A stretch of 64,000 nt of DNA, from contig JAQWFQ010000012.1 of assembly GCA_029238665.1 (NCBI GenBank), positions 1 through 64,000 of the forward strand. Direction: 5' to 3'. Below the pieces are notes generated by a model. The model worked only from the letters and a program-made list of their open reading frames with translations. It was not told where the DNA came from and did no database searches. Made by a program: the position numbers and the translations under genes. Source of the DNA: Crocinitomicaceae bacterium. GTDB lineage: Bacteria > Bacteroidota > Bacteroidia > Flavobacteriales_D > Crocinitomicaceae. Position 1 is the stretch's first letter; every line of letters begins with the position of its first letter. Below are positions 1 to 64,000 of the stretch, in pieces.

Positions 1-141
1 AATTGAAATTGTCAGAATGATTAAGAAAAATCAGTTGATTGGTCAAGATAAAACTATGTTTAAATCGTTCATGTCATTGGCCGCTTAGAATTAAAAAATA
101 ATTGTACTTTTAAATTCTTGTCTAGCAGATGCGACAGAACC
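1..141 (+). mobile_element. Right end of an IS6-family insertion sequence (truncated by window edge)
   Basis: The first 88 bases encode the C-terminus of an IS6-type transposase. About 50 bases later the sequence GATGCGACAGAACC ends at 141. Its reverse complement, GGTTCTGTCGCATC, resembles the terminal inverted repeat of IS6-family elements such as IS257 (GGTTCTGTTGCAAA). The next eight bases, GAATTTAG (142-149), would be one copy of the 8-bp target duplication this family makes. The left copy and left repeat lie outside the window, so the boundary is inferred from the family. Confidence 0.7.
2..88 (+). CDS. IS6-family transposase, C-terminal end (partial)
   Basis: Only the last 28 residues are present, from I-E-I-V-R-M-I-K-K to F-M-S-L-A-A and a TAG stop at 86-88. 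IS6/IS26 transposases characteristically end in a GIExxxMIKKGQ...FxxLFGIAA-like tail after the last catalytic residue of the DDE domain, and this tail fits that pattern. The catalytic residues are outside the window. The enzyme would move its element by replicative co-integration or targeted conservative transposition. The assignment rests on a short tail, supported by the matching terminal repeat at 141. Confidence 0.65.
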   Translation: MEIVRMIKKNQLIGQDKTMFKSFMSLAA

Positions 142-390
142 GAATTTAGTATTTCTGCTGGTATCAACTCGGATTTTCTTCTAGGAGTAACAGCCACTAA
201 TCTCGATAAAAATAATTTCAAAAATACCGATTGGGGCATACCGATTGGTTTGAGTTATTTGTTGTCGGATAAAATTGAATTAGGCGTAACTTATAACTTG
301 GGATTAACAAAGATTGAGGACAATGATATAAGCGCTAATAACTTGAAGAACAATTTTGGAAATGTTACTTTGACATATCTTTTAAATTGA
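142..390 (+). pseudogene. 3' fragment of an outer-membrane beta-barrel protein, cut by the IS
   Basis: The frame encodes about 82 residues of alternating beta strands: DFLLGVTATNL, IPIGLSYLL, KIELGVTYNLGL, FGNVTLTYLLN. It ends in a C-terminal strand typical of Bacteroidota PorT/OmpW-like barrel domains. The frame stays open across the IS end back to a TTG at 118, but that codon lies in the IS, so a real start and signal peptide are missing. The 5' part of the gene must lie beyond the IS or be lost. I read it as an insertion-truncated pseudogene; the exact barrel family is unknown. Confidence 0.65.
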
Positions 391-543
391 ATCTAAAAAA
401 TAAGGTAGACGTATATCTTTTTTTTTATTTTGAAAAACTACCATTTTAGTTGAACCCAAAGCGGTAAGTTCAAACTTCTTATAGAAAAGTTCAAACCTAT
501 TCCAAAATCACAAAACCCCGAAAACACTAGGTTTTAGAATTAA

Positions 544-572
544 AAAAGCCAACCCTAAGCGGATTGGCTTTA
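544..572 (-). terminator. Rho-independent terminator-like hairpin
   Basis: On the minus strand AAAGCCAA-TCCGCTTAGGG-TTGGCTTT is followed by TTTT, a classical stem plus T-run. Immediately upstream on the same strand is a sequence with GTTTGAACTCC...GGTCAC that weakly recalls a tRNA 3' end, so this may be the terminator of a lost tRNA gene. No intact gene feeds it now. Confidence 0.5.
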
Positions 573-869
573 CTTGTGACCTCAAGAGGAAGGAGTTCAA
601 ACTTTTACAATGATTTCAATTCATTTTATAAATCTCTGTGCTCCTTATAAGAAACACTTTTGCGAAGAATTGAGATAAGCTCTTCTTTAATGGGTGTTGA
701 AAAATAAAAAACAGGCTGAATTTGTGTTCTAATGGATCAGTACTGCGAGAGACGCTCTTTGCACTTCAGTTTTGATTATCATTCATCCTTATTTTATCAT
801 TTTATTACTTATTTATCTTAATATTTTTAGTCGATATAAGTTTTCCATAAGAATAAAATTCCTTTTAAA

Positions 870-1003
870 CTTTGCCCGTGGAATACTCAAATGACGGCGA
901 TGTCTCCGCTAACAATGGGAAATGGGATTATTGGAAATTGAATTTGATTTCCGATGGATAAATTATTTGAGGAAATTCACTTGGAGGACCCTTTCATGAT
1001 TTT
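870..1003 (+). pseudogene. Remnant of a secreted repeat protein
   Basis: One frame reads YSNDGDVSANNGKWDYW, then KLNLISDG, then after in-frame stops (TAA 959-961, TGA 968-970) GNSLGGPFHDF. This matches the repeat unit common in Bacteroidota secreted propellers (S.DGDVSGN.G..D.W..KL...G.I.W..S.GG...D). There is no start, the frame is broken and the piece is short, so it is a gene remnant. Confidence 0.5.
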
Positions 1004-1151
1004 TGAGCGGAATCAGAACAAAAAAGTTACTTTTTTCATTACACTCGAAACATGGTAATTATCAATATTTATTATTCGAAGGTTTCCCTTCTTTCACGAG
1101 AAGAGAATAATAAGTCTTTTTAGTCAGAATAATTCGTCAAGTTTCTAGCCG

Positions 1152-1847
1152 CTATTCCTTCACAACTTTCTTTATAAAAATTTCCCCGTAAGCTTCAATA
1201 TGAACAAAGTAAACTCCTGGAACCGCATCAAGTTTCATGTCTATTTTATTTGTCCCATTATGCTTTTCTGTCAGCAGAATTTGACCCAGGTTATTTAAAA
1301 GAGTTACTGAAACATCTGAAACATCTTTTAGTGAGATGCTAATGAGGCCTTTGCTTGGATTAGGGTACACAGAAATACTATTATCAATCGCTTCAATATT
1401 AGAAATCCCAGCAGAACAATCAATATTCATGAGATAAGTTAAGGTGTCGCCAAAACTTGGATTTGACGCTTCATAGACATAAAGTTTCACGATACTTGTT
1501 CCCGAAACTTCGCCTGACCAATAATGCATGTATAAAAAACCGCTGTCACCAGGCATAACAGGGTAAGTTGAATTGCTTCCAGTATCAGGCACATCATCAT
1601 AACATTCAACATTTGCGCACATGTAAAATTTGCTTCCAGGAACAGTGTCTTCTATCAATTTGGTCCATTGGAGCACCATTGGATAGCTAGTGTCATTTGA
1701 AAAATGTATTCCTCCATAAAGAAGATCATTACACCCGAGCTCTGCAGTATGTGTAGTGCCGTTGTAAAAGATTTGAGATTTTACATTATGTGTAAAACTA
1801 ATCAATAGGATGATTAAAATGGTTCTTTTTATCTCGCTTATGAACAT
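1152..1847 (-). CDS. Secreted T9SS-sorted protein with CX4C motif
   Basis: This 231-residue protein has an N-terminal signal peptide (hydrophobic residues about 8-18, ending near VKSQ) and a beta-rich middle with C39 and a C-x4-C pair at C77 and C82. It ends in a type A sorting domain starting about residue 158 (SVYPNPSKG) and finishing VKKVVKE-like. It should be exported through the Sec and T9SS routes and be released or anchored at the surface. It is a paralogue of the plus-strand protein at 2239: both have W-x(15-18)-C-A-x-(V/L)-(E/D)-C followed by a shared DTLTY stretch. The function is not known; a redox or metal role is only suggested by the cysteines and the copper genes next door. Confidence 0.8.
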   Translation of the reverse strand: MFISEIKRTILIILLISFTHNVKSQIFYNGTTHTAELGCNDLLYGGIHFSNDTSYPMVLQWTKLIEDTVPGSKFYMCANVECYDDVPDTGSNSTYPVMPGDSGFLYMHYWSGEVSGTSIVKLYVYEASNPSFGDTLTYLMNIDCSAGISNIEAIDNSISVYPNPSKGLISISLKDVSDVSVTLLNNLGQILLTEKHNGTNKIDMKLDAVPGVYFVHIEAYGEIFIKKVVKE

Positions 1848-2238
1848 GGTTCAAGATAAAAAACATTACCGATACAAGTAAGCAATAATAAATAAAACCA
1901 CATCAAACGTTGGAAAGCTACCCCTGCAAGGTCTATCAACAAGTAATTATTATTAGCTGCTGATTTTTCTAACAATTCAATAAATATCTTCAAACTTCAG
2001 ATAACAGGCTCGTTTGGACGAATGATATGATTTTCATCAAGTACAATGCGGTCGTCATTACAACACATTGATTTTTTAACTCAAAACATCACAGATCACC
2101 CAAAAACAAAGGGATAAACGTGTTTACACTATCTAATCTTTGCTTTAATAGGAGTTCAAGGAACCCAATACAGAAGATTATAAACTGGTTTAATTCTTCC
2201 GTATATTTGAATATACAGAGATGAAAACACATTAGAAT
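1848..2238. other. Divergent intergenic region
   Basis: This 391-bp stretch separates the two divergent CX4C genes. Apart from a candidate promoter element at 2202-2209, I see no coding sequence, RNA gene or strong repeat. Confidence 0.5.
2202..2209 (+). promoter_or_regulatory. Candidate -7 promoter element TATATTTG
   Basis: TATATTTG fits the Bacteroidota sigma-A -7 consensus TAnnTTTG and lies 29 bp before the start at 2239. No clear TTG -33 box is seen at the usual spacing, so support is moderate. It would drive the CX4C gene and the multicopper oxidase pair. Confidence 0.35.
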
Positions 2239-2928
2239 ATGAAAAAAATCATTACTTCATTGGTATTTGCAGGTATTGCGAGTACTGGCTTCACACAAAA
2301 TTACACAATCAATCCTGGTAACACTATGGACGAACAAATAGACTTAAATGTTTATGCGGTTACCACAATCAATATTGCCCATAATAATATAACAACTGAT
2401 TCAGTTGAAATACAATGGGAAATCGTTGAAAATACAATGTTGTCAGGTTGGGATTATTCATGGTGCGCATACCTAGATTGTTTCGGATCAAACATTACTT
2501 CAGGAACGTTTGACAAATTCGGGCCAGGAGAAACTGCATTTTTCAAGGTCAATTTGAACCCTATGTCAGTCGTTGGAAATGGTTACGTAAAGGTTAGAAT
2601 ATTCGATACAAACACTCCAGGGGTCTCAGACACTCTCACATATAATTACAACGCTATTCTAGGTCTGGAAGATTTGGGGTTAGACGAGAATATTGTCGTT
2701 TACCCTAACCCGATTACTGGTAGTAAGGTTACAATTTCTGGATTGGCTATCGGCACTAAAGTTAATATTACTAATAACCTTGGACAAGAAGTATATACTA
2801 ACGATCAACATTCTACTAGTGAGACTTCAACTCTTATTGGCCTAAGCCTAAATGAAGGAGTATATTTTCTAAATCTTAGAACAGCAAAGGGAGCAGTTTA
2901 TTCTACGCAAAAACTCATTGTAAAATAA
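2239..2928 (+). CDS. Secreted T9SS-sorted protein with CX4C motif (paralogue)
   Basis: This 229-residue protein has a signal peptide (MKKIITSLVFAGIASTGFTQ), a beta-rich domain with W-C-A-Y-L-D-C (C76, C81) and a C-terminal type A sorting domain from about residue 152 (VVYPNPITG) to QKLIVK. It is related to the divergent protein at 1152-1847 over the whole mature domain. It is followed after 6 bp by the first multicopper-oxidase-like gene, so it is probably the first gene of a three-gene operon. A role in presenting copper or redox partnering to the oxidase is inference from position and the conserved cysteine pair only. Confidence 0.8.
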   Translation: MKKIITSLVFAGIASTGFTQNYTINPGNTMDEQIDLNVYAVTTINIAHNNITTDSVEIQWEIVENTMLSGWDYSWCAYLDCFGSNITSGTFDKFGPGETAFFKVNLNPMSVVGNGYVKVRIFDTNTPGVSDTLTYNYNAILGLEDLGLDENIVVYPNPITGSKVTISGLAIGTKVNITNNLGQEVYTNDQHSTSETSTLIGLSLNEGVYFLNLRTAKGAVYSTQKLIVK

Positions 2929-2934
2929 CATAGT

Positions 2935-3795
2935 ATGAGATTTATCATTCTTGTCGTTCTAGGATTTCTAGTCCAAGATACCATTGCTGCAACACTAGAT
3001 GTCCGTCTAGTAATACAGGCTGGAACCATCAATCTATCCGGAGCAACACTGGATGCTAGAACATTTAGCCAGAACACAACTTTTCAGCCGAATAGCGATA
3101 TACTGATTTGGACAACTAATGATGATGTTAATCTACGAGTAGTTAACTTGGATAGTGATCCGCATGGATTTGAAATAGACGGTTATACTACCTCATTTGG
3201 AACAATAGCTCCTGGAGATTCATCAGAACAAAATATTGTATTATCAAATGCTGGAGTGTTCCGTTATTTTGATAATTTAAACAGCCCTTTTAACGCGTAT
3301 TTGGGCTTATCAGGAGTTATTCATGTAAAAGATGCCTCGGATACGACACCCTATTTTTATTGGGATATTCGGGAGTATCAAGAATTATGGAATGCACAAA
3401 TAATTGGTGGTAGCAATCCTGCACTGAACAGTTATGACCCAGAACAGTTTACCATCAACGGGAATCATTATCCCAATACGGTTACTGATCCACTCGCCAG
3501 AGTTACAGGTAACGTTGGAAATGCATTCAAAGTGGTAGTCGTAAACAACGGTCTCAGCATTCATTCGTTGCATTTTCATGGCTATCACCTAAGCATTGAA
3601 GCGGACTCAAAGTATTCGTACACGCTAGGAAGAAGTAAAGATACCTTCCCCGTTCACCCAGAAGAGCATCTCGTATTAAGTTGTACACCAGACAAGGAAG
3701 GGGAATACCCGGTACATGATCACAATTTAGTTGCAGTAACAGGAGGAGGAGAGTATTCAACAGGCATGCTACTCACTATATTAATTGACCCATGA
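2935..3795 (+). CDS. Multicopper-oxidase-like protein lacking the type 1 copper Cys
   Basis: The 286-residue protein has a signal peptide (to about residue 19) and a degenerate cupredoxin-like first domain (about 50-131, PHGF near 76-79). Its second cupredoxin domain (about 170-286) opens with the oxidase-typical FTINGNHYPN. That domain carries H210-x2-H213-x-H215-G-x-H218 and H261-D-H263 with M278 near the end. In oxidases with type 1 copper in this domain the second motif is HCH; here Asp262 replaces the Cys. The four His of 213/215/261/263 could still supply half a trinuclear cluster. There is no T9SS tail. The stop overlaps the next start (ATGA, 3792-3795), implying coupled translation. 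Confidence 0.75.
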   Translation: MRFIILVVLGFLVQDTIAATLDVRLVIQAGTINLSGATLDARTFSQNTTFQPNSDILIWTTNDDVNLRVVNLDSDPHGFEIDGYTTSFGTIAPGDSSEQNIVLSNAGVFRYFDNLNSPFNAYLGLSGVIHVKDASDTTPYFYWDIREYQELWNAQIIGGSNPALNSYDPEQFTINGNHYPNTVTDPLARVTGNVGNAFKVVVVNNGLSIHSLHFHGYHLSIEADSKYSYTLGRSKDTFPVHPEEHLVLSCTPDKEGEYPVHDHNLVAVTGGGEYSTGMLLTILIDP

Positions 3796-4976
3796 AAAAG
3801 TTTTATATAATTCTCATTCTACTCGTAAGTCATAGCGTTTACGCCCAAATTGATTATAGTAAGTTAATTATAGGTCGAAACAATGGGGCAAAGACATTGC
3901 ATGATGGCAATGTCACTAATACTTTTGGTTTCGCAGAATCTCTTGGTGAACTAATTGACGTACCTGGCCCTACAATCTACCTTAACGAAGGAGATAGTGT
4001 TGAAATTGATTTTTGGAACATGTCTCAAGGTGCACCTCATACGATTCACCTACATGGTTTAGATGTCAATCAAGAGAATGATGGGGTTGGAGCCTTATCA
4101 TTTGACGTCTATCATATGGCACATGGTTTCTATCGATTCAAAGCCCCCCACGCAGGAACGTACTTATATCATTGTCACGTAGTATCAACAATTCATGTGC
4201 AAGCAGGAATGTATGGAGTTCTCGTAGTACGTCCACAGAATGGAGATCCAAATCAAGTTTGGACAGGTGGAGAAGCATATGAGAAAGAGCTTATAATTAC
4301 TAGCTCGGAAATTGACACGAACTGGCATACTGATGCGGTACTAGACCATCCATATGATACCATTAACCCAGTCCCAGTGATGATTCCAGATGATTATATT
4401 CCGCAGTATTTCTTGGTGAGCGGATTATCCGATACACAGCTATCCAATCCAGCGAACTATTATTGGGCCGCAGAGGATGCAAAGGTGTATTTAAGACAAT
4501 CTAATGCGGGATATTATGGAACAAGATACATTTATCCATCCTCAGTATCAGCAAGGACCTTATCGAGTGATGGACGTCCGCTACCTGCAGAGTATGTGAA
4601 TGACACTTTAGAAGTATATCCGGGAGAACGATATGGAACAATGATTCAACTTGGCTCAGACCCATTTTACACCATTGATGTGGAATACTTTGATTTAAAT
4701 ACCAACGAGGTCAAATCGACACAGACATATACAATTAGAACATCCATGGCTGGGTTAGATGAGAACTCCATCTTTAGCTCAACCATTTATCCAGTTCCGT
4801 CGTCAACAGGTGTTTTTTACAGTTCAGAAGAATTTCAATCTGAATACGAAATTTATTCAATTACCGGTAATAAAATCCTTGAAGGTAAAAATATGCGCAT
4901 TGATTTGAGCGATCAACCTAAAGGAATGTACATTTTTCAATATGAAGGGTGGACAAAAAAATTATTGATAAATTAA
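3792..4976 (+). CDS. Multicopper oxidase family protein with type 1 site and T9SS tail
   Basis: The 394-residue protein has a signal peptide (MKKFYIILILLVSHSVYAQ). Domain 1 (about 55-148) has PGPTIYLNEGD, H83-T-I-H86-L-H88-G and Y-H127-C128-H129 followed by H135 and M140. A copper-free middle cupredoxin domain (about 165-310) holds the DG(R)PLP...PGERY pattern of oxidase domain 2. A short T9SS sorting domain begins near 325 (YPVPSSTG). Cys128, H135 and M140, with an upstream His, make a complete type 1 site, unusually placed in domain 1. No copper-binding third domain is present; the overlapping upstream gene encodes one. Likely substrate is Cu(I) or another periplasmic reductant. Confidence 0.8.
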   Translation: MKKFYIILILLVSHSVYAQIDYSKLIIGRNNGAKTLHDGNVTNTFGFAESLGELIDVPGPTIYLNEGDSVEIDFWNMSQGAPHTIHLHGLDVNQENDGVGALSFDVYHMAHGFYRFKAPHAGTYLYHCHVVSTIHVQAGMYGVLVVRPQNGDPNQVWTGGEAYEKELIITSSEIDTNWHTDAVLDHPYDTINPVPVMIPDDYIPQYFLVSGLSDTQLSNPANYYWAAEDAKVYLRQSNAGYYGTRYIYPSSVSARTLSSDGRPLPAEYVNDTLEVYPGERYGTMIQLGSDPFYTIDVEYFDLNTNEVKSTQTYTIRTSMAGLDENSIFSSTIYPVPSSTGVFYSSEEFQSEYEIYSITGNKILEGKNMRIDLSDQPKGMYIFQYEGWTKKLLIN

Positions 4977-5956
4977 TCTCTGAAATTTATCATATAACTA
5001 GTATCGGTTAAAGCGCCTAAAAAATTCTTTAATTGTACAACCTCGTGAGGGTTGAGTTCAAATGGCTTCACAATGTCGCTTTGCAACAAGTGTCCTGCCC
5101 CGCCTTCTGAATAATGCAAAATCACATCATCTAAAGACCCCATTGAGCCATCGTGCATATATGGGGATGTAAGTGCAATATTTCTTAAACTGGGTACTTT
5201 AAACATACCGATATCCAAACTATCATTATGAATTCTAAACCGTCCCTTGTCCTCTCCATAATCAGTATACAATCCATTGTTTTCTGCTTCAAAAGAAGTG
5301 AAATGAGGCGGAGCATGACATTCTGTACAGTATAATTTCTCTGAAAAAAGTTTCCACCCTGCCTGTTCCGACTCAGTTAATGCCAATTGATCCCCAAAAT
5401 AATAGTATCGATCAAAGCGTGAATTATTAGAGATTAGCGAACGTTCAAAAGCTGCAATACTTCGTGTTAACACCCAGGGGTCAAAATCTCTTCCAAAAAC
5501 AGACTTGGCGGCAGCCTGATACTCAGGAACTGCTTTCAGCTTTTCTATTAAAGCATTCATGTCCATGTCCATCTCTACATGTTCCTGAATTGGAACGATA
5601 GCCTGCATCTCTAAAGTTGGAAGATGCGCGTCAAACATTACCGTAGTTAAATATCCAGAATTTAATATCGTTGGAGAATTACGTGCTGTCAACCTACCGC
5701 CAACGCCTTCAGAAACAACTTTCCCATCTGTGAAGGCAAGTTCAGGTAAATGACAGCTCGCGCAAGAAATAGAATTATCTATGGACAAGCGTTCATCAAA
5801 AAAGAGCGCACGACCTAGTTCAATTTTTTCTAATGAACTTTCATTATCTACAGGATGTTGAACCTGTTGAAAAACAGTAACCGTCTTAACAGATCGACAT
5901 TGCCAAAAAAAAAGGGAAGCCAAAATGACTCCCCCTAAATATGATCCAATTTTCAT
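4973..5956 (-). CDS. Di-haem MauG/cytochrome c peroxidase family protein (MbnH-like)
   Basis: The protein carries two c-type haem motifs, CASCH (65-69) and CTECH (210-214), in a CcP/MauG fold of normal length (327 residues from the ATG at 5956). The N-terminus (ASLFFWQC) has a lipoprotein cleavage site, which would anchor it in a membrane. The stretch SPYMHDGS near 265-271 is at the place where MauG-type enzymes have their haem ligand region. I chose the ATG at 5956 over 5974 because the longer form overlaps the upstream stop and puts charged residues before the signal. It follows an MbnP-like gene by four bases; in methanobactin loci MbnH oxidises a Trp of MbnP, so that pairing is the likely job. 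It converges with the oxidase gene, overlapping it by 4 bp. Confidence 0.8.
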   Translation of the reverse strand: MKIGSYLGGVILASLFFWQCRSVKTVTVFQQVQHPVDNESSLEKIELGRALFFDERLSIDNSISCASCHLPELAFTDGKVVSEGVGGRLTARNSPTILNSGYLTTVMFDAHLPTLEMQAIVPIQEHVEMDMDMNALIEKLKAVPEYQAAAKSVFGRDFDPWVLTRSIAAFERSLISNNSRFDRYYYFGDQLALTESEQAGWKLFSEKLYCTECHAPPHFTSFEAENNGLYTDYGEDKGRFRIHNDSLDIGMFKVPSLRNIALTSPYMHDGSMGSLDDVILHYSEGGAGHLLQSDIVKPFELNPHEVVQLKNFLGALTDTSYMINFRD

Positions 5957-5960
5957 TTCT

Positions 5961-6923
5961 CTATTTCGAAACATTAATGGAATTAATCACTCTATTATCA
6001 GAATCGAAAACTGTAAATATGTACTGACCAGTATTTAAACCGCCAATCACATAATTGCCATTAACCATGCTTGACACACCTGAATCAACTACTCTACCTG
6101 ACATGTCCACCAAAGAAAAGTGATCAATACCGGTAAGATCAGTCCACTTTAACTCTAATTGATCAGAATGGCTCACAAAATACAAATCACCATGTTCACT
6201 CATGTCATTCAATGAGGCCGAAGCCCCTTGAGTAAACACTGAACGGATATTTACATTGGTCATGGTAGATGCATTTATTCCAGACGTCCCATGTTGTACT
6301 CCTACAGTACCAGGATTTGCACCATAAATCCACTCATCAATATTACAATTGATGATTAAATCGATGTGAGAAGCATAATTTGTCCCTACTACAGGCAGTT
6401 GAATATTTTTGTAATTGGCATCTCCCAAATCATGCAATTGAAATATTGTATTTGGAGTGTTATCGCCATTCGAATCACCCTTACCGTCACAAAGCAGGAA
6501 CTTATATCCTGAAGTCCACCCCCAATGCATTGATGGAGTTTGGAAACTCAATGGGTGCCCTGCCGGGTATTGTGTAATATCTAAGTGATTAACAGCCTGT
6601 GGTACACCAACTCCAAAATTGATTTGCTCAATGTTTGTTATATCATGCCATCCCATAAATATCTCATGTTCAGCAGCCTTTATTATTATGATTGTGTCAG
6701 ATAAGTCTAAATCCTGTCCACCATCATGAATAATATGAATATTTGACAAGTAATAATTGAAATCTTGAACTTGCATATAAGTCCCATTCAAGTCTTGAAC
6801 GACATCGTTCAACGTATATTCGACCCCACCAACTAATGGAGGGAATTTCAAATAAAGTGCCTTATCCTGAGAATAAGACGAAAAGCTTGCTAGAATAGCA
6901 ACAAGTGTAATAATTTTCTTCAT
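5961..6923 (-). CDS. MbnP-like copper-associated secreted protein with T9SS tail
   Basis: From the ATG at 6923 the protein has 320 residues: signal peptide MKKIITLVAILASFSSYSQ, then an MbnP-type domain with LYLKFPPLVGG, NYYLSNIHI and the hallmark SMHWGWTSGYKFL (131-143, W134 and W136), then a short C-terminal sorting domain ending in NVSK. A longer frame to 6980 exists but adds a non-signal leader. MbnP proteins bind copper through a site that includes a Trp-derived kynurenine made by the MauG-like partner MbnH, encoded immediately downstream here. The T9SS tail suggests surface display or secretion. Confidence 0.75.
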   Translation of the reverse strand: MKKIITLVAILASFSSYSQDKALYLKFPPLVGGVEYTLNDVVQDLNGTYMQVQDFNYYLSNIHIIHDGGQDLDLSDTIIIIKAAEHEIFMGWHDITNIEQINFGVGVPQAVNHLDITQYPAGHPLSFQTPSMHWGWTSGYKFLLCDGKGDSNGDNTPNTIFQLHDLGDANYKNIQLPVVGTNYASHIDLIINCNIDEWIYGANPGTVGVQHGTSGINASTMTNVNIRSVFTQGASASLNDMSEHGDLYFVSHSDQLELKWTDLTGIDHFSLVDMSGRVVDSGVSSMVNGNYVIGGLNTGQYIFTVFDSDNRVINSINVSK

Positions 6924-7094
6924 AGTTCTATAAGTTATAATGCGTGAAACTATTAATACAATTTCAAGAATGGAAATCATCTGACTAAGTCATTTATAAA
7001 GTATTGGAATCCTAGGGATTTTAAGCCAAGACTGGATATTGTCCACATTTTGAATGTCTGATGAAATAACCTTAAATTGTTTAAAAAACAATCT

Positions 7095-8546
7095 ATGAAA
7101 CTACTACTATTAATAGGCTGTTCCATTTTATTCATAGGGACTACATATTGTCAGAACAATATTACATGGGATCCACCCGCCGATGTCTCTAGCTCTGTAT
7201 TTGATAATAATTTTCCAAGAATAGTTATGGATGCTTCTGGTGATCCTATGGTTACCTGGAGTGATGGAGACAATCTGTATTTCGCAAAATGGAATGGGAC
7301 AGGCTTTAGTGCTCCGGCACAATTAAACCCAGGAGGCGTTACCATTGCAGGGCTAAACTGGCAGGGACCCGATATAGCTTCAAGAGGAGATACTCTTTAT
7401 GCGGTTTATAAGCAAACACCTGAGACCGCGAGCACTAGTTATGTATGGTGTGTTTCTTCATTTGATGGTGGACAGAACTTTAATGCTCCAGTACGTGTAG
7501 ATTATATCGCAGACAGTATATCAAGATTCCCAACTGTGTCAGTCGATAATACTGGAAACCCACTCGTTGGATTTATGAAATTCAACTCAGATTTTAGTGA
7601 GGCAAGATGGGTTGTAGCAAAATCAACTGATATGGGCGCATCCTTTAATACGGATGAATTGGCAAGTGAATGGAGCAGTCCCACATCAGAAGTTTGTGAC
7701 TGTTGTCCTGGACAAATAGTTAGTGAAGGAAATACGGTGGCTATGTTATATCGGGATAACTTTAGCAATGTCAGAGATACATGGGCAGGAATTTCAAATG
7801 ATGGAGGATCCTCATTTGTTGGAGGAATGGATGTCGATCAACTAGGTTGGGTAATAATGTCTTGTCCATCATCAGGGCCTGATGGCGTTATTATAGGAGA
7901 TACATTGTATTCAACTTACATGAGTGGCGCGAGTAATATTCGGGTTTATTATAATAAATCATCAATATCTTCCTTGACTGGGTCGCCTGCGATTCCCTTG
8001 GATCAATCAGTATCCGGTCTTGCCTCTCAGAACTATCCAAGATTAGATCATTCTGAAAATGCAATGGCCTTCGTTTGGCAACAAGTTGCGAGTGCTTCAC
8101 AACAACTAGCTATACAATTTACAGAGGATATAACCACCGGAATCAATACTATACAGGAAATTGTTGATTCAGATAATATAGGGCATGTTGATGTCGCTTT
8201 GCAAGACGGGGTCATTTTTGTTGTTTGGGAAGATGGAGGATCAGGAACAGTTAAGTACAGAAGAGGAACTTACAATAACGTAGCTGAACTTGATCAGAAT
8301 GAAACAATTTCGACTGTCAGAGTTTTCCCTAACCCATCCAATGATCAGTGGCGCATTAGTGGGATTGAAGGGTTAGACCTATCTTCATATACCCTATTGG
8401 ACAATTCAGGAAGTCGCATACCTATTTCTATCGAACAAACTTCCAATGAACTTATTATTAGAAATAAAAACATTGTACCTGGAACTTATCACCTAAGAAT
8501 AACAACAGATTCAAGTGTTATTACTTTAAAAGTGCTCAAGCAGTAA
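7095..8546 (+). CDS. Secreted sialidase-like (BNR) beta-propeller with CDCCP motif and T9SS tail
   Basis: From the ATG at 7095 the 483-residue protein has a signal peptide (MKLLLLIGCSILFIGTTYC), repeated Asp-box-like motifs (SDGDNLYFAKW, SFDGGQNF, STDMGASF, SNDGGSSF) and a YPNP-type sorting domain near the end (VFPNPSND). The Asp boxes mark a sialidase-fold propeller, but I cannot see a full catalytic Arg triad and do not call it a sialidase. A cysteine cluster, V-C-D-C-C-P-G-Q, lies in one blade and could bind a thiophilic metal. It is divergent from the MbnP-like gene and ends at a shared terminator with the Cus/Cop cluster. Confidence 0.75.
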   Translation: MKLLLLIGCSILFIGTTYCQNNITWDPPADVSSSVFDNNFPRIVMDASGDPMVTWSDGDNLYFAKWNGTGFSAPAQLNPGGVTIAGLNWQGPDIASRGDTLYAVYKQTPETASTSYVWCVSSFDGGQNFNAPVRVDYIADSISRFPTVSVDNTGNPLVGFMKFNSDFSEARWVVAKSTDMGASFNTDELASEWSSPTSEVCDCCPGQIVSEGNTVAMLYRDNFSNVRDTWAGISNDGGSSFVGGMDVDQLGWVIMSCPSSGPDGVIIGDTLYSTYMSGASNIRVYYNKSSISSLTGSPAIPLDQSVSGLASQNYPRLDHSENAMAFVWQQVASASQQLAIQFTEDITTGINTIQEIVDSDNIGHVDVALQDGVIFVVWEDGGSGTVKYRRGTYNNVAELDQNETISTVRVFPNPSNDQWRISGIEGLDLSSYTLLDNSGSRIPISIEQTSNELIIRNKNIVPGTYHLRITTDSSVITLKVLKQ

Positions 8547-8571
8547 ACTAGAAAATCTCCAAATTAGAGTT

Positions 8572-8600
8572 AAGAAGCCACTCTATAGAGTGGCTTCTTT
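8572..8600. terminator. Bidirectional terminator
   Basis: AAGAAGCCACTC-TATA-GAGTGGCTTCTT is a perfect 12-bp stem with a four-base loop, flanked by A/T-rich sequence on both sides. It sits between the converging propeller gene (ends 8546) and the metal-binding lipoprotein gene (ends 8667), so it probably stops both transcripts. Confidence 0.85.
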
Positions 8601-8666
8601 GTTTGTCCAATTTTGAATCTGGTAAATAGTAATTAATACTGCGTTGAAATTATTAAAACAACCACT

Positions 8667-8864
8667 CTAATCTTTCACCAAATCCATTTCACAAACAGGA
8701 CAACTTCCTTCTTCGACATACATTTTATCCCCTTCACACTTCATAGGGCAATAATATTCCTTTTCTACTTGTCCTTCTGAAACCTGCTCAGCACTTTCTG
8801 AGCAACTTGAGAAAGACATCATTCCGATAGCAGCAAGTGCTAGTACTAAAATTGATTTTTTCAT
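8667..8864 (-). CDS. Small heavy-metal-binding lipoprotein (HMBD)
   Basis: This 65-residue protein has a lipoprotein signal with lipobox (SFSSC, Cys about 20) and a single heavy-metal binding domain: YYCPMKCEGD...GSCPVCEMDLVKD. Two Cys-containing knuckles, CPMxC and CPVCxM, are the family signature; here Glu replaces the usual Gly of CGMDL. It is a likely periplasmic copper-binding accessory protein at the 3' end of the efflux cluster. A tandem ATG three bases upstream (8867) is an alternative start. Its leader, MKKSILVL, nearly repeats that of the next gene. Confidence 0.85.
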   Translation of the reverse strand: MKKSILVLALAAIGMMSFSSCSESAEQVSEGQVEKEYYCPMKCEGDKMYVEEGSCPVCEMDLVKD

Positions 8865-8889
8865 CATTTTTTATTTTATTGTTTATTTA

Positions 8890-9228
8890 TTATTCAGGTC
8901 GATCATACTGGCAGCAACCATGTAGTGAATTATACTTTTTATCAGTGGATCTATGAGAATCGGAATCATATCCGACATCCGCTATTAATTGTTTTAACTC
9001 GTCCAATGTAATTTGTTTTGAGTCGTACTTAATTGTCATTTTCTTAGACTCCACATTCCAATCAGCCGAAAACACTCCTTGCTGCTCATTAACCGCACCC
9101 TCAATTTTTCGTTCACACATCCCGCAATTACCATATACTTTAAAGGATGTTTGTTCTCGTCCAGACTGAGCTTTTGAGTTAAATGCCAACATAAACAGCG
9201 CGACAAGCGCCAAAATTGATTTTTTCAT
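8890..9228 (-). CDS. Secreted heavy-metal-associated (HMA) domain protein
   Basis: The 112-residue protein has a signal peptide (MKKSILALVALFMLAFNSKAQ) and one HMA fold with the motif NCGMCERKIE, the GMCxxC-like copper loop seen in periplasmic HMA proteins of this phylum. It ends with a second thiol pair (HGCCQYDRPE). It probably carries copper between envelope proteins or acts as a buffer. It lies 21 bp after the CusB-type gene, in the same transcript. Confidence 0.85.
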   Translation of the reverse strand: MKKSILALVALFMLAFNSKAQSGREQTSFKVYGNCGMCERKIEGAVNEQQGVFSADWNVESKKMTIKYDSKQITLDELKQLIADVGYDSDSHRSTDKKYNSLHGCCQYDRPE

Positions 9229-9249
9229 ACTTTATTTGTTTTTACATTA

Positions 9250-10977
9250 TTAATTAATTTTATCCTCTATAGACCCACATTTGAGCATTTGACTTCCGAA
9301 AAATGGGTTTCGTATTTTATCAGTATCACTCAACCAATAAGCTCCCTTGTTGTCAAATGCCATGGGGCAATATTGAACGAAAGTGGTTAGCTTTTCAAGC
9401 CCAAAAGCTTTCGAAATTTCAATCATATTTCTCGAAAGCGCTCCAAAAATAATACGAGCGTCAGTTATGTCAGTCGTCTCTGTTAACTGCGTAATAGCCG
9501 TCTTAACAGACTTCATCTTCTCCATCCAAAACATATGAGCATTGCCTTGAATCATTGACATGTCAATGGTGGTGAGAGTTTCTAAAAGGTGAGCAGACTC
9601 CCTAATAGCTAGCTTTAAGTCATCATTTACGAATCCATCTTTAACAACATAATACAGGCTTAAAAGCATTTCAAGTTGTTCTTTGAACTTATCCGGAGTA
9701 GCTTCAGTAAAATCGGGTGAAGTTGGTAAAACGGCAGTTGTCGTTTCAAGTAAACTCCTATTCATCATGCTAACTTGATTATTCAATTGTGCAGAAGCAT
9801 CAATTACAAATGCTCCATTGGTGACAACTTCATCACCTTCAATCAATCCTTCAATCAATTCATAGTCCATACCAACAGTAGCCCCAATTTCAACCTCCCT
9901 ATATTCAAAAGATGGCACCTCCAAATCAGGCAATTTTACATATACGACAGATCGTTCTCCAGTCCAGAGAACTGCCGTTTTAGGAACTGTTAAAACCGAA
10001 TATTTATGCATCGGTTCATGTTTTAATTGCCCCGTGATAAACATTTCTGGCTTCAATTTATTTTGGGAATTTATAATCTTTAATCGAACGGCAGCAGTTC
10101 TTGTAGTTGGATCAATAAATGGATCAATGAAAGAGACTTTACCGACGAATTCTTCATTCATTAATGAAGGAGTTGTAAATGTTACTTCACTCCCAATATT
10201 GATTTCCTTTAACTGAGCTTCGTAAACGTCAAATACCGCCCATAACTGATTAAGATTTTGAAGTTCAAAAAGAACACCACCACGAGATAAGTAATCACCA
10301 ACTGAGACCTTTTTAACTTGAATTACACCTGAATAATCAGCGCGAATATCAAAATGCTCTTTAACCCTACCAGATTTAATAATTTCATTAATCTCTTTGT
10401 TCGTTATTTTCCAATAGCGAAGCTTGTTTTTTGCGGCCTCCAACAGTTGAGGATTCTCATTTTTTAATTTTTGTGCAGCAAGCAATTCGTTTTGAGCAGT
10501 TATTAAATCAGGAGAGTAAATAGAAGCTATTTTTTGCCCTTGGTGCACATAATCACCCGTGAAACTAACGTACAGTTTTTCAATTCTGCCTGAGATATGT
10601 GAAACAATACTAGAAGCCACAGTTTCGTCCGGTTCAATCTTGCCTGACAAAACTAAACCACCTTCATGCGAACTACCAACCCCGATTACAGTAGTCTCAA
10701 CGTTAGCAATGCGCATAGCATCCTCGGTCATCGTAAATACAAGTGGATTTCCGTTAGAGGCAGCGTCTGCCAAAATCAGATCCATTCCACAAATGGGACA
10801 ATCTCCTGGCTCTGGTTTACGAATTTGTGGATGCATAGAGCAAGTCCATATTTGTTCTGCCGTACTATGATCAGAGTGATCTTGAGCTCCATCATCAGAT
10901 GATGTTCCAAACAGAAAATAACCTAAAGTCACTCCAAAAACTGTAGCCGCTAGGATTATAAAGATTTTATTTTTCAT
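9250..10977 (-). CDS. cusB: RND efflux periplasmic adaptor, CusB type, with HMBD and DUF3347
   Basis: The 575-residue protein has an N-terminal membrane anchor or signal (about 5-22), then a metal-binding knuckle domain (WTCSMHPQIRKPEPGDCPIC, about 44-63, followed by GMDL). Membrane-fusion-protein barrel and hairpin regions follow (GRIEKLYVSFTGDYVHQGQ; LLAAQKLKNENPQ). A C-terminal DUF3347-like helical domain (about 430-575) ends in YCPMAFDNKGAYWLS...NPFFG. The adaptor would link the CusA-type pump to the TolC-type channel and hand metal to the pump. Its start overlaps the CopA stop by 4 bp, indicating translational coupling. Confidence 0.9.
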   Translation of the reverse strand: MKNKIFIILAATVFGVTLGYFLFGTSSDDGAQDHSDHSTAEQIWTCSMHPQIRKPEPGDCPICGMDLILADAASNGNPLVFTMTEDAMRIANVETTVIGVGSSHEGGLVLSGKIEPDETVASSIVSHISGRIEKLYVSFTGDYVHQGQKIASIYSPDLITAQNELLAAQKLKNENPQLLEAAKNKLRYWKITNKEINEIIKSGRVKEHFDIRADYSGVIQVKKVSVGDYLSRGGVLFELQNLNQLWAVFDVYEAQLKEINIGSEVTFTTPSLMNEEFVGKVSFIDPFIDPTTRTAAVRLKIINSQNKLKPEMFITGQLKHEPMHKYSVLTVPKTAVLWTGERSVVYVKLPDLEVPSFEYREVEIGATVGMDYELIEGLIEGDEVVTNGAFVIDASAQLNNQVSMMNRSLLETTTAVLPTSPDFTEATPDKFKEQLEMLLSLYYVVKDGFVNDDLKLAIRESAHLLETLTTIDMSMIQGNAHMFWMEKMKSVKTAITQLTETTDITDARIIFGALSRNMIEISKAFGLEKLTTFVQYCPMAFDNKGAYWLSDTDKIRNPFFGSQMLKCGSIEDKIN

Positions 10978-13355
10978 TTCAAGTATTTTATATTTATTGA
11001 TCTTAATCTAAGCGCATTTGAAATCACAGAAACCGAACTAAAACTCATAGCTAAAGCTGCAATCATTGGTGAAAGAAGAATCCCAAAAAATGGATAAAGG
11101 ACACCCGCAGCAATAGGGACACCTAAAACATTATAACCCAAGGCAAAAACTAAATTTTGTTTAATGTTTTTTAAGACTTTCTCACTTAGGCTCCTTGCTT
11201 GAACAATGCCAAGCAAGTCACCTTGAACCAGTGTTATTTCAGAGCTTTCAATGGCAACATCTGTACCTGTACCCATCGCAATTCCAATATCTGACAAAGC
11301 TAAAGCTGGTGCATCGTTGATACCATCACCGACCATCGCAACAATCTCATCATTTCTTTGAAGTTCTTTTACATAATTGAGTTTATCCTCAGGTAAGCAG
11401 TCTGAAAAATGACCATCTACTTCAACTTCTTGTGCAACTGCTTCAGCAGTAAACTCATTATCTCCTGTCATCATAACCACTCGCACACCTTTATTTTGAA
11501 GTGTGGAAATAGCTGTCTTACTTGATGGCTTAATCGCATCGTAAATGACGATGCAACCAACCAACTTGTTATTCATAGCTATGAAAGGAACCGTTTTTCC
11601 CTTAGCTTGTTCCTCCTCAGCTTTATTAAATATTGAAGCATCAATTTCAACTTTATGATCTTCCAAAAGTCTAAAATTACCAATAAGCACCGTACAACCA
11701 TCAATAACACCTTTAACCCCTTTACCTGTAATGGATTCAAACCTTCCAACTTTTAGTGACGAATTTCCTTCGGCATGCGCAACTATTGCCTGAGCAAGAG
11801 GATGCTCACTTCGCTTATTAATCGAGGCTGCAATTTCAATTAAGCTTTCATCAGAATATTCTGATGAACCAATAACCTTCTCGACAGATGGTCTTCCTTT
11901 GGTTATTGTACCAGTTTTATCTAAAATGAGTACAGTTACCTTGTTTAATAGCTCCAAGGATTCTGCATCTTTTACCAATACTCCTGATTGAGCACCTTTA
12001 CCGACTCCTACCATAATGGACATCGGTGTAGCTAATCCAAGAGCACAAGGACAGGCTATCACCAAAACTGCTACGGCATTAATAAAACCATATGTCAATT
12101 GCGGTTCAGGTCCAATGAAGAACCATACGAAGAATGTAATTATCGCAACACAGATAACAATCGGAACGAAGTAAGTTGAAATTTTATCGGCTAATCTTTG
12201 AATGGGTGCCTGACTTCTGCTTGCCTCATTTACCATACGAACAATTTGGGAGAGTAAAGTGTCCTCTCCAACTTTTTCCGCCTCCATAATAAAACTACCT
12301 GTGCCATTTATGGTGCCAGCACGAACAGAATCTCCAAGTGTTTTATCCACTGGAATTGGTTCTCCAGAGATCATTGATTCATTAATTGAACCAATTCCCT
12401 CTATAATCCTCCCATCTACCGGAATTTTGGCTCCAGGTTTTATCCGAAGTTTATCAGCTACATTTATTTCATCTATGGAAATTTCACGGTCACCGCTAGC
12501 GTCAACTACAATCGTTGTTCTTGGAGTCAGTTTCAGTAATTCCTTTACAGCGGAGTTAGTTCTGATATGCGCTTTAGTTTCCAATACCTGCCCTAGTAAA
12601 ACCAAAGTCAAGATGACAGTAGCTGCTTCAAAGTAGAGGTGAACAGAACCAGAGTCCCCTTTGAATTGATCAGGGAAAAGGCTGGGAAATAACAAACCAA
12701 CAACACTAACTCCCCATGCCGCACCAGCTCCTATACCTATAAGTGTAAACATATTTAAACTCCGCCTAACTATTGAAGTCCATGCTCTGGTGAAAAACAT
12801 CCATGTTGCATAAAAAACCACCGGAAGAGAAAGGGTAAATTGAATCCAATTACTATATACTTTTGGTAGAAATTGTTCAATTGCGTTTAACTCAAACATT
12901 TCTAGCATCGCTATAAGAAATATTGGAACCGTGAACAAAGTCGCTACGATAAGTTTTTTTAACAAATTAGAGTAATTTGTATATTCCTCTTCCACATTTA
13001 CTTGAATTGGAACTAAGTCCATTCCGCAAACCGGGCAATCCCCAGCTTTTGAATATGTTTTATCACCCTCACAGCGCATTGGGCAATAAAACGTACCAAA
13101 CTGCTGAAGATCATTTTTTTGGTTGTCATTTATTTTCGGCACGGAATGTTCCATTGAATGTAACGCATATTGCGATCCTTTAAGAGGCACATTGAGTCTA
13201 GGTATATCAATTGGCGTATTCAATATTATTTCAACCCATCCTTTTTCAAGATCAACATGAACTCCTTCAACTTCCTTTATAGTTAAGAGAGCCTCCGTCA
13301 CATGATTGGAACAACCCTGACACGACAAACCTGATATTTGATATCTATGTTTCAT
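10974..13355 (-). CDS. copA: Copper-translocating P1B-type ATPase with HMA and HMBD domains
   Basis: The 793-residue ATPase begins with an HMA domain (CQGC, 12-15) and a heavy-metal knuckle domain (YCPMRC at 90-95, CPVCGMDL at 107-114). It then has eight predicted membrane segments, the transport motif ACPCALGLATP (CPC 435-437), the phosphorylation site DKTGT (479-483), HPLA, MTGDN and GDGINDAPAL. These define a P1B-1 Cu+ exporter of the inner membrane. It follows the AraC-HMA regulator by 52 bp and overlaps the adaptor gene. The extra HMBD between the HMA and the first helix is common in Bacteroidota. Confidence 0.95.
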   Translation of the reverse strand: MKHRYQISGLSCQGCSNHVTEALLTIKEVEGVHVDLEKGWVEIILNTPIDIPRLNVPLKGSQYALHSMEHSVPKINDNQKNDLQQFGTFYCPMRCEGDKTYSKAGDCPVCGMDLVPIQVNVEEEYTNYSNLLKKLIVATLFTVPIFLIAMLEMFELNAIEQFLPKVYSNWIQFTLSLPVVFYATWMFFTRAWTSIVRRSLNMFTLIGIGAGAAWGVSVVGLLFPSLFPDQFKGDSGSVHLYFEAATVILTLVLLGQVLETKAHIRTNSAVKELLKLTPRTTIVVDASGDREISIDEINVADKLRIKPGAKIPVDGRIIEGIGSINESMISGEPIPVDKTLGDSVRAGTINGTGSFIMEAEKVGEDTLLSQIVRMVNEASRSQAPIQRLADKISTYFVPIVICVAIITFFVWFFIGPEPQLTYGFINAVAVLVIACPCALGLATPMSIMVGVGKGAQSGVLVKDAESLELLNKVTVLILDKTGTITKGRPSVEKVIGSSEYSDESLIEIAASINKRSEHPLAQAIVAHAEGNSSLKVGRFESITGKGVKGVIDGCTVLIGNFRLLEDHKVEIDASIFNKAEEEQAKGKTVPFIAMNNKLVGCIVIYDAIKPSSKTAISTLQNKGVRVVMMTGDNEFTAEAVAQEVEVDGHFSDCLPEDKLNYVKELQRNDEIVAMVGDGINDAPALALSDIGIAMGTGTDVAIESSEITLVQGDLLGIVQARSLSEKVLKNIKQNLVFALGYNVLGVPIAAGVLYPFFGILLSPMIAALAMSFSSVSVISNALRLRSINIKYLK

Positions 13356-13407
13356 TTTTATTAGCCAAATTCGTTGCTTTGGCCTAAACGCTATTGTACA
13401 ATTCTGT

Positions 13408-13965
13408 TTAAATGTTATCTAATTTTTCCCTGGATGCAATGCCCCTAAACTCCGTCGGAGAAAATCCTGTTACTTGCTTAAACTGTTTTGATAAATGTTG
13501 AGGACTACTATAATTCAACTCGTAGGCAATCTCGCTCATCGTCAATTCGTTATAGGTCATTAACTCCTTAGCGCGCTCAATTTTCTGTAAAATGACAAAC
13601 CGTTCAATACTTTTTCCTTCAACCTGAGAGAACAAACGACTGATCTTCGAATAGTTAATTTTTAAATCATGGCTCAAGATTTCCTGAAAGCTTTGAACTG
13701 GTGTCCTATTTGTATAGCCGCGTACCTCACTTACTACAGTAAACTTAACCCCCTCAACAATTTGTTGTTCTTTATCCTTTAGAATTTCAAACCCTTCGAC
13801 TTTCAATAACTCGTTCAACTTTTCCACCTTGCCCGCATTCATATCCTGAGATAAGTGAACACATCCAAGCTCCACTTTTATAAAGAGTATATCCTTGGTA
13901 TTCAATAAATCTCTCACAACTTTGATGCAACGATCACAGACCATGTTTTTTATTATCAATTTCAT
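13408..13965 (-). CDS. AraC-family regulator with N-terminal heavy-metal domain
   Basis: This 185-residue protein starts with a HMA-like segment (MKLIIKNMVCDRCIKVVRDL, Cys10 and Cys13) of about 70 residues. It ends in an AraC HTH pair (about 95-180, with ELTMSEIAYELNYSSPQHLS and FKQVTGFSPTEFR). The fusion suggests a cytoplasmic sensor in which copper binding to the CxxC loop alters DNA binding by the AraC domain. Its place between the TolC gene (3-bp gap) and copA (52-bp gap) suggests it regulates this cluster, probably its own. No operator could be assigned. Confidence 0.85.
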   Translation of the reverse strand: MKLIIKNMVCDRCIKVVRDLLNTKDILFIKVELGCVHLSQDMNAGKVEKLNELLKVEGFEILKDKEQQIVEGVKFTVVSEVRGYTNRTPVQSFQEILSHDLKINYSKISRLFSQVEGKSIERFVILQKIERAKELMTYNELTMSEIAYELNYSSPQHLSKQFKQVTGFSPTEFRGIASREKLDNI

Positions 13966-13968
13966 GGC

Positions 13969-15201
13969 TTAGTAGTTTATAAGTTTTTTCATATTTGAAA
14001 TAGCGATATACTCTTTTTTACGTGTCTTACTCAACTTCAATTTATACATCAATAATTGATTTTGAACTTGTAATAATTCGTCAAATTTTCGCCCCTGTGT
14101 GCTGTATTCTGTATAGAGTAACTCTAGAATTTGTTCCGTTGTCTTAATTTGCTCTGTAAAATGTTCTCTGTTCACTTGCTCTACATGGTAATTTGATAAA
14201 TACCCCGCTAATTGTCCCATAACACGTTGCTCTAGACTTTCCCTATCGAAAGCTAATGCAGATTGTTTGAGCCTCTCTTCTTCATGAATTGCCCGTATAG
14301 GTTTGCGATAAAGTGGAATACTTAGCATCAATTTAGGAATGAAGATATCCCTCCCGTTGAACTGCGGATCCATATCAGTTCGTTCACCAACTATTGCATA
14401 ATCTAGTCCAGCACCTATCATGGGAGCCCCCATTTTTTTATTCGCCAGTTGTCTAGTTTTCGAAGCCGAAATTTCGGCATCGATTAATCTCAGTAATGGA
14501 TAGTGCTCTTTAAGTTTTTTATGTTGTTCTTCCAAGTCAATCTCAAGAACTTCAACATTCAAGTCTTGAACTTCAATAGGTGTGTTCCATGGAGCCAATG
14601 TGAGCGCGTTAATTACTGCAAATTGTTTTTCCCTAAGCGGAACAATCTCCGCCAATTGCTGTTGTAATTCATCCTGACTCAAGCGAACGCGAAGAACATT
14701 GATCATGCTTCCATTTCCGCTTTCTTGCTTTGCCAGCGCAGACTGTTCAATTGCTTTGAATTGATCTAGCATGGAACTTATAATCCCTTCTCTTTCTTTT
14801 AATTCAATCAGCGCATAATAAGCCAGTTCAATTTTATTGAAAAGCACCAATCGCTTGGCAGATATACGCTCATATTTGGCTTTTGACATGGCAATTATCA
14901 CGTCTCCTTTTGATTTACGCGTTCCAAACCAAGGGAACATTTGACTAGCGCTTACCATCATAATTTGCGGTCCCAATCTTGTTTCTGGCGGTAAAACAGG
15001 TATTCCAACACCGAATTGCATGTTGGGTAACGCACGTACCTGATTCACTTTCATTAATTCTGCATCATACTCAGTTTGTAAAGCTTTTAACTCAGGACTA
15101 TTTTCAACCACCATTTGTAGAAGAGAATCCAAAGACTGCCCATAAGATGAAAAAGCTCCAATGCACATTATGAAGTAAAGTAAAACCAATTTTCGTATCA
15201 T
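13969..15201 (-). CDS. TolC-family outer-membrane efflux protein, CusC role
   Basis: The 410-residue protein has a signal peptide (to about residue 21, SSYGQ) and long heptad-rich helices with the two-fold repeat of outer-membrane efflux proteins (SLDSLLQMVVENSPELKALQ near the start; QIKTTEQILELLYTEYSTQG near the end). It would form the exit duct for the CusAB-type pump. Its start overlaps the end of the cusA-type gene by 4 bp. Confidence 0.88.
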   Translation of the reverse strand: MIRKLVLLYFIMCIGAFSSYGQSLDSLLQMVVENSPELKALQTEYDAELMKVNQVRALPNMQFGVGIPVLPPETRLGPQIMMVSASQMFPWFGTRKSKGDVIIAMSKAKYERISAKRLVLFNKIELAYYALIELKEREGIISSMLDQFKAIEQSALAKQESGNGSMINVLRVRLSQDELQQQLAEIVPLREKQFAVINALTLAPWNTPIEVQDLNVEVLEIDLEEQHKKLKEHYPLLRLIDAEISASKTRQLANKKMGAPMIGAGLDYAIVGERTDMDPQFNGRDIFIPKLMLSIPLYRKPIRAIHEEERLKQSALAFDRESLEQRVMGQLAGYLSNYHVEQVNREHFTEQIKTTEQILELLYTEYSTQGRKFDELLQVQNQLLMYKLKLSKTRKKEYIAISNMKKLINY

Positions 15202-18200
15202 GATTCAGTCGTTTTTATGCTCGTATTTGATCCAGAGTCATTTTTCATTTTCCGAGAGTATTTAAATTGTAATTCTCTCCATAAGCAATAAAGGACGGGA
15301 ACAGTAAACATTGTCACAGTATTCAGAACCATTCCACCAAATGATGGAATTGCCATGGGGAGCATAATGCCAGCGCCTTTTCCAGTTGAGGTTAAAACAG
15401 GAAGTAAAGCCAGAATTGTAGTAGCCGTGGTCATCATCGCAGGTTTAACTCTCCGTAATCCTCCTTCAATAACTGCATCATGGATACCTTCTATACTATC
15501 AGGGTGATTTTTCTGAAAACTATCTTTTAGAAAACTCGCTACTAGAACACCATCATCGGTTGCAATACCAAATAGTGCCAGAAATCCAACCCAAACAGCA
15601 ACGCTCAAATTTATATTCCCCATCTGAAACAAATCGCGCATGTTCTGTCCGAAAAATTCAAAATTCATGAACCAATCTTGGCCGTACAACCAGATCATGA
15701 TAAATCCACCTGAGAAAGCCACAAAAACACCGGAAAAAACAAAGAGAGCAGTTAATGTAGATTTAAAATGAAAGTATAGTATTAGGAATATGAGTGTCAA
15801 GGCGATTGGAACCACAATCCATAATCGATCTGTAGCTCTCACTTGTTGCTCATAGTTACCTGCAAATTCATGAAAGACCCCTTTAGGAGTAACTAGTTGC
15901 CCCTGTTCAATCTTATCATCCAAATATACCTGGGCATTATTCACGACATCAATGTCAGAATAGACTTTTCTCTCTATGTTTTCAGGATCATCTATATCCA
16001 TTTTATCGAATAAGACATATCCAATTAAAAATCCATCTTCGCTTTTAATAGATTGTGGCCCTTGCTCATATCGAATATCAACCAAATCACCTAGCGGAAT
16101 TTGACTTCCGTTATTGGCCGTGATATAAATTGACTTAATTTTGTCCGGATCATTTCTTAACTCGATAGGATATCTAATTCGCATATTATAGCGTTCACGT
16201 CCTTCCACAGAAGAAGTCATAATCATGCCTCCTACAGCAGTTTGTATCTGATTTTGAACCTGAATCAAGCTAAGTCCATGTCTGGAAATAGCATCACGGT
16301 TTACATCAATTAACAAATAAGGCTTCCCAACAATTCTATCCGCGAAAACTGCGGAAGTTTTAACTCCTTCCACCTCCTTTAGGAACATCTCCACCTGTAA
16401 ACCAAACGCCTCAATTTCTTCTAGGCTATTTCCCTTTATCTTGATCCCCATAGGTGCCCGCATTCCGGTTTGAAGCATCACGAGCCGAGTTTCAATCGGT
16501 TGTAGTTTAGGAGCAGAAGTTAGCCCAGGAATTTTCGTAGCACTAATAATTTCATTCCAAATATCATCAGGTGAATGAATATGATCGCGCCATTGTCGGA
16601 AGTACTTCCCATTGTCATCTTCAATTAACTGACCCAAAGAATCTCGCACGTATTCATCATTGTCATCAACCATAAATCGCATTCTATGTCCATCCTCATC
16701 CACAACATATTCAGTCTTATAGGCTATTATATTTTCGTACATCGACATTGGTGCAGGGTCTAAAGAACTTTCAACACGTCCTGCTTTCCCAACAACCATT
16801 TCTACCTCGGGAATTGCACTTACCGACATGTCTAATAATCTCAGATTGGCTTCGTTCATCTCCATCCCAGCATGAGGCATAGAAGTCGGCATCAATAAAA
16901 ATGACCCTTCGTTAAGCGTAGGCATGAATTCAGGTGATCGAGTTATCAAAATGCTATAGCCGAGTATTACAATACCAACCACAAATGCGAGAAACGCATA
17001 TTTGATCCGCAATAGGAGGCGTAATATCCGTTCGTAAAAATGAATAACTGTATAAAAGAATCCAATCAAGCCACCAATGATAATCACCACAAAAAAGAAA
17101 TTAGTGAGCAAGCTTTTCGAAACACCAAGAGGCATCCATATTTTAGCAAGTAACCAAGCTACCACAAGCGCATATGCAATGTTCTTAACATACTGAAACT
17201 TGTTTTTCCATTTTTCAGATTTCTCCGATTCTGCGTACGTAGAAATTGCACCACCAACTCCAATGATAATTCCGAAAAATCCAAAAAATGTATAAGGTGT
17301 AAAGAGAAGAATTAACGCCAGAAATATCAATGAAAAATTCGAGATATAAGACGATATTTTCCCTTTACTTTTCAACTTGAATAGTTGCTCAGCAAGTGGA
17401 GGGATAACAGTAATTGCCAGAACAATAGAAGCCAATAGAGCGAACGACTTAGTAAATGCAAGTGGCCTAAATAATTTCCCTTCGGCAGCCTCCATTGTGA
17501 AGACTGGTAAAAAGCTAATAATTGTTGTGGCAACAGCTGTCACGACAGCAGAAGCTACTTCTATAGTGGCTAGGTAAATAGTTGTTTTAAGTGATTGCTC
17601 TGGAGGAGCAATTTTCATCTGACTAACCATACTTTCCGTTAACACAATACCCATATCGACCATAGTACCGACCGCTATGGCTATTCCCGAAAGCGCCACG
17701 ATGTTGGCATCAATACCAAAATAGCGCATGGCGATAAAGCACATTAGAACTGCTACAGGTAATGAAGCACTGATGAGTAAAGAAGATTTTAAATGCAACA
17801 GCATAAGAATTACCACAATTATGGTAATTAATATTTCAAGAGTTAGAGCCTCATTTAGTGTTCCCAAGGTTTCATTGATAAGTACCGAGCGGTCATAAAA
17901 GGGAACAACCGTTAAGGTAGAAACAGTTCCATCCTTAAGAGTTTTCGTAGGCATTCCAACTTGAATCTCTTCAATTTGTTGCTTGACATTATTTATCACT
18001 TCAAGTGGGTTAGCTCCATAACGTGCAACTACCACACCACCAACTGCTGGTGCTCCAGACTTATCGAGAACCCCTCTTCTTGTGGCAGGCCCTAAATGTA
18101 CGCGTGCAACATCACTAATTCTGATAGGCGTATTGTCAACCACTTTAAGAACACCTTTTTCAATATCCTCCACAGTTTCTACGTACCCTAACCCACGAAC

Positions 18201-18944
18201 AAAATACTCAACGAGATTAATCTCCAATGTTTGCGCACCGATGTCGAGATTACTTTCCTTTACCGCCTTCATTACATCCTGTAAACCGATGCCATAACTG
18301 CGCATTTTTTCTGGGTCAACATCAATCTGATACTCCTTAACAAACCCACCTATAGAAGCTACTTCGGAAACACCCGAAGCAGACTGGAGTCCGTACTTTA
18401 CATAAAAGTCCTGAGTGGAACGTAAATCTTGGAGATCCCAACCTCCGGTAGTATTACCTTGATCATCCCTTCCTTCCAAAGTGTACCAGAAAACCTGGCC
18501 TAAAGCAGTAGCATCAGGTCCAAGTGTCGGCTGAACATCATTTGGTAAAGTGTTGGAGGGAAGAGAATTTAGCTTTTCAAGAATTCTACTTCTACTCCAA
18601 TAAAACTCAACATCTTCTTCAAATATTAGATAAATACTCGAAAATCCAAACATCGAATTACTCCTCACGCTTTTTACGCCTGGAATTCCTAATAGAGCAG
18701 AAGTTAATGGAGCTGTTATTTGATCTTCCACGTCTTGAGGAGAGCGTCCCATCCATTCTGTAAATACAATTTGTTGGTTTTCACCAACATCAGGAATTGC
18801 ATCAACAGCAACAGGATCTCTAGGTAGAATATCAGCACCATAATCAAATGGAGCAGTGACTAAGCCCCACAGGACGAACACACCCAGTAAGAGCCAAGCA
18901 ACCAATTTGTTGTCAAGAAAAAATTTTACAATCGCCTTAATCAT
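15198..18944 (-). CDS. cusA: Heavy-metal RND efflux permease, CusA type
   Basis: The 1248-residue inner-membrane pump has an RND layout: N-terminal helix, two large periplasmic loops (about 45-335 and about 715-1010), and two six-helix bundles including GIAIAVGTMVDMGIV and FGIATDDGVLV with the acidic proton-relay residues. It is about 200 residues longer than E. coli CusA. The extra length includes additional hydrophobic segments (about 545-655) and a charged insert around residues 755-790, a form I recall as usual in Bacteroidota. With the adaptor and TolC genes it would expel Cu(I)/Ag(I) across the envelope. It is preceded by the thioredoxin-like gene. Confidence 0.93.
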   Translation of the reverse strand: MIKAIVKFFLDNKLVAWLLLGVFVLWGLVTAPFDYGADILPRDPVAVDAIPDVGENQQIVFTEWMGRSPQDVEDQITAPLTSALLGIPGVKSVRSNSMFGFSSIYLIFEEDVEFYWSRSRILEKLNSLPSNTLPNDVQPTLGPDATALGQVFWYTLEGRDDQGNTTGGWDLQDLRSTQDFYVKYGLQSASGVSEVASIGGFVKEYQIDVDPEKMRSYGIGLQDVMKAVKESNLDIGAQTLEINLVEYFVRGLGYVETVEDIEKGVLKVVDNTPIRISDVARVHLGPATRRGVLDKSGAPAVGGVVVARYGANPLEVINNVKQQIEEIQVGMPTKTLKDGTVSTLTVVPFYDRSVLINETLGTLNEALTLEILITIIVVILMLLHLKSSLLISASLPVAVLMCFIAMRYFGIDANIVALSGIAIAVGTMVDMGIVLTESMVSQMKIAPPEQSLKTTIYLATIEVASAVVTAVATTIISFLPVFTMEAAEGKLFRPLAFTKSFALLASIVLAITVIPPLAEQLFKLKSKGKISSYISNFSLIFLALILLFTPYTFFGFFGIIIGVGGAISTYAESEKSEKWKNKFQYVKNIAYALVVAWLLAKIWMPLGVSKSLLTNFFFVVIIIGGLIGFFYTVIHFYERILRLLLRIKYAFLAFVVGIVILGYSILITRSPEFMPTLNEGSFLLMPTSMPHAGMEMNEANLRLLDMSVSAIPEVEMVVGKAGRVESSLDPAPMSMYENIIAYKTEYVVDEDGHRMRFMVDDNDEYVRDSLGQLIEDDNGKYFRQWRDHIHSPDDIWNEIISATKIPGLTSAPKLQPIETRLVMLQTGMRAPMGIKIKGNSLEEIEAFGLQVEMFLKEVEGVKTSAVFADRIVGKPYLLIDVNRDAISRHGLSLIQVQNQIQTAVGGMIMTSSVEGRERYNMRIRYPIELRNDPDKIKSIYITANNGSQIPLGDLVDIRYEQGPQSIKSEDGFLIGYVLFDKMDIDDPENIERKVYSDIDVVNNAQVYLDDKIEQGQLVTPKGVFHEFAGNYEQQVRATDRLWIVVPIALTLIFLILYFHFKSTLTALFVFSGVFVAFSGGFIMIWLYGQDWFMNFEFFGQNMRDLFQMGNINLSVAVWVGFLALFGIATDDGVLVASFLKDSFQKNHPDSIEGIHDAVIEGGLRRVKPAMMTTATTILALLPVLTSTGKGAGIMLPMAIPSFGGMVLNTVTMFTVPVLYCLWRELQFKYSRKMKNDSGSNTSIKTTES

Positions 18945-19004
18945 TTTAATAAATTATTTGAATCACGTAGGTTATCTTAAGAGTCTACACCGAGAGAACT
19001 TTGC

Positions 19005-19526
19005 TTATTGGAATTTTTCCAATTCCTCCTGAATAATATCTTCATCGCCATTCATAAATGCCGGTTGTTGCCAGACAACTTCTCTCTCCGCATTTATTAA
19101 AACAACATGTGGAGCATTATTTACGCCCATTGCTCTTTTGAAATCACCATTCTTATCTAGATAGATATCGAAATCCCAACCATTGCTGTTAGCAACAGAG
19201 ACCGCTCTATTATAAGTTTTGGCATCATCCACTGATACAGCAACAATGTTGAGGTCAAATTCTTCTTGCCATTCATCCAGATAATCATCTTGGATGTTTG
19301 ATAGTCCTGTAGTTGTATGATTACACCATGTAGCCCAAAAAACAAGTAGAGTTGGTCGTCCTAAAGGGAATACCTCTTCCGAATGAACTCTTGTTCCATC
19401 AATGCTTTCCATTTGCACTGAAGGAATGTTTTGTCCAAAGGCATAAGATTGTCCAATGAATAGAAAGATGATTATATAAGAGTTAACCCCTAATCGTTTG
19501 ATTGATTTATTAATAAATGCTGACAT
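19005..19526 (-). CDS. TlpA-like thioredoxin-fold protein with single active-site Cys
   Basis: The 173-residue protein has a long signal peptide (hydrophobic about 16-31) and a thioredoxin fold with FWATWCNHTTTGL. The usual CxxC is C68-N-H-T71, so the resolving cysteine is absent. The later NAPHVVLINAEREVVW stretch has the fold's cis-Pro region (APHV rather than the usual P-T). Without the second Cys it is unlikely to act as a normal reductase; a copper-binding or chaperone role (Cys and His close together) or a mixed-disulphide isomerase is possible. It lies 60 bp before cusA on the same strand. Confidence 0.75.
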   Translation of the reverse strand: MSAFINKSIKRLGVNSYIIIFLFIGQSYAFGQNIPSVQMESIDGTRVHSEEVFPLGRPTLLVFWATWCNHTTTGLSNIQDDYLDEWQEEFDLNIVAVSVDDAKTYNRAVSVANSNGWDFDIYLDKNGDFKRAMGVNNAPHVVLINAEREVVWQQPAFMNGDEDIIQEELEKFQ

Positions 19527-19713
19527 GTTATTTGATTTTTAATTCTACATAAAGTTGAATCAAATCAAAACACAGAACAGGTAAATATCAAAAAATGAAA
19601 ATGTTCTGAAATAATTTGAAATTGAATTCAACCGATTAGCGCGTATTCGAGTGGATACGTCACTAAGTGCTTAAGAACGCACCTTCCCTAGGTAAAGGGA
19701 GACAACAGTTGAA

Positions 19714-20127
19714 TCAAATAAGAAAAGACTGATTAATGATAACTAAATTCTTTTCTAAAGGGGGCGGAGAGTAGCCTAAAAATGAATATGTTCTTTCAAT
19801 AACAAACTCATACTCCTTTATTGCAGATTGAGGAATCGTAAAGTTAGATACAAATGCTGGAGCATGAACTTGATCGACTCGGTAATCATCTCCTAATTCA
19901 AAACTCACGTGCTCGTTAGAACAACACACCCGAGAAAAGGATTCCGTATCATCACATTTCTTTTTTGTATCTATCTTCATTCCGCAAGAAAGCGTGCTTG
20001 GAAGAAATGATAATTGCGACTTCACAAACTCACCACCACAATAGTGTGCATCATAGTTAACACCGACAGTACATACAAGTACCACCAATACTAAAACGCC
20101 AGAAATTAATCGCCTAATCACACTCAA
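19714..20127 (-). CDS. HYC_CC_PP-family small envelope protein
   Basis: This 137-residue protein has an N-terminal hydrophobic helix (about 7-22), then AHYCGG (H28-Y29-C30), further Cys at 48 and 58, V-CC (68-69) and YSPPP (119-123), ending INQSFLI. That order of HYC, CC and PP motifs is the signature of the Bacteroidota HYC_CC_PP family, found in my knowledge near metal efflux genes. The conserved His and Cys residues could bind copper; the biochemical role is not established. It is probably the first gene of the efflux transcript, 187 bp before the thioredoxin-like gene. Confidence 0.75.
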   Translation of the reverse strand: MSVIRRLISGVLVLVVLVCTVGVNYDAHYCGGEFVKSQLSFLPSTLSCGMKIDTKKKCDDTESFSRVCCSNEHVSFELGDDYRVDQVHAPAFVSNFTIPQSAIKEYEFVIERTYSFLGYSPPPLEKNLVIINQSFLI

Positions 20128-20182
20128 ATGTAGTTATATTAAATTCATTATAAATAAGACATCTTTGAATAATTGCTTTAAC

Positions 20183-20219
20183 AATGGAGTCCTAAACCTT
20201 GATTCAGGACTCCATTTTT
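20183..20219. terminator. Hairpin terminator after the propeller gene
   Basis: AATGGAGTCCT-AAACCTTGATTC-AGGACTCCATT forms a 10-bp stem ending at the 3' side of the minus-strand gene that stops at 20221. A T-run follows on the plus strand and an A-run precedes on the minus strand, so strength is asymmetric, but the position fits a terminator of the 684-residue gene. Confidence 0.7.
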
Positions 20220-20220
20220 G

Positions 20221-22275
20221 TTATTTGACAATTAGTCGTTTAGCTTTTGATCTAATCTTGTTTTGTACCGTGTTTACAAAGTAAAGCCCGGGTAAAACGT
20301 TCAATTCAAAGGTTGTCGATTGACCATTTATTTGGATTGTTTCTATCAATTTACCTTGAACATCTCTCACTTCAATCACCCCATCAATTGATTCGGTTAA
20401 AGCGACATTAATTGTCCCATTAGAAGGATTAGGATAAATATTCATTGCAACAGATAGTTCATCAATTCCAAGATCACCAGCATTGATACGGTAAACACCA
20501 TTTGAGTTTTCATCCACAAACCAAATCAAGCCATCCGGGCCAATCTTTATTCCTTGTACACTAGAATAGCCTGTTGTAATTCTTTCTAGTTCGACTGCTG
20601 GCATAGAGGATATATCGTAAATAATAATTTCTCCAGATTGATATTCACTTACAATCATTCTGTCACCAATCACATCTATTCCAGCTGGCTTGAGGAGTCC
20701 TGTCACAACTGATTCTTGCGTGTATCCCGTATATTCAGTGTATTCCTCAAGCGGTTCATTAATAGGGTAATTAGGTGCTCCTCCCATATCAGACCCGGTA
20801 GTTATATCAATTCGTATAACACGTTGGTTTCCATGATCTACAGCATACAACCATTGTTGATTACCATCAAGCACCAAGTGACTCACAATTTCATCATTAG
20901 GGTCTTTGGCAACAGGGTCGTCAGAATATCGTCTTACAATAGCATCACCATGATAGGAGTTTCCTGGCCCGTGATCCTCTGCAAAATCATAGCGAACTAT
21001 ATCATTTGTATACCCATCAAATACCCAAAAAACATTGTCGACCTCTGCAGCTATACCCTGCGAATATGGACTAACATGAAGCATGTCTAAGTGACTTCCA
21101 TTCCCACCCGAAGGTTGCGCGTATATCGCCATATCACTCGACCAAAGAGCTGGCCCAGTAAAAGCTGTTCCACCATCATGATTTGCATCAAAAACTCCAG
21201 GTGAATTGGCCCAGTTTCCATTTTGACTAAAAGCAATTCCCGTTGGTAGCGACATAAAATGCCAAGCATTACCATCCTGCTTATAAACACTGGATTGGCC
21301 AGCTTGTCCTGCATTATATATTGTCACCGTACTTCCACCAGAATTTTCGGTTCCTTTATTACATACCCAAAGGTCATGATTTGTTAAAACTGGGTGAAAA
21401 TCAAGGTCAGTCGGAGAGTTAATTTGATTAGAACTTCCCGCAATCTGGTTAATTGTAGTTGTTGCGTTGACATATCCATCAAGAATATTCGGTATTCCTG
21501 GACCAGCCTCAATGTACTTTACTAAGGTGTCATTTGGATTATACAAATCGGTATTTCCACCATTCAAATTATCCGCCCAAATTTTAATCTGATATACACC
21601 ATTGGTAGGAATACTTATTGGAATTGAATGCTCCACTTCTTCATCTCCATAATTAACTAATGATGTAGAATTAATTGAATGCGTACTAACAGCACCTCCA
21701 TCTATTTTATAATTCAGGTCATACGAAGTGATAGTAGTTGTTCCATTATTAAAAACGTGCGCGTGTAAGTCATAAGACCCTATGTTAACATAGCTGTACA
21801 AATTAGAGCCAAATACACTTAAATCATAGGCTGGAGGCTCCTCCACACAAAACGAGTAAGTGCCTCCAAGACCAATCCCGTCGAATGTTTCGATTTGATA
21901 TCCATTCACAAAAATCTCAAACGAGAACCCACCATCTCCCCAATCATCTGCAAAGAACAAATCATAGCATCCTCCTAGAGGCAAACACCAAGGACCTTCA
22001 TTAACAGCGAGATTATTGCCGTATCCTCCTGGTGTTTGAGCCTGTGCACCAGCCCCTCCACAACCTACAGCAGAATTTCCGCCGGAGGCAATGGTTCCTA
22101 CTCCACAATTATTTCCATCAGGAATTATTTCCCAATATCCTTCATATCCATAATCATCTGAATGGACAATCATTGTTACTTCCGCTTCTCCAGGTGCACA
22201 CTGCCCAAAGCCAGCATTACTTGAAGAAACAAGGGCAAATATTACCCCAATTAATTTGATTTTTTTCATTTTCAA
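20221..22275 (-). CDS. Secreted NHL-like beta-propeller protein with T9SS tail
   Basis: The 684-residue protein has a signal peptide (to about residue 24) and a Cys/Gly-rich N-terminal domain that resembles a lectin-like or emp24-type module (YGYEGYWEI, WCLPLGGCYDLFFADDWGDG). Next comes a CARDB-like beta domain (about 150-255), and then a propeller of NHL-type repeats (SPTDLDFHP, LPTGIAFSQNG, VVTGLLKPAGIDVIGD, SVQGIKIGPDGLIWFVD; about 275-605). It ends in a type A sorting domain (IYPNPSNG to KRLIVK). It is flanked by the two HYC_CC_PP-like genes. Ligand and function are unknown. Confidence 0.75.
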   Translation of the reverse strand: MKMKKIKLIGVIFALVSSSNAGFGQCAPGEAEVTMIVHSDDYGYEGYWEIIPDGNNCGVGTIASGGNSAVGCGGAGAQAQTPGGYGNNLAVNEGPWCLPLGGCYDLFFADDWGDGGFSFEIFVNGYQIETFDGIGLGGTYSFCVEEPPAYDLSVFGSNLYSYVNIGSYDLHAHVFNNGTTTITSYDLNYKIDGGAVSTHSINSTSLVNYGDEEVEHSIPISIPTNGVYQIKIWADNLNGGNTDLYNPNDTLVKYIEAGPGIPNILDGYVNATTTINQIAGSSNQINSPTDLDFHPVLTNHDLWVCNKGTENSGGSTVTIYNAGQAGQSSVYKQDGNAWHFMSLPTGIAFSQNGNWANSPGVFDANHDGGTAFTGPALWSSDMAIYAQPSGGNGSHLDMLHVSPYSQGIAAEVDNVFWVFDGYTNDIVRYDFAEDHGPGNSYHGDAIVRRYSDDPVAKDPNDEIVSHLVLDGNQQWLYAVDHGNQRVIRIDITTGSDMGGAPNYPINEPLEEYTEYTGYTQESVVTGLLKPAGIDVIGDRMIVSEYQSGEIIIYDISSMPAVELERITTGYSSVQGIKIGPDGLIWFVDENSNGVYRINAGDLGIDELSVAMNIYPNPSNGTINVALTESIDGVIEVRDVQGKLIETIQINGQSTTFELNVLPGLYFVNTVQNKIRSKAKRLIVK

Positions 22276-22377
22276 AAATTTTATATTTCCAGCCTTAAAA
22301 CCGGATTGATTTAAACATAGATTAATAATAATAACCGTAGACTTACGATTACAAAAGGTCCTGGTAAAGTTCTTGAA

Positions 22378-22800
22378 TCAGATCAAAAAAGATTGGATGT
22401 AGACTAGTCGATGATAATCCTGCCATGGCGGGGGATTAGGACGTAATTGAGTAGAGAATTGTTCAGATTTCAACTCTTGTACTCCTGAGAAGCAATCTAC
22501 AATAGGAAATAATGTGAAACTTCTCAGATTTACAACAAATGAAGCATTCGGAAAGTCATTAGCAGTATCTATAAAATGCTCTATTGAACTACAACAGCGC
22601 TGATTAACTGAAGGAATTTGATTTGTACGTTCCGCCGAATTATAAACATCATGTGAGCACTGGCATCCCATATAGGTAAATGTGACAGATGTTCTCCCAG
22701 AAGTACTGCATTCATTTACATAATACGTGCAACCAGTGGATCCAAACTGAACCCCTATAATCAGTATTAAAAAGAAATATGCTTTAAGTTTTTGCATCAA
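22378..22800 (-). CDS. Divergent HYC_CC_PP-like small lipoprotein
   Basis: This 140-residue protein has a signal with lipobox-like STGC (Cys24) and Cys-rich core: NEC (31), CQC (46, 48), R-CC (69-70). It has a PNPPP segment (121-125) and the same QSFLI end as the protein at 19714-20127. I read it as a diverged member of the same family in which the HYC motif is replaced by Y-V-N-E-C. It lies 102 bp upstream of the propeller gene, same strand. The role is unknown, with copper binding suggested by cysteines and neighbours. Confidence 0.6.
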   Translation of the reverse strand: MMQKLKAYFFLILIIGVQFGSTGCTYYVNECSTSGRTSVTFTYMGCQCSHDVYNSAERTNQIPSVNQRCCSSIEHFIDTANDFPNASFVVNLRSFTLFPIVDCFSGVQELKSEQFSTQLRPNPPPWQDYHRLVYIQSFLI

Positions 22801-23376
22801 ATTACTTTCTCCTTTCTAAAATATGAATTAAATCATGTGCTTGTATGATGAAACGACAATAATAATTGTAGTCCTACAATGAAATTTTAGATTTCGTTCG
22901 AATAATTCTTGTGCTCTTTTAGTCACAATATGTAAATCTTTGAATTATCAAAGTCTTAATAAACTAGATGGGGCTCGAATTAAAATTTAAATCATTACTT
23001 CCTATGTCTTTTGCTCTAGAGTTTAACAGAATCCTACTTAAATCGTTCCATATAAGGAACACCTTACATTAGCGTTTGAAACAATCGCATATGATGTCGT
23101 GCTACCCTTTTGCTACCGAATCTTCGTTAACACCTAATAATAGAGCATATTCAATTGTCCTAGTGGGACAACATTAATAAAAATGTTAAAGGAATAATTG
23201 GATGAAATTAAAGTCAAACGCCGTACTACGTGGTTCAACAGCGTTTAGCAATGTAAAACGTGGTTTAACTTCGTAAAACGTGGATCTTTTGGTGAAGAAT
23301 ACGCCCAGGATAATTCATAAAAAAAAGGTAAAACAAAACTGCTTCACCTTCATTGATTTTAAGGTAATAAATCCTT
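22801..23376. other. Intergenic region between copper cluster and integration module
   Basis: This stretch of nearly 580 bp has no convincing ORF. It holds a short hairpin TTGTCC-TAGT-GGGACAA near 23155-23171 and three spaced copies of an ACGTGG(T/A)T motif (23228-23285). Attachment or regulatory sites of the neighbouring mobile module are the most likely content. Confidence 0.4.
23227..23285 (+). repeat. Three spaced direct repeats ACGTGG(T/A)T
   Basis: The octamer occurs at 23228-23235, 23258-23265 and 23278-23285; the first two copies extend to TACGTGGTTCAAC and AAACGTGGTTTAAC. Spacings of 30 and 20 bp are multiples of about two to three helical turns, so a protein could bind all three on one face. 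They sit downstream of the small genes of the integration module. Confidence 0.5.
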
Positions 23377-23526
23377 TTATAAGCCCATATCTTTAAGATC
23401 TCCTACCATAACTTTACTTAGTTTTAATAGGGCTACTACCCCGGCAACGATTACAACAGTATTTACCATTGTTACTACTATTTTTTTCATTTCTTCATTC
23501 GAAGAACTATGTTTTTTCTCCTTCAT
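23377..23526 (-). CDS. Small single-helix membrane protein, unknown
   Basis: The 49-residue ORF reads MKEKKHSSSNEEMKKIVV, a hydrophobic stretch (about 15-34, TVVIVAGVVALLK) and KDMGL. One membrane helix with a positive N-terminal side is predicted. It overlaps the 3' end of the next upstream gene by 20 bp, which is typical of compact mobile-element operons. I do not recognise a family. Confidence 0.5.
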   Translation of the reverse strand: MKEKKHSSSNEEMKKIVVTMVNTVVIVAGVVALLKLSKVMVGDLKDMGL

Positions 23527-23716
23527 TTTCTTTCATTTTTAAATTCATACGATCTCTTTGGATCTTTCTATTCACTGTTATTGAAATTCCAATAGCAACA
23601 ATAAGGATTCCACCCACAATAATGTAAGGCAACCATTTATTTGAGCCTGGCCGAGAAGATACAGTACCTCCCGCTCTAAAACTTGGTAGCTGATCTACCG
23701 GTGTTGGATTTTTCAT
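23507..23716 (-). CDS. Small single-helix membrane protein, unknown
   Basis: The 69-residue protein has a polar Pro/Ser-rich N-terminus (MKNPTPVDQLPSFRAGG), one membrane helix (about 29-47, LPYIIVGGILIVAIGISIT) and a basic tail. Start overlaps the stop of the upstream gene by 4 bp (23713-23716), so the three small genes form an operon. No family recognised. Confidence 0.55.
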   Translation of the reverse strand: MKNPTPVDQLPSFRAGGTVSSRPGSNKWLPYIIVGGILIVAIGISITVNRKIQRDRMNLKMKENEGEKT

Positions 23717-24138
23717 CTTTTATAAATCTTTACTTGTTTGGGTTCAATATTATCAATGGTATAGTAATATCTGTACGAGTACCACAATACATCACCGTTC
23801 TTTTCAGTTCGGCCAATATTATAGGCAAATTTAAACCCATCTGCTTTTAAAACGTCGTAGTATCGAACAACCTCTGTACTGCTTCTTTCACATGCATAAT
23901 GTTTATGAAGTACCTCATCATTCTTTGCTAGGATCGCTTCTTCTTTGGACCTTGACTTATTCTTTTCCTTTCGCTTACCATGATTATATCCATAATTAGC
24001 ATGCTGTGTATTCAGATAAATCTGATCCTTTCTTGTGGGTTGAAATGGGTTCTTGCAACCACACTCACAAACCCTATCAGCTAAAGGCCGAGGAACAGGA
24101 ACCAATGATTCATTTGATATCGTTTCATCTACTGGCAT
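23713..24138 (-). CDS. Mobile-element protein with CxCGC zinc-knuckle-like motif
   Basis: From the ATG at 24138 (141 residues) the protein shows RVCECGCKNPFQPTRKDQIY followed by LNTQHANYGYN and a basic KRKEKNKSRSK segment. The Cys triplet followed by the QIYLN-x2-H stretch suggests a small zinc-binding fold that contacts nucleic acid; the second half (STEVVRYYDVLKADGFKF) is mixed alpha/beta. A longer frame to 24231 would overlap the divergent promoter and gene, so I reject that start. Its transcription is divergent from the MerR-like gene. I do not know its function. Confidence 0.6.
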   Translation of the reverse strand: MPVDETISNESLVPVPRPLADRVCECGCKNPFQPTRKDQIYLNTQHANYGYNHGKRKEKNKSRSKEEAILAKNDEVLHKHYACERSSTEVVRYYDVLKADGFKFAYNIGRTEKNGDVLWYSYRYYYTIDNIEPKQVKIYKR

Positions 24139-24166
24139 AATAAAAAATACTTTATTGTTATTAACA

Positions 24167-24194
24167 CAAAGATATAACATTATTGTTATATTTG
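24167..24194. promoter_or_regulatory. Overlapping divergent promoters with palindromic operator
   Basis: ATAACA-TTAT-TGTTAT (24174-24189) is a perfect inverted repeat. A plus-strand -7 element TATATTTG (24187-24194) overlaps its right arm and a minus-strand -7 element TATCTTTG (24167-24174) touches its left end. Clear -33 boxes are absent or at long spacing. The arrangement fits repression or activation of both directions by the product of the gene at 24214. Confidence 0.55.
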
Positions 24195-24213
24195 AAAAAC
24201 AAACAGAAATAGT

Positions 24214-25131
24214 ATGACTGGTCAACAACACGATATTGATAGATTACCCCAATATATAGAACAGCTTAAAGCCGAGACTCCTTCGTATTTAACTGATTTT
24301 GAAGAACGTAAATACAAGCCAAGCGAATTAGGAATTTCTGCAAGAAATATTAATAACTGGAGCGACAATGGTCTCCTTCCGACAACCAAAAAGAAAGGTT
24401 GGCATAAATTCAATCTTACAGAATGTGTTTGGCTTAAGATTATTCTCCACCTCCGAGAAATGAATCTGAAACTAGATTCCATCAGAATTATAAAAGATTC
24501 ATTATTTAGCAAACCCGATTTCGCACAGATTCTGGAAGAGCAAGATGTCTTCAAAAAACTGAAGGAAGCGCTAATAGATAACGACTATGAAAACACATCA
24601 GAGATTGTTGATTCTGAAGAGTTCAAAGAATCATTGAAAGAGGAGACGATGACTCTTCTTGACTCGCTTATAATTGATTTGATAGTAACACGAAGTAATT
24701 TCAGGTTACTTTTCAATAACAACGGCGACATCATGGTGCATAAAGACAACTATGATGAATACTTGAAGTCTTTACCTCAATACCATCAGTTCATCAGAAC
24801 TACGCACATTTCAGTCTCAATCAATCAGGCATTATTCGAGATCACGAACGAGCTGATAGAAGACGATGATTTGGCAACGCTGCAAATTCTCTCCTCAGAC
24901 GAAAAAAGAATCATTGATTTGATTCGGGAGAAGGGAACAAAAAAGGTTGAAATTTCTTTTACTTCCAACGCTGAACCTCAAATGATAAAGATTACCAGTC
25001 AAAACAAATTGGACAGTGCAGCGAGAGTGAAAGAGCTAATAATGGATGGTGGTTATCATGACATTAAAATCACAACGGAAAAAGGGAAGGTCGTGCATTG
25101 TGAAAACACGCGAAAAATTAAACTTGGATAG
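24214..25131 (+). CDS. MerR-like HTH regulator of the integration module
   Basis: This 305-residue protein has an N-terminal winged helix region (about 28-95): YKPSELGISARNINNWSDNG followed by LLP and FNLTECVWLKIILHLREMN. That matches MerR-type recognition (x-R-x-I-N/R-x-W/Y-x-x-x-G-L-L-P). The remaining 200 residues are acidic and helical and match no family I know; the last 50 are beta-rich with a basic end. The position next to a palindrome in a divergent promoter suggests autoregulation. Target may also be the recombinase downstream. Confidence 0.7.
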   Translation: MTGQQHDIDRLPQYIEQLKAETPSYLTDFEERKYKPSELGISARNINNWSDNGLLPTTKKKGWHKFNLTECVWLKIILHLREMNLKLDSIRIIKDSLFSKPDFAQILEEQDVFKKLKEALIDNDYENTSEIVDSEEFKESLKEETMTLLDSLIIDLIVTRSNFRLLFNNNGDIMVHKDNYDEYLKSLPQYHQFIRTTHISVSINQALFEITNELIEDDDLATLQILSSDEKRIIDLIREKGTKKVEISFTSNAEPQMIKITSQNKLDSAARVKELIMDGGYHDIKITTEKGKVVHCENTRKIKLG

Positions 25132-25208
25132 ATTACCGTATATAACGGAAACAATATAAATCGTCTACTTATCAGACAAATGAAAGATAGACGCATCCTT
25201 AAATAATA

Positions 25209-25358
25209 ATGGATGAAAGCAACTTAATAAAACGAAGAAATGAAGTTCTAAACAAACTGAGAAAACAGTTCAAACTAAAGAAAGAAGACGCGAAGAAAAT
25301 TGTGAAGTCAATTGAATCGTATTGTGAATTAGTAATTCACACAATGAATAAGAAGTGA
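25209..25358 (+). CDS. Small helical protein upstream of the recombinase
   Basis: A 49-residue ORF (MDESNLIKRRNEVLNKLRKQ, then FKLKKEDAKKIVKSIESYCE) ends one base before the ATG of the recombinase, so the two are probably co-translated. It is strongly basic and helical. A directionality factor or other accessory DNA-binding protein is plausible; no family is recognised. Confidence 0.5.
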   Translation: MDESNLIKRRNEVLNKLRKQFKLKKEDAKKIVKSIESYCELVIHTMNKK

Positions 25359-25359
25359 T

Positions 25360-27012
25360 ATGAAAAAAATTGAACAGTTCCAGCAATTTGCACCACAGGA
25401 AAGAACCTTTTCTGAGCGAAAGAATGCATTGATTTATACACGTGTATCAACAAAAGAGCAGGCTGACACGAACACTAGTTTAGAGACGCAAAAGAAACAC
25501 TGCGTGACCTATGCTAAGAACAACGGTTATACAGTTTCAGCTTACTTTGGAGGAACGCATGAGTCGGCTAAAAGCGATGACCGGAAAGAATTCAAGCGGA
25601 TGCTTAAGTATGCGAAGCAAAGTGGCTCAATAGGTTATATCATAGTCTATTCATACGACCGATTTTCAAGAACTGGTTCAAGCGCAGCTCAAATCACGAA
25701 TGAATTGCTTCAGTCTGGGATTCAAGTCAAAGCCGTGACTCAAGAAGTAGACACGATGTCTCCCTCTGGCAAATTTCAACAAAACTTATTTTATATGTTT
25801 AGTCAGTTTGACAATGAACTGAGAAAAGACAAGACTATCACTGCAATGAGTGACTTGTTACGCAAAGGTTATTGGTTATGGACGCCCCCCTTGGGCTATA
25901 TCAATAAAAACAAATATCAAAAAGCCGTTGATTGGAATATTGAAATGACGGACGATGGAAAACTTCTAAAGAAAGCATTTAAGTGGAAAGCGTCCGGTGT
26001 TCACTCAAACGCAGAGATTGTCGGAAAACTCAATAAGTTGGGTATGAAAATTAACGATAAACGAATTCATGAAATATTTAAGAACCCTTTCTATTGTGGA
26101 ATTCTTGTCTGTAAAATGCTACCTGGTGAAGTCATCGAAGGACGACACCCTAAGCTCGTTTCACAAGAAGACTTCTTAAAGATTAACTCTGTTGAATCTA
26201 CACACCCTAAAAAGCACATTAGCGGAAACTCTAATTTACCCTTGAAGCAATTTGCTTATTGTGATAATTGTAAAACACCACTCACTGGATTCCTTGTGAA
26301 GCAGAAGGGTATTTACTACTATAAGTGCAGAACAAAGGGGTGCAGTTGCACAAAATCAGCAGAGCAACTTCACACAAAATTCGAGAAGAAACTGAAGCGT
26401 CTTCAGGTAGACGGAAAATACAATGACATCATAAAAGATGTAATGATCTACACGTATGATTCTGTGACCAATGAAATCAGAGATAAAGAAGCAAGTATCA
26501 AGAAACAGATAACAGAACTTCAGAAAAAGTTAGATGCACTGGAAGAACGCTATGCGATAGGTGAAATAGAGAAGGACATTTACGTCAAATTCTCTGAAAG
26601 ATTCAAGAGTGAAGTCAATTCACTGCAAGCAGAAATTCAAAATCCTGAGATTTCGAGTTCAAACCTTCAAAAAGCTATTGACAAAGCTTTAATGATGTCT
26701 TCAAAGCTCCATGAAACATGGACTTCTGGGGATTTGGAACAAAAGAGACAATTGCAAAATTTAGTTTTTCCTTCCGGAATAGGTTACGACAAACAAACCG
26801 ACAGAGTTCAAACCAAAAGAGTCAATTCTATTTTCTCCGCTATCCCTTTATTGACAAAAGATTTGGGCAAAATAAAAAGCGGAGAACCAGTTGATTTCAA
26901 CCAGTTCTCCGCTAGAGTGACCCCGACAGGATTCAAACCTGTAACCGCCAGAGCCGAAATCTGGTGCGCTATTCAGTTGCGCCACGGGGCCATTTTTTGT
27001 TTTTTAGCGTGA
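25360..27012 (+). CDS. Large serine recombinase (integrase) running into a tRNA gene
   Basis: The 550-residue protein has a resolvase catalytic domain (about 22-165) with YTRVSTKEQA containing the nucleophilic Ser and YSYDRFSRTG. A Recombinase domain follows (about 175-290, PPLGYINKNK, NPFYCGILVC), then a zinc ribbon (CDNCKTPL...YKCRTKGCSC, about 306-330) and a coiled coil (about 370-425). The last about 30 residues (ARVTPTGFKPVTARAEIWCA...) are a translation of the opposite strand of tRNA-Arg, so the frame crosses from element DNA into the attachment tRNA. It should integrate and excise the element. The functional end probably lies before about 26870. Confidence 0.9.
   Translation: MKKIEQFQQFAPQERTFSERKNALIYTRVSTKEQADTNTSLETQKKHCVTYAKNNGYTVSAYFGGTHESAKSDDRKEFKRMLKYAKQSGSIGYIIVYSYDRFSRTGSSAAQITNELLQSGIQVKAVTQEVDTMSPSGKFQQNLFYMFSQFDNELRKDKTITAMSDLLRKGYWLWTPPLGYINKNKYQKAVDWNIEMTDDGKLLKKAFKWKASGVHSNAEIVGKLNKLGMKINDKRIHEIFKNPFYCGILVCKMLPGEVIEGRHPKLVSQEDFLKINSVESTHPKKHISGNSNLPLKQFAYCDNCKTPLTGFLVKQKGIYYYKCRTKGCSCTKSAEQLHTKFEKKLKRLQVDGKYNDIIKDVMIYTYDSVTNEIRDKEASIKKQITELQKKLDALEERYAIGEIEKDIYVKFSERFKSEVNSLQAEIQNPEISSSNLQKAIDKALMMSSKLHETWTSGDLEQKRQLQNLVFPSGIGYDKQTDRVQTKRVNSIFSAIPLLTKDLGKIKSGEPVDFNQFSARVTPTGFKPVTARAEIWCAIQLRHGAIFCFLA
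26878..26913 (-). terminator. Terminator of tRNA-Arg
   Basis: On the minus strand AGCGGAGAAC...GTTCTCCGCT forms a 10-bp stem with an inner TTGA/TCAA pairing, followed by TTTTTATTTT. It starts 5 bp after the tRNA 3' end, so it is the tRNA terminator. It is also inside the recombinase reading frame. Confidence 0.8.
26918..26991 (-). tRNA. tRNA-Arg (anticodon UCG)
   Basis: The minus strand folds as a 74-nt cloverleaf: acceptor GGCCCCG with CGGGGTC (one G-U), D stem GCGC/GCGC, anticodon stem CCAGA/TCTGG with loop TTTCGGC giving anticodon TCG, T arm ACAGG-TTTGAAT-CCTGT, discriminator A. CCA is not encoded. The 3' end points to the recombinase and the mobile module, the usual geometry of a tRNA used as an integration site. 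Confidence 0.9.
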
Positions 27013-27022
27013 GCTAAAAAAC
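26999..27022 (+). terminator. AT-rich hairpin after the recombinase
   Basis: GTTTTTTAGC-GTGA-GCTAAAAAAC is a perfect 10-bp stem overlapping the recombinase stop. It lacks a GC-rich core but its position between the recombinase/tRNA locus and the next gene suits a weak terminator or a structured leader. Confidence 0.4.
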
Positions 27023-27144
27023 AGAACATCAAAATTAACATCGTTTTTTTAATCAGCAACTATATGTTAGATTTGTTTGGCGTTACGGTTAAATCAAATA
27101 ATTTAGAGAACGGGCCGTTTAAAGACATAGAAATACAGACCATC

Positions 27145-29457
27145 ATGCGATTGTTGACCATTATACTTTTTTACACTTCAACAGCTCTCTCTCAAATAGG
27201 GACAGGACAGTGGAGATTACACATCCCTGCTAATAAGGCAATTGATGTTGTGGCTAAGTCTGATCGTGTGTTTACCGCATACGAAAATGGACTGAGTGAA
27301 TACGGGTACACCTCAAATGAATTAAGCAGTTGGAACGCTGTGGACGGTCTGTCGGATATAACGGTAACGTGCTTGGGAAACAGCCTTTCAAACAACGCTG
27401 TATTTGTGGGGTACGCGAATGGGAATTTAGATAAGATTAAAAACAATACGGTTACCAATATTCCCGCAATTAAGTTGGCTCAAGTTCAAGGGTCAAAGCG
27501 AATCAACAAAATGGTAGAGTTCAATGACCACATGTATGTGGCAACAGGTTTTGCAATTGTTAAAATTGACCCCATAAAAAATGAGGTTAGAGACACCTAC
27601 TACCCAACCAATGGAAATCAATCAATTCTTGACCTTGCCTTTAGAAATGACACAATCTTTGCCTTAACAGAAGATAAACTATATACAGGGCTTATAGATA
27701 ATGTTGCTTTGGCAGATCCAGCGCAATGGGATATTGACCCTAGAGTTTTACCGCTACCAACAGCAGATTATTATGCTGAAATAGAACGGGTAAACGAAGA
27801 CATTTTTGTGTTAGCAAAAGGAGACGGATATGGAGCAGATACTGTTTTTACATTAACAGCATCGGCATTGGTTCATGAAATAGGAGAGTCCTTTGACCCT
27901 GAAATTTATGGGATCAATGAAATTCAGAATAAATTGGCGGTAAATTATTTTCCAGGAACTATTATTTATGATGACAACTTGGACTTGGATATGTATTTTG
28001 GATCTTATGCTTTTGGACCTGTCGTTAAAGCGAATGTTATTACATATGGAAACGAGCAGTTTTGGCTTGCAGATAACGATCATGGATTGGTAAAATCCAT
28101 TGGAACCGGAATTAGTAGTAAAATAACATTTCCAGGCCCACCTAAAAATGAGTTCTTTAGCATGGACTGGGAAGACGGAAAACTACTTGTGAATGGAGGA
28201 GGGATACAGTCGTTGAATGCAACGTATAACCGATCTGGCGTCTATGTTTTTGAGCAGGAAGCATGGAGTTTAAAAGATGAGTACAACATGACACTTTGGA
28301 GCGGGAGTAACGTCTGGGATTTTATCACGGCCTCTATTAACCCAACCAACACCAATCAATTTGCAACAGGCACCTATTCGGAAATACCGCTTTCTATCGG
28401 AGATATAGATGGGCAAATAACAGACACTTACTTGCCTGGTAATTCGTTGCTAGAGGCCACGAGCTTAGGAAATGGTCTAACCTTACTTTCCGACATTGTC
28501 TACGATGAAAGTGGCAACCTTTGGATACTTAATGGTTATGCCAATGCGCCGTTAAAGGTCCTTACGAAAGACCAATTATGGTATGAGTTTGACTTAGGAA
28601 CGAATGCAAAATCAAAATTTTCAGACAACATGGAAATTGATTACAACGGAAACAAGTGGCTTTCAATTCGAGGAGCAGGCTTATATGGGTACAATGACAA
28701 TGGAACAATTTCGGACCCAAGTGACGATAAGGTTATTCTGCTCAATAGTGGAGAAAACACAGGTGCTCTACCATCAAACCAAGTCAATGCCATTGCCGTT
28801 GACTTTGACAATGAAATATGGATAGGAACAGACAACGGTTTTGCTGTTTTGTATAATTCTGAAGGGGCCTTTGACACAGGAGGACAGAATGCGCAACGCA
28901 TAAAACTTGAATACGAAGGGAATGTTGAATATGTACTGGGGGACACCGACATTAATGACATTGTTGTAGATGGGGCAAATCGAAAGTGGTTTGCGACCTC
29001 AAACAGTGGAATTATTTTATTGTCAGCCGATGGGTTGGAAATAATTGAACAACATACTACAGAAAATTCACCGTTAATTTCAGACAATGTATTAGACTTG
29101 GAAATTGATCACAACACGGGCGAAATGTTTATTATTACAGACCTTGGAATGATTTCATACCGAACAAATGCAACGTATGAAGACGCGGAATACAGCAATG
29201 TGACGGTTTTTCCAAACCCAGCCCGACCAGGATATTCAGGACCAATAACAATTCAAGGAATTCGATATAATTCAGATGTGAAAATTACAGACATTGCAGG
29301 AAACCTCGTTTATAAAACAAGCTCTAATGGTGGTACGGCAACTTGGAATCGGAAAACCTTAACAGGTGAGCCTGTAGCCACGGGCGTGTATTTAATTTGG
29401 ACTGCAGCAAATGAGGGTAAAGGCAGAAACGTAGGAAAGGTGTTGGTTGTAAATTAA
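27145..29457 (+). CDS. porZ: PorZ-like T9SS component (two-propeller protein with CTD)
   Basis: From the ATG at 27145 the 770-residue protein has a signal peptide (MRLLTIILFYTSTALSQ), two seven-bladed-type propeller regions and a C-terminal sorting-like domain from about 685 (VFPNPARPG...). Motifs include WRLHIP...ENGLSEY, LSDITVTCLG, YDESGNLWILNG, VDFDNEIWIGTDNG. Length and the WRLH start fit PorZ, the surface protein that supplies A-LPS to the T9SS attachment complex. The frame opens upstream at 27064, but that leader is not signal-like. It lies directly before recO. Confidence 0.78.
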   Translation: MRLLTIILFYTSTALSQIGTGQWRLHIPANKAIDVVAKSDRVFTAYENGLSEYGYTSNELSSWNAVDGLSDITVTCLGNSLSNNAVFVGYANGNLDKIKNNTVTNIPAIKLAQVQGSKRINKMVEFNDHMYVATGFAIVKIDPIKNEVRDTYYPTNGNQSILDLAFRNDTIFALTEDKLYTGLIDNVALADPAQWDIDPRVLPLPTADYYAEIERVNEDIFVLAKGDGYGADTVFTLTASALVHEIGESFDPEIYGINEIQNKLAVNYFPGTIIYDDNLDLDMYFGSYAFGPVVKANVITYGNEQFWLADNDHGLVKSIGTGISSKITFPGPPKNEFFSMDWEDGKLLVNGGGIQSLNATYNRSGVYVFEQEAWSLKDEYNMTLWSGSNVWDFITASINPTNTNQFATGTYSEIPLSIGDIDGQITDTYLPGNSLLEATSLGNGLTLLSDIVYDESGNLWILNGYANAPLKVLTKDQLWYEFDLGTNAKSKFSDNMEIDYNGNKWLSIRGAGLYGYNDNGTISDPSDDKVILLNSGENTGALPSNQVNAIAVDFDNEIWIGTDNGFAVLYNSEGAFDTGGQNAQRIKLEYEGNVEYVLGDTDINDIVVDGANRKWFATSNSGIILLSADGLEIIEQHTTENSPLISDNVLDLEIDHNTGEMFIITDLGMISYRTNATYEDAEYSNVTVFPNPARPGYSGPITIQGIRYNSDVKITDIAGNLVYKTSSNGGTATWNRKTLTGEPVATGVYLIWTAANEGKGRNVGKVLVVN

Positions 29458-29464
29458 GTATAGC

Positions 29465-30160
29465 ATGAAATTTACTGACCAAGGTGTTTTTCTGAATCGC
29501 ATACCCTATTCAGACTCGAGTTTAATCACAACATTTTATACCCGAGAAAAAGGCTTGCAAAAGTTCTTTTTTCGAGGTGGGAAGAAAAAGGCACACAGCA
29601 TTTTTCCATTGGCGGTGTCTGAATTGTCGTTTTATGGTAGGCCAGACTCTGAGTTGAAGAACTTAACCCATGCTGAACCTTCATTTCCACATTCGTTTCA
29701 GTTTAAGCCCATTAAATCTGCAATTGCATTTTTTATGGCAGAGACCATTTGTAAGTGTGTTCATGAAGGCGATACTGACGTTGAGCTATTTGATCTTATT
29801 GTTGGTTATGTCAAGGAGCTTGAATCTACGAAAGAATTAAGCCTATTTCCAGTTTCATTTTTAATAGGCCTTAGTGATGCTTTAGGCTTTAAGCCTTTGA
29901 TTGAAGAAAAAGATATGGCGGTATTTAATCTAGACGCAGGTATATTTCAACGTGTAGGAAATAATGTAGAACGAACCAGAAGAGGGGCCGGAGCAGAAAT
30001 AATTGCGGCGTTAGTGCTTGGTGGACGTTTGCCAGAAAACACAACTAAAAACGCAAGAGAAGAAGCGTTAGAGTTTATGTTAGACTACTTCATGATTCAC
30101 GTTCCACAGTTTAAAAAACTAGAGGCATACGACATTGTTAAAGAAGTATTACACGCGTAA
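29465..30160 (+). CDS. recO: DNA repair protein RecO
   Basis: This 231-residue protein has the RecO N-terminal OB fold (TDQGVFLNRIPYSDSSLITT, TREKGLQKFFFRGGKK) and the helical C-terminal domain, length as usual. RecO loads RecA with RecR in gap repair. It starts 7 bp after the porZ-like stop. Confidence 0.9.
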   Translation: MKFTDQGVFLNRIPYSDSSLITTFYTREKGLQKFFFRGGKKKAHSIFPLAVSELSFYGRPDSELKNLTHAEPSFPHSFQFKPIKSAIAFFMAETICKCVHEGDTDVELFDLIVGYVKELESTKELSLFPVSFLIGLSDALGFKPLIEEKDMAVFNLDAGIFQRVGNNVERTRRGAGAEIIAALVLGGRLPENTTKNAREEALEFMLDYFMIHVPQFKKLEAYDIVKEVLHA

Positions 30161-30162
30161 AA

Positions 30163-31875
30163 CTAACGCCTTGGTTCTTTGATAAAAACCTCTGTGATAT
30201 TTAAACTTTCCATAGAATTGGCCTTAAAGCCTCTCACACGGGCATTTACCATAACAATATGGTCATCGGTAAGTATTGGCATTAAGGCTGCTTGGTCTAC
30301 AATCATCTGATCGCATTTAACCAATAAGTTTGTTCTTTGTTCAAGGTTCGACTCAGAAACAGCACGCTCAAATAAAACGTCGTATTCCTCACTGTGAAAT
30401 TTGAAAAAGTTTACACTTCCAGAGTTTGTGATGTTGCCTCCGTAAAACAAGGATAAAAAGTTTTCAGGATCGGGATAATCTGCAATCCATCCTGACCGCC
30501 AAATTTTTGCTTTACCAGACACAATAGCAGCTTGACGTTCACTTATACTACAAAGCTTAATGTTAAGGGTAACATTTAAATTTGTTTTTAGCTGCTCAGA
30601 AATAACCTGACATAATTTATGGGCATTGGAGCCTTCAACAGCATTTACATAGAAATCTAAGGCTGGAAAGTTGTCACCATTTGCATATCCTGATTTGGCC
30701 ATTAATGCTCGTGCTTGCGCAACATCGTACTTATGGCCTATTACTTTTTCGTTCGGATAGTTATACATTGATGGAACAAAACCATTCATGGCAACCCAGC
30801 CCTCTCCTTCTAGTTTTGTTTCAACAATTCCTTCACGATTTATAGCTAGGTTAAATGCTTTTCGCACATCTGCGTTGCTAAATTCAGCACTTTCACAAGC
30901 CATGGCAATGTAAGTCATGCTTAACGAAGGCTCATACCTAACCTTGTGGATTATATTTTTACCTTCTTGCGCTTCTATAAGGGTCCCAAGCGTATGCTCA
31001 ATTTCTTCTACAGGAATTTCAAGAACTAAGTCAACAGAAGCCTCTCTAAAGGCTAAAAGTTCACTGCGTTTATCGTTCGTATAGGTCACGATTACTTTAG
31101 ACATAAAAGGAAGTTGATTTCCAAACGCGTCTTTTTTCCAGTAATTATTGTTTCGTTTTAATGTGATTTTATCTTCTGTTATAGATTCAAGCGCAAACGG
31201 TCCAGAGCCAACAGCATGTTTGTAGAGCTCTTTGCCGTATTTCATGTAGGCTTCTTTTGGGAAAATACCTAAACTGGGATTGGTGATGATGTTTTCAAAT
31301 CCAGAAAATGGAGAGTTTAACTGAACTTGTAGCGTGTACTTGTCAAGCACTGTAATTCCAGAAACACCTTTTGGATTGAAGGTTTTTCTAGTGGCTTTAT
31401 TAAATGCTTTCGCGCCTTTAATTCGATTCACCAGCAAGTGATCTATGTTGTTTATTTCTAGACCCGAACAGGCTAAGTCTAAGGTGAATTTGGCATCGTA
31501 TGCATTTAGCTCATGCGGCTCACCTTCAAAGCATTCGTCTTTGTGAAAAAAGACATTTTTACGAATTTTAAACGTATACACCGTTGCGTCGTCATTAACA
31601 CGAAAACTTTCTGCAACAGCAGGAGCCACTTGCATTGTAGAAGTATTTAAGTGAAGTAAAGGGTCAAAAAGCTGAGATACAACTCGAGAAGAGTAATGAT
31701 CTGATACCGATGTTGGGATAAGGGAATTAATCTTTTCAGATGACATGAACTTAAATTCACCACCGTATTTTTTACCTCCTACAGCCACTAAACTGTTTAC
31801 ATCTAGCTCTTTTTCGCCACAGGATACCATAAGGAATCCAGTCAGTACAACAGAAATTAATAGAATGTATTTCAT
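30163..31875 (-). CDS. Peptide/oligopeptide ABC transporter substrate-binding lipoprotein
   Basis: From the ATG at 31875 the 570-residue protein has a lipoprotein signal (MKYILLISVVLTGFLMVSCG) and the SBP_bac_5 fold: DPLLHLNTSTMQVAPAVAES, TYTFKIRKNVFFH, VGSGPFALE, ADYPDPENFLSLFYGG. It would bind peptides in the periplasm for an OppBCDF-type importer, but no permease genes are adjacent. The reading frame extends to 31908; the lipobox placement favours the inner start. It converges with recO (2-bp gap). Confidence 0.88.
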   Translation of the reverse strand: MKYILLISVVLTGFLMVSCGEKELDVNSLVAVGGKKYGGEFKFMSSEKINSLIPTSVSDHYSSRVVSQLFDPLLHLNTSTMQVAPAVAESFRVNDDATVYTFKIRKNVFFHKDECFEGEPHELNAYDAKFTLDLACSGLEINNIDHLLVNRIKGAKAFNKATRKTFNPKGVSGITVLDKYTLQVQLNSPFSGFENIITNPSLGIFPKEAYMKYGKELYKHAVGSGPFALESITEDKITLKRNNNYWKKDAFGNQLPFMSKVIVTYTNDKRSELLAFREASVDLVLEIPVEEIEHTLGTLIEAQEGKNIIHKVRYEPSLSMTYIAMACESAEFSNADVRKAFNLAINREGIVETKLEGEGWVAMNGFVPSMYNYPNEKVIGHKYDVAQARALMAKSGYANGDNFPALDFYVNAVEGSNAHKLCQVISEQLKTNLNVTLNIKLCSISERQAAIVSGKAKIWRSGWIADYPDPENFLSLFYGGNITNSGSVNFFKFHSEEYDVLFERAVSESNLEQRTNLLVKCDQMIVDQAALMPILTDDHIVMVNARVRGFKANSMESLNITEVFIKEPRR

Positions 31876-31941
31876 AACTAAATCGCAATTAATTTGAACA
31901 CCTATCAAAGGTAAGAAAATCAGAGAATAGTTTATTGTTGA

Positions 31942-32910
31942 TTAATAACCGACCTTTATTCGTGTTCTTTTAAGGACGTCTTTTGCAACTACTTTTGCTT
32001 TGATTGCCCCAAGTTTTAAAACGTGTTCAACCTCTTCAGGGTGGGCCATTAAATGGTCATATTTTTTACGTTGTTCTTTGAAGGTTTCAAGAATTAATTC
32101 AAACAAGGCTTGTTTTGCGTGTCCATAGCCATAACCTCCGTTGATATAGTTTTCTCGCATTGTTTTGATTTGCTCTTTGCTTGCAAGAAGCTTGTATAGT
32201 GCAAAACAGTTGCAGGTATCTGGGTTTTTTGATTCTTCTAATTCTTTGGAATCGGTTTTAATCTTCATTATTTGTTTTCGCAGCTTCTTTTCTGGAAGAA
32301 AAATATTGATAAAGTTGTCGCGAGACTTACTCATCTTGTGCCCATCTGTGCCCGGAATTAACATGGTGTCTTCCTGAACCTTTTCTTGTGGAAGTACAAA
32401 CGTTTCTCCCATTTTATTGTTGAAGCGGGCAGCGACATCGCGTGTCATTTCGAGGTGTTGAAGCTGATCTTTACCAACAGGCACAACCTCAGCATCATAA
32501 AGCAAGATATCGGCGGCCATCAGCATAGGATAGGTAAATAAACCCGTATTCACATCGCCTAATCGATCTGCTTTGTCTTTAAAACTATGGGCCAGCCCAA
32601 GGCGAGAGTAAGGATAAAAACAAGACAAGTACCAAGACAGCTCAGCCACTTCAGGAATATCACTTTGTCGGTAAAAAACAGTGTTTTCAGGATTGATTCC
32701 AAAGGAAAGCCATGTTGCTGCAGTTGACAGCGTGTTGGCTCTTAATAAGGCTCCATCTTTAATTTGGGTTAAAGAGTGTAAGTCTGCGATAAAAAGAAAA
32801 GAATCATTCGCTGGATTATTCGCCATCTCTATTGCTGGGACAATTGCGCCTAAAATGTTTCCTAGATGTGGAGTTCCTGTACTTTGAATTCCTGTTAGTA
32901 TTCGTGCCAT
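31942..32910 (-). CDS. trpS: Tryptophanyl-tRNA synthetase
   Basis: The 322-residue class I synthetase has the HIGH-like motif TGTPHLGNILGAI (near 11-24), substrate pocket stretch and the KMSKSRDN signature near residue 193. Length is normal for bacterial TrpRS. It charges tRNA-Trp. It is divergent from the acyltransferase gene. Confidence 0.95.
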   Translation of the reverse strand: MARILTGIQSTGTPHLGNILGAIVPAIEMANNPANDSFLFIADLHSLTQIKDGALLRANTLSTAATWLSFGINPENTVFYRQSDIPEVAELSWYLSCFYPYSRLGLAHSFKDKADRLGDVNTGLFTYPMLMAADILLYDAEVVPVGKDQLQHLEMTRDVAARFNNKMGETFVLPQEKVQEDTMLIPGTDGHKMSKSRDNFINIFLPEKKLRKQIMKIKTDSKELEESKNPDTCNCFALYKLLASKEQIKTMRENYINGGYGYGHAKQALFELILETFKEQRKKYDHLMAHPEEVEHVLKLGAIKAKVVAKDVLKRTRIKVGY

Positions 32911-33001
32911 TGATTGTTTTGTTTCAAAACGAAATTAATCATTTTGATATGAATATTCGTTAACCATAACTGTGAACGTTGGAATTTCTTACTTTTGGTT
33001 T

Positions 33002-33763
33002 ATGAGAATTGTCACAGCTCCATTTTCTTTACTTTGGAAATTGCACATTGCAATCGTCTTTTTGTTGACGACAATTCTATTTTACCCCTTAATTTTACCC
33101 TTTCTTTTTTCAGAGAAATCAAAGAAACATTCGTTTAAGTTTTTTGTTGCCTGGAGTTGGTGCGTTCGTATTTTTTGCTTCTATTTTGTGGTTAAAAAAT
33201 TAGACAATCCCCTTCCAAAAGGCCCCTATATTATCATCGCCAATCACATGTCATATTTAGACATTTTCTTGATGCCCTCAATCTTCCCCAAGAATAGGTT
33301 CTTATTTCTAGGAAAGAGCGAAATTTTAAAATATCCGCTAATCAAAACGTATTTCAAACGATTAAACATACCTCTTTTTCGCAAAAATCCAATTAAATCA
33401 GCGAAAGCACTTATTCGATCAAAGCAAGAGATGAAAAAGGGGTGGTCGTTGATTATTTTTCCTGAGGGGTCTATACCGGATGTTGACCTTCCTAAAATGA
33501 TTGAATTTAAAGAGGGCGCTTTTCAATTGGCAAAGAGTTGTCGCGCTCCAATTGTGCCTGTAACATTTACAAATAACCACAAGTTGTTGAGTGATCCATC
33601 TCATGTGTTTGGACCAGCAAGACCTGGAAATAGTTACGTCCATGTACACCCATTTATTACTGTTGATGAGGTGAAGTCATTAACCAAATCAGAGTTGAAG
33701 GATAAATGTTTCGACCTGATCAAGGGACCAATAGCAAAGCAGTATCCAGATTTGCAGGATTAG
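33002..33763 (+). CDS. 1-acyl-sn-glycerol-3-phosphate acyltransferase (PlsC family)
   Basis: From the ATG at 33002 the 253-residue protein has a membrane helix (about 14-36), the acyltransferase motif NHMSYLD (HX4D) and FPEGS, both essential in the family. It converts lysophosphatidate to phosphatidate or acylates a related lipid at the inner membrane. A GTG at 32972 would add 10 residues without support. Confidence 0.88.
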   Translation: MRIVTAPFSLLWKLHIAIVFLLTTILFYPLILPFLFSEKSKKHSFKFFVAWSWCVRIFCFYFVVKKLDNPLPKGPYIIIANHMSYLDIFLMPSIFPKNRFLFLGKSEILKYPLIKTYFKRLNIPLFRKNPIKSAKALIRSKQEMKKGWSLIIFPEGSIPDVDLPKMIEFKEGAFQLAKSCRAPIVPVTFTNNHKLLSDPSHVFGPARPGNSYVHVHPFITVDEVKSLTKSELKDKCFDLIKGPIAKQYPDLQD

Positions 33764-33781
33764 TATTACCTTTGTACCATC

Positions 33782-34072
33782 ATGAAAATATCAGAAGAGA
33801 CCGTAGACCATATTGCCCACCTAGCTCGCTTGGAGTTTGAAGGGGAAAGTAAAGATACTATCCGAGAAGACTTAAACCGTATAGTTGAGTTTATAGACAA
33901 GCTTAAGGAGGTGGAAACGGACAACGTGGAGCCATTAATCTACATGACAGACGAAGTAAATCGTTTGCGTGAAGATGATCCAAAGGTAACGCTGACTCAA
34001 GATGAGGTGCTTAAAAATGCACCTAAAAAGGACTCTGATTATTTCAGAATCCCTAAAGTGTTAGATAAGTAG
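33782..34072 (+). CDS. gatC: Asp-tRNA(Asn)/Glu-tRNA(Gln) amidotransferase subunit C
   Basis: The 96-residue protein matches GatC along its length (TVDHIAHLARLEF, NRIVEFIDKLKEVETDNVEP, NAPKKDSDYFRIPKVLDK). It wraps around GatA in the GatCAB transamidase. gatA and gatB are not in this window. Confidence 0.93.
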   Translation: MKISEETVDHIAHLARLEFEGESKDTIREDLNRIVEFIDKLKEVETDNVEPLIYMTDEVNRLREDDPKVTLTQDEVLKNAPKKDSDYFRIPKVLDK

Positions 34073-34103
34073 ACAGCCGACCTCTTTAATGTAGGGGCAA
34101 GGG

Positions 34104-35153
34104 TTAAAACTCCCAGTTATAATCTGCAAGATCTGTTAAGCACGCGCTTAACAAGTCTATACTTCCTTGAATATCATCTTTATTAGCCATTTCAATTACT
34201 TGATGTAAATGACGTGTCGGAATGGAGATTGCACCTGCAATTGACCCGCCCTCTGTCATCCGTTGAATACCTGCGGTATCTGTTCCGCCAGCGGTTAAAA
34301 TTTCAGGTTGCCATTTAATGTTGTGCTTGTCTGCAGTTTGTTTCATGAACTTAACCATTCTGTAATCGCAAATAGTTGCGGCGTCCATGATTTTAATTGC
34401 TGTGCCTGCTCCTAGTTCAGTAATCATTTCGTGTTTTGCTGCACCGGGCAAATCAAATGCGATTGTTGTATCTAGCCCGAACCCAAAATCAGGATTAATG
34501 CGCATTGCAGAAACATTAGCACCACGAATCCCAACCTCTTCTTGAACCGTAAATACACCGTAAACGTCATAAGGGACTTGAACATCTTTAAGCCCTTTAA
34601 GTGTTTCAATTAAGATGAAAACAGCCAAGCGGTTATCCAATGATTTTCCGTTGACACAATTCCCCATTTCTATAAATTCCCGCTCTCGTGTAATTGAATC
34701 ACCTACGGTTATATTCTTTTTTACTTCTTCAGCCGACAGACCGGTATCAATAAAATAGTCTTTAATTTTAGCCACCTTATTGCGCTCTTCAGCCGACATA
34801 ACATGAATAGGTTTTGATGACATAACGCCAATTACATCTTCTTTTCCATGAATAATTACACGTTGAGCAGTTAATGTTTTAGGGTCGAATCCGCCCAGTG
34901 TGTGGAAACGAATAAATCCATTGTCGTCTATGTGGGTTACAATAAATCCAATTTCATCCATGTGAGCCCCAATCATTACGCGTTTATCACCTGTTCCTCG
35001 TTTAATCGCATACACATTTCCCATGTTGTCTACTTCAACCTCATCAACAAAGTCTTTCACCTCACGAATAACAAGTTCACGTACTTTTTGTTCAAACCCT
35101 GGTGCACCTGGAGTAGTGCATATTTTATTTAATAATTCTGTATTAATTGCCAT
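34104..35153 (-). CDS. M42-family metallo-aminopeptidase
   Basis: The 349-residue protein shows the co-catalytic metal ligands of the M42/TET family: GAHMDEIGFI, LDNRLAVF, QEEVGIRGA, GLDTTIAFD, and TRHLHQVIEM near the end. It degrades short cytoplasmic peptides as a large oligomer. Length is normal for the family. Confidence 0.9.
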   Translation of the reverse strand: MAINTELLNKICTTPGAPGFEQKVRELVIREVKDFVDEVEVDNMGNVYAIKRGTGDKRVMIGAHMDEIGFIVTHIDDNGFIRFHTLGGFDPKTLTAQRVIIHGKEDVIGVMSSKPIHVMSAEERNKVAKIKDYFIDTGLSAEEVKKNITVGDSITREREFIEMGNCVNGKSLDNRLAVFILIETLKGLKDVQVPYDVYGVFTVQEEVGIRGANVSAMRINPDFGFGLDTTIAFDLPGAAKHEMITELGAGTAIKIMDAATICDYRMVKFMKQTADKHNIKWQPEILTAGGTDTAGIQRMTEGGSIAGAISIPTRHLHQVIEMANKDDIQGSIDLLSACLTDLADYNWEF

Positions 35154-35211
35154 GTTGTTTTTCTTTGATGACTAAAGGTAATAATCCTTTTATGATGTGT
35201 AACTTTACCCC

Positions 35212-35877
35212 ATGAACAAAGTTGTCTTTTTTGTAATATTTATGGTTGTGGGCGCTTCCGTTACCTACTATTACATCCAACCAAAGGAAAAAAATTTAGG
35301 TGTGATTAATCCGGTAGATTTACAGCCAGAAATGGTCGATGAATCGTTGCTTCTAGAACGAAAAGGATATGGGCATACAATTGGGGAGTTTTCCTTTCAA
35401 AATCAAAATGGAGAAACAATTACCCAAGCAGATGTTGACGGAAAGGTTTATGTAGCAGAATATTTTTTTACAACGTGCGGCTCTATTTGCCCTATAATGA
35501 ATCAGCAAATGCAGCGCGTTCAGAAAGTCTATCTAAGAGAGCCTGACGTGAAAATTTTAAGCTTTACGGTAAATCCTGAAACAGATACTGTTGAACAAAT
35601 GAAGCGTTATGCGCTACAACATGAAGCAAATGATGACCAATGGCACTTTTTAACAGGAACGAGAGAAGACTTATACCATTTAGCACGGAAGTCATACTTT
35701 GTTTTAAAGCCTGCCGAAGCTAAAAATTTAGGCGATGCCGGGAGTGATTTTATTCATACAAACAATTTTGTACTGGTAGATAGACAGCGCAGAATTAGAG
35801 GCTATTACGACGGCACATCAACAGCTGGAGTCGATTCACTCATTTACGATATTGGCCGATTGCTTAAAGAAGAATAA
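35212..35877 (+). CDS. SCO1/SenC family copper chaperone
   Basis: The 221-residue protein has an N-terminal membrane anchor (about 3-21), a thioredoxin fold with the copper motif C89-GSI-C93-P and the conserved His near residue 181 (DFIHTNNFVLVD). SCO proteins deliver copper to the CuA site of cytochrome oxidase. It is separate from the copper island and looks like a core gene. Confidence 0.9.
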   Translation: MNKVVFFVIFMVVGASVTYYYIQPKEKNLGVINPVDLQPEMVDESLLLERKGYGHTIGEFSFQNQNGETITQADVDGKVYVAEYFFTTCGSICPIMNQQMQRVQKVYLREPDVKILSFTVNPETDTVEQMKRYALQHEANDDQWHFLTGTREDLYHLARKSYFVLKPAEAKNLGDAGSDFIHTNNFVLVDRQRRIRGYYDGTSTAGVDSLIYDIGRLLKEE

Positions 35878-35886
35878 GGGCTGTGT

Positions 35887-36090
35887 TTAAGCGTCAGACT
35901 CTAATTCTTTAAGAATATCGTTGACATCACCCTCTGTTGAAGTTAACTTTGATTTACAGATTTTAATCAGTTCAGCGGCACGCTTTACCTTAATGCTTAA
36001 TTCATCTACGGTAATTTCACCGTCTTCTATGTCAGAGACAATTTGCTGTAATTCCTCAAATGCATCTGTGTATTTAATTTCCTTAGTCAT
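35887..36090 (-). CDS. xseB: Exodeoxyribonuclease VII small subunit
   Basis: The 67-residue protein is a typical XseB: YTDAFEELQQIVSDIEDGEI, two helices, ending in acidic residues. Its start overlaps the xseA stop by 8 bp, and the two subunits form the nuclease. Confidence 0.92.
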   Translation of the reverse strand: MTKEIKYTDAFEELQQIVSDIEDGEITVDELSIKVKRAAELIKICKSKLTSTEGDVNDILKELESDA

Positions 36091-37465
36091 TGTCTTTACG
36101 CGTTATTGTTGAGACCAATTTAAAGGTACTCGTTTTTGTTGTTATTTTATCTCCAAGCTCTACGGAATTATTTTCTCCAATGGTTTTTCCATTTATCGTA
36201 GTAATAGAATAGCCGCGTTTAAGCACATTAAGCGGGTCCATCAGCTTTATTGAATGCTCCAACTGACTTAATTCAATAGCTGTTTTATTTAGGGTTTGTT
36301 TGTACAGTATAGGAATGTTTCTTTTGACACGCTCTATTGTTTCTTGTTCTTGCCTAAGCCGGTATTTACTTGAGGTGATGGAATGTTCTTGAAGTCGAAG
36401 AACTTTGCTGCGGTTGTAAAACAAGTTTTCCCGAACCTCTGTTTTTAATTTTCGGCCGTGTTGAACAAGTATGTGGTTGGTGTTTGTAAGGTATTGTTTA
36501 GTCAAATGTTTAAAAGACTGTGAGCTTGTTCCAAATTGTGCACGCGCCTCTGTAAGCTTGTTCTTAGAATGCAGCTTGATGCTCTTGATCGCGTTTGTTA
36601 CCGGAGTTGAAAAATTGTGAAATGCTTGAATTAAGAAATCTCCTAACTCGGTTGGTGTAATTGAATTTCGGAACGAAACCATTTCTGCAACAGTTAAGTT
36701 TGTTGCGTGTCCAATTCCTGTAAGTATTGGTAATGGGAAAGATGCAATTGCTTTACAAAGTTGATATTCATTGTAACAAGACAGCCCAACTTCGCCACCG
36801 CCTCCACGGACAATTACTACGATATCAAAATGTGATTTCACCCGTTTTATAGCGTCCAATTGTTTAATAATTGAGCCCGACGCGTTGTCTCCTTGTAAAT
36901 AGGCAGGAAATAAGAATGTAAAGAATTGATACCCCCATGTGTTTGATTCTATGACATTCATAAAGTCCGAAAGTCCTTTACTTGATTCTGCTGAAATAAC
37001 AGCAACACGTTTTGGAAGAAGTGGAAAATTCAGGTGTTGGTTGGCATTTATTAGCCCCTCTTTTGTTAATTTCTTGAGGGTTTCTTGACGTTCCCGCTGC
37101 AGCTCCCCCAGGGCATAGTTAGGGTCTATATCCACAATTTGCAGACTCATTCCATAAGTTTCATGAAAACTAACCTTAACTTGCATGAGTAGGGTGGTGT
37201 CTTCCTTTAGTGGTTCTTTTACAAGGTGGATAAACCGTTTGTTTATTCGCTCATAATTATGACTCCAAATGGTTCCGCTTATTTGGGCAACAATACGCCC
37301 ATCTTCTTTTTGTAGAAGTTCAGGAAAACAGTGACCGCTAGCAAACCGGTTTAATTTATGCATTTCGACCTTTACCCAGTAAAGTTGCTGGTAGCGTTCT
37401 TCTATTGTTTTACGAATTGATGAGACAACTTGTTTAAGGGTAAATATTTTTTGATTTTCAGCCAC
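36083..37465 (-). CDS. xseA: Exodeoxyribonuclease VII large subunit
   Basis: The 460-residue protein has an N-terminal OB fold (YWVKVEMHKLNRFASGHCF), the catalytic domain with PKRVAVISAESSKGLSDF, VRGGGGEVGLSCYNE and GIGHATNLTVAE, and a C-terminal long coiled coil ending in KRGYSITTING. It degrades single-stranded DNA with XseB. Confidence 0.93.
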   Translation of the reverse strand: MAENQKIFTLKQVVSSIRKTIEERYQQLYWVKVEMHKLNRFASGHCFPELLQKEDGRIVAQISGTIWSHNYERINKRFIHLVKEPLKEDTTLLMQVKVSFHETYGMSLQIVDIDPNYALGELQRERQETLKKLTKEGLINANQHLNFPLLPKRVAVISAESSKGLSDFMNVIESNTWGYQFFTFLFPAYLQGDNASGSIIKQLDAIKRVKSHFDIVVIVRGGGGEVGLSCYNEYQLCKAIASFPLPILTGIGHATNLTVAEMVSFRNSITPTELGDFLIQAFHNFSTPVTNAIKSIKLHSKNKLTEARAQFGTSSQSFKHLTKQYLTNTNHILVQHGRKLKTEVRENLFYNRSKVLRLQEHSITSSKYRLRQEQETIERVKRNIPILYKQTLNKTAIELSQLEHSIKLMDPLNVLKRGYSITTINGKTIGENNSVELGDKITTKTSTFKLVSTITRKDND

Positions 37466-37643
37466 GGTATAAAGTTAATGGAATTCGAAGACTGATTTTT
37501 ACTGAAGTCCTGCACTGTAAACAAATATACGGTTTTTGACAAAGTCCGACACTTAAGCAGCTGTTTTCAATTGATTTCAGAGATACGATTACAATATCTG
37601 AAAATAATTTTCACCAAGAGATTAAGAAAACCTTCGATGGTAA

Positions 37644-38140
37644 TTATGTTGTTATTGGCGGAGGCGGATTAGGGTTGAATCCGGCAGTAGGGAAATTGAA
37701 AAAATGTGTAAAGTTGAATCCAAGTTGATTCACCGTAAATGTATATATTCCGCCACCGTTAGAGATGAAAACTTTATAGGACCCATCTGCGTGTTTTTTT
37801 GATGCTGCCATATAACGAGCCTGAGCGTTTACCAGGGCTTAGACTCGGCATTACAAAATTGTTTTGTGAAATGGCATCAATACCAATGTAATTTAGTGGT
37901 TGTGCGGGATTTCCAGTAGTATATTGAAGGGGTACAAGTGCTCCAAACAATTCACAAGGTGAGTTAAGGTAAAGGTCATTTAGTAAAGACATGTCTAGCA
38001 AAAACAAATAGGGAATTTTTTCAGAAAAGCCATTATTTATTACAGTAGATACGATGTAGTAACGTGAGCAATTTGCAGGGTCAGGCACAATTAGAATTTC
38101 TGATGCCCCTTTTGCTATACTTTGTGGCGATTGGTTGTCA
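37644..38140 (-). pseudogene. Frameshifted fragment of a large T9SS-secreted protein (5' or internal part)
   Basis: Minus-strand frame A reads ASEILIVPDPANCSRYYIVS, then to NFVMPSLSPG. At about 37831 the homology continues in another frame as VNAQARYMAASKKHADGSYK, then VFISNGGG to PPPPITT and a TAA at 37644-37646. A single-base insertion in the CCTGG stretch explains the shift. VPDPANCSRYYIVST is typical of the N-terminal region of giant Bacteroidota secreted proteins. No start codon with a signal peptide is found. The end near 38140 is an estimate, because the plus-strand fragment begins there. Confidence 0.6.
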
Positions 38141-38741
38141 AAGTTTGGATAGCATTGTTGTTGTAGATGAAATAAACACAACAGCTGCAGACTTTACCGT
38201 AAATCCAGTATCGGGGGCAGCGCCATTAAATGTAACACTACTTAATACTTCTCAGAATGCAACTCATTTTGAATGGTTTACTTCAACGAACTCAGGAACG
38301 GTTTCAACGGGAGCAATACCCCCCAGTTTTTTTACTACTTCAAACGATTATATTATAGAGCTTGTTGCTTGGCAACTTGATCCAGCTTGTGCTGACACAA
38401 CGTTCAAAACAGTGTTTGTGTACGATTCTCTTATGGTTCAAATTCCGAATGTGTTTACTCCAAATGGTGATGGAACAAACGACTTTTTTACTGTTTTAAG
38501 TAACTTACCGCTTCATTGCGAAGTTGTAATTTTGAACCGTTGGGGAAGTGTGGTTTTCGAAACAGAAAAAAACATTTCAGATGGCACAACAAACTTATGG
38601 AACGGGTCAACATACCAAAATACCGTTAATGCAGGGGTTTATTTTTATCAATTACGCTTTGACGCGTCAGAAGACACCCCTTTAGGAATGAACGTAGACT
38701 TACCCTTAGAAAGGTCTGGGTTTGTAGATGTTAGACCGTAG
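38135..38741 (+). pseudogene. C-terminal fragment with gliding-motility-type (T9SS type B) sorting domain
   Basis: The plus frame encodes a PKD-like domain (ADFTVNPVSGAAPLNVTLLN, WFTSTNSG) and a CHU_C/type B sorting domain (VFTPNGDGTNDFF, ILNRWGSVVF, WNGSTYQNTVNAGVYFYQL). An open frame extends back to a GTG at 38064, but that part is the complement of the minus-strand fragment and gives no signal peptide. I read it as the 3' end of the same or a related large gene, now separated from its 5' part by an inversion or deletion. Confidence 0.6.
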
Positions 38742-38842
38742 GTTGTGTTGAATTAGAACACAAAACTTCATTCATAGCTCAACGAGTAGAAGTGTTCATC
38801 AAACACACATCATTTTGATAAAATGATTTTTATAAATGTTGC

Positions 38843-38850
38843 TAACTTTG
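38843..38850 (+). promoter_or_regulatory. Candidate promoter of pgk
   Basis: TAACTTTG fits the Bacteroidota -7 consensus and lies 19 bp before the ATG at 38870. A TTTG at 38814-38817 could be the -33 box, with a rather long spacer of 25 bp. Confidence 0.5.
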
Positions 38851-38869
38851 CATCCTTAAACCTCAAGAA

Positions 38870-40063
38870 ATGCAAGATATAAGCACATACAATTTTAAAG
38901 GAAAAAGAGTTTTAATTCGAGTTGACTTCAATGTTCCAATGAATAAGGAAACATTAGAGGTTACTGATAACACGAGGATTAGAGCTGCAGCCCCGACCAT
39001 TAAACATATTTTGGATAATGGAGGAAGCGTTGTTATTATGTCGCATTTAGGCCGACCAAAAGATGCGTCAGAATCAAGGTTTTCATTAGAGAACATTGTA
39101 GAAGATACATCAAAGGTATTGGGTGTAGATGTAAGGTTTGCGGGTGATTGTATCGGAACAGATGCACTTAAAATGAGTGCCGAATTGAACCCAGGCGAGG
39201 TTATGATGCTTGAAAATGTTCGTTACTACAAGCAAGAAACTACCGGAACAGAGAGCTTTGCAGAAATTTTAGCTAAACATGGCGATACATTTGTTAATGA
39301 TGCCTTTGGAACAGCACACCGTGCACACGCAAGTACAACTGTAGTTGCAAAGTTTTTTCCAAACGATAAAATGTTTGGATTCTTGATTGAAGGTGAAATC
39401 AGAAGTGTTGATAAAGTATTAAACAGTACAGAAAAACCATTGACAGCAATTGTGGGTGGTGCAAAAGTGTCTTCTAAAATTACAATTATCGAACGTCTTT
39501 TAGACACCGTTGACAACCTGATTGTAGGAGGAGGAATGGCGTATACCTTTGTTAAAGCAAGCGGAGGAAAAGTAGGAAATTCGTTAGTAGAAGACGACTA
39601 TTTAGACATGGCAAAGCGAATTATGACTGACGCTAAAGCGAAGGGTGTACACTTACATATTCCGACGGATACCATTATAGCGGATGCGTTTAGTAACGAT
39701 GCAAACATAAAAGAAGTCGACATCACTGAAATTCCTGATGGTTGGATGGGCCTAGATGTTGGGTCTCAAACGGCAGCAGAATGTGCAGAAATAATTTCTA
39801 ATTCTCGCCTAATTTTATGGAACGGTCCTATGGGTGTTTTTGAAATGGAAAATTTTCAAGCGGGCACCGTTGCAGTTGCAAATGCAATTGTTGCAGCGAC
39901 AGCTAAAGGGGCTTTTTCTCTAATAGGAGGGGGCGATTCTGTTGCGGCAATTAATCAGTTTAACCTTGCAGATAAGGTAAGCTATGTTTCTACCGGCGGT
40001 GGAGCAATGTTAGAATATTTAGAAGGGAAAGAACTTCCAGGAATAAAAGCAATTAGAGGCTAG
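38870..40063 (+). CDS. pgk: Phosphoglycerate kinase
   Basis: The 397-residue enzyme has RVDFNVPM near the start (substrate site), SHLGRPK, the NDAFGTAHRAHAST loop, GGAKVSSKI and the nucleotide loop GGGDSVAA near the end. It makes ATP from 1,3-bisphosphoglycerate in glycolysis. Length is normal. Confidence 0.96.
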   Translation: MQDISTYNFKGKRVLIRVDFNVPMNKETLEVTDNTRIRAAAPTIKHILDNGGSVVIMSHLGRPKDASESRFSLENIVEDTSKVLGVDVRFAGDCIGTDALKMSAELNPGEVMMLENVRYYKQETTGTESFAEILAKHGDTFVNDAFGTAHRAHASTTVVAKFFPNDKMFGFLIEGEIRSVDKVLNSTEKPLTAIVGGAKVSSKITIIERLLDTVDNLIVGGGMAYTFVKASGGKVGNSLVEDDYLDMAKRIMTDAKAKGVHLHIPTDTIIADAFSNDANIKEVDITEIPDGWMGLDVGSQTAAECAEIISNSRLILWNGPMGVFEMENFQAGTVAVANAIVAATAKGAFSLIGGGDSVAAINQFNLADKVSYVSTGGGAMLEYLEGKELPGIKAIRG

Positions 40064-40120
40064 GTTTATTTTACAATGATTTTAAGTAAATTCGAGTTTT
40101 ACCCCCCCCAATTGATCTAA

Positions 40121-40981
40121 ATGAAAAAGCTAAAATCACTCTATCACTTTCTTTCTAAGAAACGACAAACAATCCATTTAGATTATCCAGTCAAATTTAA
40201 GCCTCGTTTTGGGCATGGATCAAATAAGTCGAAAAGTGCGCTTTACCCAATTATTAACGAGAATAGAACAGAATATGCCTCTTTATTGAGCTTATTTAAT
40301 GCATACGGAAGTATCTTTCAAAGTATAAAGCTGTCTAGCGATGAAACCGATGAAAATCAACCTGCTTGGAACAACGAATTCCTTCCGGGGTTAGATATAA
40401 TTGCGCTGTATGCGTTAGTGGCAGAGTTTAAACCTAAAAAGTACATTGAGGTTGGGTCAGGAAACTCGACAAAGGTGGTTCGTAAAGCAATCGTTGATCA
40501 TAAACTAACAACAAAAATAACGTCCATCGACCCTTTTCCTAGAGCAAACATTGATCATTTAGCAGACAATGTACTGCGTTTTCCCATTGAAAACATGGAC
40601 GACCATTCGGCGTTTAAACAATTGGAGGCAGGAGACATTTTGTTTATAGACAACTCACACAGAGCGCTTCCAAACTCGGATGTTACGGTTTGTTTTCTTG
40701 AAATTTTACCAATCTTAAAACCAGGTGTCATTGTTCATGTTCACGACATTTACATTCCGTATGATTATCCACAGTTTATGTGTGATAGAGCCTATTCAGA
40801 GCAATATGTACTGGCGGCCTTTATCTTAGCGAACCCAACAAAGTATAAAACAATCATGCCAAATTACTTTGTTAGTGAAGACAAGGAGCTTCGTGAAATT
40901 CTTAGTCCAATTTGGGCGCTTAAAGAATTGGATTCAGTGGAAAGGCACGGAGGATCGTTCTGGTTTCAGATTCAAGAATAA
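40121..40981 (+). CDS. Class I SAM-dependent methyltransferase (Methyltransf_24-like)
   Basis: The 286-residue protein has a Rossmann-type SAM motif, KYIEVGSGNSTKVV (about 107-120), a following acidic strand end (TKITSIDPFPR), and GDILFIDNSHRA and VHVHDIYIP, typical of the Methyltransf_24 group. The substrate is unknown. The gene lies 57 bp after pgk on the same strand. Confidence 0.75.
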   Translation: MKKLKSLYHFLSKKRQTIHLDYPVKFKPRFGHGSNKSKSALYPIINENRTEYASLLSLFNAYGSIFQSIKLSSDETDENQPAWNNEFLPGLDIIALYALVAEFKPKKYIEVGSGNSTKVVRKAIVDHKLTTKITSIDPFPRANIDHLADNVLRFPIENMDDHSAFKQLEAGDILFIDNSHRALPNSDVTVCFLEILPILKPGVIVHVHDIYIPYDYPQFMCDRAYSEQYVLAAFILANPTKYKTIMPNYFVSEDKELREILSPIWALKELDSVERHGGSFWFQIQE

Positions 40982-41097
40982 GCTGAAAATTTATAATTGT
41001 ACAACAGCGGTTAATTCATCGTACATCTCCTTCTATTAGTCTTAGAATAAAATTATCTTTGTTCTTTGCCTTCGGGGATTGTATTAAACCAAGAGAA

Positions 41098-42639
41098 ATG
41101 GATAAAAATCAAGAGTTAAAAGATAGAAGAGAAGCGACCAAGTTAGGTGGTGGAGCAAAACGAATAGAACGTCAACATTCACAAGGGAAGCTGACTGCTC
41201 GTGAGCGCGTTACAGCATTGTTGGACGAAGGATCGTTTAATGAGGTTGGCCAATTTGTTGAGCACCGTTCTACGTCTTTTGGCTTAGAAAAAAATAAAAT
41301 ACCTGGAGATGGGGTTGTTACTGGTTTTGGAACAATTCACGGAAGGGTTATTTATGTTTTCTCTCAAGATTTTACAGTGCTTGGGGGGTCTTTATCTGAA
41401 ACGCACGCAGCTAAAATTTGCCGAATCATGGACTTGGCTATGCAGAACGGAGCACCTCTAATTGGATTGAATGATTCTGGAGGCGCACGAATTCAAGAAG
41501 GTGTGGTTTCATTAGCGGGTTATGCAGATATTTTCTATCGAAATACAAGGGCATCGGGAGTTATTCCTCAAATAAGTGTAATTATGGGGCCTTGTGCTGG
41601 TGGAGCTGTTTATTCTCCTGCATTGACGGACTTTACAATCATGGTTGAAGACACTTCTTACATGTTTGTAACAGGACCAAATGTTGTTAAAACGGTAACG
41701 CACGAAGAGGTAACTTCTGAAGATTTAGGAGGGGCAAAAGCCCATGCTGAAAAATCAGGAGTGAATCACTTTACCGCAGAAAATGACATCGATGCCTTGC
41801 AACAGGTGCGCGACTTAATTACGTTCATGCCTCAAAATGCAAATGAATTGGCGCCGAGCCCATCTGTTTTTGCGTTTAATAAGTCAAAGCTAGAGACAAT
41901 TAAAAATATACTTCCTGAAAACAATACACTTCCTTACGACATTCGTAAAGTGGTAGACGCTGTAATAGATGATGCAAGTTTTAGAGAAGTCCATGAAGAT
42001 TTTGCTAAAAACATTGTAATTGGTTTTGCGCGTGTAGAAGGACGAACAGTAGGTGTTGTTGCTAATCAGCCTGCTTCAATGGCGGGAGTTTTAGATATAG
42101 ATTCTTCTCGAAAAGGGGCACGTTTTGTTCGTTTTTGTGATGCGTTTAATATTCCGTTATTGGTTTTTGAAGATGTTCCGGGTTTCTTACCTGGTACCGA
42201 TCAAGAGTGGAGGGGTATTATTACACATGGTGCAAAATTGCTATATGCATTTGCAGAGGCAACAGTTCCTAGAATTACAATTATTACGCGTAAGGCTTAT
42301 GGTGGAGCATTTGATGTAATGAACTCTAAAAGTATTGGTGCAGATTTAAACTTTGCATGGCCAACTGCAGAAATAGCCGTAATGGGAGCAAAAGGAGCAG
42401 CAGAAATTATTTTTAAGCGTGAAATAGCGGCCGCAGAAGATCCTCAGGCAAAATTATTGGAAAAAGAAGCTGAATATGCAGAGATGTTTGCTAATCCATA
42501 CAGAGCAGCAGAACGTGGCATCGTTGACGATGTTATTCTTCCAGAAGAAACGCGCGCTAAAGTCATAGCTGGGTTCAAAATGTTAGAAAATAAAGTTGAA
42601 GCTTTACCGAAAAAGAAACACGGAAACATTCCTTTGTAA
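41098..42639 (+). CDS. Acyl-CoA carboxylase, carboxyltransferase beta chain (propionyl-CoA type)
   Basis: From the ATG at 41098 the 513-residue protein matches PccB-type carboxyltransferases: [68 protein letters not shown], ending GNIPL. It carboxylates propionyl-CoA or a similar acyl-CoA with a biotinylated alpha chain (not in this window). The frame opens 13 codons earlier, but [13 protein letters not shown] is the conserved N-terminus. Confidence 0.92.
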
Positions 42640-42706
42640 TAAAAGGCGTAACAATAAAAGACAACCAGCGAAGTATACTAACTTTGCGCTCGAACAATTT
42701 TAAATT

Positions 42707-44452
42707 ATGTACAGATCACATACTTGCGGCGAATTACGCCTTTCACACATAGGTTCAAAAGTTACCCTTTCAGGATGGGTTCAAAAATCGAGAGATCTTG
42801 GTGGAATGACCTTCTTAGATTTGAGAGACCGATACGGAATTACGCAATTGGCGTTTAACCTTGAAGAGGCAGCAGGCATAACAGAGCAGGCGCGTCAGTT
42901 GGGTCGTGAGTTTGTTGTTCAAGTAGAGGGAGAAGTAATAGAACGTTCAAGTAAAAACAAGAACATTCCAACAGGGGAAATCGAAATAAAAGTAAGTTCT
43001 TTAAAGGTTTTAAACGTCTCTAAAACACCTCCTTTTACGATTGAAGATGAGACCGACGGAGGAGAAGAACTGCGTGCAAAATACCGCTACTTAGACTTAC
43101 GTCGCAACCCTGTTCAAGATAAGTTAAGGTTAAGAAATAAAGTTTCTTTGGAAACAAGAAAGTTTTTAGATTCTCAAGACTTCTTAGATGTTGAAACTCC
43201 TGTTTTAATTAAATCGACTCCTGAAGGAGCCAGAGATTTTGTTGTTCCTAGTAGAATGAATGGAGGACAGTTTTACGCATTGCCTCAATCGCCACAGACC
43301 TTTAAACAACTGCTTATGGTTTCAGGGTTTGATCGATACTATCAAATCGTGAAGTGTTTTAGAGATGAAGATTTAAGAGCTGACCGCCAACCTGAGTTTA
43401 CACAAATTGATTGTGAAATGGCCTTTGTTGAGCAAGAGGATATCTTGAACACATTCGAAGCAATGATTCAGCACCTGTTTAGAGAGGTTCGAAACGTGGA
43501 GTTAGATGCAAAGTTCCCAAGAATGACTTATGCAGAGGCTATGGAACGCTATGGCTCTGATAAGCCAGACATTCGTTTTGGGTTAGAGTTCGTAGACATG
43601 AACGCAGTTACTAAAAACAAAGGATTTGCAATTTTTGATGCTGCAGAACAAGTTTTAGCAATTAACGCTCAAGACTGTGCAGGATATACACGAAAACAAT
43701 TAGACAAACTAACAGACTGGGTACGTAGGCCTCAAATTGGATGTAAAGGATTAGTGTACTTAAAGTGCAATGAAGACGGAACATACAAGTCTTCTGTAGA
43801 TAAATTTTACACGCAAGAAGATTTAGCCGAGTGGGCCAAAGCTGCTGATGCTAAACCGGGAGATTTACTACTGGTTATTAGTGGAGATTTAGATAAAACA
43901 CGCAAGCAAATGAACGAACTTCGTTTGCATATGGGAGATGAATTAGGCTTGAGAAATCCGAACGTATTTAAGCCATTGTGGGTTATTGATTTTCCATTAT
44001 TGGAATGGGACGAAGAGTCTGAACGTTTTCACGCAATGCACCACCCGTTTACCTCTCCAAAACCAGAGGACATGCACTTAATTAATACCGACCCAGGAAA
44101 AGTACGTGCAAATGCGTACGATTTAGCGATGAATGGCGTTGAGTTAGGTGGTGGTTCTATTCGTATTCACGACCGTGAAATTCAATCGAGAATGTTTGAT
44201 TTATTAGGGTTTACAAAAGAAGAGGCAGAAGCACAGTTTGGATTTTTGATGTCGGCATTTGAATATGGTGCCCCACCACACGGAGGGTTAGCATTTGGTT
44301 TAGACCGTTTGGTTGCCACTATGGGTGGTTCAGATTCTATTCGTGACTACATTGCTTTTCCTAAAAACAACAGTGGTCGTGACGTTATGATTGATGCTCC
44401 GTCGCCATTGAACGAGGAACAGATGAACGAGTTGGGGATTAAACTCCAGTAA
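42707..44452 (+). CDS. aspS: Aspartyl-tRNA synthetase
   Basis: The 581-residue class II enzyme has the N-terminal OB fold ([19 protein letters not shown]), motif 2 ([18 protein letters not shown]), the bacterial GAD insertion domain and motif 3 ([16 protein letters not shown]). A -7-like TAACTTTG lies at 42679-42686. Confidence 0.96.
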
Positions 44453-44596
44453 GTTGAGCGAATACTTCGCGAACATTTTAAACCCGTTTTAAGCGGCTTT
44501 TGGCAGATAAAAATAGTTTATACACCTTATTTGGGTGCGGCCTTTTGTGCTTTTTGAATTAAAGGTATATTTGTCTGTACACTAGAACACATATTA

Positions 44597-46063
44597 ATGA
44601 ATTCGCACGCAAAAAAACTATCAATTTATAATTCTCTGAAAGGAGAGAAGGTCATTTTTAAACCATTGAAAGATGGATTTGTAGGCCTTTATGTTTGTGG
44701 CCCTACAGTCTATAGCAATGTTCACCTTGGTAATTGTAGAACATTTATTTCGTTTGACATGGTTTACCGTTACCTAACACATTTAGGTTATAAAGTGCGA
44801 TACGTGAGAAACATTACTGATGTTGGACATTTAGTAGACGATGCGGATGAAGGCGAAGATAAAATCTCAAAAAAAGCACGGTTAGAGCAGTTGGAACCTA
44901 TGGAAATAGTTCAACAATACTCCTTGGACTTTCATAAGGTCATGAATGAATTTAATGCGCTCCCACCAAATATTGAACCTACAGCAACAGGACACATTAT
45001 AGAACAAATTGAAATGATTCAAGCAATTATTGCCAATGGCTTTGGGTATGAATCAAATGGATCTGTTTATTTTGATGTAGAAAAATACAATGAGAATCAT
45101 CCTTATGGAGAGCTTTCAGGTAGAAAAATAGAAGACTTAATTTCGAATACACGAACTCTTGATGGGCAAAGTGAAAAACGCGCTCCACTTGATTTTGCTT
45201 TGTGGAAAAATGCTTCTTCTGAACACATTATGAAATGGCCATCTCCTTGGGGAGTAGGTTTTCCTGGATGGCACCTTGAATGTTCAGCAATGAGCACAAA
45301 GTATTTAGGCGACGAATTTGACATTCACGGAGGTGGAATGGATTTAAAGTTTCCGCACCACGAGTGTGAAATTGCACAAGGAACAGCTTCAAATGGAAAA
45401 TCACCGGTTCAGTATTGGATGCATGGAAACATGCTTACATTAAATGGGCAAAAGATGAGTAAATCTACAGGGAACTCTATTCTACCTCATGAATTGTTTT
45501 CAGGTGAAAACACGTTTATGGAAAAACCATTCGACCCTATGGTTGTTCGTTTTTTCATGATGCAGGCACATTACAGATCAACATTAGATTTCACTTCGGC
45601 TGCAATTTCCGCAGCAGAAAAAGGATACCTTCGATTAACTGAGGCAATGAAAGCCCTTGAAACTTTGAACCTAAGTTCTGTGTCTTCCGTTAATGTCAAC
45701 GAATTTGTTGAAAGCTTTTATAGCGCCATGAACGATGATTTTAATGCACCTATTTTAGTGGCAAACCTGTTTGAGGCAGTTAAGTTTATCAATTCAGTAA
45801 ACGATGGGAAAGCGACAATTACAGCTGCTGACCAACAACTACTGCAAACAGAAATGACGGCATTTGTTGTTGATGTATTGGGGCTAGCTCAATCTGCTTC
45901 GGCAGGTGAAGATAAGTTATCTCCAGTTATGGATTTAGTATTGGACTTACGTCAAGAAGCACGAGCAAATAAAGATTGGACTACCTCTGATAAAATTAGA
46001 GATGGACTGGCAAATGCTGGAATAACCGTAAAAGATGCTAAGGACGGAACCACTTGGAATTAA
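44597..46063 (+). CDS. cysS: Cysteinyl-tRNA synthetase
   Basis: The 488-residue class I enzyme has the zinc/HIGH region [26 protein letters not shown], the [18 protein letters not shown] zinc ligands and KMSKSTGN. It precedes polA by 12 bp. Confidence 0.96.
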
Positions 46064-46075
46064 CACACTTGAATT

Positions 46076-48883
46076 ATGATTTCGTCAAAACACGATAAAA
46101 AATTATTTTTAGTTGATGCATTTGCCCTGATTTTCAGGTCCTATTTTGCATTTGCTAAGAACCCTCGAATCAATTCGAAAGGGCAAAACACATCTGCTGC
46201 TTTTGGGTTTACAAATGCGCTTCTAGAAATCATTAGAAATGAAAAACCAACACACTTGGCTGTTGTTTTTGATCCTCCAGGAGGGTCTGTAAGCCGAAGA
46301 GAAGAATTTACCGAGTACAAAGCACATCGAGATGAAACTCCAGAAGGGATTACATCAATGATTCAACCAATCAAGGACATTGTTAAGGCCTTTAACATTC
46401 CTATTCTTCAAGTTGATGGCTTTGAGGCCGACGATACGATAGGAACCTTGTCTGTTATTGCCGAAAAAGCAGGTTTTACAACGTACATGCTGACGCCAGA
46501 TAAAGATTTTGCGCAGTTGGTGACAGACAATGTCTTTATGTACAGACCAGGTAGAGGAGGGAGTCCGGCAGAAGTTTGGGATACCGCCAAGGTTCTTGAG
46601 AAATTTGATGTAGAAAATGTAAAGCAGGTTATTGATATTCTTGGTTTACAAGGAGATGCTGCCGATAACATTCCGGGGATCCCGGGAATTGGTCCAAAAA
46701 CAGCATCTAAATTATTGAAACAATACGGCTCTGTAGAAGGGATTATTGAGCATTCAGATGAGCTTAAAGGGAAACAAAAAGAGAACGTTGAAAATTTCGC
46801 GGAACAAGGCCTAATGTCAAAATCATTGGCAACTATTATCCTTGATGTTGATGTGGAGTTCAATGAAGAAGAATTAACTGTATGCGCACCAAATCCAGAA
46901 AAAGTACGGGATGTTTTTACGGAACTGGAATTTAAAAATTTAGCACGTAGGGTTTTAGGAGAAGAAATTGTTGTTTCATCAGCTCCAGTTATGGATGGAA
47001 ATGGGCAGATGGACCTGTTTGGAAAACAAGCTGTTGCGGACGAAATAAAACCAACAGAGCCTGAGGCGTATAAGACCATTGCGACTAAAAAACACAGCTA
47101 TCATTTGATTAGCTCTCCTGAAGACCGTAAGGAACTGCTAGCGTTGCTAATGAAGCAGAAGAAAGTGTGCTTTGATACAGAAACAGATCGACTAGATGCC
47201 TTACATGCAAACATTGTTGGGATTGCGTTTAGTTATAAAGCACACGAAGCCTTTTATGTAGCTACGCCTAACGATTTTGAAGAGGCAAAGAAAATTATTG
47301 AAGAGTTTCGTCCATTTTTTGAGTCTACCCAGATTGAAAAAATTGCACACAACATAAAATACGATATTAAGGTAATTAATCGTTATGGGGTTGCTGTTGA
47401 AGCGCCTACATTCGACACAATGATAGCGCATTACTTGATTAATGCTGATTCAAAACAAAGCATGGACTTTCTGTCTGAGTTTTATTTAAAATACAAGCCC
47501 GTTTCAATTGAAACATTGATTGGAAAAAAGGGGAAGAATCAAAAAACAATGGCAGACTTATCTCCAGAGGAGGTGTATGAATATGCCTGTGAAGATGCAG
47601 ATATCACGTTTCAGCTGATGGAGCTATTTGAACCTGAAATCCAGAAAGAACATTTGAAAGAGTTGTTCTATAACATGGAAATGCCTTTGGTGGATGTGTT
47701 GAAATCAATGGAGCAAGAGGGAATTACGATTGATTCAGAAGGCTTGAAGAACTATTCGGAAGAATTAGGTCAAACATTAGAAAGCTTAGACGTTTCAATT
47801 AAAAAAGAAGCAGGGATTGATTTTAACATAGACTCTCCAAAACAATTGGGAGAGGTGTTGTTTGATCACATGCAAATCTCCTCCAAAGCGAAAAAAACAA
47901 AAACGGGACAATATGCAACGGGTGAGGATGTGCTTCAAAAACTAAAGCATACTCATGCTATTATTCCGATGATTTTGGACTATCGTCAGCTTAGAAAATT
48001 AAAGAATACTTATGTAGATCCATTGCCAAGTTTAATGGATGAGGTAGACGGAAGAATTCACACCAGTTATATGCAAACGGTTGCAGCAACAGGTCGTTTG
48101 AGCTCGAACAATCCAAATTTGCAAAACATTCCGATTCGTTCCGACAAAGGAAAAGAAATTCGTAAATCGTTTATTTCACGCGGAAAAGGGTTTCAATTAA
48201 TGGCGGCAGATTACTCACAAATTGAGTTGCGTATCATTGCAGCGCTGAGTGAAGATGACAATATGATTGAAGCATTTAGAACAGGTGTTGACATTCATAA
48301 AGCAACTGCAGCCAAGGTGTTTAGTGTAGCCTTGGAAGATGTAACGCGTGATCAGCGTAGCTCAGCAAAGGCAGTTAATTTTGGAATTATCTATGGGCAG
48401 TCTGCATTTGGACTGGCTCAAAATTTAAATATTTCTCGTAAAGAAGCAAAACAAATTATTGATAGCTACTTTGAGCAGTATCCCACTATAAGGGGATACA
48501 TGGATGCTGCTGTTGTAAAAGCGAGGGAAGATGGTTACGTAGAAACAATTATGAAGCGCAGGCGTTACCTAAAAGATATTAATTCGGCAAATGCTGTTGT
48601 TCGAGGTTTTGCTGAAAGGAATGCTGTAAACGCACCTATTCAGGGGTCAGCTGCGGATGTTATTAAGTTAGCCATGATTGGGGTACACGGCGCAATGAAA
48701 GAGGCAAATTTAAAATCGAAGATGCTACTTCAAGTGCATGATGAACTTGTCTTTGACGTGCATGAAACAGAGGTTGAACTTATGCAAGATTTGGTGAAGC
48801 GTGAAATGGAATCTGCTGTTGAACTCGCTGTTCCAATGGAAGTTGAAATGAAGGTTGCAGACAATTGGTTGGACGCCCATTAA
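46076..48883 (+). CDS. polA: DNA polymerase I
   Basis: The 935-residue protein has the 5'-3' exonuclease domain (LVDAFALIFRSYFAF; GDAADNIPGIPGIGPKTASK). The 3'-5' exonuclease domain retains CFDTETDRLDA, so proofreading residues are present. The polymerase domain has motif A (AADYSQIELR) and motif C (VHDELVF, 887-893). It processes Okazaki fragments and repair gaps. Confidence 0.96.
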   Translation: MISSKHDKKLFLVDAFALIFRSYFAFAKNPRINSKGQNTSAAFGFTNALLEIIRNEKPTHLAVVFDPPGGSVSRREEFTEYKAHRDETPEGITSMIQPIKDIVKAFNIPILQVDGFEADDTIGTLSVIAEKAGFTTYMLTPDKDFAQLVTDNVFMYRPGRGGSPAEVWDTAKVLEKFDVENVKQVIDILGLQGDAADNIPGIPGIGPKTASKLLKQYGSVEGIIEHSDELKGKQKENVENFAEQGLMSKSLATIILDVDVEFNEEELTVCAPNPEKVRDVFTELEFKNLARRVLGEEIVVSSAPVMDGNGQMDLFGKQAVADEIKPTEPEAYKTIATKKHSYHLISSPEDRKELLALLMKQKKVCFDTETDRLDALHANIVGIAFSYKAHEAFYVATPNDFEEAKKIIEEFRPFFESTQIEKIAHNIKYDIKVINRYGVAVEAPTFDTMIAHYLINADSKQSMDFLSEFYLKYKPVSIETLIGKKGKNQKTMADLSPEEVYEYACEDADITFQLMELFEPEIQKEHLKELFYNMEMPLVDVLKSMEQEGITIDSEGLKNYSEELGQTLESLDVSIKKEAGIDFNIDSPKQLGEVLFDHMQISSKAKKTKTGQYATGEDVLQKLKHTHAIIPMILDYRQLRKLKNTYVDPLPSLMDEVDGRIHTSYMQTVAATGRLSSNNPNLQNIPIRSDKGKEIRKSFISRGKGFQLMAADYSQIELRIIAALSEDDNMIEAFRTGVDIHKATAAKVFSVALEDVTRDQRSSAKAVNFGIIYGQSAFGLAQNLNISRKEAKQIIDSYFEQYPTIRGYMDAAVVKAREDGYVETIMKRRRYLKDINSANAVVRGFAERNAVNAPIQGSAADVIKLAMIGVHGAMKEANLKSKMLLQVHDELVFDVHETEVELMQDLVKREMESAVELAVPMEVEMKVADNWLDAH

Positions 48884-49034
48884 TTGAGCTATTAGAAGTC
48901 TCGAAAGCTTTCTCGGAATCGTCTCCTGAAAAGGGGGGTGGCAAAAATATGCTTGATTTACTTGTATTTAAGTCATAATTAACTTAGTTTAAAGAAGGTT
49001 TAATATGAACATAAGGATTTTAAACATAGATAGT

Positions 49035-49694
49035 ATGAAAATAATTGTATTAATAGCCTGTTTAATAACGCTTAGTAGTTTTTCACAAACGTACCAATCA
49101 GTTTACTCTTATACTAAAAGTGGAGATTTTTTTGAACCAAAGGACAGCGCTGATATTCCCTTGTTAGATACGGAAAACAGAAATAACAAAACTAAAATTG
49201 TTCTCTCTGGAAAACTCAATACAATCTCTGACAATAGGTTTACTTATGTTCAGTTTTTGATTGAAAAAACAAATGCTTCGCCTCTTTTTAAGAGGTCAGA
49301 TACCATGATTGTGTTAATCGACACTGAAGAAAAAATAATTTATGATTTATCGAATGGGGTGTATAGAAAATACGTATTTCCACTTGAAAAAGAGTTGTTT
49401 AAAGACGGTGTTCTTCAGTCAGTTTATTCTAACGACTCAATAGTTCAAATGACTTATATGCATAATCATCAAATGGTAAGTTATGAGGAGAACAAGAACA
49501 TACCAAAAAATGTCAGAGGGTTGTTACTAACATCAAATCATAAATGGGGCGTTAGCGACTATCATTCATCGTATGAAAAAATGAGCTTGATTAGCTATAA
49601 AAAGTTATCTGAGTTTTCTTTTGAAGAAATAATAAGAAAAGCTAAAGAGTCTTGCAAGACACAATTACATTATAAAGAATTAATGTTTTTGTAG
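49035..49694 (+). CDS. Secreted protein of unknown function
   Basis: From the ATG at 49035 the 219-residue protein has a signal peptide (MKIIVLIACLITLSSFSQ) and no recognisable domain or sorting tail. The region YVQFLIEKTNASPLFKRSDT, the beta-rich middle and the basic C-terminal helix (FEEIIRKAKESCKT) look like a GLPGLI- or DUF-type periplasmic protein. The frame extends to 49005, but that leader is not signal-like. Confidence 0.6.
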   Translation: MKIIVLIACLITLSSFSQTYQSVYSYTKSGDFFEPKDSADIPLLDTENRNNKTKIVLSGKLNTISDNRFTYVQFLIEKTNASPLFKRSDTMIVLIDTEEKIIYDLSNGVYRKYVFPLEKELFKDGVLQSVYSNDSIVQMTYMHNHQMVSYEENKNIPKNVRGLLLTSNHKWGVSDYHSSYEKMSLISYKKLSEFSFEEIIRKAKESCKTQLHYKELMFL

Positions 49695-49728
49695 GCATTG
49701 CGGAACTTCTTCGGATAGATTTAAAATT

Positions 49729-49760
49729 GGAGTATCACGCCAGTGATGCTCCTACTCTTT
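49729..49760. terminator. Convergent terminator hairpin
   Basis: GGAGTATCA-CGCCAG-TGATGCTCC, with one mismatched pair in the stem, is followed on the plus strand by TACTCTTTTTC. It lies between the converging genes ending at 49694 and 49752. Confidence 0.5.
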
Positions 49761-50276
49761 TTCTGGTTCAGCCAGTTTCTCCCACGATGTTGCTGCAATA
49801 ATCTCATCAAATAACGCTTCAAAAGCGAGCAGTTCAGTAGGGGATCCATAACGACGTTTAACCGTTTTACGCTTACCATTAATTACAATTGAGGTTGTCG
49901 TTGCAGGTAAATCTGAAATTCCCGGATTGTCATATAGGTCTTGCATTTCTATATAGTTAATTTCTTGTGCTTTTTTTGACAATAAATCGAGCCACTTTTT
50001 GGATATGTGCCCAACATATACACCCGATAACGCAACATTTTTAATTGCATAATAAGTTGCCTCTCCAGTTACGTCTATTCTTAGTTCATATACAGGGCAG
50101 GTTCCATAGCAGTAACTACGTTTGATTGTTGAGAATAAATGAGGGCTGTTTAATTCTGTTTGACCTGTAGGCTCGGAGCTCTCTGTTTGAGATATCGGCT
50201 GTTTTGTACTAACACAAGAGAATACTAATGCAAGAATTGTTATTAAAGCGAATATATTTTTAATCATGGGCTTCAT
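49752..50276 (-). CDS. DUF6438-type lipoprotein
   Basis: The 174-residue protein has a lipoprotein signal (ITILALVFSC, Cys21) and a domain with YCYGTCPVYELRIDVTGEAT, typical of DUF6438: the CxGxCPxY pattern, a YxG beta core and TTTSIVINGKRK. Function is unknown; the two conserved Cys may form a disulphide. Confidence 0.75.
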   Translation of the reverse strand: MKPMIKNIFALITILALVFSCVSTKQPISQTESSEPTGQTELNSPHLFSTIKRSYCYGTCPVYELRIDVTGEATYYAIKNVALSGVYVGHISKKWLDLLSKKAQEINYIEMQDLYDNPGISDLPATTTSIVINGKRKTVKRRYGSPTELLAFEALFDEIIAATSWEKLAEPEKE

Positions 50277-50336
50277 TTAGTTAAGTAGGGTTTGTCTATG
50301 AATCACAAAAAGCTTGCCATTAAACGTTATTATGAC

Positions 50337-53300
50337 TTAATTGAACTGGATGTTCCAACCTCGTTCAGACAGCACAGTGGTAAATGTATGAAGTTCTTTG
50401 GCGTCTGAAATGGACTGGTGAATTGCTTTAAACGTTAGCGTTGATTCTACCAAGGCTGGTTGTTTTGGGATAGGGAAGGTATATTTAAGGTCACTGTTGT
50501 AGGCTTCTGAAAATGTAATCCACTTACGAATCAAATTAATGGACTCGTTGTCTGTCAGTTTAAATTCAGAAGATGTTACCGAACAAAAGAAGTCGATGGT
50601 TTTAATGGCTCGCGTTAAGAGCACATTTAACCGTTTGCGTCCATTTGTATTATTCATAGGTCCAAAACGCATCATAAATTGATCGTTTTCATTCTTCCCA
50701 TAGCCAAAACTAATAACCAGCGAATCACACTCATCGCCTTGTACATTTTCCAAGGCCTTGAAAAAGCCTTGATTTGACTCTAATTTATGTGTTAGTCCGT
50801 TTTGTTCTTCAATTGAAAGACAACTCCAAATTAGCGCAAGTTGTTCTTCAGAAAAAGCCACAACACCTATGCTTCCGGGGAGTTTGATTAGCACTCGAAT
50901 TTTATTGGCAACTGCCTCTGCCTCAACCTTATTCTTTCGGTCGATAAAGCGGCCATGTTCTATGTAGTGATGGCGTATTGGGCTTAGCGCATCGTGTTGC
51001 GGATAAGCAGTTAATTCACTGTTGTAAAAATGCTGATTTGAAAATGAAATTAAATCGGGGTGGGCACTTCTATAGTGGTGTTTTAAACGAACAACAGGCC
51101 AATTGTAACTCGCTTGATGCAAGACATCCATCGCTTCTTGGTCACCTGCCTTAAAAAAGGACGACGGCCCCATTTGATGTTCGTCTCCAGCAATAACTAC
51201 TTGGGTTGCTCGATGAATTGTCCCAAGTGCATTTTGAATTGGAATTTGACTTGCTTCGTCAAAAATCGCCACGTCAAAAACAGCTTCTTCTAAAGGGAAA
51301 CAATTTGAAACTTGTGAAGGGTTACTCAACCAAATAGGTTTCAGTAAATCAATCCAAATCTTGGCTTCAGATTGTTGTAATTCACGCAAAGAAGGGTGGC
51401 TTTTTGTTTTTGCAAACTCTTTAACTAAAAGTGATTTTCCCTTGCGTAATGTTGCCTTTAACTCTTTTTGTTCTTTGGTTAATTTTCGGGCAGAAGTATT
51501 TAGTAAAACATGGTAGGAATTAAAGGTGTTAATGATCCCATTTTCTATTTCCAATGCAAATGATTTTTGTTCCTGGATATAGGCATGCTCAACGGCCTGT
51601 ATTTTTTCTTTTAAGTCCCTATTTTGAAATGCAGAAAACGTTGGAAACTGTTCTTTAAATCGCACAAAATGACTTTGTAAAATGTGTCCTTCATATTCTG
51701 CGAATGTATTGCTTTCTTGAAAACCTTTTAGGGCTGTGTCGTTTAAGTTTAATAAAGTCGGTTTTATTGAAATAATTTCTCCAATTTTTCTACCCAATTC
51801 CTCTAGGTAGTCAACAACATTCAGATTATTTTTAAAGTTAAAATGCGACTTTAAGTCGTGGTATAAATTGTGAATTAGGGTGTGGTTTGAGGTGATTTTT
51901 GTTCGTTTATTTTCGGGTATTTTATTTAATTCTTCCCATTGATTTGGACTAAATTGATTTAAAGTCATGTGAATTAAATCAAGCTCAGTTTTGGGGTCAT
52001 TGACACCTAATTCGCATAAATCAATTAAAATATGCGAATAGTTGTTCTTTGTCGTAATTTCTTGACGTCTTGTTTCCAATAGTTTTTCTGCAGAACTGAA
52101 AGGAGTGTTTGCAATTTCTGACCAACGTCTTTTAAGTTTTTGTCGTTTAAAAAATCCAGGAGAACTTGCAATAGAATTCAGGAGTGTACCCACCTCTGAT
52201 TCTGAGGGAATAATTTTCCAGTGCGATTGATTTTCAGCAATGCGATTTAGCTCAATTACGGCAGCTAAATATTTTTTACGAAGGCTTAAAAATCGTTTAT
52301 TTATCCGCGACCCAATTTTAAAAATTGCAGCATATTTCTTGTAGATTTCATTCTCAAAAATTTGGCAATTTGCAGCTTCTTTTTGAATTTGACTGAAGGA
52401 GCTCCAGCTGTCAATTTCAACGGTTTCTAAAAGCTCAGAAATCACAGTTTTCCACGCCTCAATTTTTTCATCAAAGCAGTCAAAGGTTTCGCTGGCAATG
52501 GTTTTATTTTTTAAATATCCAACGGTGGGTGAAAGGGATAGGTTATAAACCTTTTGAATGGCAATTTGATGGTTTAAAAACGCTTTAATAGAAGAAACGT
52601 CACTGGTATAATTGTAATTAATTAGATGATGACCTTCTGCGAGTTCTTGAAATTGTGTAAATGAAACCCCACCTATAAGCTGGTCGTTGTTTAGCAGGTC
52701 TAGACTCATTTGAAGGTGGTCCAAATATTGATCTGAAAGCAACAGGTTGTGTTCAACGGTGGGCTTAGCTGATTCTAAATAATCCCAGGTTTTTTTCAAT
52801 GCTTGTAAAAAGGAATGGCTGAGTTTATTCGAACTTGCTATAAACGCAAATTTATTTAAACCAAACCGCGACAGTTTTTTTTCAATTACCTCAAGTGCAA
52901 CACGTTTTTCAGATACAATTAGCGCTGTTTTTTTTGCGGATAAATATTTTGCAATTAGGTTGGTTAGCACTTGAGACTTTCCAGTTCCTGGAGGGCCTTG
53001 AATGACAACATTGCCTACAGCTGCTTTTTCAAACACCAGGTCATGATCCGTATCAGAGGCACCAATTTTTTTTTTAGTAAGCTGCTCAAACTTTAGGTTT
53101 AAGTCTAATTTTTCACCAAATAATTGAGCAACATTTGCCGAGGGGCTCGTTAAGTCTAAAAGCTCTTCCAGCTCTTTTACAATATAATAACGATGGTGAT
53201 GAAAGTTTCCAATTGTTGTTACTGTAGAGTCAAGAGCCAGTCCAATCGTTTCTAATTCCTGGAATAGTGCGTCGTGTTCTAACTCAGAGTAAACGGTTTT

Positions 53301-53690
53301 GGTTTCTGTATTGGCTGTGATGTGTCGCAACAGAAATGGGTTAATGAATGTGTCCTCCTCGTTGCGTAAAAAGACACACTCACCTTTCAACTTGTTTGTA
53401 GAGACTTCTAAGGGACAAATTAAAATGGGAGTTTTAACGTTTTTTCCATTAATCACGTGCTCAATTACACCGCGTGTTTCACACAGAGAATTAATCCCCG
53501 ATTCTTTTTTGTTTCTTTTTGCATCGAGCAGTATTCGTTTTGGAAAATCTGCTCGTTGAAAGCGTAGTTGATTGTTGTTAAAAACAAGTTGCTTGTTATC
53601 CTCATCAACAGCGACCAATACGTCATTTGTATTGAAATGAACACTTTCAGAGCGTAGTTCTTGAATCCTATTTTTGAGTGATTGTGACAA
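50337..53690 (-). CDS. Large SF1 (Upf1/Dna2-like) helicase-type AAA protein
   Basis: The 1117-residue protein has Walker A GPPGTGKSQVLTNLIAKYL (about 234), Walker B-like VAIFDEASQIPIQNA, the motif AGDEHQMGPSSFF, motif LKHHYRSAHPDLISFSNQHF and the C-terminal block VQGDECDSLVISFGYG...NGRKRLNVLLTRA. These are the SF1B helicase motifs I to VI. A long helical insertion sits between motifs I and II. The start codon is TTG with no obvious ribosome-binding site. A role in DNA or RNA repair is inferred. Confidence 0.8.
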   Translation of the reverse strand: MSQSLKNRIQELRSESVHFNTNDVLVAVDEDNKQLVFNNNQLRFQRADFPKRILLDAKRNKKESGINSLCETRGVIEHVINGKNVKTPILICPLEVSTNKLKGECVFLRNEEDTFINPFLLRHITANTETKTVYSELEHDALFQELETIGLALDSTVTTIGNFHHHRYYIVKELEELLDLTSPSANVAQLFGEKLDLNLKFEQLTKKKIGASDTDHDLVFEKAAVGNVVIQGPPGTGKSQVLTNLIAKYLSAKKTALIVSEKRVALEVIEKKLSRFGLNKFAFIASSNKLSHSFLQALKKTWDYLESAKPTVEHNLLLSDQYLDHLQMSLDLLNNDQLIGGVSFTQFQELAEGHHLINYNYTSDVSSIKAFLNHQIAIQKVYNLSLSPTVGYLKNKTIASETFDCFDEKIEAWKTVISELLETVEIDSWSSFSQIQKEAANCQIFENEIYKKYAAIFKIGSRINKRFLSLRKKYLAAVIELNRIAENQSHWKIIPSESEVGTLLNSIASSPGFFKRQKLKRRWSEIANTPFSSAEKLLETRRQEITTKNNYSHILIDLCELGVNDPKTELDLIHMTLNQFSPNQWEELNKIPENKRTKITSNHTLIHNLYHDLKSHFNFKNNLNVVDYLEELGRKIGEIISIKPTLLNLNDTALKGFQESNTFAEYEGHILQSHFVRFKEQFPTFSAFQNRDLKEKIQAVEHAYIQEQKSFALEIENGIINTFNSYHVLLNTSARKLTKEQKELKATLRKGKSLLVKEFAKTKSHPSLRELQQSEAKIWIDLLKPIWLSNPSQVSNCFPLEEAVFDVAIFDEASQIPIQNALGTIHRATQVVIAGDEHQMGPSSFFKAGDQEAMDVLHQASYNWPVVRLKHHYRSAHPDLISFSNQHFYNSELTAYPQHDALSPIRHHYIEHGRFIDRKNKVEAEAVANKIRVLIKLPGSIGVVAFSEEQLALIWSCLSIEEQNGLTHKLESNQGFFKALENVQGDECDSLVISFGYGKNENDQFMMRFGPMNNTNGRKRLNVLLTRAIKTIDFFCSVTSSEFKLTDNESINLIRKWITFSEAYNSDLKYTFPIPKQPALVESTLTFKAIHQSISDAKELHTFTTVLSERGWNIQFN

Positions 53691-53870
53691 GGTATAAATG
53701 TAATCAAGAAAGATTAATTACACCGGATTCCTTAGCGGTTTTTATTTATAGAGCTCACAGATTATCATGCCGTAGTTACACCATGTTTAGAACACCCCTT
53801 AAATTACACTGGATTTTCATCTCGAACTTAGAATCAGAAGTCTAGATTTATAAGGGATTTTTTTACCCTG

Positions 53871-53900
53871 CAATTGTTATTACATTTGTAATAGCAATTG
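53871..53900. repeat. Near-perfect 30-bp palindrome
   Basis: CAATTGTTATTACA-TT-TGTAATAGCAATTG has 14-base arms with one non-complementary pair (T/G). It lies 84 bp before the TrkA-like gene and has no T-run after it, so an operator or attachment role is more likely than a terminator. Confidence 0.55.
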
Positions 53901-53984
53901 ATTCCTGAGGTATGTTAATTTTACAACGAAGTTTGATTGCATCAAAGGGTTAAGCCCTGACGAGTCACTATTAATAAAAAGAAA

Positions 53985-54686
53985 ATGAATTACAGTAAGT
54001 TCGCAGTAATTGGAGTAGGTCGATACGGATCTACAATAGCAAGACGTTTGGCAGAGAAAGGTGCGCAAGTATTCGCTTTTGACCCGAGCGAAGAAAAGAT
54101 TGAAAGCATCAAGGATGAGGTTGCGTTTGCAGTAACCCTAGATGCTACAGACATTCGTGCATTGAAGTCGCAGAGCTTAGATGAGATGGATGCTGCGGTT
54201 GTAGCAATTGGTGAAAATTTTGAAGCAACTGTACTTACCTGTGTTCACTTATTAGATATTGGAGTTAAGCGCGTAATTGCCCGTGCAAGTGGTGACCACC
54301 AACGCCTGATTTTAGAAAAAATTGGAGTCAAAGAAATTCTTACCCCAGAAAATGAGGTTGCTTATGTGGTTCGCGAGAAGTTGTTGAACCCCAACATTGT
54401 TTCATTTCTGCAGTTGCCTGATGATCATGAGATTGCTGAGCTTCGTGCACCAAAAGGCTGTGTGGGAAGAACCATTGATGATGTTGGTTTTAGAAACAAA
54501 TATGAAATGACATTGATTACGATTAAGCGCGAATTTGCGGTTGTTAAAAATGGAGAAGATAGCACCGAACAACACATTATTGGTGTTCCAAAAAATGATA
54601 CGGTAATTAAGAATAAAGACACCTTGGTTGTATTTGGTGCGGCAAAGAGTGTAGAGCGTTTTATTGAAATCAACGAATCACTTTAA
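53985..54686 (+). CDS. TrkA/KtrA-family potassium channel regulatory protein
   Basis: The 233-residue protein has an RCK_N Rossmann domain (FAVIGVGRYGSTIARRLAEK, GxGxxG) and an RCK_C domain (about 140-220). It gates a K+ transporter membrane subunit, for which no gene is visible in the window. Its stop is immediately followed by the ATG of the SDR gene. Confidence 0.88.
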   Translation: MNYSKFAVIGVGRYGSTIARRLAEKGAQVFAFDPSEEKIESIKDEVAFAVTLDATDIRALKSQSLDEMDAAVVAIGENFEATVLTCVHLLDIGVKRVIARASGDHQRLILEKIGVKEILTPENEVAYVVREKLLNPNIVSFLQLPDDHEIAELRAPKGCVGRTIDDVGFRNKYEMTLITIKREFAVVKNGEDSTEQHIIGVPKNDTVIKNKDTLVVFGAAKSVERFIEINESL

Positions 54687-55388
54687 ATGTTTATTGTTAC
54701 TGGCGTTTCAAAAGGACTTGGGAAAGCGATTGTCCACGCATTGCTGAAACAAGGAGAAAATGTCATTGGTATTGGACGCTCACACCAGTTCAACCATTCA
54801 AAATTTTCATTCATTGCATGTGATTTAAGTGACATTGAATCCATTAAAAAAATAAAACTCCCTGTGTTTAAGGGGCAGTTGACCTTAATAAACAATGCTG
54901 GTATCATTGGGGATATTAAACGTCTTTCTGATCAAAAATCATTAGACCTGTTGGAGGTTTTAAGGGTAAATACGATTGCTCCAACTGAATTAACCAATGT
55001 TGTGTACCGTTCGATTGAAGCGAAGCATAATTTTCGTTTGGTGAACATTAGTTCGGGTGCTGCCAACGCAGTCATTCCTTCGTGGGGTGCATATTGTGCG
55101 TCAAAAGCAGCATTGAATATGTTAACAGAAGCATTTTTTATTGAAGAAAAGGAAAAAGGAAATCACATTGTTGCATATGCGGTTTCACCTGGAGTAATTG
55201 ATACGGAAATGCAAGGTAAAATCCGCAGCACAAACCCCACCGATTTTTCAGCAGTAAATAAGTTCATTCACCTCAAGGAAAAAGCGGAATTGTTTTCTCC
55301 AAAAGAAGCGGCAGAACGTTTACTAATACTACTTAAAAGGCCTTTTAATCAGGAGGTAAAAGTGGATTTAAGGAACATTAACGGGTAG
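54687..55388 (+). CDS. Short-chain dehydrogenase/reductase
   Basis: The 233-residue Rossmann enzyme has VTGVSKGLGKAIV (TGxxxGxG), NNAGIIG and the catalytic S-x(12)-Y-C-A-S-K (YCASKAAL). It resembles sepiapterin/benzil reductase-type SDRs, but the substrate is not known. It begins at the base after the TrkA-like stop. Confidence 0.85.
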   Translation: MFIVTGVSKGLGKAIVHALLKQGENVIGIGRSHQFNHSKFSFIACDLSDIESIKKIKLPVFKGQLTLINNAGIIGDIKRLSDQKSLDLLEVLRVNTIAPTELTNVVYRSIEAKHNFRLVNISSGAANAVIPSWGAYCASKAALNMLTEAFFIEEKEKGNHIVAYAVSPGVIDTEMQGKIRSTNPTDFSAVNKFIHLKEKAELFSPKEAAERLLILLKRPFNQEVKVDLRNING

Positions 55389-55489
55389 ATATTGCCGCTT
55401 TACGAATCAAACATACAACAAGCTTTCATTCACTTTATTTGTAGGAACGGGTGTGTTTCCGTAATTTCACGTAATAAGTTTCTAGAACT

Positions 55490-57634
55490 ATGAAAAAAAC
55501 AATTCTCTCCATAATCAGTATCGTTGTATTTGGCCTTTCGTTAAGCGCTCAGCACACAACGATAGATCAATCGAACACCAGAGATGGTGAAACAGTTGAA
55601 TACTGTTTGCAGCATAAAAAACATGCAGAATTAATGCAAAATCCGGCCTATGTTCAAGCATTGGTGCAAGATAGTATTCTTCGTGAGCAAGAAGCATTAG
55701 ACAGTCAAAACTCAACGACTAAAGCAACCGTGTGGTATGTTCCAATCGTATTTCATGTTTTACACGATGAGGGCTCAGAAAACATTTCTGATGCACAAAT
55801 CCTTGACGCACTGGCTATTTTAAATAGAGATTTTAAACGTGAAAATGCAGATGCAAACAATGTACACCCAGATTTTCAGGGAATGCCTACAGATGTAGAC
55901 ATTGAGTTTAGGTTAGCAACAAAGGCTCCTGACGGCTCTTGTTTTACAGGGATAACACGAACAAAAGATGCATTAACACACGACGGTAGTGATGGAGAAG
56001 ATCAGGTAGATGCTATTGTAGATGGCAATGATGTTTTTCAAGGGCAGTGGCCGCCAACAAATTATTGCAATGTGTATATATGTGCCGAAATTGGTGGAGC
56101 TGCTGGGTATACCTTTATGCCAAGTGGCTGGTCTGGATCTAGCATGTTTTACAATGGGATTTTTGTGTTGGATTCTTACCTTGGTTCAATAGGAACTTCA
56201 GGTGTTGGGACCAGTAGAACTTTAACGCATGAAATGGGACACTGGTTAAACTTATCGCATGTATGGGGCCCAAACAATAACCCTGGAAATGCTTCAAGTT
56301 GTAGCGATGACGACGGTGTAGTTGATACCCCTAATGAAATTGGAGTTACTTCATGTAACTTAAATGAAATGTCTTGTGGTCCGCGTGCAAATGTCGAAAA
56401 CTATATGGATTACTCGTATTGTTCTAAGATGTTTACCCAAGGTCAAGTTAACCGCATGCGTAGTGCGTTAAACTCAAGCAGCTCTGGACGTAGTAATCTG
56501 AAGACAGCATCAAACCTAATTGCTACAGGAGCCGATGGAAATCTTTACTTATGTAGGGCTGATTTTGAGGCCGACAAAACTACGGTATGCCCAGGAACGG
56601 TCGTTAATTTTACAGATAATTCATACAATGCAGTCACTGGATGGACATGGTCATTCCCAGGAGGGTCTCCAGCTTCATCAACAAGCCAAAACCCTTCGGT
56701 TACGTATAACACACCAGGTATTTATACGGTAACTTTAACGGCTACTGACGGGTCAACAACGGATGCTGAGGCAAAAATATCGTATATCCGTGTTTCACCT
56801 GTGTCAAGCACCCTGCCTTTTTTAGAAGGATTTGAATCGTATTCGACGTTGAACAATATCGACGAATGGGAGGTCAACAACGAAGGAGGAAATGGCTTTG
56901 TATTGGTGTCCAATGCGGCTCATACAGGAAATAAGTCAGTTAAATTGGCAAATAACAATGAAATGCTTGGATCAATAGATGAATTGATTTCTGCTCCTGT
57001 AGATTTGTCTGGCGTGTCGTCTGCTGTTACTCTGAGTTTCAGGTATGCATATAAGCGTAAAAACACAAATGACAACGATTGGTTTAGGGTCTATGTAACT
57101 GAAGATTGTGGCCAAAGTTGGGCAATAAGAAAAACCTTACATGGGTTTCAATTATCTAATCAAACACAATCAGCCTCATTTACTCCAACATCTCAAGCAG
57201 ATTGGACAACGGTTCACATGACAAATATTACCAGCTCATTTTGGGTAAATAACTTTAAGTATAAATTTAAATTTGAATCTGGAGGCGGAAATAACATCTA
57301 CATTGATGATATCAATATTTATAGTGGAAGTCCTTCAGATGATTTAGTATCTTCTAATGCAGGAATACCTCAGAGCTCGTTAGATGCTGGGTTAGATGTT
57401 TACCCCAACCCAACAGAAGGGTCGTTAACGATTCGTTTTAACTTGGCAAGCGATGAAGATGCTACTATTTTAATACAGGACCTTACAGGTAAAATTACAC
57501 AGCAAAACAGCATACAGGCAAAAACAGGGTCAAATTTAGTTTTGATTGATACAGATCACTTATCTGCAGGATTATACTTTGTAAAATTGCAAGCTGGGAA
57601 TGCACAGCAAACGGTTCAGGTTGTTGTAAGGTAA
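55490..57634 (+). CDS. Secreted M43 (pappalysin-like) metalloprotease with PKD and T9SS tail
   Basis: The 714-residue protein has a signal peptide (to about 20), the zinc motif HEMGHWLNLSH (247-257, HExxHxxxxxH) and a cysteine pair C-SDDDGVVDTP with ENYMDYSYC typical of cytophagalysin. A PKD domain (about 365-440) is followed by a jelly-roll domain (about 455-615) and a type A sorting domain (YPNPTEGSLT to VVVR). It would be secreted by T9SS as an extracellular protease. Confidence 0.9.
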   Translation: MKKTILSIISIVVFGLSLSAQHTTIDQSNTRDGETVEYCLQHKKHAELMQNPAYVQALVQDSILREQEALDSQNSTTKATVWYVPIVFHVLHDEGSENISDAQILDALAILNRDFKRENADANNVHPDFQGMPTDVDIEFRLATKAPDGSCFTGITRTKDALTHDGSDGEDQVDAIVDGNDVFQGQWPPTNYCNVYICAEIGGAAGYTFMPSGWSGSSMFYNGIFVLDSYLGSIGTSGVGTSRTLTHEMGHWLNLSHVWGPNNNPGNASSCSDDDGVVDTPNEIGVTSCNLNEMSCGPRANVENYMDYSYCSKMFTQGQVNRMRSALNSSSSGRSNLKTASNLIATGADGNLYLCRADFEADKTTVCPGTVVNFTDNSYNAVTGWTWSFPGGSPASSTSQNPSVTYNTPGIYTVTLTATDGSTTDAEAKISYIRVSPVSSTLPFLEGFESYSTLNNIDEWEVNNEGGNGFVLVSNAAHTGNKSVKLANNNEMLGSIDELISAPVDLSGVSSAVTLSFRYAYKRKNTNDNDWFRVYVTEDCGQSWAIRKTLHGFQLSNQTQSASFTPTSQADWTTVHMTNITSSFWVNNFKYKFKFESGGGNNIYIDDINIYSGSPSDDLVSSNAGIPQSSLDAGLDVYPNPTEGSLTIRFNLASDEDATILIQDLTGKITQQNSIQAKTGSNLVLIDTDHLSAGLYFVKLQAGNAQQTVQVVVR

Positions 57635-57663
57635 TATAGCCAGAGGGTAAAACAACAAAAATT

Positions 57664-57804
57664 GTGAAAAAAAACAAACAAATTGTAGGCTTGATCTTAA
57701 TAGGGATTTTGTCCTTGTTTTCTTGTCGAGAAGAGGAGCGCGCACAGAATGAAACACATAAAGTTACAACAGAAGTTCCAGCTATTCTAGCATCAAATAC
57801 TTAA
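57664..57804 (+). pseudogene. 5' part of a DUF6591-like lipoprotein, ended by TAA
   Basis: A GTG start at 57664 gives MKKNKQIVGLILIGILSLFS-C with a lipobox and 25 further residues, then TAA at 57802-57804. The next ORF continues directly in the same frame. A lipoprotein whose mature part is only 26 residues is unusual, and the downstream part fits as its missing domain. Confidence 0.55.
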
Positions 57805-58122
57805 GTGAGTGAATATTTTGCTGTTTTTGATTCATTTATGGACGAGTATGCTAACATGCTTGAGGGGTTAATAAAAGAAGGGGAAAAATCCGAAAAAAAT
57901 GGTGGTAAAGCAGATTTTTCAAATGCTCTGGGCATGATGACTACAGCCACATCTTCTTTAATAAAAATGGCTCCTCTTTTAGAGAGAATGGATGAATTAG
58001 AAAAACAAGCTGAGATTTTAAAAGGGGATATGAGCTCAGAAGAAATAGAGGCCTTTATGAAATCCTACACAAAAATAATGATTCGTTTTATGGAGATGAG
58101 CAAAAAACAAAACAACGAATAG
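57805..58122 (+). CDS. DUF6591-like domain, separated from its signal by a stop
   Basis: The 105-residue frame begins at GTG right after the TAA. It reads VSEYFAVFDSFMDEYANMLE, a helical, acidic segment typical of small Bacteroidota lipoproteins of the DUF6591 kind (D..L..YE.F.DEY...L.K). It has no signal peptide of its own. Either the gene is inactivated by a nonsense mutation, or the stop is read through or bypassed by re-initiation at GTG. Confidence 0.5.
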   Translation: MSEYFAVFDSFMDEYANMLEGLIKEGEKSEKNGGKADFSNALGMMTTATSSLIKMAPLLERMDELEKQAEILKGDMSSEEIEAFMKSYTKIMIRFMEMSKKQNNE

Positions 58123-58830
58123 GAAACAATAATCTTAGGATTAATCGCAGTGATAACGTCATTGAGCAGTTGTGGGTCTAATACATTTACTGATGCCAGA
58201 GATGGTAATTCATATGAATTTGTAAAAATTGGAGAGCAGACCTGGATGGCAGAAAATTTAAAATACACCGGAGAAGATATCAAACACATTACTGATACTG
58301 ACGAGTGGGGGCATAATGATAGTTTTGACGCTTGGTGTAGTTATGAAAACAATCAAGAAAATGAAGATAAATATGGTGTCATGTATCAATGGGAGGCTGC
58401 AAAAAAAGCGTGTCCTGATGGATGGCATCTCCCAACTAAAGAAGAATGGGAGGAGTTGATAGATTATCTTAAAGCCAACGGTTACAGTAATAAGTCAATG
58501 TTGAGTAGTTCTGGAGTTGCAAAATCATTGGCTACTGCGGATGGTTGGGAGCTTTCGGAATATGAAGGAGAAGTTGGAAGTCGAGATTACCCAGAATATC
58601 AAAATAAATCAGGATTCTCGGCATTACCAGGTGGCGAGCGTGAAGGGAGAGGTCGCTTTAGTAATTTAGGGAAGTCGAGTGTGTGGTGGAGTATCAGCGA
58701 TCATGATGATTTTGTAGATAAGTGTATTAGGCTAGTGCATAGTGAGAGCCATGTTCGGGGATATATGTCTAACCATAAAAGAAAGGGTTACTATGTTCGT
58801 TGTATCAAAGACAATCCTACAGACCATTAA
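58123..58830 (+). CDS. FISUMP-domain lipoprotein with damaged or unclear start
   Basis: The open frame starts right after the previous TAG and reads ETIILGLIAVITSLSSCGSN, a lipobox without a good start codon; the only canonical start is GTG at 58150, which leaves MITSLSSC, too short for a signal. The mature part is a FISUMP (Fibrobacter succinogenes major paralogous) domain: YEFVKIGEQTWMAENLKYTG, GWHLPTKEEWEEL, GYYVRCIKD. Such proteins are surface lipoproteins of unknown role. Confidence 0.6.
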   Translation, partial: ETIILGLIAVITSLSSCGSNTFTDARDGNSYEFVKIGEQTWMAENLKYTGEDIKHITDTDEWGHNDSFDAWCSYENNQENEDKYGVMYQWEAAKKACPDGWHLPTKEEWEELIDYLKANGYSNKSMLSSSGVAKSLATADGWELSEYEGEVGSRDYPEYQNKSGFSALPGGEREGRGRFSNLGKSSVWWSISDHDDFVDKCIRLVHSESHVRGYMSNHKRKGYYVRCIKDNPTDH

Positions 58831-58907
58831 TTCTGCATTAGAATCCTGCTGCTGATTCAACTTAGAATCGTTGTCCGCAGTCTATTAAAATACCCTCAAA
58901 GAGTTTT

Positions 58908-59576
58908 TCATATCAGGGAAATTTCTAACCAATATTCAATGAGTGATTCAATTGATGATTCTTTGAGGGTATAATTTACCTTAAATCCTTTTTGGGTTAA
59001 AGCTTCTTGTGTACTTGCTCCCCAGGCAATTATTTTAGCTTGAGTAGGCACCTCATTTTCCATTAGAAAACCCGCAACATTTGAGGGGCTCGTAAATATG
59101 TAAATATCACAAGGAGCTATTTTAAACCCTTTAATAATCGTCTTGTAAACAACCACCTCGACAACGGAATCAGAATCTAATTGAGACGAAACAGTACGGA
59201 GCGAAATGTCTGACATTGGAAACAGTACCGTTCGATTTTTAGCCCAAATTTTAAATGCGTCTGCAACGTGGTGTATGTCGCCACTCTGTTCTCCTTTAAA
59301 CTCAACTTTATACCCCATTTTTTCGAGCAATTCTGCCGTTTTAGACCCCGTGCAGGCAATTTTTACGTGCCTCGGTATGTCTAATGTTGCTTTAAAAAAT
59401 AAAACAGACCTAGGACTTGTAAAGAAAATGACATCGTAGTTCGTATCAATCTTAAAGTTGAGCCCTTCAAATTGTAAGAAAGAATGAGAAATAAGCGCCG
59501 TATTTTGAGGGCTTACAAATGCAGATAGGTTGTTGGTGTCAGTACTATTTTTGGATATGAAAAGACGTTTCGTCAT
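58908..59576 (-). CDS. hemD: Uroporphyrinogen-III synthase
   Basis: The 222-residue protein has the weakly conserved HemD pattern: FFTSPRSVLFF, VKIACTGSKTAELLEKMGYK, YIFTSPSNVAGFL, IIAWGASTQEALTQKGF. It closes the tetrapyrrole ring. It follows hemC with 6 bp between the genes. Confidence 0.85.
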   Translation of the reverse strand: MTKRLFISKNSTDTNNLSAFVSPQNTALISHSFLQFEGLNFKIDTNYDVIFFTSPRSVLFFKATLDIPRHVKIACTGSKTAELLEKMGYKVEFKGEQSGDIHHVADAFKIWAKNRTVLFPMSDISLRTVSSQLDSDSVVEVVVYKTIIKGFKIAPCDIYIFTSPSNVAGFLMENEVPTQAKIIAWGASTQEALTQKGFKVNYTLKESSIESLIEYWLEISLI

Positions 59577-59582
59577 TTCACC

Positions 59583-60464
59583 TTATTTGATTAAATCTGC
59601 AATTACCTTTTCGGCCATTCCTTCAAATTTTTCAACGTGATAGTGCAACTGTGTGCATTCACCTTCAAGACCGTTTGCATAGGAAACGTATAAATTATGA
59701 GCTTCATCGCAGTAAACACCGAGAGGTAATTGACAACCTCCATCTAAAAGATTTAATACTTTTCGTTCTAAATCAATGCGTTTTTTAACAGCTTGAAAAT
59801 TGATTTTCTGAAGAATCGTATTTAATTCATCGTCCTCGTTTCTAATTTGCAAACCTAAAACCCCTTGAGCAGGAGCAGGGACAAATTCAGTTGGGTCTAA
59901 GACAATTTCTACAAATTCAGATAAGTCAAGTTCTAACCGATCTACACCCGCTTTAGCAAGCAAGATAGCATCGTAGTTTCCCTGTCTTAGTTTATCTATG
60001 CGCGTAGGAACATTCCCTCTTAAATCGTTGATGGTTGTATCTGGGCGGTATTTTAATACTTGTGATTTTCTACGTGCAGAAGACGTACCAATAATGGCAT
60101 CACATTTTAACGACCACTTTTGATTCGCATCAACGGATTCTTTTCTAATGAGCAATATGTCTGCAGGATTTGCACGTTCAGATACGCATGCAATTTTTAA
60201 TCCTGTAGGGGGTGTTGTTTCAAGATCTTTGTGTGAGTGCACTGCTAAATCAACCTGTTTACTTAATAGCGCATCTTCAATTTCTTTTGTGAAAAAGCCT
60301 TTCCCTTCGAGTTTGTCGAAACTCAGGTGTTGTATGGCATCCCCTTGAGTTTTGATAATATTTAACTCAACGGTACACCCTAATTTTTCGAGTTCTGATT
60401 TCACGAAATGTGCTTGCCATAGTGCAAGATCACTTCCTCTAGATCCGATGACAACATGTTTCAT
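59583..60464 (-). CDS. hemC: Hydroxymethylbilane synthase
   Basis: The 293-residue protein has IGSRGSDLALWQAHFV, HSHKDL, GTSSARRKSQVL, LRGNVPTRIDKL and the dipyrromethane cofactor Cys in LLDGGCQLPLG. It polymerises porphobilinogen. It overlaps the hemA stop by 4 bp. Confidence 0.95.
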   Translation of the reverse strand: MKHVVIGSRGSDLALWQAHFVKSELEKLGCTVELNIIKTQGDAIQHLSFDKLEGKGFFTKEIEDALLSKQVDLAVHSHKDLETTPPTGLKIACVSERANPADILLIRKESVDANQKWSLKCDAIIGTSSARRKSQVLKYRPDTTINDLRGNVPTRIDKLRQGNYDAILLAKAGVDRLELDLSEFVEIVLDPTEFVPAPAQGVLGLQIRNEDDELNTILQKINFQAVKKRIDLERKVLNLLDGGCQLPLGVYCDEAHNLYVSYANGLEGECTQLHYHVEKFEGMAEKVIADLIK

Positions 60465-61711
60465 TTCAGTGGTTTTTTAAGCAAAATTTCTTTCGCCATA
60501 AGCATGGGCACACTCATGTATTTTTTCTCCATGTAGCCGACAATTTTTTCAAGTGTTTGGCGAGAAGCATCGTCTAGGTCGTTAAGTTCACCTTTGAAAA
60601 CTTCATTCATGGCAATAGCTTTAATTTCTTTCACTTTTTTTGGAACTTCACGCATGGCTAGCTCAACCGTTCTAACTTGGCTGAGGTGTTGAAACTCGAG
60701 TAATGCCTCAGAAATAATTTTTTCGACATGTTTAATTTCTTGTGAACGAACTTTCAGGTTTTCATTCGAAATTTTTTGAAGTTTTTCAACAGAAATATGA
60801 GTTACGTGATGTGCATCAATAATTTCTGGAGATAAATCTTGAGGTATTGCGATGTCAATGACAGTTTTACGCGCTGTGTCACCTTGTAAAAGCTGTGTGT
60901 ATATTTCAGGTGTTAGAATATGATTCTCTGAACCTGTACATGAAATGATAATATCAAATCCTTTGTTAAACGAGTTAAGGTCAGCCAAAGGAAGTGCTTT
61001 TCCATTTAAATCGTTGGCAAGCTTTTCCGCTTTTGATAGTGTACGATTAAAAATATGAAAGTTGGTGAATCCGTGCTTGCGAAGAAACCTTCCCATGTTC
61101 GTATTTGTAACACCAGCTCCAACAATTAAAATGCGAGAATCTAGTGCTGCGTTTAAGTCGCGTAGTTTTTTGTATGCTAGTGAAACAACAGATACAGGAC
61201 GTTTGGCAATACATGTTTCCGTATAAACTTTTTTTGCTGTCTCAATCGTATGGCGAGTCATTAGTCGAAGGAAATCTCCAGTTAGACCCATCTTTCGAGC
61301 ATTTTCAAAGGCCCCTCGAACTTGTGTTATTATTTCACGTTCTCCAACAACCATAGAATCTACAGAAGAAGCAACATAGAATTGGTGCTCAACAGCCTTT
61401 AGACCATGGTAAACTGCTCCATTCAATGAAAATACGGCGCGTTGCTCCTCGTCAAAGTCGGGGTATAATTTGTGAAAAAAACGCTCTAAAAAAGGAATAT
61501 CAACCTTTTGTGTTGTGACAAATGCAAACTCAACCCGATTGCACGTAGAAAGAAACATCAATTCATCAAGCCCCATAACGGACTTAAATTCAGACAAGTG
61601 CGCTTGTTGGTTTTCTTCCCCAATGTGTAACTTCCCAATCTCTGAAACGGGTAAGTTTCGGTGCGTAAACGCGACGATATGTAGGGCATCTAAGCCTTTC
61701 GTATTAATCAC
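60461..61711 (-). CDS. hemA: Glutamyl-tRNA reductase
   Basis: The 416-residue enzyme has the catalytic Cys in LSTCNRVEF, the NADP domain with GAGVTNTNMGRFL and the C-terminal dimerisation helices. It starts the C5 pathway to haem. hemA-hemC-hemD form an operon. Confidence 0.93.
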   Translation of the reverse strand: MINTKGLDALHIVAFTHRNLPVSEIGKLHIGEENQQAHLSEFKSVMGLDELMFLSTCNRVEFAFVTTQKVDIPFLERFFHKLYPDFDEEQRAVFSLNGAVYHGLKAVEHQFYVASSVDSMVVGEREIITQVRGAFENARKMGLTGDFLRLMTRHTIETAKKVYTETCIAKRPVSVVSLAYKKLRDLNAALDSRILIVGAGVTNTNMGRFLRKHGFTNFHIFNRTLSKAEKLANDLNGKALPLADLNSFNKGFDIIISCTGSENHILTPEIYTQLLQGDTARKTVIDIAIPQDLSPEIIDAHHVTHISVEKLQKISNENLKVRSQEIKHVEKIISEALLEFQHLSQVRTVELAMREVPKKVKEIKAIAMNEVFKGELNDLDDASRQTLEKIVGYMEKKYMSVPMLMAKEILLKKPLK

Positions 61712-62039
61712 GCCACAAAGATGCTCAGTTCTGCCGTTTCTTTTGTCATGTATTTGTCATAATTTTAACATTTAGAATCCATCTAAATAAGCATGAAGCA
61801 TTAGGTTTTATTAGAACTAGAGATCCGTTTGATCTAGGGTACTTTAAACCAATAATTTAGGATTATGGTTTGCTAATTGGAAGTACATTTTAAACGAATT
61901 CTAAGGTTAAAAGCAAGCTGTTTATTTGATAAATAGGGCAATAGATTTTATGATTTAAGTGTCAGAGTTAAAAAAAGAATACAATTGTTGCATGTTTTAT
62001 TGCAGGACTGTGTAGCTTTGACCAGCTAAGAACAACAAC
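61712..62039. other. Divergent intergenic region with rsmI promoter
   Basis: This 328-bp region separates hemA and rsmI. It contains a plus-strand -7 element TAGCTTTG at 62013-62020 with a TTG at 61988-61990 (22 bp spacer), 20 bp before the rsmI start. I see no ORF or other structure. Confidence 0.5.
62013..62020 (+). promoter_or_regulatory. Promoter of rsmI (TAGCTTTG)
   Basis: TAGCTTTG matches the TAnnTTTG -7 element, with TTG at 61988-61990 as a -33 box at 22 bp spacing. It is placed properly for the gene at 62040. Confidence 0.55.
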
Positions 62040-62717
62040 ATGTCGAAACTTTATATAGTTCCTACTCCGATAGGAAATCTTGAGGATATTACTTTGCGTG
62101 CGATCCGTATTTTGCAAGAAACAGATTTGATTTTTGCCGAGGATACGCGGGTAACAAAAAAGCTATTGAATCACCTCGACATTTCTAAACCTGCACACCC
62201 TTTTCATGCGCACAATGAGCATAAATCCTTGTCGAGTGCAGTTGATAAAATCAAGGCGAATACTTCTACAGTATTAGTTTCTGACGCTGGAACTCCTGGC
62301 ATTTCAGACCCTGGGTTTTTATTGATTAGAGCGTGTATTGCACAGAACATTGAGATAGAGTGTTTACCTGGTCCTGCCGCATTAATTCCAGCAATTGTAT
62401 CGAGTGGGTTTCCATGTGATCGGTTTGTGTTTGAAGGGTTTTTACCGCATAAAAAAGGACGACAAACACGGCTGTTGGCAATTGCTGAAGAAAAACGAAC
62501 AACGGTTCTGTATGAATCGCCACATCGTTTAGTTAAATGTCTTGGGCAAATCATGGAGTTTATGGGAGAAGATAAACAAGTCTGTGTTGCGCGTGAAATC
62601 ACAAAAATGTACGAAGAGTACAAGCGTGGAACAGCAAAAGAAATTAAAGCGTACTATGAGGCTCATCCTCCAAAAGGAGAGATTGTAATTGTTATTCAAG
62701 GAAAAGAAGGAAAGTAA
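62040..62717 (+). CDS. rsmI: 16S rRNA (cytidine-1402-2'-O)-methyltransferase
   Basis: The 225-residue protein has the RsmI pattern LYIVPTPIGNLEDITLRAI, EDTRVTKKLL, VSDAGTPGISDPG, CLPGPAALIPAIVSSG, FEGFLPHKKG. It modifies C1402 of 16S rRNA. Its stop overlaps the next start by one base. Confidence 0.95.
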   Translation: MSKLYIVPTPIGNLEDITLRAIRILQETDLIFAEDTRVTKKLLNHLDISKPAHPFHAHNEHKSLSSAVDKIKANTSTVLVSDAGTPGISDPGFLLIRACIAQNIEIECLPGPAALIPAIVSSGFPCDRFVFEGFLPHKKGRQTRLLAIAEEKRTTVLYESPHRLVKCLGQIMEFMGEDKQVCVAREITKMYEEYKRGTAKEIKAYYEAHPPKGEIVIVIQGKEGK

Positions 62718-63751
62718 TGGGAGTGATATCTAGCGAAGCATTTTTTCTCACAAAAAAAGGAGAAGCAACCGAAGCATTTGAGTTAAGAAAGTTTGAACTA
62801 GCCTTACCGGTTGGTGCAGAAATTTTAGTTGAGGTAGAGTCTTTCGGACTAAATTATGCTGATGTTATGGCGCGACAAGGTCTTTATCGTGAAGCACCTC
62901 CATTTCCGTGTGTTGTTGGCTATGAAGTTGTTGGAAAAATAACACATGTTGGGCCTGATGCAGACCAGTCAAGACTTGGCAAGCGTGTAGTTGCTTTTTG
63001 TCGTTTTGGAGGGTATGCAAAGCATGTCGTTACAAATGATTATGCTGCGGTAGTTGTAGGAGATCAATCTTCGGAGTCTCTTTTAGGGCTATGTACACAG
63101 GCTGTAACAGCTTTTTATATGGCCGAGTATTTAACCCCTATTCATAAAGTTGATACAGTTCTTATTCATGCGGCTGCGGGTGGTGTTGGAACAATGTTGA
63201 TTCAGCTAGCTAAACTTAAAGGAGCACGAGTAATCGCAAAAGTTGGGGGGCAAGAAAAAGAAGCTCTCGTAAAAAAACTTGGAGCCGACATTGTTGTAAA
63301 CTACAATTCTTCGGACTATGCCGAGCAGATTGAGCAGGCTTTAAATGGGGAGCGAATAGACATCAGTTACAACCCTATTGCAGGCTCAACATTTAAGAAA
63401 GATTTTGCACTACTTGGATCTGGTGGAAGACTGGTTTTATTTGGAGGAGCAGAACTGTCAGGTGGCAAGTGGGGGCTTTTTTCCAAGCTGAATTTTATCC
63501 GAAAAATGGGACTTATTATTCCTATCGGTTTAATGATGCGTTCGAAAAATGTACTTGGAGTTAACTTGTTGAAGATAGCAGACAATAAGCCTAAGGTTTT
63601 AGCGTTTTGCTTGCAAAATGTAGTTGATCTATATACGGAAGGAAAAATTCAGCCCCAGCTGGGATGCGTTTATGAAGCTGCTCAATTAGCAGAGGCTCAT
63701 GCAGCATTAGAAAGTGGAAAAACAACAGGGAAACTTGCTGTTAATTGGTAG
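62717..63751 (+). CDS. Zinc-binding-dehydrogenase/quinone oxidoreductase family protein
   Basis: The 344-residue MDR-family protein has GLNYADVMARQGLYREAP, VVGYEVVGKITHVG, the NADP motif HAAAGGVGTMLIQLAKLKGA and QPQLGCVYEAAQLAEAHAAL. It resembles VAT-1/QOR-like enzymes that reduce quinones or enones with NADPH. Zinc ligands of true alcohol dehydrogenases are not evident. Confidence 0.85.
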   Translation: MGVISSEAFFLTKKGEATEAFELRKFELALPVGAEILVEVESFGLNYADVMARQGLYREAPPFPCVVGYEVVGKITHVGPDADQSRLGKRVVAFCRFGGYAKHVVTNDYAAVVVGDQSSESLLGLCTQAVTAFYMAEYLTPIHKVDTVLIHAAAGGVGTMLIQLAKLKGARVIAKVGGQEKEALVKKLGADIVVNYNSSDYAEQIEQALNGERIDISYNPIAGSTFKKDFALLGSGGRLVLFGGAELSGGKWGLFSKLNFIRKMGLIIPIGLMMRSKNVLGVNLLKIADNKPKVLAFCLQNVVDLYTEGKIQPQLGCVYEAAQLAEAHAALESGKTTGKLAVNW

Positions 63752-63786
63752 TCAAAATAATACGTGTAACGGATTAAACCTAAAGC

Positions 63787-63999
63787 TTATTCTTCGTTCG
63801 CTTCGTTGAGTTCCTCTTTACTGTCATTTTTTACGGAATCCAGTTCCTTATTCTTTAATAGTGGGATGTTGTTCAGAATAACATCTTTTACATTCTCTCC
63901 TCGATATGAAATGAGTGCAAACATCATGACCATACTTGTAATTAAGATAGGGTAAAGTAGTAAGCCAGTATCAAAATTTGAAATCGTTATGGTGTCATG
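63787..63999 (-). CDS. C-terminal end of a membrane protein (partial)
   Basis: The minus frame reads NFDTGLLLYPILITSMVMMF, then ALISYRGENVKDVILNNI and an acidic tail ending EANEE, with a stop at 63787-63789. One membrane helix followed by a polar C-terminus is visible. The gene extends beyond the window, and I do not recognise the family. Confidence 0.6.
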   Translation of the reverse strand, partial: HDTITISNFDTGLLLYPILITSMVMMFALISYRGENVKDVILNNIPLLKNKELDSVKNDSKEELNEANEE

Positions 64000-64000
64000 T

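Follow-up and report, generated by a model that had tools for sequence, protein, structure and literature searches.

Two overlapping genes, P1 and P2, very probably encode a single secreted multicopper oxidase built from two unlike subunits, in which both chains would contribute to a single predicted trinuclear copper cluster. The pair lies in a 64,000-nucleotide stretch of DNA from a Crocinitomicaceae bacterium, here called the window (Table 1). The half of the trinuclear site that belongs to domain 1 is found in P2 only and the half that belongs to domain 2 in P1 only; judged from these sequences, neither protein looks functional alone, and the pair looks like an obligate two-subunit oxidase. 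To our knowledge, known multicopper oxidases draw every ligand from one gene, as one chain or as a homo-oligomer, and among the open-access papers listed in a literature search there was no oxidase with ligands divided in this way.

Table 1 The P1/P2 locus and its surroundings in the window
Feature	Position	Strand	Details
P0	2239..2928	+	229-aa T9SS protein with T9SS tail match; conserved W71, C76, C81
P1	2935..3795	+	286 aa; short hydrophobic N terminus, Sec signal peptide (by eye)
P1 domains			aa 20-136, degenerate cupredoxin domain D1'; aa 166-286, cupredoxin domain D2 bearing half the trinuclear site
P1 H213, H215	3571..3579	+	predicted cluster ligands; H in 107/107 unique pairs; aligned with mgLAC/mcoN D2
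P1 H261-D262-H263	3715..3723	+	both His predicted cluster ligands, 107/107; Asp at the T1 Cys position
ATGA overlap	3792..3795	+	P1 stop / P2 start
P2	3792..4976	+	394 aa; own hydrophobic N terminus, Sec signal peptide (by eye)
P2 domains			D1, aa 20-152 (T1 and half trinuclear site); degenerate D2', aa 153-318; T9SS tail
P2 H83 (T1), H86, H88 (cluster)	4038..4055	+	all H in 107/107 unique pairs
P2 H127, H129 (cluster), C128, H135, M140 (T1)	4170..4211	+	invariant in 107/107
T9SS type A sorting tail of P2	4785..4973	+	residues 332-392; TIGR04183, 28.1 bits (cut-off 23)
MbnH-like di-haem enzyme	4973..5974	-	convergent with P2; PF03150, 173.6 bits (cut-off 25.6)
MbnP-family copper protein	5961..6980	-	PF20243, 90.4 bits (cut-off 27)
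Copper/heavy-metal efflux island	8890..18944	-	

The ligand-bearing domain of P2, D1, contains the motifs HTIHLHG and HCHVVSTIHVQAGM, which provide a predicted type 1 (T1) copper set of H83, C128, H135 and M140 and four predicted cluster histidines, H86, H88, H127 and H129. Its counterpart in P1, D2, contains HSLHFHGYH and HDH, and P1 as a whole matches PF07731 at 45 bits (cut-off 20.4). The other domain of each protein is degenerate: in P1 D1' the ligand motifs have decayed from HTIHWHG to HGFEIDG and from HCH to FDN, and in the domain alignment P2 D2' lacks the D2 ligands, reading TRYIYPSS at the HxxHxHG position and FDL at the HDH position. A complete T1 set is likewise absent, in that alignment, from P2 D2' and from P1. 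An earlier sequence-only reading of this DNA had located every one of the residues that it named correctly, together with both reading frames and their ATGA overlap at 3792-3795, and its description of the downstream protein as a complete domain 1 T1 site plus half a trinuclear site stands. Its core idea, one oxidase site distributed over two polypeptides, is well supported; it needs amending in that P1 and P2 are not halves of one protein, both being complete two-domain protomers in which a single domain has degenerated. Annotated singly, either gene would pass for a degenerate or incomplete oxidase.

Relatives were drawn from the order and family, the class and the phylum, and from a scan of named genomes in which 80 of 155 relatives were kept. 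Among the 107 unique pairs that remained once P1 sequences scoring under 190 bits and P2 sequences scoring under 250 bits had been excluded, the histidine sets do not vary, and no homologue of P1 lacking these residues, a finding that would have spoken against the earlier reading, was encountered. Position 262 of P1 is occupied by Asp in 90 of these pairs, Asn in 15 and Ala in two. The P1 counts of the named-genome scan are biased by its use of P1 motifs, a bias that the 47 unique pairs found through similarity only do not share. Every one of these 47 pairs retains the four cluster histidines of P1 and, in P2, all eight residues of the T1 and cluster sets (47/47 for each protein), while the P1 positions that correspond to a T1 site drift (H210: 43 H, 3 Q, 1 S; D262: 30 D, 15 N, 2 A). 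The fixed cluster histidines beside varying T1 positions indicate that selection on P1 D2 preserves the residues required by a shared cluster and is relaxed at those that serve a T1 site alone. The same pattern bears on the view that P1 and P2 are two separate proteins, P2 a T1-only electron carrier or copper scavenger and P1 a copper-binding protein or chaperone feeding it, with no trinuclear cluster at all. We consider this improbable: H86, H88, H127 and H129, which a protein with only a T1 site could do without, are all invariant, and P1 retains exactly its cluster histidines while its T1 positions drift. An HMA protein and MbnP, encoded nearby, speak in favor of it. P1 H218, which is no predicted ligand, is invariant too. 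The degenerate P1 D1' retains H77 in 103 of 108 rows, an observation for which the shared-cluster reading offers no reason.

Separate proteins would also be compatible with the coevolution analysis, a shallow mean-field calculation on 108 rows (the 107 unique pairs, with the window entered once more; effective number 95). At these 108 rows it returned no excess between P1 D2 and P2 D1, the domains expected to meet (0.39-0.86 of expectation). Such excess as was seen, 1.05-1.87, fell on pairs involving P1 D1', and inter-protein pairs made up only seven of the top 100. This sequence-derived result counts weakly against the shared-cluster reading. Against two independent proteins stands the confident joint fold predicted for the two chains (pTM 0.89), described below.

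The pair is more than a local peculiarity, a point on which the earlier reading was incomplete: the survey for conservation reveals a recurrent gene pair across related species. With the best few candidates per genome scored, P1 occurs in 105 of 399 order genomes (partial and decayed copies counted), in 11 of 295 class genomes and in one of 395 phylum genomes, the last being the window's own. Both genes are present at 106 of 110 loci, some of which are the same DNA fetched twice, a frequency well above anything that chance would give; in 105 they are separate genes, always on the same strand, and in the 106th, L089, they share one frame. The four loci without the pair comprise a decayed copy (L025), a single-chain oxidase (L026), another copper oxidase (L027) and a contig end (L030). 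All of 39 further loci, some repeating earlier ones, carry both genes, as do 18 of 20 fetched stretches, the other two holding a broken P1 without P2 (L142) and a single-chain oxidase (L146); genome G688 is one with an extra broken P1 without P2. In the 78 measurable pairs of the 80 contig-scan loci, the spacing between the genes is -4 in 40, -1 in 19 and +1 to +29 in 19. The single-chain type C protein of L026, used as query, had matches at E 1e-40 in two genomes out of 249 from the order, including the genome that it came from; the close single-chain form is rare among these order genomes, and more distant forms would escape this query.

This recurrence disposes of the idea that a single oxidase gene was broken by sequencing error, and leaves error and recent fission together with a negligible probability. 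Both genes possess a start and a signal-like N terminus of their own, the survey contains 107 unique forms of the pair, and the domain order D1'-D2-D1-D2' is unlike that of one broken two-domain gene. The one record that might favor a broken gene is L089, with both genes in one frame; its shared frame apparently arises from a G-run near the end of P1, probably through an error of assembly, and leaves P1 without its last strand. L089 is therefore no evidence of fusion, and a natural gene fusion at this locus was rejected on the same ground; the record was used merely as a foldable chain.

Searching in the opposite direction, P2 as query gave 86 matches in 82 of 299 genomes, with P1 directly upstream in 83 of the 86. 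Two of the remaining three lie at contig ends, and one (G571) has no P1 upstream and none among the P1 matches listed for the order genomes. That P2 is nearly always accompanied by P1 makes it very improbable that P2 works alone as a homotrimer in the manner of copper nitrite reductase or a two-domain oxidase, as does the lack of any D2 ligand in D2'. What would recommend a homotrimer is the alignment of P2 D1 with nitrite reductases and a weak match to the NirK model TIGR02376, at 67.6 bits far below its cut-off of 296.3.

The best solved sequence relatives of P1 are 2zwn (E 5e-5) and 3g5w (E 2e-4), matched chiefly through domain 2, and those of P2 are 3g5w (E 4e-17) and 2zwn (E 2e-16), matched through domain 1; their PDB titles name a two-domain type laccase and a multicopper oxidase. 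We take 3g5w to be mcoN of Nitrosomonas europaea and 2zwn to be the metagenomic mgLAC. In an alignment of 98 domains, the cluster histidines of P2 fall on those of mgLAC/mcoN domain 1 and the cluster histidines of P1 on those of their domain 2. Two-domain oxidases are classed as type B when the T1 site is in the C-terminal domain and as type C when it is in the N-terminal domain, according to an excerpt of PMC13151041. The T1 site of P2 is in its N-terminal domain and the pair is therefore type C-like; the type B assignment of the sequence-only reading is ruled out by this position and had to be withdrawn, the Cys position of P1 D2 being D, N or A. Type B oxidases such as SLAC and CjMCO have two cupredoxin domains per chain, as here, whereas their T1 site is C-terminal (same excerpt). 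Nor is the Asp of the upstream HDH motif the oddity that it had been taken for: D262 is present, as claimed, and HDH is equally found in domain 2 of the single-chain type C oxidases mcoN, mgLAC, L026 and that of Deinococcus. Since HDH is common to single-chain second domains, the Asp of P1 does not stand for a recently lost Cys.

With these type C relatives (mcoN and mgLAC; L026, L146 and Deinococcus QLG12987.1) the pair thus has in common the fold of each chain, a T1 site in domain 1, HDH in domain 2 and eight aligned cluster histidines. Taken as a whole, it has its T1 site in an N-terminal domain only. However, in the relatives one gene bears both halves of the cluster site, whereas in P1/P2 the halves lie in two genes with one degenerate domain each, and P2 bears a T9SS tail. 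With its trinuclear site divided between two polypeptides, the pair is best described as a heteromeric version of the type C two-domain oxidase, outside strict membership.

Other oxidases resemble the pair in more limited ways. CopA/PcoA and CueO share its probable role and its company of copper-efflux genes; these copper-resistance oxidases are three-domain single chains, and both proteins fall far short of the CopA model TIGR01480 (P2 58.7 and P1 32 bits, against a cut-off of 478.95). The Mnx complex of Bacillus sp. PL-12 (9bxa) and the Pleurotus laccase POXA3 are oxidases with unlike subunits, as proposed here for P1/P2. Unlike P1/P2, each of them carries all copper-oxidase sites on a single subunit.

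The model of P1 from the window (80 alignment rows; pLDDT 94.4, pTM 0.91) has, over residues 19-286 and among the matches listed, 2zwn (Z 25.7; 253 residues, 2.8 Å) and 3g5w (Z 25.6) as its best matches by Z. This match of fold is unspecific, with nitrite reductases and other two-domain oxidases within 1 Z and with 9cck first and 3g5w third in Foldseek. Both chains are predicted to have the two-domain cupredoxin fold of type C oxidases.

The two proteins were modeled jointly as the 583-residue chain of L089 (one model; pLDDT 88.7, pTM 0.89), in which the junction, residues 247-283, alone falls below pLDDT 50. The alignment behind this model (A3) has 40 rows: the fused one, 21 of 79 P1 and 18 of 77 P2. 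In larger sets MAFFT misplaced P1 rows; an alignment of 143 rows (A2), which set P1 rows on the P2 half, was discarded, and adding identical copies of the fused row to the joint alignment did not improve the placement of the P1 rows. Rows of A3 were instead chosen greedily, each being added only if both halves stayed put; trials in random order gave 40, 15, 29 and 39 rows, and the largest set was taken.

In the VIA list, among the matches listed, the P2 part of the joint model is closest to 3g5w (261 residues, 1.9 Å, Z 29.9), and all rows above ceruloplasmin match the P2 part alone. The whole chain, residues 1-583, superposes on residues 2-698 of human ceruloplasmin (4enz, rank 26) over 504 residues at 4.2 Å (Z 25.7). 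In Foldseek, ranks 1-24 are filled by ceruloplasmin, factor V, factor VIII and one Mnx complex (TM 0.57-0.68 by query), the last being 9bxa chain A at rank 18 (TM 0.65 by query). We take ceruloplasmin residues 2-698 to be domains 1-4, on which the predicted four-domain arrangement of the pair would thus superpose, placing P1 D2 and P2 D1 at a 2/3-type interface. In the presumed six-domain ancestor, the interfaces that held clusters were 1/6, 2/3 and 4/5, as given in part of PMC3600357. Co-folding, which the earlier reading had proposed as a check, has thereby been answered in part: one joint fold is predicted to pack four domains like ceruloplasmin 2-698, with the ligand-bearing domains at the 2/3 interface of that excerpt.

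The likeness to ceruloplasmin has limits. The ring-like packing of successive cupredoxin domains is seen for four of the six domains, in one model, and the six domains of ceruloplasmin on one chain are here replaced by two genes with two domains each. In ceruloplasmin the cluster lies between domains 1 and 6, whereas in the pair it would lie at a 2/3-type interface of two chains and four domains; T1 sites of ceruloplasmin type are at domains 2, 4 or 6, whereas that of the pair would fall at an odd-numbered domain.

The same heteromer could be assembled otherwise, as a ring of two P1 and one P2 or of one P1 and two P2, or with a third partner such as P0, the product of the gene just upstream. 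We regard this as possible and somewhat unlikely. The four-domain model spans just residues 2-698 of the ceruloplasmin ring, two-domain oxidases are homotrimers (in the excerpt of PMC13151041), and P0 is directly upstream of P1 in 58 of 80 loci. P0 is a possible partner of P1/P2; in Pfam, though, its sole match above cut-off is the T9SS tail, with no cupredoxin family, which argues against it as the third member. Strict alternation of P1 and P2 is impossible in a three-protomer ring. Such an assembly would be a six-domain ring around a single cluster, and it is compatible with two subunits sharing one trinuclear site.

In the shared-cluster oxidase that we favor, P2 D1 and P1 D2 would dock face to face with one trinuclear copper cluster held between them, at an interface of the sort that carries the clusters of two-domain trimers and of the ceruloplasmin ring. 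Substrate would pass single electrons to the T1 copper of P2, from where the His-Cys-His strand would conduct them to the shared cluster, the predicted site of O2 reduction to water.

How such an arrangement might have arisen was approached with a FastTree phylogeny of the 98 domains, taken from 22 of the 80 pairs (the window, seven chosen and 14 random) and five single-chain oxidases. The tree separates D1-type domains (single-chain D1, P2 D1 and P1 D1') from D2-type domains (single-chain D2, P1 D2 and P2 D2') with a support of 0.98 and joins P1 D2 with P2 D2' at 0.90; the single-chain D2 domains do not group as a single clade, and the branch leading to P1 D1' is long. Together with the domain alignment, the tree fits duplication of a two-domain gene whose copies then appear to have lost opposite sites; it leaves the early branching order unsettled. 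A wider reading, which we put forward tentatively and rate a little short of an even chance, is that the pair is an obligate two-gene oxidase with its active site across paralogous subunits, derived from a homo-oligomeric two-domain ancestor by duplication and reciprocal loss of sites, a living stage between three-cluster homotrimers and one-cluster ceruloplasmin-like proteins, and with its tail-less subunit exported on a T9SS-tagged partner. Complementary halves in two genes would offer a testable case of the change from a symmetric oligomer to an asymmetric heteromer, a step expected en route to ceruloplasmin-like proteins.

The export component of this reading rests on an asymmetry that the earlier reading had seen correctly, a T9SS tail on the second protein only. 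At E 0.01 the tail of TIGR04183 is found in 77 of 78 P2 proteins (that of the window plus those of 77 scan loci out of 80, with two cut ones and L089 excluded) and in none of 80 P1 proteins (the window's own and those of 79 loci, again without L089). Because both proteins appear to be Sec-exported and P2 alone is tailed, P1 is perhaps exported bound to P2, which would be its most likely way across the outer membrane; it may alternatively be retained in the periplasm or leave in vesicles. If the enzyme works extracellularly, tail-less P1 must get out, either bound to P2 or in vesicles. T9SS moves folded proteins, and its substrates need a folded C-terminal domain (an excerpt of PMC9251779); a tail-less protein has been seen outside cells, with vesicles suggested as its route (an excerpt of PMC6247017). 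A direct precedent for T9SS co-export of a tail-less protein was not found among the open-access papers listed or in the excerpts of PMC9251779 and PMC10994853. Both subunits would thus be passed through Sec, and P1 would then be taken over the outer membrane with the tailed P2. If this is true, T9SS would export folded multi-subunit metalloenzymes, and the pair would be a natural assay for the carriage of tail-less subunits on tagged partners.

The neighborhood points to copper handling. An MbnH-like gene and an MbnP-family gene follow P2 on the opposite strand; the former scores 245.9 bits against TIGR04039, under its cut-off of 362.85. The MbnP/MbnH gene pair is conserved well past methanobactin producers, and its role was unclear as of 2013 (an excerpt of PMC3621798). 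Further along is the efflux island, which encodes an HMA protein, a CusB-type fusion protein with HMBD, a P-type ATPase with HMA and HMBD, an AraC-type regulator, an OEP outer-membrane channel and an RND pump. The most economical role that this neighborhood by itself suggests for the oxidase is probably oxidation of Cu(I) outside the cytoplasm, beside copper efflux and the MbnP/MbnH pair. Among 83 loci, many with flanks that end at contig ends, the cluster of the window's MbnH-like gene is present in 22 and that of its MbnP in 19. The genome of the window contains two more P1/P2 pairs.

The first cupredoxin domain of P1, the upstream partner of the overlapping oxidase pair, is degenerate: besides H77, which occupies the type 1 copper position, its copper ligands are all gone. 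H77 itself is kept in 103 of 108 alignment rows, and N71 in every row of an alignment of 80.

The gene directly 5′ of P1 in the window encodes P0, a 229-aa protein of the type IX secretion system (T9SS) class, and a P0-type gene takes the same place in 58 of 80 loci; because of this recurrent position, P0 may be a third component of the oxidase system. W71 and a cysteine pair (C76/C81) are conserved between P0 and a related T9SS protein in the window.

At one locus (L240, G049:C3:213000-220500), the whole pair has decayed, with many stops, and loss as a unit is therefore possible. The pair is also present in metagenome bins labelled Krumholzibacteriota (L107) and Ignavibacteriae (L091), which suggests transfer or mis-binning. 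A plasmid of Halorussus aquaticus (L194) encodes a single-chain, two-domain oxidase that, judged by the HCH motif in each domain, is type A-like.

Several neighbours of the pair in the window are copper-related (see table); the MbnH-like match scores under the curated NCBIfam cut-off. Separately, 10 of 83 loci encode, close to the pair, a small secreted Cys-/His-rich protein (L045, 4439-4915), for which a Pfam search at E 0.001 returned no match.

Features in and around the oxidase pair (window coordinates)
Feature	Position	Strand	Remark
T9SS protein related to P0	1152-1847	-	conserved Cys pair and W71
P0, T9SS protein	2239-2928	+	directly upstream of P1
P1 H77	3163-3165		His at type 1 position of degenerate first domain
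MbnH-like and MbnP-like genes	4973-6980	-	convergent with oxidase pair
Copper efflux island	8890-18944	-	complete-looking
185-aa protein in efflux island	13408-13965		HMA-like N terminus (by eye) joined to AraC-type DNA-binding domain
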